A stretch of DNA of 34,070 nt from Pseudomonadota bacterium (GTDB lineage Bacteria > Myxococcota_A > UBA796 > GCA-2862545). The translations under genes and the position numbers were made by a program. The notes beneath the pieces were generated by a model. The model had not been told where the DNA came from. It did not search any database and saw nothing but the letters and a program-made list of their open reading frames with translations. Below are positions 1 through 34,070 of the stretch, piece after piece. How positions within the stretch are numbered: position 1 is the first letter of the stretch; each line of letters starts with the position of its first letter. Where the stretch lies: contig CANLGQ010000009.1 in assembly GCA_947490265.1 (NCBI GenBank), forward strand, positions 1 to 34,070, given 5' to 3'.

Positions 1-1
1 C

Positions 2-2302
2 GCCGAGGGAGTCAACGAGATGATCGGCGTCCTCGCGCTCGTTGCCGACCAGGTCACGACCGTCGCCCGCGAGGTCGGCGTCGAGGGAAAGCTGGGTGGC
101 CAGGCGCGGGTACCCCTCGCCGCAGGACGGTGGCGCGAAGTCACCGACCACGTGAATCACCTCGCCGCGATCCAGACGACCCAGGTACGCGCCATCGCCG
201 AGGTGGTCACCGCGGTGACCCAGGGCGACCTCTCGCGGGCGATCACGGTCGACGCACCCGGAGAACTGGCCGCGTTGAAGGACAACATCAACCAGATGAT
301 CCTCGCGTTGAAGGTGACCACTGAGAAGAACCTGGCGACGGACTGGCTGAAAACCAGCTTGGTACGCTTCACGCGGATGCTTCACGGGCAGCGCAACCTG
401 ATCGCGGTCGCGCAGATGATCTTGTCGGAGCTGGCGCAGGTCGTGTCTGTCCAGCGCGGGGCTTTCTATGTGATGGAGGGTTCGACATCCGGGGACGAGC
501 TTCGCCTGCTCGCCAGCTATGCGGTTCCACGTCGACCGACCGTCCCCACGCACTTTGCCGTCGGAGAAGGCCTCGTCGGCCAATGTGCCCACGAGAAGTC
601 CCGCATCCTGCTCACCCACGTTCCGGCGAACTACGTGCAGGTCACCTCCGGCCTCGGCTCCGCACCCCCGAACCGCATCGTGCTCCTGCCGGTGTTGTTC
701 GAGGGCGACGTCCTGGCCGTCATCGAACTCGCCACGTTCGAGGCCTTGTCCGACATCCACCTGACGTTCCTCGAAAAGCTCACCGACGGCATCGGGATCG
801 TGCTCCACACGCTGTCTGCCCACGCGCGCACCGAGGAGCTCCTCAAACAGTCTCAGACGCTGACCACCGATCTCCAGATGCAGCAATGGGAGCTCAAGGC
901 GTCGAACGGGCGCCTCGAGCAGCAGGCCGCCACCCTCCGGCAATCCGAGGAGCGGCTCCGTGCGCAGCAAGACGAGCTTCGGCACACGAACGAGCAGCTC
1001 GAGGAAAAGGCCGCGCTGCTAGCTCGAAAGAAAGCTAAGATAGAGGCTAAAAATATCGAGATCGTCCAAGCGGGAGTCGCCCTCGAACAGAAGGCCCATC
1101 AGCTCGCACTGGCGTCCAATTACAAGTCCCAGTTCCTCGCCAACATGAGCCACGAGCTGCGAACCCCGCTGAATTCACTGCTCATTCTCGCCCGATTGTT
1201 GGCCGACAACGACCGCGGCAACCTGTCCCCGAAGCAAGTGGAGTTTGCACGGACGATCCATGCGGCCGGGTCCGACCTCCTCTCCCTCATCAACGAGATC
1301 CTCGACCTGTCCAAAATCGAATCGGGGACCATGTCCGTGGACCTGAGCCGCGTATCGATGGCGGAACTGCGGTATTTCGCCGAGAGCGTGTTCCGAGTCG
1401 TCGCCCTCGAGCAGGGTCTCGCCTTCGAGGTCGAGATCGCTCCCGAGGTGCCGCCCGATCTCGAAACGGACGTCCGGCGCCTCCAACAAGTGATCCGGAA
1501 CCTGCTCTCCAACGCCTTCAAGTTCACCAGCGACGGCTCCGTGACGCTCAGGGTCGCGCTCGCGTCGAGCGGATGGAGCGCGGATCACCCGACCCTCGGC
1601 ACCGCGCGACACGTGCTGGCCGTAACGGTGATCGACACCGGCTTGGGGATCGCCCTCGACAAGCAACGCCTCGTCTTCGAGGCCTTCCAGCAGGCCGACA
1701 GCACGACCAGCCGGCTGTTCGGCGGCACGGGGCTCGGACTTTCGATCAGCAGGGAGATCGCCCAGTTGCTCGGCGGCGAGCTCTCAGTGGAGAGCGTTCT
1801 CGGGACCGGAAGCGCGTTCACCCTCTATCTGCCCCAGCCCTGTCCGGCCCCGCGGGTGCCCTCCATCGCCCGATCGGTCGCCCCGAAATCGGTGGTACCT
1901 GCCTCCGGTGAGAGCCCGGCCCTCGCCGGGCGACGCGTGCTCGTCGTCGACGACGACATGCGAAACCTGTATGCTCTGACCAGCGTGTTGGAGCAGCAGC
2001 AGATGGAGGTGCGGCACACCACCAACGGCACCGACGCGATTCAGCTCCTTCAAGAGGAGCCTGAAGTGGACGTCGTCCTGATGGATCTGATGATGCCCGG
2101 GCTCGACGGCTACGAGGCGATTCGCGCGATTCGCCAATTCTCCAACTTCAAATCGACGCCGATCATCGCGCTCACCGCCAAGGCGATGCACGGCGATCGC
2201 GAGACGTGTCTCCAGGCGGGTGCTACCGATTACCTGGCCAAACCCGTGGACACGCGCCAACTGGTGGCCCTGCTCGCGCGCCACCTCGAGCACCGACCGT
2301 GA
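2..2302 (+). CDS. Hybrid sensor histidine kinase (HAMP repeats, GAF, coiled coil, HisKA, HATPase_c, C-terminal receiver); 5' truncated by window edge
   Basis: Frame is open upstream of the track's ATG at 20 ([18 protein letters not shown]..., HAMP-like repeats). H-box [17 protein letters not shown] boxes [35 protein letters not shown]...[14 protein letters not shown]...ALTAKA...AKPVD. Confidence 0.93.
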
Positions 2303-3462
2303 ACGACCCGCGGCCCGAGTCGATCCTCGTGGTCGACGATGAGCCATTCAATCTCCAGGCGCTCTCGGCGCTCCTGGAGAACCTGGGTGTGCACGTGGTG
2401 ACCGCGGGCTCGGGCAAAGAGGCGCTGCGAAAGCTCCTCGACGAGGACTTCGCCCTGATCCTGCTCGACGTGCAGATGCCCGACATGGACGGCTTCGAGA
2501 CGGCAGAGCTGATCCGGCAACGCGAGCGAAGCCGTTCCACCCCCATCGTATTCCAGACGGCGTGGCAAGAAGAACCCGCGCGGATCGCCCGCGCCTATTC
2601 GGTGGGTGCTGTCGACTTCGTCGTAAAGCCGCTCGACCCGGTGGTGCTGTGCAGCAAAGTCTCGGTGTTCCTCGACCTTCACCGGAAGACCGAAGCACTC
2701 CTCCGAAAGAACCTGGAGCTGGAGGCCGCCCTGGATCAGGCCGGTCGCGCCAACGAGTTCAAGAGCCGCTTTCTAGCTAGCATTTCGCATGAGCTTCGCA
2801 CGCCTCTCGGCGGAATTCTCGGCTATGCCGAGCTGCTCGAGCATGAGCACGCCGGACCGCTCACCCCTCAGCAGCGCGAGTACCTTCGCCACGTCCTCAG
2901 CAGCACCGAGCACCTCACGCGTCTGGTCAACGACGTGCTGGACTTGTCGAAGATCGAGGGCGGCCGCATGAACATGGCGCCGCGGTGGACACCGCTACGC
3001 AAGCTCGCCGACAGCGCGGTCGGCGGGCTCAAGGCGGCCGCAACCACTGCCGGCGTGCACGTGTGCATCGAGATCCCGAGGAATTTCCCAAGCTTGTACG
3101 TCGATCCTCTCCGGATTCGACCGGTGTTGTTCAACCTGCTCTCGAACGCGATCCAGTACAGCCCACCGGGTTCGACGACCACGCTCCGCGCCTACACCGA
3201 GCCGCGCACGGCGGCCATTGCCGTTCAGGACCACGGAGCCGGGATCTCATCCAACCAAATGGCGCGGCTGTTCCATGAGTTCGAGCCGTCGGCGCCGCGT
3301 GACGGCGGGCGGCCCGGACCTGGGTTGGGCCTGGCCATCGCCCGCCACCTCGTGGAGCTGCACGGCGGCAACATCGGGGTCGACACGGTGGTCGGGCAGG
3401 GGTCGGTCTTTACGGTGCGTTTGCCGCTCCGCCGCCGGGAACGAGAGACCCCGCCCCTCTGA
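2299..3462 (+). CDS. Response regulator receiver - histidine kinase (REC-HisKA-HATPase_c)
   Basis: GTG start at 2299 overlaps the upstream TGA (GTGA) and is in frame with track ORF 2206..3462. REC ILVVDDEPFN...LILLDVQMPDMDG...VVKPLDP, then [38 protein letters not shown]. Confidence 0.92.
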   Translation: MNDPRPESILVVDDEPFNLQALSALLENLGVHVVTAGSGKEALRKLLDEDFALILLDVQMPDMDGFETAELIRQRERSRSTPIVFQTAWQEEPARIARAYSVGAVDFVVKPLDPVVLCSKVSVFLDLHRKTEALLRKNLELEAALDQAGRANEFKSRFLASISHELRTPLGGILGYAELLEHEHAGPLTPQQREYLRHVLSSTEHLTRLVNDVLDLSKIEGGRMNMAPRWTPLRKLADSAVGGLKAAATTAGVHVCIEIPRNFPSLYVDPLRIRPVLFNLLSNAIQYSPPGSTTTLRAYTEPRTAAIAVQDHGAGISSNQMARLFHEFEPSAPRDGGRPGPGLGLAIARHLVELHGGNIGVDTVVGQGSVFTVRLPLRRRERETPPL

Positions 3463-3474
3463 GCCCCTCCGCCG

Positions 3475-4530
3475 TCAGTCGTCGACGTCGCGTTCCAGCG
3501 ATTCGCCGTATTCTTGGGGCCGGATGCCGTGGTCTTTTAGCTTCTCCCACAGGCCCTTGCGGGAGATGTGGAGCGCCCGCGCGGTCTCCCCGCGCCGACC
3601 TCGGTTTTGGCCAAGTACCTGGACCAGGTAGGCGCGCTCGAACACCCGCCGCGCGTCGGCCAACGGGAGCGGGGCATCGGAGGCGCTGAAGTCGGGCTCA
3701 GCCTCGACCTCGAGCGGCCGGTCGAAGTGCGCGTGGCGGGTGACCTCGCCCGGCAGATCGCCCACGTCGATGTCACGCCCGTTGGCCATGACGAGCGCAT
3801 GCTGGATGACGTTCTCGAGCTCCCGCACGTTCCCGGGGAACGGGTAGGCCGCCAGCGCCTCCTGCGCACGGACGGTCAGGTGCGGTCGGAATCCCGCCGC
3901 ATAGCGCTTGACCAGGTGGTCGACCAGCACCGGGAGGTCCTCCGCCCGCCCCCGGAGCGGCGGGAGCGCGACGTGGAGCACCTTCAGTCGGTAGAACAGA
4001 TCTTCCCGGAACGCGCCGGTCGAAATGCACTGGCGCAGGTCGCGGTGGGTCGCCGAGAGGATTCGGACGTCTACCGACAGCGTGCCATCCATCCCGAGGG
4101 GTTCGATTGTGCCCTCCTGAATCACCCGGAGGAGCTTGGCCTGGGCCGACAACGAGAGCTCGCCAACCTCATCGAGAAATAGCGTGCCGTGATCCGCCAT
4201 TTTGAAGCGACCGTCCCGTCGAGCGATCGCGCCCGTGAAGGCCCCCTTGCTGTGGCCGAACAGCTCGGATTCAATCAGGGTGTCGGGAAACGCTGCACAA
4301 TTCACCGCAACGAAAGGCCGGTCGCGACGCGGACCGCCGAGGTGCAGCGCACGGGCGACGAGCTCCTTGCCCGTGCCGCTCTCCCCGGTGATGAGAACCG
4401 GGGCTTCACTCTGGCAGATTCGCGAAACGCGCTCGAGCACCGACCGCATCGCCGGGCTTCCGCCCAGCAGCGAAGCCAGTGGTGCGTCTCGGTTCTCCGA
4501 AGTCGGTCGCCGCGGCGCTGCAAGGGCCAT
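3475..4530 (-). CDS. Sigma54-interacting transcriptional activator (AAA+ plus Fis-type HTH, no receiver domain)
   Basis: Walker A GESGTGKE, sigma54-contact loop GAFTGA (GHSKGAFTGAIARRDG), Walker B GTLFLDEVGEL, FREDLFYRL, C-terminal HTH GRRGETARALHISRKGLWEKLKDHGI. The N-terminus is only ~25 aa before the AAA+ domain. Confidence 0.93.
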   Translation of the reverse strand: MALAAPRRPTSENRDAPLASLLGGSPAMRSVLERVSRICQSEAPVLITGESGTGKELVARALHLGGPRRDRPFVAVNCAAFPDTLIESELFGHSKGAFTGAIARRDGRFKMADHGTLFLDEVGELSLSAQAKLLRVIQEGTIEPLGMDGTLSVDVRILSATHRDLRQCISTGAFREDLFYRLKVLHVALPPLRGRAEDLPVLVDHLVKRYAAGFRPHLTVRAQEALAAYPFPGNVRELENVIQHALVMANGRDIDVGDLPGEVTRHAHFDRPLEVEAEPDFSASDAPLPLADARRVFERAYLVQVLGQNRGRRGETARALHISRKGLWEKLKDHGIRPQEYGESLERDVDD

Positions 4531-4719
4531 CGTGGCTCCACCAAGCCTGTTTCATGCACAGGCACAGACTCATCGTAATACCGCTCAGGGGGCCGGGCTA
4601 GCGTCGACAGCAGAAACGTCACCGACGCCGGCGCACACGTTTCGCGCGGCCCCAGCGGGTACTTTTCGAACCGCTTTGGTAGGACCTCTTGCAGCTTTTC
4701 GACGGCCGGCGTCGTCCGT

Positions 4720-5061
4720 TCAACTCTCGGCCCAATCCCCCGCGCGCCGTAGCGGGCCATCGCTGCCGCAAAACCCATCCCCGCCCAACTCGGTGAGCAG
4801 TTCGCCCGCCTCGGTCGCGACCAGGACGACCTCGACCTCGCGCCACCGGTCGCCCTCCAGCCGCATCCGCACGCGGCCCGCGCCAACCCCTTCCCAGGAA
4901 AACGCCAGGATCCCCGCCGTCACCAAGATCCCTGCCGAGATGACTCGCCCGGTGCCGTCGGGGTCGAACTCCCAGCGCTCCCCCACCCACCCCGTGAACG
5001 GCTGCGCGGCCGTCTCCCAGGCCCCGGTCAGCACTTCCTGCACCGGTCGCTCCGACTCCAC
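4720..5061 (-). CDS. Small hypothetical protein (113 aa), possibly frameshifted at its 3' end
   Basis: Plausible composition (MESERPVQEVLTGAWETAAQPFTGWVGERWEFDPDGTGRVISAG...) in a gap between flanking genes; no family recognised. Confidence 0.45.
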   Translation of the reverse strand: MESERPVQEVLTGAWETAAQPFTGWVGERWEFDPDGTGRVISAGILVTAGILAFSWEGVGAGRVRMRLEGDRWREVEVVLVATEAGELLTELGGDGFCGSDGPLRRAGDWAES

Positions 5062-5081
5062 CTCGACTCCGGCCCGGCTAT

Positions 5082-5948
5082 GTGGGAGACATGCTTCCCG
5101 AGCGCCTCCCCAGTCTCACCCTGCCCACCCTCGGCGGCAAGCAGCTCTGGGCCGACCTGTGGGTCCGCTCGGGTTGGCGGATCCAACGCTCCCTGATCAC
5201 CGGCCACCACCGCCTGCTCGGGCCGCGCGACCTGCGCTTCGCCGCGGGCTCTTTCGCCCACTGCCTGGAGACGTTCGACCGCCGGAGCCTCCCCGATCCT
5301 CCTGCCCACGCCGTCCTGTGTCTTCACGGGATCTTTCGCTCGAAGGACTCGTTCAACCCCATGGCTCGGGCGCTCGAGGCCGCCGGCTACCACGCGGTGA
5401 CGGTGAACTACCCGAGCACCCGGCGACCGCTCGCGGGGCACGCCGATCAAATCTCGACCGTGCTCGACGGGTTGCCGGCGACGACGACCCGCGTCTCCTT
5501 CGTCACCCACAGCATGGGCGGAATGGTCGCTCGAACCCTCCTCGCCCGCGAGGGCGCTCCGTGGCGCGACCGGATTGCGCTCGGGCGGCTGCTCCTGATC
5601 GCCACCCCAAACCGCGGCGCGGACATCGTCCCCTGGCTCGAGTGCCTTCCCGCCCTGTACCACGCCGCTGGGCCCGCGCTGCGCGAGCTTCATCCGGCCC
5701 GGGCGAGCGCGGTGCCCCCGCCCGCCCTCCCGTTCGCCACCATCGCCGGCGTGCGGGGCGATCCCCGAGGTTGGAACCCGCTTCTCCCCGGTGACGACGA
5801 CCTCACGGTGGCGGCCGCGTCGGTGCGCCTCGACGGCGCGGAAGATCACCTCGACGTTCCCGCGCTCCACACGTTCATCGCCGCGGATCCGCGGGTCATC
5901 CGCGCGGCGATCCACTACCTGGCCACGGGATCCCTGCGCGTCCGGTGA
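5082..5948 (+). CDS. Alpha/beta hydrolase (lipase/PGAP1-like)
   Basis: AVLCLHGIFRSKDSFNPMARALEAAGYHAVTVNYPST, nucleophile elbow THSMGGMVART, LLLIATPNRGAD. Confidence 0.85.
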   Translation: MGDMLPERLPSLTLPTLGGKQLWADLWVRSGWRIQRSLITGHHRLLGPRDLRFAAGSFAHCLETFDRRSLPDPPAHAVLCLHGIFRSKDSFNPMARALEAAGYHAVTVNYPSTRRPLAGHADQISTVLDGLPATTTRVSFVTHSMGGMVARTLLAREGAPWRDRIALGRLLLIATPNRGADIVPWLECLPALYHAAGPALRELHPARASAVPPPALPFATIAGVRGDPRGWNPLLPGDDDLTVAAASVRLDGAEDHLDVPALHTFIAADPRVIRAAIHYLATGSLRVR

Positions 5949-5954
5949 TCCGCG

Positions 5955-8168
5955 TCACTGCAGGGTGAGCAGCAGCCAGCCGACCTGGTCGTCGTCGGGG
6001 CACGCTACGGAACAGTCGCTGTCGTCGGGTCCGTTGGCGGTGGCCGCGACGAGCACCTCGGTGCCGAAGATCCCCAGGGAGACATCAACCGGGATCAGGT
6101 CGGGATCGAGAAAGCCGAGGATCGCGGTTTCCGGGTCGCCATTGTCCAAGAAGAGCTTCACGATGTTGGGCGTGCCGGCGACCACCGCAGCAATGACCGT
6201 GTCCCCACCAAACTGCGCCGCGGTCGCCGCGAGCACCGTTTCGCCGGCAAAGTACACCACGTCGCCGTTCGCCCCCCGAACCGTGACCCCGGTCCCGCCG
6301 ACCGGGACGAGGGTGATCGTGTCACCGTAGCGCTCGATCCGGGCCCATCCATCATCCGTGGCCCAGTCGCCGACCGTGTCGACCGGCGCCAAGTTCCCGC
6401 CCGCGTCGAACGAATAGGTCACACACGTAGTGGAGTTGCATACGGTGAACGCCGGATTTCCGGTGCCGTCGTCCTCGGCGATGCAGGTCGACGCCCCGGT
6501 CAGGCCGTCCGCAACATCCGCGCGCCCGAGTCCAGGTATGAAGCCAGGTATGAAGTTTTCGACGCCATACACAACGCCGTCGCCACAGCCGACCGTCCAG
6601 GTGTCGCCGTTTGGGCGCAACAGGACCGACACGTCGTCGGCCGCAGCAAACCCACCTTCGAACAAGATCACATCGAAGTCGTCTAGGTCGTAGGACCCGC
6701 CGGGGTTCCACGAGAACAGCCACTCCGCGAGGGAATTCGAGGTCGTGGCGTACGTCGTACCCACGTGCAACGCCTCGCCTTCCGCGACGAGATCGTTTCC
6801 TGGGAAGACCGCGGTCGTGTAGATCAGCCCGGACCGGATCGTCGGATCGAGGGTGCCGGCCACCAACCCGTACATCAGGAACAAGTTATCCGACGCCCCC
6901 CCGGGCACGACGGGCCAGACCACGTGATCGGCGGGCACACTCAGCGCCCAGTGGATGTCGGTGTGAGCCACTTCGACTTGCCCGACGTTCGTCCAGTACG
7001 CCCCCTCGTAGGTGCGGAAAGCAGCGTTGTCGCTATTCACGTCCCCAAAACAATCCTGGTCTTGGCCGTCAAGGATCTCCTGCTGACCGGGATGCACGAG
7101 GGCATCTTGGTCGTTGCAGTCACCGTCCATGACGAGCAGGTTGAGACCCCAGTAGCCCAGATACGCGTTGACCTGATCGACATCGCCCGCCCTCGAGAAT
7201 CCGTCGCCGTCCTGGTCGAAGTCGTTGTCGCCGGCGCAGTCGGCATCGATGCCGTCATAGGACGCATCGTACTGGACCTTGAAATGGACATCCGACGAGT
7301 CGAACCCCGCCGACGGAGCACAGAAATCGACCACATTGTCGCCGTCGGTGTCGGGCAGGGTGGCCGGGGCCACCGACGCGTCGCAGCTGTCCCAGCAATC
7401 CCCCAACAGGTCGCCGTCCCAGTCGATCTCCTCTTTCCGGAAGAGTCCGAGGTAGCCGTTGAATTCGTCCTCGAATTCACGAGGGTAATACCCATCCCCG
7501 TCGGCGTCGAAGTCGTTGTTCGCCTTGCAGTCGTTGTCCTTGCCGTCATACCAGTCGTCGTCGGCCGCGAGAACGCCCGGGTTGATCGCCTCGTCGCTGT
7601 CGTTGCAGTCACCGCCCTCGAGCTCGCCGAAGTCGTAGCCGGTGGCGGCGAGGAAGCAGGCGTATTGGTCCTCGGTGCCCGCCTTCAGATAGTCGTCGCC
7701 ATCGAGGTCGAACTCGTTCAACCCGTCGCAGTTGGCGTCGCTGCAGTCGTAGGCCCCGTCGTTCGCCACCCCGGGATTGACCGAGTTCCCCGGGCCCGGT
7801 TCGTCGTTGCAGTCGAGCCCACGGCCGGCGAAGTCCTCGGTCGGCCAGGACTCGGCTTCGATCGGGTCGACCGACCCGAGCAGCACCGCATACTCCTCCT
7901 CGGTGATCCCCGGAAAGCCGTCGCCATCGCGGTCGATGAGGTCGCCGCCCTGGCAGTCATTGTCGATGCCATCGTAGGGGATCTCGGGGTTGGTCGGAAA
8001 CCGGTTGGGGGAGAGGTCGCCGTTCGCCCCGCAGGCCACCTCGTCGGCGGCCTTGACGCCGTCGCCGTCTTCGTCGAGCTCGCCGAGGCGATCGGCGCGA
8101 TCGCCTGCCCCGATCCAAGCGCAGCCCGACGCCAGGAACGCCACCGCGACCACGAGCAACCACCGCAT
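5955..8168 (-). CDS. Lipoprotein with MopE-type putative metal-binding / thrombospondin-3-like repeats
   Basis: Lipobox start MRWLLVVAVAFLASGC; repeated DGIDNDC...DRDGDGFP, DCNDEPGPGNSVNPG, DGKDNDC...DADGDGYYP, DGIDADC...DQDGDGFS, DGQDQDC. Start trimmed from the track's 8420. Confidence 0.88.
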   Translation of the reverse strand: MRWLLVVAVAFLASGCAWIGAGDRADRLGELDEDGDGVKAADEVACGANGDLSPNRFPTNPEIPYDGIDNDCQGGDLIDRDGDGFPGITEEEYAVLLGSVDPIEAESWPTEDFAGRGLDCNDEPGPGNSVNPGVANDGAYDCSDANCDGLNEFDLDGDDYLKAGTEDQYACFLAATGYDFGELEGGDCNDSDEAINPGVLAADDDWYDGKDNDCKANNDFDADGDGYYPREFEDEFNGYLGLFRKEEIDWDGDLLGDCWDSCDASVAPATLPDTDGDNVVDFCAPSAGFDSSDVHFKVQYDASYDGIDADCAGDNDFDQDGDGFSRAGDVDQVNAYLGYWGLNLLVMDGDCNDQDALVHPGQQEILDGQDQDCFGDVNSDNAAFRTYEGAYWTNVGQVEVAHTDIHWALSVPADHVVWPVVPGGASDNLFLMYGLVAGTLDPTIRSGLIYTTAVFPGNDLVAEGEALHVGTTYATTSNSLAEWLFSWNPGGSYDLDDFDVILFEGGFAAADDVSVLLRPNGDTWTVGCGDGVVYGVENFIPGFIPGLGRADVADGLTGASTCIAEDDGTGNPAFTVCNSTTCVTYSFDAGGNLAPVDTVGDWATDDGWARIERYGDTITLVPVGGTGVTVRGANGDVVYFAGETVLAATAAQFGGDTVIAAVVAGTPNIVKLFLDNGDPETAILGFLDPDLIPVDVSLGIFGTEVLVAATANGPDDSDCSVACPDDDQVGWLLLTLQ

Positions 8169-8196
8169 CCGCGTACCCTCACGGTCGAAGCATACA

Positions 8197-8934
8197 CTAC
8201 CGACGCTGCAGGTGAAGGAAGTGCTCGACGTTCCCGGCCCGGGCCCCGGGAAGGACGCAGTCCACCCCCCCGAGCACGACAAATCCGAGCGTGGCAGCGA
8301 CGGTCGCAACGCGATCGATGGCCGCGGCCCGATCGGCGTCGCTGCGCACCCTGCCACCGCGGGCGATCGCCTCGCGTCCCGCTTCGAACTGCGGTTTGAC
8401 GAGCACGAGGGCCTCGCCACCGGCCACCAGCAATCGGTGGACGGCCGGCAGGACCAGGGCGAGCGAGATGAACGACAGGTCGCCGACCAGCAGCGCGATC
8501 GGCTCCGGGAGCGAGGCCAGACTCCGCGCGTTGACCCCCTCCATCACGACCACCCGCGGATCCGCCGCCAGGCGGCTGTGCAGCTGCCCTCGGCCCACGT
8601 CGACCGCATACACCCGGGGCGCCCCGCGATGGAGCAGCACCTCCGTGAATCCGCCGGTGCTCGACCCGAGATCCGCGCACACGCGCCCGGCGGGGTCGAC
8701 CGACAAGGCGTCGAGCGCACCCATCAACTTGTACGCCCCCCGTCCCACCCAGACGTGCTCTCCGCTGTCCACCGTGATCGGCCGGTCGACCGCCACCTGA
8801 GCGGCCGGGCGCTGGGCCGGAACGCCGTCCACTCGCACCCGCCCCGCCTCGATCCACTCCCGCGCGCGTTCCCGCGAGGGCGCGAGGCCTCGCTCCACCA
8901 ACAACCGATCGAGGCGCGCTTTTGCGGCCATCAC
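8197..8934 (-). CDS. tlyA: TlyA family rRNA (cytidine-2'-O)-methyltransferase / hemolysin A-like
   Basis: S4-like N-terminus ARLDRLLVERGLAPSRERAREWIEAGRVRVDG, then GRGAYKLMGALD, CADLGSSTGGFTEVLLHRGA, VYAVDVGRGQL, FISLALVLPA. Confidence 0.92.
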   Translation of the reverse strand: MMAAKARLDRLLVERGLAPSRERAREWIEAGRVRVDGVPAQRPAAQVAVDRPITVDSGEHVWVGRGAYKLMGALDALSVDPAGRVCADLGSSTGGFTEVLLHRGAPRVYAVDVGRGQLHSRLAADPRVVVMEGVNARSLASLPEPIALLVGDLSFISLALVLPAVHRLLVAGGEALVLVKPQFEAGREAIARGGRVRSDADRAAAIDRVATVAATLGFVVLGGVDCVLPGARAGNVEHFLHLQRR

Positions 8935-9752
8935 CGCGCGCGCGCGACCGCGAGCCGGGCGAGCGCCTGGAGCGCACCCGGCCGCGGCATCGCGGCGATT
9001 CCCGCGATCGCCTGCTCCCCGAGCGCGATCGCCCGAGCGCGCGTCTCGGACACGCCGAGAAAGCGCACGAACGAGGGCGGCCCATCGGGATCGAGCGCCT
9101 CGTCGGCATCGAGCACGTCGTCGGCGAGCTGAAAACCGAGACCCACGTCGCGACCGAATGCCTGGAGCAGCGCCCGCTGGCCGGGATCCGCGCCGCCCAC
9201 CAGGCCCCCGATCTCCGTGGCCGCCGCGATGAGCGCGCCGGTTTTCAAGGCGTGCACCCGCTCGAGCGCCTCGAGGGAGGTGACCCGGGCGATGTCGCCG
9301 GCCTGCCCGCCGACCATCCCGGCCGCCCCGCTGGCCACGGCGAGGAGCCGGATCGCGGGGAGCGAAACCTCCGAGAGGGCGACGAAGGCCTCGGTCAGCA
9401 GCGCGTCGCCCACGAGCACCGCGGTCGCCTCGTCGAACGCCCGATGCACCGTCGGCATTCCTCGCCGCTCATCGTCGTCGTCCATGCAGGGAAGGTCGTC
9501 GTGCACGAGCGAGTACGTGTGGACCAGCTCCACCGCCACCGCGGCGGGGAGCGCCGCGCTCGGGTCACCGCCCACCGCCTCGCACGCGGCCATCACGAGC
9601 AGGGGCCGAAACCGCTTTCCGCCGGTGAACAGCGGATAGCGCAGGGCCAACCCGAACCGGTCCGGCCACACATCGTGAAATCTGGCTTCGAGCGCGGCCT
9701 CTACCCGCACGATGGCCTCGGCTTGCCACCGTTCGGCGTCGAACCCGGTCAT
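8931..9752 (-). CDS. ispA: Polyprenyl (farnesyl/geranylgeranyl) diphosphate synthase
   Basis: GGKRFRPLLVMAACEAVGG, first Asp-rich motif LVHDDLPCMDDDDERRG, second motif GLGFQLADDVLDADE. Start MTGFDAERW at 9752; ATGA overlaps with both neighbours. Confidence 0.9.
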   Translation of the reverse strand: MTGFDAERWQAEAIVRVEAALEARFHDVWPDRFGLALRYPLFTGGKRFRPLLVMAACEAVGGDPSAALPAAVAVELVHTYSLVHDDLPCMDDDDERRGMPTVHRAFDEATAVLVGDALLTEAFVALSEVSLPAIRLLAVASGAAGMVGGQAGDIARVTSLEALERVHALKTGALIAAATEIGGLVGGADPGQRALLQAFGRDVGLGFQLADDVLDADEALDPDGPPSFVRFLGVSETRARAIALGEQAIAGIAAMPRPGALQALARLAVARAR

Positions 9753-10558
9753 CCTGGCGAGAAGAGCAACGGGAGCAGCGCACGAGCGGTCTTGTCGGGC
9801 CCGAGCGCCGGAAACTTCATCGTGGGCAGGACGAGCTCGATGCACGGAACCAGGGTGCCGGTCGGATCTTCGAGCGTGCCACCGCCCTGCTGGATCTTCG
9901 TGGGCTCCATCGCCTCGCCGCGCGGCCCGACCACCGCCTCGATCGTGAGCGTGCCGGCGAGCACGTTGTCGCCGGTGGGCAACGCCGGGGTGGCGAGCGC
10001 GGCGTCGTAGCAGGCGCGCAGCGCGGGGAGGACCCGGCTCACCGACCCGTGTGCATCGACATCGGTGAGCGCACCCACGATGCGGGGACTCGCCGGAAAG
10101 ATGCCGCGCGGCATCGTACCGGGATCCACCTGGTTCGCCGCCTGCGGCCCCTCCGGCTTGAGCTTCGCGAGCCCCACCTGGGTGGCACCGGCCGCCCGCG
10201 CCAAGTCGACCACATGCACCACAATGCTGTACTTGACCTTCGGATGGGCATCCACGAACACATTCTTGTGCTCGACGGCGAGCAAGCGCCGACCGAGCTC
10301 GAAGGCCAGCTTGTCCTCCTTCATCAGCCGCCGATTTAAGGCCAGCGAGCCGTCTTCGTACACCGCCACCGCGAGCTGCTCGCTGGGGGGCGGCGGGGTG
10401 ACCACCGGCTCGAGCGAGGGCAGCTTGAGCCCCATCTGCTCGATCGAAATCGGGATGTTCACCATCATGATGATGAGCACCACGAGCACGATGTCGATGA
10501 GCGGCGTCATGTTGATCTCGGACTGCGGACCCCCCGATTTGCTGACCTTCGCCCCCAT
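9749..10558 (-). CDS. ExbD/TolR-family protein with C-terminal AgmX/PglI-like domain
   Basis: ExbD N-terminus GGPQSEINMTPLIDIVLVVLIIMMV; C-terminal region VLPALRACYDAALATP...LAGTLTIEAVVGPRGEA...PCIELVLPTMKFPA. Confidence 0.85.
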   Translation of the reverse strand: MGAKVSKSGGPQSEINMTPLIDIVLVVLIIMMVNIPISIEQMGLKLPSLEPVVTPPPPSEQLAVAVYEDGSLALNRRLMKEDKLAFELGRRLLAVEHKNVFVDAHPKVKYSIVVHVVDLARAAGATQVGLAKLKPEGPQAANQVDPGTMPRGIFPASPRIVGALTDVDAHGSVSRVLPALRACYDAALATPALPTGDNVLAGTLTIEAVVGPRGEAMEPTKIQQGGGTLEDPTGTLVPCIELVLPTMKFPALGPDKTARALLPLLFSPG

Positions 10559-10561
10559 CGG

Positions 10562-10975
10562 TCAGTGCTCCTTCGCGGCGGCGATCAGCACCGACAGCAT
10601 GTTGTTCGCGGCGAGCACGTCCATCACCTCGCGCACCTGCTCGTAGGTGCAGTTTCCATCGGCCTTGACCAGCACCGATCGGTCCGGCTTCTCCCGATAG
10701 CGCTCATTGATCTTGTCGACGATGTTGTCCTTCGTCACCGTCTCCTGCTCCACCGCCCACCTCCCGTCCTTGGTGACCGAGATGACGATGAACTGACCGG
10801 CGTCGTTGACCGTCTGCGTGGTGGTCGCGATCGGCAGGTCGACCGCCAAGCCTGACTGCAGCAACGGCGTGATGACCATGAAGACCACGAGCAACACGAG
10901 CACCACGTCGATGAGCGGCGTGACGTTCATGTCCGCCATTGGCCCGCCGCCTGTACCCCCGACCTTCGCGCCCAT
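10562..10975 (-). CDS. exbD: ExbD/TolR biopolymer transport protein
   Basis: [26 protein letters not shown]...VDLPIA...[25 protein letters not shown]. Confidence 0.92.
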
Positions 10976-10981
10976 CGGAAC

Positions 10982-11701
10982 CTACTTCCCGGCCCGGCTC
11001 TGGAGCAACTTCTCAGCCCACTGCATGAAGTCAGCGTCTGAGCTCCGCAACTCGTCGGCCACCTTGTCCACCCGAGCGTTGAAGTAGTTGAACATCCACA
11101 CCCCGATCACCGCCACCCCGATTCCGACACCGGTGGTGATGAGCGCTTCCGAGATACCCGCGGAGATCGAGGCGAGACCAGCCCCTTCCGAGGCCATGCC
11201 CTGGAATGCGTTGATGACGCCGAACGTGGTTCCGAACAGGCCGACGAACGGCGCCGTGGACCCGACCGTCGCCAGGATCGTCATCCCGCGCTTCATCTTG
11301 GAGAGCTCCTCCCCGTGTGCCTTCTCGACCGCGCGGCGCGCGTTGTCGATCCCATGGGCATCGACCCCCGCCGACAGCTCCTTCAGGCCCGCTCGCAACA
11401 AGGTGCCGAGGTAGGCCGACTTGAAGTCCGGCTTTCCAGCCACGCTGAGTGCGCCGTCGATGTCGCCGCCCTGCAGCGATTTGACGACCGCCTGGGCCAG
11501 TGCACGGGACTGTCCGCGCGCGTTGTAGAAGGCGATCGAACGCTCGAAACCCGTGAAGATGGTTCCAAGGAACATGAATCCGAGCATGACGATGACGCCA
11601 CGCGCGATGCCCCCGGAGTGCTGCCAGATTTCGCTCATGGTGAAGCCCGGCGCCGCCTCGTCGGCGGCCAGGGCGATGTTCTCGAGAAGGAACAGGATCA
11701 T
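10982..11701 (-). CDS. exbB: MotA/TolQ/ExbB proton channel family protein
   Basis: Three hydrophobic segments; LATVGSTAPFVGLFGTTFGVINAFQGMA...ISEALITTGVGIGVAVIGVWMFNYFNARVD. Confidence 0.93.
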   Translation of the reverse strand: MILFLLENIALAADEAAPGFTMSEIWQHSGGIARGVIVMLGFMFLGTIFTGFERSIAFYNARGQSRALAQAVVKSLQGGDIDGALSVAGKPDFKSAYLGTLLRAGLKELSAGVDAHGIDNARRAVEKAHGEELSKMKRGMTILATVGSTAPFVGLFGTTFGVINAFQGMASEGAGLASISAGISEALITTGVGIGVAVIGVWMFNYFNARVDKVADELRSSDADFMQWAEKLLQSRAGK

Positions 11702-11713
11702 CGTGGCAACTCC

Positions 11714-12436
11714 CTACTTCATCTTGTAGACGATGCTGATCGTCGTCTGGGCCTTGGTACGTTCTTTCCCGACCTTGGGCGGATACCACCGCCACTTCAA
11801 GATCGCTGCGCGCGCCTCGTCGTGGAACACCTGGGGACAGCCGGAGACGTCGGCCGAAAATGGAACCCCTTCCTCGTCCATCGACACCTTGACGAGGCAC
11901 CGCTGGTCGCCGAGGTTGAGCTGCTTGGCCGCCTCCGGGTATTCCGGCTGCACCTGCTTCTTGATCTCGAGCTCCGAGTGGTGCATCACCCGCACCCCGA
12001 GCTGGCCGCCGAGCACGCCCCCGACGACGCCGCCGATCACCCCGCCGATCACCCCGCCCTCGACCCCGCCGACCACGCCGTTCTCGACGGCCGAGCCCGC
12101 GGCCTCCTTGATCTCCTCCTTGACGTCCTCCTCGAGCTCCTGGATCTCTTCGGTCATCTCGTCGGGGTTGGGCTCGGTCTCCTCGGCCCCGGCCGACGGT
12201 GGCGGCGGCGGCGGCGGCGGCGGCGGCAGGTCGGGGAGGGCGTCTTCCAGGACCACCTCCACCATCTCCTCGTCGACCGGAGCGATGATGGCCTGGACCG
12301 CCAGCGCGGCCTGGTAAGCCAGCCAGGCCGCGGCAAACCCGCCGGAAAGGGAGAGACCCGCACCGGTGAGAAGCAACGCATAGAAGCGCCGCTTAGCTGC
12401 CTCTTTGTCGTTGTTCACACCGACGTTGTCGAACAT
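11714..12436 (-). CDS. TonB-family energy transducer
   Basis: N-terminal hydrophobic segment, Pro-rich (PPPPPPPPPP), acidic and GGV-repeat linker; C-terminus QPEYPEAAKQLNLGDQRCLVKVSMDEEGVPFSADVSGCPQVFHDEARAAILKWRWYPP. Confidence 0.9.
   Translation of the reverse strand: MFDNVGVNNDKEAAKRRFYALLLTGAGLSLSGGFAAAWLAYQAALAVQAIIAPVDEEMVEVVLEDALPDLPPPPPPPPPPSAGAEETEPNPDEMTEEIQELEEDVKEEIKEAAGSAVENGVVGGVEGGVIGGVIGGVVGGVLGGQLGVRVMHHSELEIKKQVQPEYPEAAKQLNLGDQRCLVKVSMDEEGVPFSADVSGCPQVFHDEARAAILKWRWYPPKVGKERTKAQTTISIVYKMK
12201..12227 (+). repeat. (GGC)9 trinucleotide run encoding polyproline in the TonB-like protein on the minus strand
   Basis: Nine uninterrupted GGC units read directly; corresponds to the PPPPPPPPPP tract. 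Confidence 0.95.
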
Positions 12437-12544
12437 ACCTGCTCCGCAGCGGGCGCCCTGGGCTCAAGCGGCCCGCAGCTTGCCACAGCCGCTGGCTAAC
12501 CGAAAGGGGATCTGCTGACCCGGTGGCGAGTCGCACGCCGACGT

Positions 12545-13717
12545 TCACCCTGGCCGGCGGATCCGGGCCGCGAAAAAACCGTCGGTGCCGTGCACATGGG
12601 GAAACCAGCGCTGGTCGGGCTCCTGCCGCGACCAACCCGTTTCGCCGAGCACGCGCTCGATCGCGCGCTCTCCCTCGATCGCGAGCACCGAGCAGGTGGC
12701 CAGCACGAGCGTTCCGCCCGGGGCCACCGCGGCGGACGCCCGCACGGCGATCGCCACCTGCTCGTCGGCGTACGCCGCCGCATCACCGGCCCGACTCCGG
12801 AGTTCGGGGTGGCGGCGCCAGACCCCGGTACCGCTGCACGGCGCGTCGACCAGAACCACGGGAAATTTCCCGCGCCACGACAGCGGCAGCGGACCGGTCC
12901 CCTCGAGGCGCGCGGTGGCGATCCGGTGTCCACCCCGTGCGGCGCGCCGCTCGAGCTCGGCGAGCGCAGCGGGACGCACGTCGGCGGCGGTCACCGTGCA
13001 TCCGCGCGCGGCGAGCGCCAACGACTTCCCCCCCGCGCCGGCACAGAAGTCGAGGACGGGGCCGCCCTCCGCGACCAGCGCCGCCACCGCCTGGCTCGCA
13101 TCGTCTTGGACCTCGAAGAGCCCGCCCCGAAACTCGGGGGTTCCCTCGACGTTCGCGCGGCCCCGCACCCGAAGCGCGTGCACGGACACCGGCGACGCGT
13201 CGGTTGCGATCCCCCGATCGGCCAGCTGGAGGGCCAACCGATCGCGATCGGTTCGGGCGACGTTGACCCGCAACACGACCGGGGCACGCTCGTTCGACGC
13301 GCGCGCAAAGGCCATCGCGCTCTCTCCCAGACTCTCGGACAGCGCTGCCGCCACCTCCGCGGGCACGCCGGCCACCGCGGCGAGGTCGCCGCCCGCCACC
13401 GCCCGGTCGATCTCATCCGGAAGAAGCTGGCTCTCTCCCGACTGCCACCCCACCCAGGCGTCCCACCGCGCGCCCGGATCGCTGAGCCCCAGCCGCCCGA
13501 AGATCCCCTGCCAACGCACGAGGTCAAACACGCCGTCCGCCACGAGGCGCCGCTCGGCAGAGTGCAGGTGCCGCGCTTCCCGCAGGCGGGCGCGCACGCG
13601 ACCCGTGGACCGAGACGGATCCTGGGCCATCGCCTCCGCGAGCTCCAGCGCGAGGGCCCGGATCCGACCTGGCGCCCGGGCTCGGTGGGCCAGTCGCGGA
13701 TCTACCAACGCCACCAC
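12545..13717 (-). CDS. RsmB/NOP family rRNA m5C methyltransferase
   Basis: FEVQDDASQAVAALV, VLDFCAGAGGKSLALAA, VLVDAPCSGTGVWRRHPE, LVLATCSVLAIEGE, GTDGFFAARIRRPG. Confidence 0.9.
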   Translation of the reverse strand: MVALVDPRLAHRARAPGRIRALALELAEAMAQDPSRSTGRVRARLREARHLHSAERRLVADGVFDLVRWQGIFGRLGLSDPGARWDAWVGWQSGESQLLPDEIDRAVAGGDLAAVAGVPAEVAAALSESLGESAMAFARASNERAPVVLRVNVARTDRDRLALQLADRGIATDASPVSVHALRVRGRANVEGTPEFRGGLFEVQDDASQAVAALVAEGGPVLDFCAGAGGKSLALAARGCTVTAADVRPAALAELERRAARGGHRIATARLEGTGPLPLSWRGKFPVVLVDAPCSGTGVWRRHPELRSRAGDAAAYADEQVAIAVRASAAVAPGGTLVLATCSVLAIEGERAIERVLGETGWSRQEPDQRWFPHVHGTDGFFAARIRRPG

Positions 13718-14697
13718 GAGGTTCGACCGCCCTTCATCGCCCGCTCCACGCGCTCGTAGATCGGCAGCTCGGGGTTGATCTTGCGGGCTTTCTTCAGGTC
13801 GAGCTTGGCCGAGGACGCGTCGCCGGCGATCGCATACAGACGTGCGCGATGGGCCAGCAAAATGGCCGACTTTTCGACGTTACTACTCGCCCGATCGATC
13901 AGGCGATCGATCTCGTCGTCGCGCTTCTCGCCCTCGAAGATGTCGGCGAGCTGCTCGGCGGTGGACAAGGCGAGCGCACAGGTCGCGTCGTCGAGCGGCA
14001 TCTCGAGCACGCGGCAGACCTCGTCGTAGGCCTGGCCCTCCCGGTGCAACACCATCAACAAGCTCGCCCGGCGCGCCCGGAGCTGGTGAAGCGAACGGTC
14101 CTTCTTCAGCGCTTTTTCGTAGGCCTCTGCCGCCGAGCCCGGGTACTCGGCCTGCAGCTGCTGCCCGTAGGTCGCCCAGGCCAACGCCGAGGGATCCGGC
14201 ACGTTCTCGACCCACGCCCGGGCGTCGTCGAGCGCCAGCCCAGGATCCGACAGACGACCGAGGAGCCAGATCCTCAGCGCACGGGCGACGTCACCCTGGT
14301 TGTTCTCGTTCTGGGAAGCCGCGGCGGTAGCCAGCTTCAGCGCGAGGACGTTGCGACCGGAACGCACCGCGGTGCGCGCCGCTTCGAGCTGGTTCTGGTC
14401 GGGGGCAATCACCTCGCGGAGCTCGTCGTGGACCTGGGAATCCTCTTCACGGGTGAGTCCGCAGTTGATGCAATGGTCAAAGTCACGCTTGTCACCGCAA
14501 TTGATGCACCGTCCGGGGACCATCGGCACGAGGGGCGGGTACCAGTCCTCCTCGAGGATCGCGACCCCACAGGTCTGGCACTGAAGCAGGTCGATCGGCA
14601 CCTGGCGGCGCACCGTGATCCACCGCAGCGCGGCCGACTGGCACTTCGGGCAAGAGGTGGGGGTCACGATCCTCGCTTCCGGCCCCAGGGTAGCCAT
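13702..14697 (-). CDS. Zinc-ribbon plus TPR-like repeat protein
   Basis: CPKC...CQTC and CINC...CINC metal-ligand pairs at the N-terminus, then helical repeats (GSAAEAYEKALKKDRSLHQLRARRASLLMVLHREGQ...). Confidence 0.75.
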   Translation of the reverse strand: MATLGPEARIVTPTSCPKCQSAALRWITVRRQVPIDLLQCQTCGVAILEEDWYPPLVPMVPGRCINCGDKRDFDHCINCGLTREEDSQVHDELREVIAPDQNQLEAARTAVRSGRNVLALKLATAAASQNENNQGDVARALRIWLLGRLSDPGLALDDARAWVENVPDPSALAWATYGQQLQAEYPGSAAEAYEKALKKDRSLHQLRARRASLLMVLHREGQAYDEVCRVLEMPLDDATCALALSTAEQLADIFEGEKRDDEIDRLIDRASSNVEKSAILLAHRARLYAIAGDASSAKLDLKKARKINPELPIYERVERAMKGGRTSWWRW

Positions 14698-14737
14698 GCG
14701 CGACGCGTCCGACTACCCGCCGAGGCGAACAAGGCTT

Positions 14738-14752
14738 CCGAAGGCCCTTCGG
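14738..14752. promoter_or_regulatory. Palindrome CCGAAGG-C-CCTTCGG between divergent genes
   Basis: Perfect 7-bp arms with 1-nt spacer between the zinc-ribbon/TPR gene (start 14697, -) and the Ser/Thr kinase (start about 14821, +). Confidence 0.45.
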
Positions 14753-14820
14753 TCCGGACCCGACGCCATCGCGCGCGGCGCGGCACACGGCCGGTCGTGA
14801 AACTGCTACGCTCCCGTCGC

Positions 14821-16191
14821 GTGAAACCCGACTCCCGCCGCCGCTTCGTGCTCGGATCCTGCCTGGGGCGCGGAGGCTACGGCGAAGTCTACCGGGCGAC
14901 CCTCCTTTCCACCGGTGGCCTGAGTTCCCAGGTCGCGCTGAAACTGGTCCGCGCTGACCTGCAGGTGCCGCCCGACGCCATCGCGCGCCTCCGCGACGAG
15001 GCCCGGCTCCTCACCCGCCTGGCTCACCCGAACATCGTCCGGGTGATCGACCTGTGCCGCGTCAGCGACGACCTCGAAACCAGCCGCCTCGCCCTCATCA
15101 CCGAGCTCGTAGACGGCTGCGATCTCGAGTCGCTTCGACAGGGCGCCAGTCCGATCGGCCTGCGGGCCGCGGTCGAGGTGATCGGGCGGGTCGCCCGTGC
15201 GCTCGACTCCGCGTGGTCGAGCCCAGGCGCGGACGATCGCCCGCTCAGAGTGGTCCACCGCGACGTGAAGCCGGGCAACATCGCGGTGGGGCGCCATGGC
15301 GACGTCAAGCTGCTCGACTTCGGCATCGCGCGGTTCGAGGGCGAGGAGCGCGAGGCCCGCACCGCCACCGCGCTGCTCGTCGGCAGCCTGCCGTACCTCG
15401 CGCCCGAGCGGTTCCTCGAGCGCGAACCTCAGTCCGCCTCCGATGTCTTCGCGCTTGGCTGTGTGCTGTTCGAGTGCGCGACCGGGGAGCGCTGGTACGA
15501 CGGCGTGAACCCGCGCGACATTCCTGCCCTCGCGACGAACCGCGACCGGTATGAAGCCCGCCGCTGGGAGCGCCTGGCGAGCGTGCCGATCGCCCCCGCG
15601 CTGCAAGCGATCCTCGCCAACACCCTCGGCTGGGAGCACCGCGACCGGGTGTCCGCTGCCGACCTGGCCGACCAGCTCGAGGCGCTCGCCTTGCCTGGCC
15701 CCGCGCTCCGCGCCTGGTGCCGGCAGCGCGACTGGCCGAGCCTCCAGGTACCCGCCGGCGCGCTCGAGGGCCGCACGCTGTATGAGGCAACCCTCGAGAT
15801 CCCCCGCACGCCAGCCTCCACGCCCGCTCCGATCGCGCCTCTCGCCCCTCGGTTCGTCCGTCAGCCGCTGGTCACCGTCGACCCGGTCGATCTCCCCCGC
15901 GCGGCGGCGGGCGGCGGCCGGGTGGCGCCCGTGGTGGTGAGCCTGCAGCGGCCCCGACTCGCCAGCATCGGCGGCGGCACCCACTTCGTGCCCATGATCC
16001 TGGCCCGCCCTCCCCAGGCCCTCTCGCTGGCGCTCCCGGTCGCCCCCGCTCCCGGTCCACCTCCGGCTGCGCCCGCCCACGCGCCGCGGTGGGTGTGGAT
16101 GATTGGTTGCCTCCTCGCGTTTTCCCTGCTCAGCGGGTTCCTCGTCGCCCTGGCGAGCGGGCTCCTCGGGGCGATCGCCTTGTTTGCTTGA
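14821..16191 (+). CDS. Ser/Thr protein kinase with C-terminal transmembrane segment
   Basis: LGRGGYGEVYRATL, VALKLVRAD, VVHRDVKPGNIAV, LLDFGIARFEG, GSLPYLAPERF, SDVFALGCVLFE; C-terminal MIGCLLAFSLLSGFLVALASGLLGAIALF. GTG start at 14821 (14797 also possible); the longer track ORF start at 13849 lies antisense to the zinc-ribbon/TPR gene. Confidence 0.88.
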   Translation: MKPDSRRRFVLGSCLGRGGYGEVYRATLLSTGGLSSQVALKLVRADLQVPPDAIARLRDEARLLTRLAHPNIVRVIDLCRVSDDLETSRLALITELVDGCDLESLRQGASPIGLRAAVEVIGRVARALDSAWSSPGADDRPLRVVHRDVKPGNIAVGRHGDVKLLDFGIARFEGEEREARTATALLVGSLPYLAPERFLEREPQSASDVFALGCVLFECATGERWYDGVNPRDIPALATNRDRYEARRWERLASVPIAPALQAILANTLGWEHRDRVSAADLADQLEALALPGPALRAWCRQRDWPSLQVPAGALEGRTLYEATLEIPRTPASTPAPIAPLAPRFVRQPLVTVDPVDLPRAAAGGGRVAPVVVSLQRPRLASIGGGTHFVPMILARPPQALSLALPVAPAPGPPPAAPAHAPRWVWMIGCLLAFSLLSGFLVALASGLLGAIALFA

Positions 16192-16447
16192 ACCGTTTGT
16201 TTCGCGGGGAGGAAGACCCCTGCTCCCTCCCGGGTTCGTAGAACGGGACGAACGGTGACGATTTCTGGTCGCCAACCGCTCCACCCGGCGCCACAATAGC
16301 GTCAGTGCCGATCACCTGATCCCGCGCTCTCGTACCACCCCGCCAGCAACGCGCACGAAACCGTGCTGCATCGCCGGGTGAACGGCGATCGCTGGCCCAA
16401 CCTGCCGAGGAACTTGCAGGCCTCAGACCGAGGCGAGGAGGAGACCT

Positions 16448-18493
16448 ATGCCGGCCGCATCCGTGTCAGGACTGCTAGGAATGATCGCCGCCCACCAGGA
16501 CCTGGGGCAGTACCAGGAACTGCTCTGGGAAGGCGGATTTGGCGACTACCTCGACATCGTCCGCCAGGATCCCGGCGTGGCGCGAAACGCCTACCAGCGA
16601 CTCTACGACCTCGTCGTGTCGTACGGGCACGAGGATTACACCGAGTACAAGAAGAGTATCCGTCGTTACACGTTCTTCGACGATCCCTTCGAACAGGGGT
16701 CCGATGCCGTGTTCGGACTCGACGTCCACCTCATGAAGCTGGTCCGCGTGCTGCACGCCGCGGCCCTCGGCTATGGCCCCGAGCGACGGGTGATCCTCCT
16801 CCACGGTCCAGTGGGCTCGTCGAAGTCGACCATCGCCCGGCTGTTCAAGAAGGGCCTGGAGGCGTACTCCCGCTCCGAAAAGGGACGGCTCTACAGCTTC
16901 GTCTGGGTGGACGCGAACGGGAAAGAGACGCCGTGCCCGATGAACGAGGAGCCGCTGAAGCTCCTGCCCGAGTCGACCCGACCCGCGGTGCTGAACGAGA
17001 TCAACGGCGGAAGCCGGACCCCGTACCCGGTTCGCCTCGAAGGCGACCTCTGCCCGGTGTGCCGACACCTGTACCGCGAGGTGATGCGCGAGGTCCACGG
17101 CGACTTCCTCGAGCTCGCCAAGCGAATCAAGGTGCGCCGGCTGGTGCTCTCCGAGCGCGACCGGATCGGGATCGGCACCTTCCAACCGAAGGACGAGAAG
17201 AACCAGGACTCTACCGAACTTACCGGCGACATCAATTACCGGCTCATCGCCGAGTATGGGTCAGACTCCGACCCCCGGGCGTTCAACTTCGACGGGGAGT
17301 TCAACGTCGCGAACCGCGGCCTCATCGAATTCATCGAGGTGCTCAAGCTCGACGTGGCGTTCCTCTACGACCTGCTGGGCGCCTCGCAGGAGCACCGAGT
17401 AAAACCGAAGAAGTTTGCGCAGACCCACATCGACGAAGTCATCCTCGGCCACACCAACGAACCCGAATTTCGGCGCCTACAGAACAACGAGTACATGGAG
17501 GCGCTGCGCGACCGCACGATCAAGATCGACGTGCCGTACATCACCCGCCCGAGCCAGGAAGCGCGGATCTACCAGAAAGACTTCAATCGCCGCAAAGTGG
17601 CGGCGCACATCGCGCCCCACACCATCGAAACGGCGGCCTTGTGGGCGGTGCTCACCCGGCTGGAAGAGCCCAGCAACCACAAGCTCAGCCTGATTCAAAA
17701 GGCCCGACTCTACGACGGACGCGCCATCCCCGGCTTCACCGAGGATCACGTGAAGGAGCTCCGAAAGACCGCGAAGCGCGAAGGTCTGGAGGGGATCTCT
17801 CCCCGCTACATTCAAGACAAGATCAGCAACGCCCTGGTGCGCAACCCGGGCGTCACCTGCATGAACCCGTTCATGATCCTGAACGAGCTCGACAGCGGCC
17901 TCGACCAGCACAGCCTGCTCTCCGGCGACGAACAGAAGGAGCGGTTCCGCGAGCTCCTGGGCGTCGTGAAGCAGGAATACGAGGACCAGGTAAAGAACGA
18001 GGTTCAAAAGGCAATCTCGGCCGACGAGGGCGCGCTCCGTCGGCTCTCCGGAAACTACATCGACAACCTGCGAGCCTATGTGCTGAAGGAGAAGGTGCGC
18101 AACGCATTCACCGGGGCAGCCGAGGAGCCGAACGAGCGGCTCCTTCGATCGATCGAGGAGAAGATCGACATCCCCGAGGGGCGGAAAGACGATTTCCGCC
18201 GCGAGCTCATGAACTACATCGCCGGGCTCGCGCTCGATGGAAAGACCTTCGACTACACGATGAACGAGCGCCTGCACCGGGCGCTCGAGCTCAAGCTGTT
18301 CGAGGACAGCAAGGACAGCATCAAGCTGACGAGCCTCGTGACGCAAGTGGTCGACGCCGAAACCCAGGCGAAGATCAACATCGTGAAACAGCGTTTGATC
18401 GACCACTACGGCTACTGCGAAACCTGCAGTTCCGACGTGCTCCAGTACGTGGCCAGCATCTTCGCCCGCGGCGATGCCTCTCCTCGAAAATAG
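16448..18493 (+). CDS. prkA: PrkA/YeaG family serine protein kinase
   Basis: [75 protein letters not shown]; followed by YeaH/DUF444 and SpoVR genes. RBS-like GAGGAGGAG upstream. Confidence 0.95.
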
Positions 18494-18509
18494 CGCTCGG
18501 AGGTGACCG

Positions 18510-19589
<1,080 letters not shown>

Positions 19590-19593
19590 CGCC

Positions 19594-21126
19594 ATGTCCC
19601 GGATGCCCAGTCGGTTCCTGCGCGAAGGCCGCCAACTCCCCGGCGAGCTCGAGGAGGCGCGACAGTCGATCGAGGCGCTCGCCCGAAGCTATGGCCTCGA
19701 TTTCTTCGACACGATCTTCGAGATGTGCACCTACGACGAGATCAACATGGTGGCCGCTTACGGTGGCTTTCCCACCCGGTATCCGCACTGGCGGTTCGGG
19801 ATGGAATTCCTCGAGATGCAGAAGTCCTATGAGTACGGCCTTTCGAAGATCTACGAGATGGTGATCAACACCGACCCCTCCTACGCCTACTTGATGGACT
19901 GCAACCTCGTCGTCGACCAGAAGCTCGTGATGGCCCACGTTTTCGGGCATGTCGATTTCTTCAAGAATAACGCCTGGTTTGCGCACACCAACCGCAAGAT
20001 GCTCGACGAGATGGCGAACCACGCGACGAAGGTTCGCAACGCGATGGAGAAGCACGGGACGGGCGAGGTCGAGGCCTTTATCGACCAGTGCCTCTCGATC
20101 GACAACCTGATCGACCCCCACGGGCCCCACATCGTCCGCCGCCGACCCATCGACGAGGACGCTTTGGACAGCGAAGCCCCCCGTGCCGACATCCCCAAGA
20201 TGCCGGCCCGCGACTACATGGACAAGCACATCAATCCACCGGACTACCTCGAGGACCAGCGCAAGCGCCGAGACGACGAGATACGGCGGATGAAGGGGTT
20301 TCCCGAGGAGCCGGTGCGCGACGTGATGGCGTTCGTGCTGGAGCACGCACCGCTGCCGCGCTGGAAGCAGGAAATCCTGCGGATGATCCACGACGAGGCC
20401 GAGTACTTCGCGCCCCAAGCCCAGACGAAGGTGATGAACGAGGGGTGGGCCTCGTACTGGCACACCCTGCTCATGACCCGCCATATCCTCGCTCCCAGCG
20501 AGGTGATCGACTACGCCGACCATCACAGCGGCACCACCGCCATGCGCCCGGGTCAGTTCAACCCGTACAAGATCGGGCTGGAGCTGTGGCGCCACATCGA
20601 GGAGCGCTGGAACAAGGGCCGCTTCGGGAAGGAGTGGTTGGACTGTGACGACCCCGTGCTGCGCCGGAACTGGGACACCGGCGCCGGCCTCGGCCGGGAA
20701 AAGATCTTCGAGATCCGGCGCACCCACAACGACATCACGTTCCTCGACACGTTCCTCACCGAGGACTTCTGCCGAGAGATGGGGTTCTTCACTACGAAAT
20801 TCGACCCGAAGTCGCGGGAGTGGTTGCTCGACAGCCGGGAGTTCCACGAGGTGAAACAAGGCCTCCTGAACCAGTTGGCCAGTCGAGGAAGTCCCCGGAT
20901 CTACGTCGTCGACGCGAACCACGAGAACCGAGGCGAGCTGCGCCTGTGGCACGATTACGACGCGCTCGATCTGCAGCTCGAGTGGGCCACCGTGACGCTC
21001 GGGAACCTCGTCTCCCTGTGGGGTGGGCGACCCGTGCACGTCGACACCCGCGTCGAGGGAAAGCCGGTGCGACTGACCCACGACGGCTCGGAGATGAAAC
21101 GACAGACCCGAAAGGAGGAAGAATGA
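19594..21126 (+). CDS. spoVR: SpoVR family protein (YcgB)
   Basis: YGLDFFDTIFEMCTYDEINMVAAYGGFPTRYPHWRFGMEF..., VMNEGWASYWHTLLM, NPYKIGLELWRHIEERW; operon context. Confidence 0.95.
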   Translation: MSRMPSRFLREGRQLPGELEEARQSIEALARSYGLDFFDTIFEMCTYDEINMVAAYGGFPTRYPHWRFGMEFLEMQKSYEYGLSKIYEMVINTDPSYAYLMDCNLVVDQKLVMAHVFGHVDFFKNNAWFAHTNRKMLDEMANHATKVRNAMEKHGTGEVEAFIDQCLSIDNLIDPHGPHIVRRRPIDEDALDSEAPRADIPKMPARDYMDKHINPPDYLEDQRKRRDDEIRRMKGFPEEPVRDVMAFVLEHAPLPRWKQEILRMIHDEAEYFAPQAQTKVMNEGWASYWHTLLMTRHILAPSEVIDYADHHSGTTAMRPGQFNPYKIGLELWRHIEERWNKGRFGKEWLDCDDPVLRRNWDTGAGLGREKIFEIRRTHNDITFLDTFLTEDFCREMGFFTTKFDPKSREWLLDSREFHEVKQGLLNQLASRGSPRIYVVDANHENRGELRLWHDYDALDLQLEWATVTLGNLVSLWGGRPVHVDTRVEGKPVRLTHDGSEMKRQTRKEEE

Positions 21127-21542
21127 AGCCTCTTTCCGAGGCGCTCGACGCGCTGGGCGGGCAGCCGGGGACGGCCCGCGCCGAGGGGACGGCGGGATCG
21201 ATCGAGGTCGACGTCGCCGACGTCGACCGGCTGGGCGTGCGGGTGTCCCGGGTGAAGGTCGCTCGGTCCCCGGTCGACGTGGAAGCGGAAGCTCACGCGC
21301 TGCCCCAGCGCCTGCGCGCACTGCCCCACGCGATCGCCCCGGTGGAGGTGGCGCCCACACTCGGAGGGGCGCGACTCCGCAGCATCCCCGCGCACGCGAA
21401 GGACGGTTGGTTCGAGGTGGCGATCGAGCCCGGTGAATCGGTCGTCACCCGCACGGTCCGGCGCGGCGCGGAGCGAGTATCGGGGGACTGGACGATGACC
21501 CGCGAGCAGCTCGAGCAGCTCGTCGAAGAACTCGGAGGGTAG
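21123..21542 (+). CDS. Hypothetical protein translationally coupled to SpoVR (139 aa)
   Basis: ATG at 21123 overlaps the SpoVR stop (ATGA), with AAAGGAGGAAG just upstream. MKPLSEALDALGGQPGTARAEGTAGSIEVDVADVDRLGVRVSRVKV...TMTREQLEQLVEELGG. Confidence 0.75.
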   Translation: MKPLSEALDALGGQPGTARAEGTAGSIEVDVADVDRLGVRVSRVKVARSPVDVEAEAHALPQRLRALPHAIAPVEVAPTLGGARLRSIPAHAKDGWFEVAIEPGESVVTRTVRRGAERVSGDWTMTREQLEQLVEELGG

Positions 21543-21592
21543 CCTCACCCCCGCGCAGATCCGGTCGACTCGCGGCTACACTGCCCGGGGAG

Positions 21593-23056
21593 GTGGACGT
21601 GTGGTTGGCCCTGTCCGTGAGCTTGGCCGCAGCCCGCATGCCTTGTGGGACGGAGGAGGCGCTCCGCCATGCGCCGCCACCGGCCCGCGCGCCGCGCGCC
21701 GCTGCGCCCCCGTCCGAACCCGCCCACCGCGACCCCTACGGCGTAGAAAACGTGAGAACCAGCGCTAATTTCGCCGTGCGATGGGGGCCCGACTACATCC
21801 CCGAGGAGCAGGTCACCCAGCTGTTGAACGCGATGGAGATCGCCTGGAGCGTCCAGGTCACGAACATGGGCCACCCGCGCCCGCTCGGGACCGACCAGTG
21901 GTACTTCAACGTGTACATCGGCAATACGGGGGGCGGTGCGCCCAGTATCGGCGACTTCGGCGGGTTTCAGACGTTCGACTCCGACGGCTACCCGATGATC
22001 GTGATGAACCCGCTCACCCTGGACGACGAAGACGGGGCGGAGGCCACCGCGATCCACGAGTTCTATCACGCCATTCAGAGCTCTCTCGGCCGCTACCCGT
22101 ATGCCGGCCTCGGCGCCTGGTACTGGGAGGCCACCGCCGAGTGGGCCGCCGCTTCGACCCGTCCCACCAACCCCGCCGTCGGCTCGAGCGCCTACGGGTA
22201 TGCGTTGCTCCCGGATCTGCCGGTCAACTTCTTCGACTACCCCGACTCGAACGCGCTCCAGGAGAGCCATCAGTACGGGGCCTTCCTCTTTCCGTGGTAC
22301 CTCTCTGGCCTCTTCGGCCCGGAGCTGATCCGCGACACCTGGGTGATTCCCGGGTCCTCCGACGACCCGCTCGAGGTCCTCCGGGAGCAGCTCGCGCTGC
22401 GGGGCGAGGACTTCGACGCGGTGTGGCTCGACCACATCGCCACCCTGGCCGCGTGGGACTTCCCCATGGCCGACCTGTGGCATGACGAGGTCACCTACCT
22501 GGCGAACTATGTGGGAAGTCGGCAATACGCCGGCGTCTTCTCCACGGATGGGCGGCACGAGCCCCTGCGACGCGAGGGCTGGGGCGAGGCCCCGGGACGC
22601 TACGGCTTCAACGTATTCGTGCTGCAAGACCCGCGGTTCGGCGACGTGGACATCGAGGTCACCGGCGACGCCCTGGGCGACGCCGGGAGTCCGGCCACGT
22701 TCGTGGCTCGGGTCGTCCACATCGACGGCTACGACGCCCGGTACACCCCGCTGGTGTTCGACGGCGCGACGGCCCGCGCGACGGTGCCGGTCGACGGCGC
22801 CGACCAGGTGCTGCTGGTGGTGGGGGCCCTCACCCCGGCAACCACCCACTGGGACAGCGAGACCTTCGCGTTCACGATGACGATGTCGATCGGGGAGCCG
22901 CCGGATCCCGGATCGGGTGGGTTGTCCATCGAAACCCCGAAACCGACCGAACCAGTGCCCTCGGTCTGTGCCACCGGTGCTGAGACGTGGAGCCCGCTGA
23001 CCTTGGCCGTCCTCCTGGCCCTCCGACGACGATCACGCGCCCCGAACCGCGTTTGA
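21593..23056 (+). CDS. Secreted HExxH metallopeptidase-like protein with MYXO-CTERM-like tail
   Basis: N-terminal hydrophobic segment; TAIHEFYHAIQSS, then GAWYWEATAEWAA; C-terminus SVCATGAETWSPLTLAVLLALRRRSRAPNRV (Cys - hydrophobic - Arg cluster). Start GTG 21593 or 21599. Confidence 0.75.
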   Translation: MDVWLALSVSLAAARMPCGTEEALRHAPPPARAPRAAAPPSEPAHRDPYGVENVRTSANFAVRWGPDYIPEEQVTQLLNAMEIAWSVQVTNMGHPRPLGTDQWYFNVYIGNTGGGAPSIGDFGGFQTFDSDGYPMIVMNPLTLDDEDGAEATAIHEFYHAIQSSLGRYPYAGLGAWYWEATAEWAAASTRPTNPAVGSSAYGYALLPDLPVNFFDYPDSNALQESHQYGAFLFPWYLSGLFGPELIRDTWVIPGSSDDPLEVLREQLALRGEDFDAVWLDHIATLAAWDFPMADLWHDEVTYLANYVGSRQYAGVFSTDGRHEPLRREGWGEAPGRYGFNVFVLQDPRFGDVDIEVTGDALGDAGSPATFVARVVHIDGYDARYTPLVFDGATARATVPVDGADQVLLVVGALTPATTHWDSETFAFTMTMSIGEPPDPGSGGLSIETPKPTEPVPSVCATGAETWSPLTLAVLLALRRRSRAPNRV

Positions 23057-23057
23057 G

Positions 23058-26000
23058 TCAGGGCGTTCGGCCGCCGATGGACGCCCAGGTCTCGTCGGCC
23101 AGGGCCGTGAGCTCCGCGGAGAATCGCCCCGAGAAGCGATCCTCGGTCCGTCGGGCGAGCTCAGCCGCCTCGACCCGATTCCCCCCCCGAGCCAGCGTGC
23201 TCGCCAGCCGAAGGGCGAACTGGATCTCGAGGTTCGATCCCGTCCCGCGCAGCGCCTCAGCCGCCTCGTGGGCGCACGTGCGCGCATCGTCCGAATCTCC
23301 CCGAGCCAGCGCAACGTCGTGAAGGGCCCATAGCAACTCGGCCTCGACCGCTCGCCAGCCACCGCCCCGCGCGGCCACCAGCCCAGATCGAAGCCAGGGT
23401 TCGGCCTGCTCGTGCTGCCCGAGCCTGGCGAGGCCGCGTCCGAGCACCCCGTGGCAACGACCGACCCACAATGGTTCGCGCACCGCAAAGATCCGGCACG
23501 CTTCCAGGGCGAGTTCGGTCGCATCCTCACCGGCCTCGAAACGCGTCGTTGCGAGACCCATGCGCACGAGGCCAGCCAACCGGGAACCCAGATCCGTCTG
23601 GAGCGACTCCGCGCGCTCCCAGGCGGCGCGGGAGCCCGGGAGGTCACCGCGCAGACCCAGGGACGTTCCAAGCGCGCAAAGCACCCGCGACTCGAGGTCT
23701 TCGCTCGCTCCCTCGACTCGGCGCGCCGCCGCGAACAAGCGCGGGAGCGGATCCTCGCCGGTGTGCACCGCGAGTTGGCTCGCCACGATCGCGTACTCGG
23801 CGTGCCGAAGGTCGTGTAGGGGGATCGCAGCGGCGGCGGCAGCGGCTGTCCACAGGTCGAGAAGCCCCTGGCACTCGCCGACGTTGCCGACGTTCACCGC
23901 CTCCGCGGCAGCCGCCTGAAGACCGGGCAGCGCATCGGCGGGACGCCCCGCACCCACCAGGTGGCGACCCCGTCGACCGTCGCTCCCCGGACCGGTGGAC
24001 ACTTCAGCGCACGCCTCGTGCCACCAATGGGCACGGCCCGCGCTGACCGCCGCCGCGCACAGCGCCTCGCGAAACGGTGCGCTCCCCAATTCGGGGGGCA
24101 GCGCCTCGACCGGAGGAACGACCCCCGCGGCCAAACACGCCGCGCGCCAGGTGGCCTCGGACGCCCCGGCTCCGAGGGTGGCGGCGATCTCCCATGCCGC
24201 GCGCCGCTCGGTGCCCAGTGGGGCGAGAACCTCGATGCGAGCCAGCTCGATCGCGCGAACATCCTCCGGGAGCGAGACCGCGAACTCGGGCCGCAGTGCA
24301 AAGCCCTCGTCGGTCACCACCAGCTGATCCCGATCGGCGAGCCACCGAAGCAACCTCACCGCAAAACCCGGGTTTCCGTCCGCTCGGCGGGCGAGCCCGA
24401 CTCGCGTCATGCGCTCGAGGGGAAGGAGTCGATCGAGGATCGATTGGACCTCCAGGTCCGACAGGGGGCCCAACGCTAGGCCGGCCTCGAGGTGTAGGGC
24501 AGGGGGTCGGACCGCGGCGGCGAGCACCAGCGCACCCGCCTGGATCCACCCGGTCACGACCGGAAGGTCGGCCGGCTCCAGGTCATCGGCGAGTACCACC
24601 CGAGGCCGACGCCCGCTGCCTGGCGGGATCGCGCCAAGGCGCACGACCTCGGCCGCGCCGCTCGCCAGGCACAGCTCCCCAAAGGCCCGGAGAAAGTGAC
24701 TTCGACCCACCCCGGGGGGCCCCGTCGCGAGCACGCAGGCGCCGGGCCCACCCGAGGCGATCCGGGCGAGGGCCTGCCACGCGAGGTCGACCGCCTCGTC
24801 GCGGCCGACCAGGGGTGACACCCGCGCCGCCAGCAGCCCCTCCCCGAGGCCGCTCAGGAACGGCGTGGGGGGAGAGACCCCAATCGACCGCCAACCCGGC
24901 GGAAACGGGGCCGGCGGTGGCCGCGGGCGGGACGCGGGCGGCGGCAGGGGGCTCAGGTCGCCCACCGGGGTGATGCGCGTGGAGCCGAACGCATCGGGGA
25001 GTGCGACCGCGGCGGGCGCAAGCGAGCGGCTGGGGCCCGGCGGCGACCGCGCCGGCCCGAGGGCGGACAGCGCTGCGAGCGCGTCCGCGGCTGTTTCGAA
25101 CCGGTCGATGGGTGCTTTCTCCAGCAACACCCGAAGCCAGGCCTCGAGCCCCTCCGGCACCTCCATGGCGGGAACCAACGGCGGGATCGGCGCGCCACAT
25201 TGGGCGAGGAGGAGCTCCACCGGGTCGGATCCCCGAAACACGGTTTCGCCTGTGACCAGGCGCCACACCAACCCGCCCAGTGCGTACAGGTCCGTCCACG
25301 GGCCGATTTCGTCCGTCCTTCCCCGCGCCTGCTCCGGAGCGAGGTAGGCCGGGGTCCCAAACGCGCAGCCGCTCCGGCGCGACATCATGCCGACCAGTCC
25401 AAAGTCGGACAGCCGAGCCGAACTTGGGTTTCCCGTAGCGTCGAGGAGCACGTTGTCGAGCTTGACGTCGAGGTGGAGCACGCCCCGGGCGTGGGCGTGG
25501 GCAAGGGCCCCGAGCATCGCCTCCGAGATCTGGCGAACCTCCCGCCACCCCCACCGATCGGCGTGCCGGGCCGCCACGCCGCCCCCCATGTACTCCATCA
25601 CCAGGCAGGGGCTGCCCTCGGGCTGCCCCAGCATCGCCCCCGCGCCTGCGTCCAGCCGCAGGAACGCCAGCGTCTGCACCACGTGCGGGTGATCCAGGCT
25701 GGCTACCGCCGCGACCTCGTCCGAGAACAGAGCGTCGAGATCACCGTGATCTCCCCCCGCATCCAGGCGAAGCACCTTGAGCGCCACGTCTCGACCGGAG
25801 GCGCGGTGCACGCCCCGCCACACCTGACCCATTCCCCCTTCCCCGAGCAGATCCCCGACCGAGAACGGCCCCACCGGCACCCCGGCGCCTCGCCCTCGGA
25901 GCACCACGAGCTGCGGAAGCGCCACGTCCTGCGCGAGGCCTGCACGCCGCGCGAGCTGGAGCGCCAACGCGGCCCGATCCGGGTCGCCCTCGAGCCGGCG

Positions 26001-27050
26001 CACGCACAACTGCAGCGCCCGAATCGCGATGACGTCTGAGCGAACCCGATCGAGCGCCCGCTCGACCTCAGCGAGCGCGCGATCCAGGCCGGCCCGGTCT
26101 CCCCGCGTGGCCGCGATCGCGGCGACCACCGCGCGGAACGACAGGTCACCGAGGAGGGCCGGATCGGCCTGAGGAAGCGACTGTTCCGCGAGGTCTGGTT
26201 CGCCGATGCGGATCCAGGCTTCGGCGAGGAGCAGAGCACCTTCTCGCGCGGCGGCTCCGGGTGGAGGAGAGACATCGGCCAACAGCCCGATGGCCCGGCG
26301 CGGATCGTCGTCGATCAGCGCAAGTCGGGCCGAAAGGACCGTGGCCTCGGCGCCAAACAGCGGGCTGGACCCCAGCAGCGGCTTGGCCCGCCCGAGGAAG
26401 GTCGCAGCCTCGGCCGGATCGCGACTGGCCAGCACGAGGGCGAGGGTCATAAAAAGCGGCGCCAACGGTGTCTGGTTCGGGATGCCCTCCATCCGGCTGA
26501 TTGCCGACCGCAACTGCCGCTCGGCCTCCTCGCTCCGCCCGAGCCGCATCAAGCAGGTCCCCGCACCGTACTCGGCATTGGCCTCGCCATAGGCGTCGCC
26601 CAAAGCGCGGTACCGTCCCGCGGCCGCAGTGTAGCGCGCGGCAGCTTCTCCGAAGATCTCGCGGTGCTCCAGGGTAGACGCCAAGAACCGCTGACCGTGG
26701 GCCAAAACCCACGGATCTACGCCGATCTGAATCGCCCGCTCCAAGGGCGGCGCCCCGCCCATCGCGTCGCCCACCATCGCCCGGGCCGTGCCGAGCCCGA
26801 GCAACGCCAGAGTGAGCACGGTCGGATCGCCCCGGGCCGCATCGAGTTCGGCCACGAGGGGCTCGAAGCGCGCGGCGGCTGCGCGCGCGTCTTCGCCGAG
26901 CGCAGCCCACGCCTCCGTCAGCCGGACTTCCGCACGACCCGGTGTCACCGGGCCATCCAGCAGGGCGATTGCACCCCGGACGTCCCCTGCGCGGAACCGT
27001 TCGATGAGTTCGGCCTCGGGACCGCTCACGAGAAAGCCATGCTCTGCCAC
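23058..27050 (-). CDS. Multidomain TPR-like / protein kinase / AAA-type NTPase / TPR-like protein (paralogue A, about 1330 aa)
   Basis: GTG start at 27050 (VAEHGFLVSGPEAELIERF) chosen by alignment with paralogue B, trimming the track's 27500 start. Kinase: LGEGGMGQVWRG, VALKVLRL, VLHLDVKLDNVLLD, LSDFGLVGMM, GTPAYLAPEQARG. NTPase: PLVGRDEAVDLAW, ATGPPGVGRSHFLRAF, RPRVVLADDLEPA. Confidence 0.9.
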   Translation of the reverse strand: MAEHGFLVSGPEAELIERFRAGDVRGAIALLDGPVTPGRAEVRLTEAWAALGEDARAAAARFEPLVAELDAARGDPTVLTLALLGLGTARAMVGDAMGGAPPLERAIQIGVDPWVLAHGQRFLASTLEHREIFGEAAARYTAAAGRYRALGDAYGEANAEYGAGTCLMRLGRSEEAERQLRSAISRMEGIPNQTPLAPLFMTLALVLASRDPAEAATFLGRAKPLLGSSPLFGAEATVLSARLALIDDDPRRAIGLLADVSPPPGAAAREGALLLAEAWIRIGEPDLAEQSLPQADPALLGDLSFRAVVAAIAATRGDRAGLDRALAEVERALDRVRSDVIAIRALQLCVRRLEGDPDRAALALQLARRAGLAQDVALPQLVVLRGRGAGVPVGPFSVGDLLGEGGMGQVWRGVHRASGRDVALKVLRLDAGGDHGDLDALFSDEVAAVASLDHPHVVQTLAFLRLDAGAGAMLGQPEGSPCLVMEYMGGGVAARHADRWGWREVRQISEAMLGALAHAHARGVLHLDVKLDNVLLDATGNPSSARLSDFGLVGMMSRRSGCAFGTPAYLAPEQARGRTDEIGPWTDLYALGGLVWRLVTGETVFRGSDPVELLLAQCGAPIPPLVPAMEVPEGLEAWLRVLLEKAPIDRFETAADALAALSALGPARSPPGPSRSLAPAAVALPDAFGSTRITPVGDLSPLPPPASRPRPPPAPFPPGWRSIGVSPPTPFLSGLGEGLLAARVSPLVGRDEAVDLAWQALARIASGGPGACVLATGPPGVGRSHFLRAFGELCLASGAAEVVRLGAIPPGSGRRPRVVLADDLEPADLPVVTGWIQAGALVLAAAVRPPALHLEAGLALGPLSDLEVQSILDRLLPLERMTRVGLARRADGNPGFAVRLLRWLADRDQLVVTDEGFALRPEFAVSLPEDVRAIELARIEVLAPLGTERRAAWEIAATLGAGASEATWRAACLAAGVVPPVEALPPELGSAPFREALCAAAVSAGRAHWWHEACAEVSTGPGSDGRRGRHLVGAGRPADALPGLQAAAAEAVNVGNVGECQGLLDLWTAAAAAAAIPLHDLRHAEYAIVASQLAVHTGEDPLPRLFAAARRVEGASEDLESRVLCALGTSLGLRGDLPGSRAAWERAESLQTDLGSRLAGLVRMGLATTRFEAGEDATELALEACRIFAVREPLWVGRCHGVLGRGLARLGQHEQAEPWLRSGLVAARGGGWRAVEAELLWALHDVALARGDSDDARTCAHEAAEALRGTGSNLEIQFALRLASTLARGGNRVEAAELARRTEDRFSGRFSAELTALADETWASIGGRTP

Positions 27051-27109
27051 CCTGGTTGGGGGGACCCTACCGCGCCTGAGCGCGCCGGCCGGGGGCGAGC
27101 ACGGTGGCC

Positions 27110-30100
27110 TCAGGGGCCGAGGGCTTGGCGGGCCTCGTCGGACAGCGCACGGAGCGCCGCGGTGAACCGACCGAGAAAGCGGTCCTCGGTGCGCTGGAGG
27201 AGCGTCCTCGCCTCGGCGCGCTCGCCGGCGCGAGCCAGCGCGCTGGCCAACCGGAGGGTGTGTTCGAGCTCGTGCCTCGATCCCGTCCCGCGCAGCGTCT
27301 CGAGGGCGTCGCGGGCCCAGGACAGGGCGAGGAGCGGGTCGCCACGCGCCAGGGCGCCGTCGTGGAGCGACCAGAGCGCATCCGCTTGAGCCCCTCGCCA
27401 GCCCGCCTTCCGCGCCGCTGCAAGGCCCAATCGAAGCCACGGCTCGGCGTCGGCGTGTCGCCCGAGCTGGGCGAGCCCCCGCCCCACCACGAGGCGACAC
27501 CGCTCAGCCAGCGCCGCGTCGTGCCGGGCGAGGATCAACCCCGCCTCGAGCGCGAGATCGGTCGCATCTTCTCCACATTCGAAGCGGGTTGTCGCCATAC
27601 CCATGCGGGCCAGTCCGGCCCAAATCGACCCCGAGTCGGCTTCCAGGGCCACGACCCGCTCGAACGCGGCGAGCGAGCCCGCCCGGTCGCCGTGGTTCCT
27701 GAGCTTCCCGCCGAGCGAGTAGAACACCCTCGATTCCCGGTCGCCACCTGTTCCTTCGACGCTCCGCGCCGCCTCGCGCAGTTGCGGGAGCGCGTCCTCG
27801 CCGGTGTGATCCGCCAACGTACTCGCGACCACCGCGAAGTCGGCGCGGCGTGGATCGTCGTTGGCGATCGCCGCCGCGGCCGCGGTGGCCGACCACAGAT
27901 CGAGCAAGCTCTGGCACTCGGCCACATCGCCCGCATTCACAGCGTCTGACGCTGCCAATCGAAGGAGGTTCAGCGCCTCCTGGAGACGCCCGGCGCCCAC
28001 CAGGTGCCGACCGCGACGGCCCTCGTTCTCCCGGCCCGTGGACACCTCGGCGCACGCGGCGTGCCACACGTGGGCCCGGCCGGCTGTTGCCGCCGCGGAG
28101 CAGAGCGCCTCGCGAAAGGGCGCGCCCGCCAGCTCGGCGGGTAGCCCCTCCGGCGGCGGCGCCACCCTCGCCACCGCGCAGGCTGCGCGCCACGTGGCCT
28201 CGGACGCGCCGGCCCCGAGCGTGGCGGCGATCTCCCAGGCCGCCCGCCGTGCGGTTCCCAGCGGGGCCTGGGCCTCGATGCGAGCGAGCTCGATCGCGGC
28301 GACATCCTCCGGGATCGACGCTGCGAACTCGGGCCGCAGTGCGAAGCCCTCGTCAGTCACCACCAACTGGTCGCGGTCGGCGAGCCAGCGAAGCAGCTTC
28401 ACCGCAAAACCCGGGTTTCCATCTGCCCGACGCGCGAGCCCTATCCGCGTCATTCGCTCGAGGGGAAGCAGCCGGTCGAGCACCGACTGGATCTCCAACT
28501 CCGACAACCCCCGCAAGGACACGCTCTCCGAGAACGGCCCCGCAAAGGGACGCACCCCGGTAGCGAGCACCAGCGCGCCCTCTCCGATCCACCCGGTCAC
28601 GAGGGGAAGCCCGGCCGGCTCGAGGTCGTCGGCGAGGACCACCCGCGGCCGACGGCCCGGGCCCGGCGGCACCGACCCGAGGTTCACCACCTCAGCCGCC
28701 CCGCTCGTCCGGCACAGCGCGCCGAACGCCCGGAGAAAGTGGCTTCGACCGACCCCGTGGGGCCCCGTCGCGAGCACGCACGCCCCGGGCCCCCCCGAAG
28801 CGATTCGGGCAAGCGCTCGCCACGCGAGCTCGATCGCGTCGTCGCGGCCGACCAACGGCGACACCCGCGCCGCGAGCAGCCCCTCCCCGAGTCCGCTCAG
28901 GAACGGCGGGGGGGCCGAGCCCCGGAACGACCGCCAGCTCCCCGGAAACGGAGCGGGCGGGGGACGCGCGCGGGAGACCGGCGGCGGCGCCGAGTCCAGG
29001 CCGCCCACCGGGCTGATGCGCGTGGAGCCGAATGCATCCGGCAGCCCGGCCGCGGCCGGCACGACCGGCTGGGCCGTCCGCGGATCGGCCCGCGCGGGCC
29101 CGAGGGCCGACAGTGCGGCGAGCGCGTCCGCCGCCGTTTCGAACCGTTCGACCGGTGCTTTCTCCAGCATCACCCGAAGCCAGCCCTCCAGCCCCTCCGG
29201 CACCCCCATCCGGGGAACCAACGGAGGGATCGGCGCGCGGCACTGGGCCACGAGGAGCTCCACCGCATCGGCGCCGCGAAACACCGTCTCGCCCGTGACC
29301 AGGCGCCACACCAGCCCGCCCAGCGCGTACAGATCTGTCCATGGGCCGATCTCGTCCGTGTTTCCCCGCGCTTGCTCGGGCGCCAAGTAGGCCGGGGTGC
29401 CGAAGGCGCAGCCGCTTCGACGCGACATCATGCCGACCAGTCCGAAGTCCGCGAGTCGCGCCGAGCCCGGGTCTCCCGTGGCGTCGAGCAACACGTTGTC
29501 GAGCTTCACGTCGAGGTGGAGCACGCCCCGGGCGTGGGCATGGGCCAGCGCCCCGAGCATGGCCTCGGCGATCTGCAGCACGTCTGGCCACGCCCACCCC
29601 TCGGCATGGCGGCCCGCCGCGCCACCCCCCACGTACTCCATGGCCAGGCACGGGCTGCCCTCGGGTTGCCCCAACATGGCCCCCGCGCCCGGGTCGAGAC
29701 GCAGGAACGCCAGCGTCTGCACCACGTGGGGGTGATCCAGGCTGGCCACTGCTGCCACCTCGTCCGAAAACAGGGCGTCTAAATCACCTTGATCTCCGCC
29801 CGCATCCAGCCGGAGGACCTTCAGCGCCACCTCCCGACCCGAGGTGCGGTGCACGCCCCGCCACACCTGCCCCATCCCGCCTTCTCCGAGCAACTGCCCC
29901 ACCGAGAACGGCCCGACCGGCACTCGGGCGCCGCGCCCTCGAAGCGCCACCAGTTGAGGAAGCGCCACCTCGGCAGCCAGCCCGGCGCGCCGCGCGAGCT
30001 GCACCGCCAGCGCCGCGCGATCGGGGTCGTCGTGCAGGCGCTGCGCACACCAGGACAGCATGGGAACCGCGGTCACATCGGAGCGAACGCGGTCGAGACC

Positions 30101-31096
30101 GCGCTCCACCTCGGCGAGCGCCCGATCGAGGTCGCCCTGGCCGCCCCGCAGGACGGCGATCGCGGCGGTCACGGCGCGGAAGGACAGGTCGCCAAGAAGG
30201 GTCGGATCGGCCGCCGGGAGCGCCTGCTCGGCGCGCTCCGCGTCCCCGAGTCGGACCCACGACTCGGCGACCAGCACGGCGCCTTCGCGCATCGCGTCTT
30301 CGGGGAGTGGACCCTGCCCCAGCAGCGCAAGCGCGGCGCGTGGATCGTCGCGCAAGAGCGCCAGCCGCGCGGACATCAGCTCCACATTGGCGAGTTCACC
30401 TGCGTGCGATCCCGCTCGCTCCCGGGCCCGCTCCACCAGCCGAACCGACTCGGCCGGGTCGCGCCCGGCGACGGCCAGGGCCAGCATCAGCAGGTGCGTT
30501 GCGGCGGGTCGCGCCGTGGGGAGGGCCTCGTACCGGTGGATCGCCGACCGCATCCGGCGCTCTGCCTCGTCCGAGCCACCTAATCTCATCAAGCACAGCG
30601 CGGCGCCACACTCGGAGCTCGCGAGCCCCCAGTCGTCGCCCCCGACCCGGTACCCCGCGGCCGCGGCCTCGTAGCGCGTGGCGGCCTCCGCGAAGGCCTC
30701 CCGAACCTCCAGGGTGATGGCAAGCAATCGTTGGCCATGCGCCTGGATCCAGGAGTCGGCCCCGACCTGAATCGCCCGCTCCAGCGGCGGCGCGGCAGCC
30801 AGCGGCTCGCCGAGCATCGCGCGAGCGCTCCCAAGCCCGAGCAGCGCGAGGGCGAGCCGCACCGGATCGCCCGGCGACCCGTCGAACTCCGAGACAAGAG
30901 GTTGGAAGAGCGCTGCCGCCGCTCGAAAGTCGACTCCGAGCACCCTCCACGCCTCGACGAGCCGGACCTCCACGCAACCTGGCGCGGCTGCGCGACACGC
31001 CTCGAGAAGGCCAAACGCGCCCGGGAGGTCACCGACCCGGAGCCGCTGGACGAGCTCGGCTTCGGGACGGCTCACGAGAAACCCATGCACAGCCAC
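27110..31096 (-). CDS. Multidomain TPR-like / protein kinase / AAA-type NTPase / TPR-like protein (paralogue B, 1328 aa)
   Basis: Same architecture as paralogue A: LGEGGMGQVWRG, VALKVLRL, VLHLDVKLDNVLLD, LADFGLVGMM, GTPAYLAPEQARG, PLVGRDDAIELAW, ATGPHGVGRSHFLRAF, RPRVVLADDLEPA. GTG start at 31096. Confidence 0.9.
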   Translation of the reverse strand: MAVHGFLVSRPEAELVQRLRVGDLPGAFGLLEACRAAAPGCVEVRLVEAWRVLGVDFRAAAALFQPLVSEFDGSPGDPVRLALALLGLGSARAMLGEPLAAAPPLERAIQVGADSWIQAHGQRLLAITLEVREAFAEAATRYEAAAAGYRVGGDDWGLASSECGAALCLMRLGGSDEAERRMRSAIHRYEALPTARPAATHLLMLALAVAGRDPAESVRLVERARERAGSHAGELANVELMSARLALLRDDPRAALALLGQGPLPEDAMREGAVLVAESWVRLGDAERAEQALPAADPTLLGDLSFRAVTAAIAVLRGGQGDLDRALAEVERGLDRVRSDVTAVPMLSWCAQRLHDDPDRAALAVQLARRAGLAAEVALPQLVALRGRGARVPVGPFSVGQLLGEGGMGQVWRGVHRTSGREVALKVLRLDAGGDQGDLDALFSDEVAAVASLDHPHVVQTLAFLRLDPGAGAMLGQPEGSPCLAMEYVGGGAAGRHAEGWAWPDVLQIAEAMLGALAHAHARGVLHLDVKLDNVLLDATGDPGSARLADFGLVGMMSRRSGCAFGTPAYLAPEQARGNTDEIGPWTDLYALGGLVWRLVTGETVFRGADAVELLVAQCRAPIPPLVPRMGVPEGLEGWLRVMLEKAPVERFETAADALAALSALGPARADPRTAQPVVPAAAGLPDAFGSTRISPVGGLDSAPPPVSRARPPPAPFPGSWRSFRGSAPPPFLSGLGEGLLAARVSPLVGRDDAIELAWRALARIASGGPGACVLATGPHGVGRSHFLRAFGALCRTSGAAEVVNLGSVPPGPGRRPRVVLADDLEPAGLPLVTGWIGEGALVLATGVRPFAGPFSESVSLRGLSELEIQSVLDRLLPLERMTRIGLARRADGNPGFAVKLLRWLADRDQLVVTDEGFALRPEFAASIPEDVAAIELARIEAQAPLGTARRAAWEIAATLGAGASEATWRAACAVARVAPPPEGLPAELAGAPFREALCSAAATAGRAHVWHAACAEVSTGRENEGRRGRHLVGAGRLQEALNLLRLAASDAVNAGDVAECQSLLDLWSATAAAAAIANDDPRRADFAVVASTLADHTGEDALPQLREAARSVEGTGGDRESRVFYSLGGKLRNHGDRAGSLAAFERVVALEADSGSIWAGLARMGMATTRFECGEDATDLALEAGLILARHDAALAERCRLVVGRGLAQLGRHADAEPWLRLGLAAARKAGWRGAQADALWSLHDGALARGDPLLALSWARDALETLRGTGSRHELEHTLRLASALARAGERAEARTLLQRTEDRFLGRFTAALRALSDEARQALGP

Positions 31097-31101
31097 CCAG
31101 G

Positions 31102-31140
31102 GTACCGACCGTTAGCTCGTCTACACGAGAACGTCGGTAC
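31102..31140. promoter_or_regulatory. Long imperfect inverted repeat (hairpin/operator candidate) in the divergent intergenic region
   Basis: GTACCGAC(31102-31109)...CTCGT(31116-31120) CTAC ACGAG(31125-31129) AAC GTCGGTAC(31133-31140): two perfect arms joined by small bulges around a 4-nt loop. Confidence 0.6.
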
Positions 31141-31243
31141 GCGCCCCGGCCATCTTGATCCCGGCGATGTGGCCGGTTACCCGGACGGGTCGGCGCCGCC
31201 CGCAACTTCGGGTGGCCCGCATAACGGTTTAAGGCGGGTTATC

Positions 31244-34070
31244 ATGAGTATGGTGGATACTGCGGTGGCTGCCGGCCGCTGTGCGGTGGCCGTGTCGGGG
31301 GCCTTGTTGCGCGATGCCGACGTCATGCTGGCGCTCACCGAGCGGCCGGGCCTCTCGGCGCTGGCCCTCAGCGGCCCGGCCCAGGCGCCGGTAGCGGCGG
31401 TCGGAGAACCTGGCCTCGCCCCCGCGCTGCAGCGCGACGGCGTGCTGGTGCTGATCGAACCCGAGGGTGCCGATGCGGTCGGCGTCGAGGCCATCGTCAA
31501 GCACCTCGATCGCGCAAAGGCGAAGCCGACCATCGTGGTGGTCGCCCGCGCCTGGAACCCCTTCCAGTTCCCGAAGCTCTCGGGGTTCAAGGTCGTTCAC
31601 GAGAAGGGCCGAGGCAAGCCGTACGTTCAAGGTCTCCCGAAGGGCCCGCCCGCGTCCACCGTCGGCGCCCCGGACGCCGAGGTCGAGGCGGCCCCCCGCG
31701 CACCGGCGCCGGGCGAACCGGCCGCGCCGCGCTTCGCGTTCGTCGGCCGCGAGGACGATCAAGCGGCCCTCGTCGCGTTCCTGGGCGAGGGCGGACCCAT
31801 CGCGGTCAGCGGAGCGCGCGGGATCGGTCGGAATTGGCTCGTCGAGCACGCGATCGCCGCGACGTCGCTGGTCCGCCTGCCGGATCTGTCCCTCGGTTGG
31901 GGCACCGGCTTCGACGTGCTGATCGCCCGGCTGGCCGAGCTGTGCCGAACCGCCGGGAGCCCCGAGCTCGCCACCGCACTGACCGCCGGCGCGCTGCCCC
32001 CCGAAAAGATCGACACGGTCGTCTCCACCCTCGCCAAAGCCGACCTCGCCGGGAAGGTGATGGTGGTGCGGCACCTCGAATTCGGCCTCGGTCGCGAGCC
32101 CGACTTCTTCCGGCGGAGCCGCCTCGAGCTCCTGCTCGAAGCGCTCCTCTGCGGCTCGTTCTCTCTCCGACTCGTCTTCGTGTCGACCCGGCAGCCCCAA
32201 TTCCACCGGGAAGGGGCGGCCGTCGGACTGCGTCGTCTGGAAGTCGGCGGGATCAAAGGTCGCTTCTACCAGGAGATCTTCTCGGCCTACAAGGCGCCCG
32301 AGTTCCCCCGAGATCGCTTCGGCCCCATGCACGAGAAGCTGCACGGGCACCCGGTCGCGATCCGGGTCCACGCCATCGCCGTGCGCGACCGGCCCGATGG
32401 ACTCGCCTTGACGGAGGACCCGCGTTTCCTCAAGCTCGACTCTGCCGAAGACCTCGATGCCGTCGGTAAGCAGATCCAAAAGAAGCTGGAGCGCCTCTCC
32501 GACGAGAACCGCAAGCTCCTCTCGCGGCTCGCCCACTGCCGGATCCCGGTGCCAGGCGGCCTCCTGTCCGACCTCGGCGTCTCGCGGAAGGCTCGGTTGG
32601 AGCTCCTCGCCGACGGCCTGCTCGACATGATCGGCACCGAGAACGACAAGAAGTATCGGGTCCACGAGCTGGTTCGCGAGCACCTGTCGTGGCGCGAGAT
32701 CACCGACTTCGACGTGTTCGCGGGCCTCGCCGAAATCTACGGAAAGCTAGCCCGCGAGGCGACCGATCCGATCGAGAAGCTCGCCTTGGTGCAGGAGACG
32801 AACCGCTGCGCGTTCGGCGCGCGGAACAAGAACCTCGCGATGCGACCCGAGTTCCCCGATCACGACCCGCTGCTCGAGGCCGCCATCGGCATGATCCGCA
32901 GCGACAAGCCGCGTTTCGATCTGGCGGGCGAACGGATCGCCGAGGTTCTGAGCCGCGATCCGACGAACAGCGACGGCTGGCTGCTCGAGCTCGAGCGACT
33001 CGACCGAAGCGAAGCACGGCCCGAAGACGTGATCCTGGTCCTCGACCAAGCCCTGGAGAAGGCGCCGGTCCCCGAGCTGTTCCAGTGGGGAGCTGGGTTC
33101 TGGCTCGGTCGCAAACAGCGCCCGAAGGCGATCGCGCTCCTCGAGAAGGCGATCCCGCTGTTGCCGCGCGAGAGCCGGCTGCGCACGCGGCTCGCCTCCC
33201 TTCTGTTGCGCCAAGGCCGCCGGCCGGAGGGCATCGCCCACCTCGAAGAGGCGATGCGGCTCGATCCGCTGCTCCCCGACAGCTACGGCCTGCTCGGACA
33301 GGCCCGCCGCGACGAGGGCGCGCTCGAGGTCGCGGAGACGCTCCTTCGCGAGGCGGTTCGACTGGCCCCCGACGACGCGACGCAGTGCGGCCGGCTCACC
33401 GATCTGCTGATCGCCCGGGCCCGGTCCGCCGAGCCCACCGAGGCTGCGTCGCTCCGCGAGGAGGCGAAAACCTTGCTCGATCCACTGATCAAGGGAGAGC
33501 GGAAGAATGCCGAGGCGCACCTGCTCCTCGCTCGGTTGGTCCGCGAGAGCGGCGGTGACCTCGAGCGGGCCGCTTGGCTGCTCAAGAAGGCCAAGAAGCT
33601 CTCGGATCGGCACAGCGAACGGCACTACCGGATCGCCTACGAGGAAGTGCTCCTCGACGCGATCGCCGGCAACCTCGACCCGGCCGAGTCCGCCGCCCGC
33701 GAGATCTGCGCGCGCGACCCGGCGGGTCACCGAGGCTTCTCGGTGCTCGGCCAGGTGTTGGCGATGCGCGAGATGTATGTCGCCGCCCACGCCGAGTTCC
33801 TGCGGGCGAAAGAGCGCGTGGCACAAGACAGCCTGGAAGCCCGTGAATATGACGACGCGCTCGCCCGGATGCAGACGATGATCGAGGTTCAGGCCGCCCG
33901 GCTCTACGCGGGCGACGACCTCGAGACGCTGCCGAGCGGGCCGAGCCTGGCCGCGTCGACCCGGGTGATTCGCCGCCGCAAGGAGGAGTCGGCACCGCCG
34001 GTGGCCGTCGAGGCCGTCGAGGCCGTCGAGGCCGTCGAGGCCGTCGAGGCCGTCGAGGCCGTCGAGGCCG
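31244..34070 (+). CDS. STAND-like NTPase with C-terminal TPR array; 3' truncated by window edge (not in supplied ORF track)
   Basis: Manual translation from ATG 31244 gives an uninterrupted frame to the window end (>=942 codons): MSMVDTAVAAGRCAVAVSGALLRDADVMLALTERPG...RFAFVGREDDQAALVAFLGEGGPIAVSGARGIGRNWLVEHAI...LRLVFVSTRQPQFHREG...KKYRVHELVREHLSW...PKAIALLEKAIPLLPRESRLRTRLASLLLRQGRRPEGIAHLEEAMRLDPLLPDSYGLLGQARRDEGALEVAETLLREAVRLAPDD. No stop in this frame, so a stop-bounded ORF caller omits it. Confidence 0.85.
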   Translation, partial: MSMVDTAVAAGRCAVAVSGALLRDADVMLALTERPGLSALALSGPAQAPVAAVGEPGLAPALQRDGVLVLIEPEGADAVGVEAIVKHLDRAKAKPTIVVVARAWNPFQFPKLSGFKVVHEKGRGKPYVQGLPKGPPASTVGAPDAEVEAAPRAPAPGEPAAPRFAFVGREDDQAALVAFLGEGGPIAVSGARGIGRNWLVEHAIAATSLVRLPDLSLGWGTGFDVLIARLAELCRTAGSPELATALTAGALPPEKIDTVVSTLAKADLAGKVMVVRHLEFGLGREPDFFRRSRLELLLEALLCGSFSLRLVFVSTRQPQFHREGAAVGLRRLEVGGIKGRFYQEIFSAYKAPEFPRDRFGPMHEKLHGHPVAIRVHAIAVRDRPDGLALTEDPRFLKLDSAEDLDAVGKQIQKKLERLSDENRKLLSRLAHCRIPVPGGLLSDLGVSRKARLELLADGLLDMIGTENDKKYRVHELVREHLSWREITDFDVFAGLAEIYGKLAREATDPIEKLALVQETNRCAFGARNKNLAMRPEFPDHDPLLEAAIGMIRSDKPRFDLAGERIAEVLSRDPTNSDGWLLELERLDRSEARPEDVILVLDQALEKAPVPELFQWGAGFWLGRKQRPKAIALLEKAIPLLPRESRLRTRLASLLLRQGRRPEGIAHLEEAMRLDPLLPDSYGLLGQARRDEGALEVAETLLREAVRLAPDDATQCGRLTDLLIARARSAEPTEAASLREEAKTLLDPLIKGERKNAEAHLLLARLVRESGGDLERAAWLLKKAKKLSDRHSERHYRIAYEEVLLDAIAGNLDPAESAAREICARDPAGHRGFSVLGQVLAMREMYVAAHAEFLRAKERVAQDSLEAREYDDALARMQTMIEVQAARLYAGDDLETLPSGPSLAASTRVIRRRKEESAPPVAVEAVEAVEAVEAVEAVEAVEA
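34007..34070 (+). repeat. Perfect 9-bp tandem repeat GTCGAGGCC, 7 full copies, continues past window edge; encodes (VEA)n
   Basis: Counted directly from 34007 to 34069 plus the first base of the next unit; in frame with CDS 31244. Confidence 0.97.

Follow-up and report, generated by a model that had tools for sequence, protein, structure and literature searches.

Bacterial STAND proteins are now mostly studied as immune genes of patchy distribution. They rest as ADP-locked monomers whose NOD is kept closed by the sensor and the arm; once an inducer is encountered, ADP is exchanged for ATP and the protein oligomerises (PMC6468293; PMC10427625). In the resting form, the His of the winged-helix domain bonds the beta-phosphate of ADP (PMC10427625). 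Described systems include PH0952 of Pyrococcus horikoshii, which is a STAND with a TPR sensor (PDB 6MFV), the chromosomal regulators of the MalT, AfsR and AbsR2 type, the AP-ATPases Apaf-1 and CED-4, the Avs antiphage STANDs, and the iSTAND domains of vWA-MoxR ternary systems, in which the catalytic residues are lost (PMC7159879).

The window analysed here, a whole contig of 34,070 bp, carries at its end a plus-strand gene whose product resembles each of these systems in part (Table 1). With PH0952 it shares the NOD-arm-TPR layout and a region preceding the NOD; however, the sequence alignment of the two covers the FVGRE/P-loop region only, and the present protein has its own features in a conserved alpha/beta N-domain and eroded Walker motifs. 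Like the MalT, AfsR and AbsR2-type regulators, it combines a NOD with an arm and a TPR-like sensor, whereas a DNA-binding domain of the HTH (LuxR-type) or SARP kind was found neither in the window protein nor in five near full-length orthologs. Apaf-1 and CED-4 provide the best fold match of the NOD core, but their CARD and WD40 were not found here, and a TPR sensor and a Rossmann-like N-domain are present instead. The loss of catalytic residues recalls the iSTAND domains, yet the gene mostly stands alone across its loci, and MoxR and vWA are absent among the recurrent neighbours scanned with Pfam. The Avs proteins have the general effector-NTPase-TPR order in common with it; unlike them, the present gene is not patchy, lies outside a defence context and has a weaker fold match to Avs3.

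Table 1. Features of the STAND-like gene and its product, in window positions
Feature	Position	Strand	Remarks
STAND-like TPR protein	31244..34070	+	942 residues present, C-terminal tail cut by contig end
N-terminal alpha/beta (Rossmann-like) domain, no confident relative	31244..31660	+	residues about 1-139; AF2, alignment
Nucleotide-binding domain	31736..32260	+	residues about 165-339: FVGRE box, P-loop G-x-x-G-x-G-R, eroded Walker B (VMVVRHLE), sensor strand LRLVFVSTR
P-loop SGARGIGRNWL (residues 189-199)	31808..31840	+	catalytic Lys replaced by Arg196
Walker B equivalent KVMVVRHLEFGLG (residues 271-283)	32054..32092	+	acidic residue replaced by Arg276
Helical domain	32261..32470	+	residues about 340-409; GxP motif HGHPVAIR (367-374)
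Winged-helix domain	32471..32737	+	residues about 410-498; MHD-like motif YRVHELV (471-477), His474 invariant
Arm and TPR repeats	32738..33865	+	residues about 499-874
Basic motif RVIRRRK (residues about 907-913) and low-complexity VEA tail	33962..34070	+	conserved in kind among orthologs
9-bp tandem repeat	34003..34070	.	7.6 copies, 100% identical; contig ends here

A real gene begins at ATG 31244, and its open reading frame continues past the contig end. Its 942 open codons extend to the last full codon of the window, and because the window spans the entire contig, the gene is truncated and its stop codon, absent from the assembly (a source genome of 3.76 Mb in 316 contigs, 77.5% complete), cannot be read. 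The contig breaks off in the 9-bp repeat that encodes the VEA tail, and assemblies commonly break at tandem repeats. Near full-length orthologs end 920–1078 residues past the start in similar low-complexity tails, so that the missing part probably amounts to about 100 disordered residues and little more. The gene was missing from the ORF track of the initial annotation, probably because ORFs running off an end are listed on request only.

The domain order proposed in that annotation, namely N-domain, NTPase, winged helix and TPR, is backed by homologs, structure models and fold searches, and the motifs named there are in place, with FVGRE at residues 166–170, SGARGIGRN at 189–197, LRLVFVSTR at 308–316, a winged-helix region, and TPRs at about 590–870 that belong to TPR families in Pfam and the PDB. 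In the AF2 model of residues 158–545 (pLDDT 94.4, pTM 0.92), nucleotide-binding, helical and winged-helix domains together form a NOD as in the STAND superfamily. Also as in that superfamily, a repeat sensor domain follows the arm. The best PDB fold matches of this core are Apaf-1 (8.2e-12), PH0952 (1.5e-10, TMq 0.57), CED-4 and MalT (9.1e-9, TMq 0.61). Avs3 is found at rank 29 (5e-6) with a poor superposition (rmsd 22 A). Taken singly, the proteins score close to the curated Pfam cut-offs or beneath them: for the window protein alone, only TPR families exceed them and AAA_16 is reached at E 0.084, while AAA_16 is matched by 38 of the 41 orthologs (best 2.2e-8) and nSTAND6 by 24 (best 1.6e-7). 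No mention of nSTAND6 was found in the literature searched. Members also match the NCBIfam models AbsR2 (12/41) and FxSxx_TPR, and PH0952, at 2.6e-7, is the only strong profile match among solved structures. Beyond the TPRs, nearly all orthologs carry a basic motif, which reads RVIRRRK in the window protein and RREPGKTxxRRRR-like in other families, followed by an acidic tail rich in Ala, Glu and Pro.

The N-domain is confidently modelled (pLDDT 94.2, pTM 0.86), and A7, G11, R12, C13, R34, G66, D77, P95, N105 and K121 are conserved in the alignment. Neither profile nor fold searches matched it to a known effector: Foldseek against the PDB gave no match at E<=0.001, a viral fold library gave nothing significant, and Pfam gave scattered weak matches only. 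Its closest fold lead is the middle domain of ThDP enzymes, a DHS-like NAD/FAD fold, with TMq 0.50–0.54 (1upa 0.50, 4fee 0.54) and insignificant E-values; hhalign against TPP_enzyme_M gave a probability below 10%, lending no profile support, and this identity was rejected. A SIR2-like domain was rejected as well (probability below 1% against SIR2_2), though the PF13289 matches used in the comparison represent part of the SIR2-like proteins only. A pseudo-receiver was suggested by the beta-alpha order and by two weak matches, one with CpaE2 (E 0.13) and the other with a response regulator (E 0.32), and was discarded after an hhalign comparison with 30 receivers from the same order (Response_reg) returned a probability below 1%. 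For all three comparisons, the SIR2_2, ThDP-enzyme middle and receiver domains were taken from the same phylum.

Motif conservation was counted over 41 orthologs in the numbering of the window copy. The P-loop-like SGARGIGRN noted initially does exist, although the replacement of the P-loop Lys and of the Walker B acid had been overlooked. The P-loop glycines are kept in 40–41 of 41 members, G190 and G195 being invariant, while position 196 is occupied by Lys in 17 and Arg in 24, with at least 7 switches between the two on the gene tree. The following residue is Ser or Thr in 13/41 only, GK[ST] is found in 5/41, and the window copy reads GRN. At the Walker B acidic position, there are 10 Asp, 2 Glu and 18 His among the 41, and the window copy has Arg, lacking the acidic residue typical of STANDs; a single member combines Lys, Ser/Thr and an acidic Walker B. 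The GxP motif (G368 41/41, P370 37/41), R374 (41/41) and the winged-helix His474 of the MHD motif (41/41) are all retained as in STANDs, and the sensor strand is conserved alongside them. Given the Walker B replacement, the protein is called degenerate and STAND-like here and is not classed with the catalytically typical STAND ATPases. Walker residues vary by family, with f2 keeping mostly Lys and Asp, and the label degenerate is not equally apt for all members; the window copy, with Arg196 and Arg276, lies at the eroded end of the range.

A protein search of 141 related genomes yielded full-length or contig-broken matches at 43–66% identity in the same family and 31–43% in the same order, and TPR-type matches only elsewhere. 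The N-domain profile finds a single copy per genome in 58 of the order's 63 genomes, one of which carries the domain as two partial pieces, and none in 8 genomes from other orders of the class. Among the five genomes of the order lacking it, four are 72–86% complete and one is 92% complete. With a core profile run over 189 genomes of the phylum, strong matches were confined to the order, and those outside were weak and lay mostly in the P-loop region. One scan of genome contigs returned a TPR match in an acidobacterium only, and thus no ortholog in a named organism. Moreover, the gene tree recovers the families in 6 changes, the minimum being 5. The gene is a vertically inherited core gene, unlike the scatter of defence genes. 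In one locus (L061, G048:C119:13000-32000), the ortholog is interrupted by an in-frame TGA and the same genome holds a second N-domain fragment on contig C62; both may be a bin artefact.

Building on the layout, fold, motif conservation and erosion, and distribution computed above, we favour, with moderate confidence, an order-specific, single-copy, vertically inherited STAND-type switch that is resident in the cell and binds nucleotide with little or no hydrolysis. The layout is the same as that of published STANDs, and the same style of switching is proposed, with its nucleotide-binding, oligomerisation, signal and output steps inferred. The nucleotide, probably ADP, would be held in the NOD by the P-loop glycines, the Lys or Arg and the invariant winged-helix His. 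Hydrolysis would be weak or absent because the Walker motifs are eroded, and the state of the switch would depend on bound ligand and on contacts between domains. Binding of a cellular signal to the TPR/arm region would then open the NOD and allow it to oligomerise. The N-domains would thereby be clustered, perhaps along with the basic tails, and would act on a target, for which a housekeeping or stress function is more likely than phage defence. We further suggest, tentatively, that the protein is a STAND-derived hub fixed as a core gene of the order, with no canonical ATP hydrolysis, an N-terminal output domain of an undescribed family and a possible coupling to nucleotide-excision repair. 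A STAND with degenerate Walker motifs, in one copy per genome across an order, would show that this switch can also serve as a conserved, resident part of cell physiology. The erosion in f1 and f4 and the partial retention in f2 would then provide natural variants with which to test to what extent STAND switching depends on ATP hydrolysis.

The Lys of the P-loop and the acidic Walker B residue vary repeatedly, which could also mean that the NOD no longer binds nucleotide and just holds the other domains together as a structural TPR scaffold, and inactive STAND domains (iSTAND) are known (PMC7159879). The P-loop Arg may abolish nucleotide binding entirely. Against such a pseudo-STAND, all or nearly all members retain the P-loop glycines, the GxP motif, the winged-helix His and a positively charged residue in place of the Lys or the Lys itself, as is expected if the pocket still contains a nucleotide; we consider the scaffold unlikely. 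The conserved motifs rather suggest a nucleotide pocket that is still in use, with hydrolysis reduced or lost.

The genomic neighbourhood raises the question of a regulator linked to DNA damage or repair, as uvrC, uvrB, an AlkZ-like glycosylase and an XPB-like helicase occur among the neighbours. In 15 loci (12 of f1 and 3 of f4), uvrC is the divergent gene upstream. These f1 and f4 loci lie to either side of the midpoint root in the gene tree, so the linkage could well be ancestral. Additionally, 4 f1 and 3 f2 loci have uvrB no more than about 6 kb away, the AlkZ-like DNA glycosylase gene is located directly downstream in three f2 loci, and the tail of the protein bears a basic patch. The linkage may, however, reflect slow rearrangement alone, divergent genes do not form an operon, the window copy has kinases upstream instead of uvrC, and f3, f5 and f6 usually have another protein as the divergent neighbour. 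A repair regulator appears unlikely, and the linkage is treated as a lead only. Cluster C2 often supplies the divergent neighbour in f3–f6, a protein that showed no Pfam match in the two copies scanned; members of the cluster (L054:7886-10111:+, L055:3074-4471:+, L064, L051 and others) have stretches that look kinase-like by eye, and the protein may be a pseudokinase whose tail is acidic or repetitive. MopE-type and kinase-rich neighbours are also seen, which would be compatible with Myxococcota.

The initial annotation had suggested, as its own inference, a link to the antiphage Avs proteins, whereby the TPRs would sense a phage protein and the N-domain would serve as a killing effector, as in Avs or bNACHT-like STANDs. 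The effector-NOD-TPR order and the STAND fold are compatible with this proposal, and the gene evolves faster than the neighbouring uvrC (45–49% mean identity within a family, as against 58% for UvrC). However, the PADLOC profiles of defence STANDs gave no match to the protein at E<=1, Avs3 ranks low in the fold search, the catalytic motifs are eroded, and Pfam scans of the recurrent neighbours detected no recognised defence gene. Effectors are usually exchanged among defence STANDs, whereas the N-domain here is identical in kind across members; in place of a patchy, mobile distribution in defence islands, a single, vertically inherited copy is found order-wide in a stable chromosomal neighbourhood. 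A gene conserved throughout an order can nonetheless be an immune gene, but an antiphage function is not supported and we regard it as improbable. PADLOC matches of the neighbouring kinases were set aside as evidence of defence, being generic matches to Ser/Thr kinases.

Lastly, the view that the plus-strand ORF is spurious, to which the long minus ORFs at 31229–32683 and 32747–33826 might lend some credit, is refuted by codon-position GC, by a plus frame conserved across the order and by confidently folded domains. GC by codon position is 0.76/0.46/0.88 in the plus frame and 0.87/0.47/0.76 in the minus ORFs, and such a mirror image is the pattern expected for shadow ORFs in a high-GC genome. 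Compared on both strands, this measure favours the plus frame, and the minus ORFs are shadows of the plus-strand gene, as originally claimed; the further claim of at least 942 open codons missing from the track is confirmed by frame, GC and orthologs. The start is shared as well, since orthologs across the order align from the same ATG. A longer ORF of 1113 aa from TTG 30731 was rejected, its extra N-terminus being unsupported and extending into the divergent kinase gene. The upstream neighbours of the STAND-like gene in the window are two genes in tandem (23058–27500 and 27110–31096, both on the minus strand; ORFs of 1480 and 1328 aa) that combine TPR, Ser/Thr kinase and AAA_16 and apparently arose by duplication. 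Further upstream on the plus strand, a DUF6055 protein is encoded at 21593–23056, and the trio PrkA, DUF444 (YeaH-like) and SpoVR occupies 16448–21126 in a conserved arrangement known in other bacteria.
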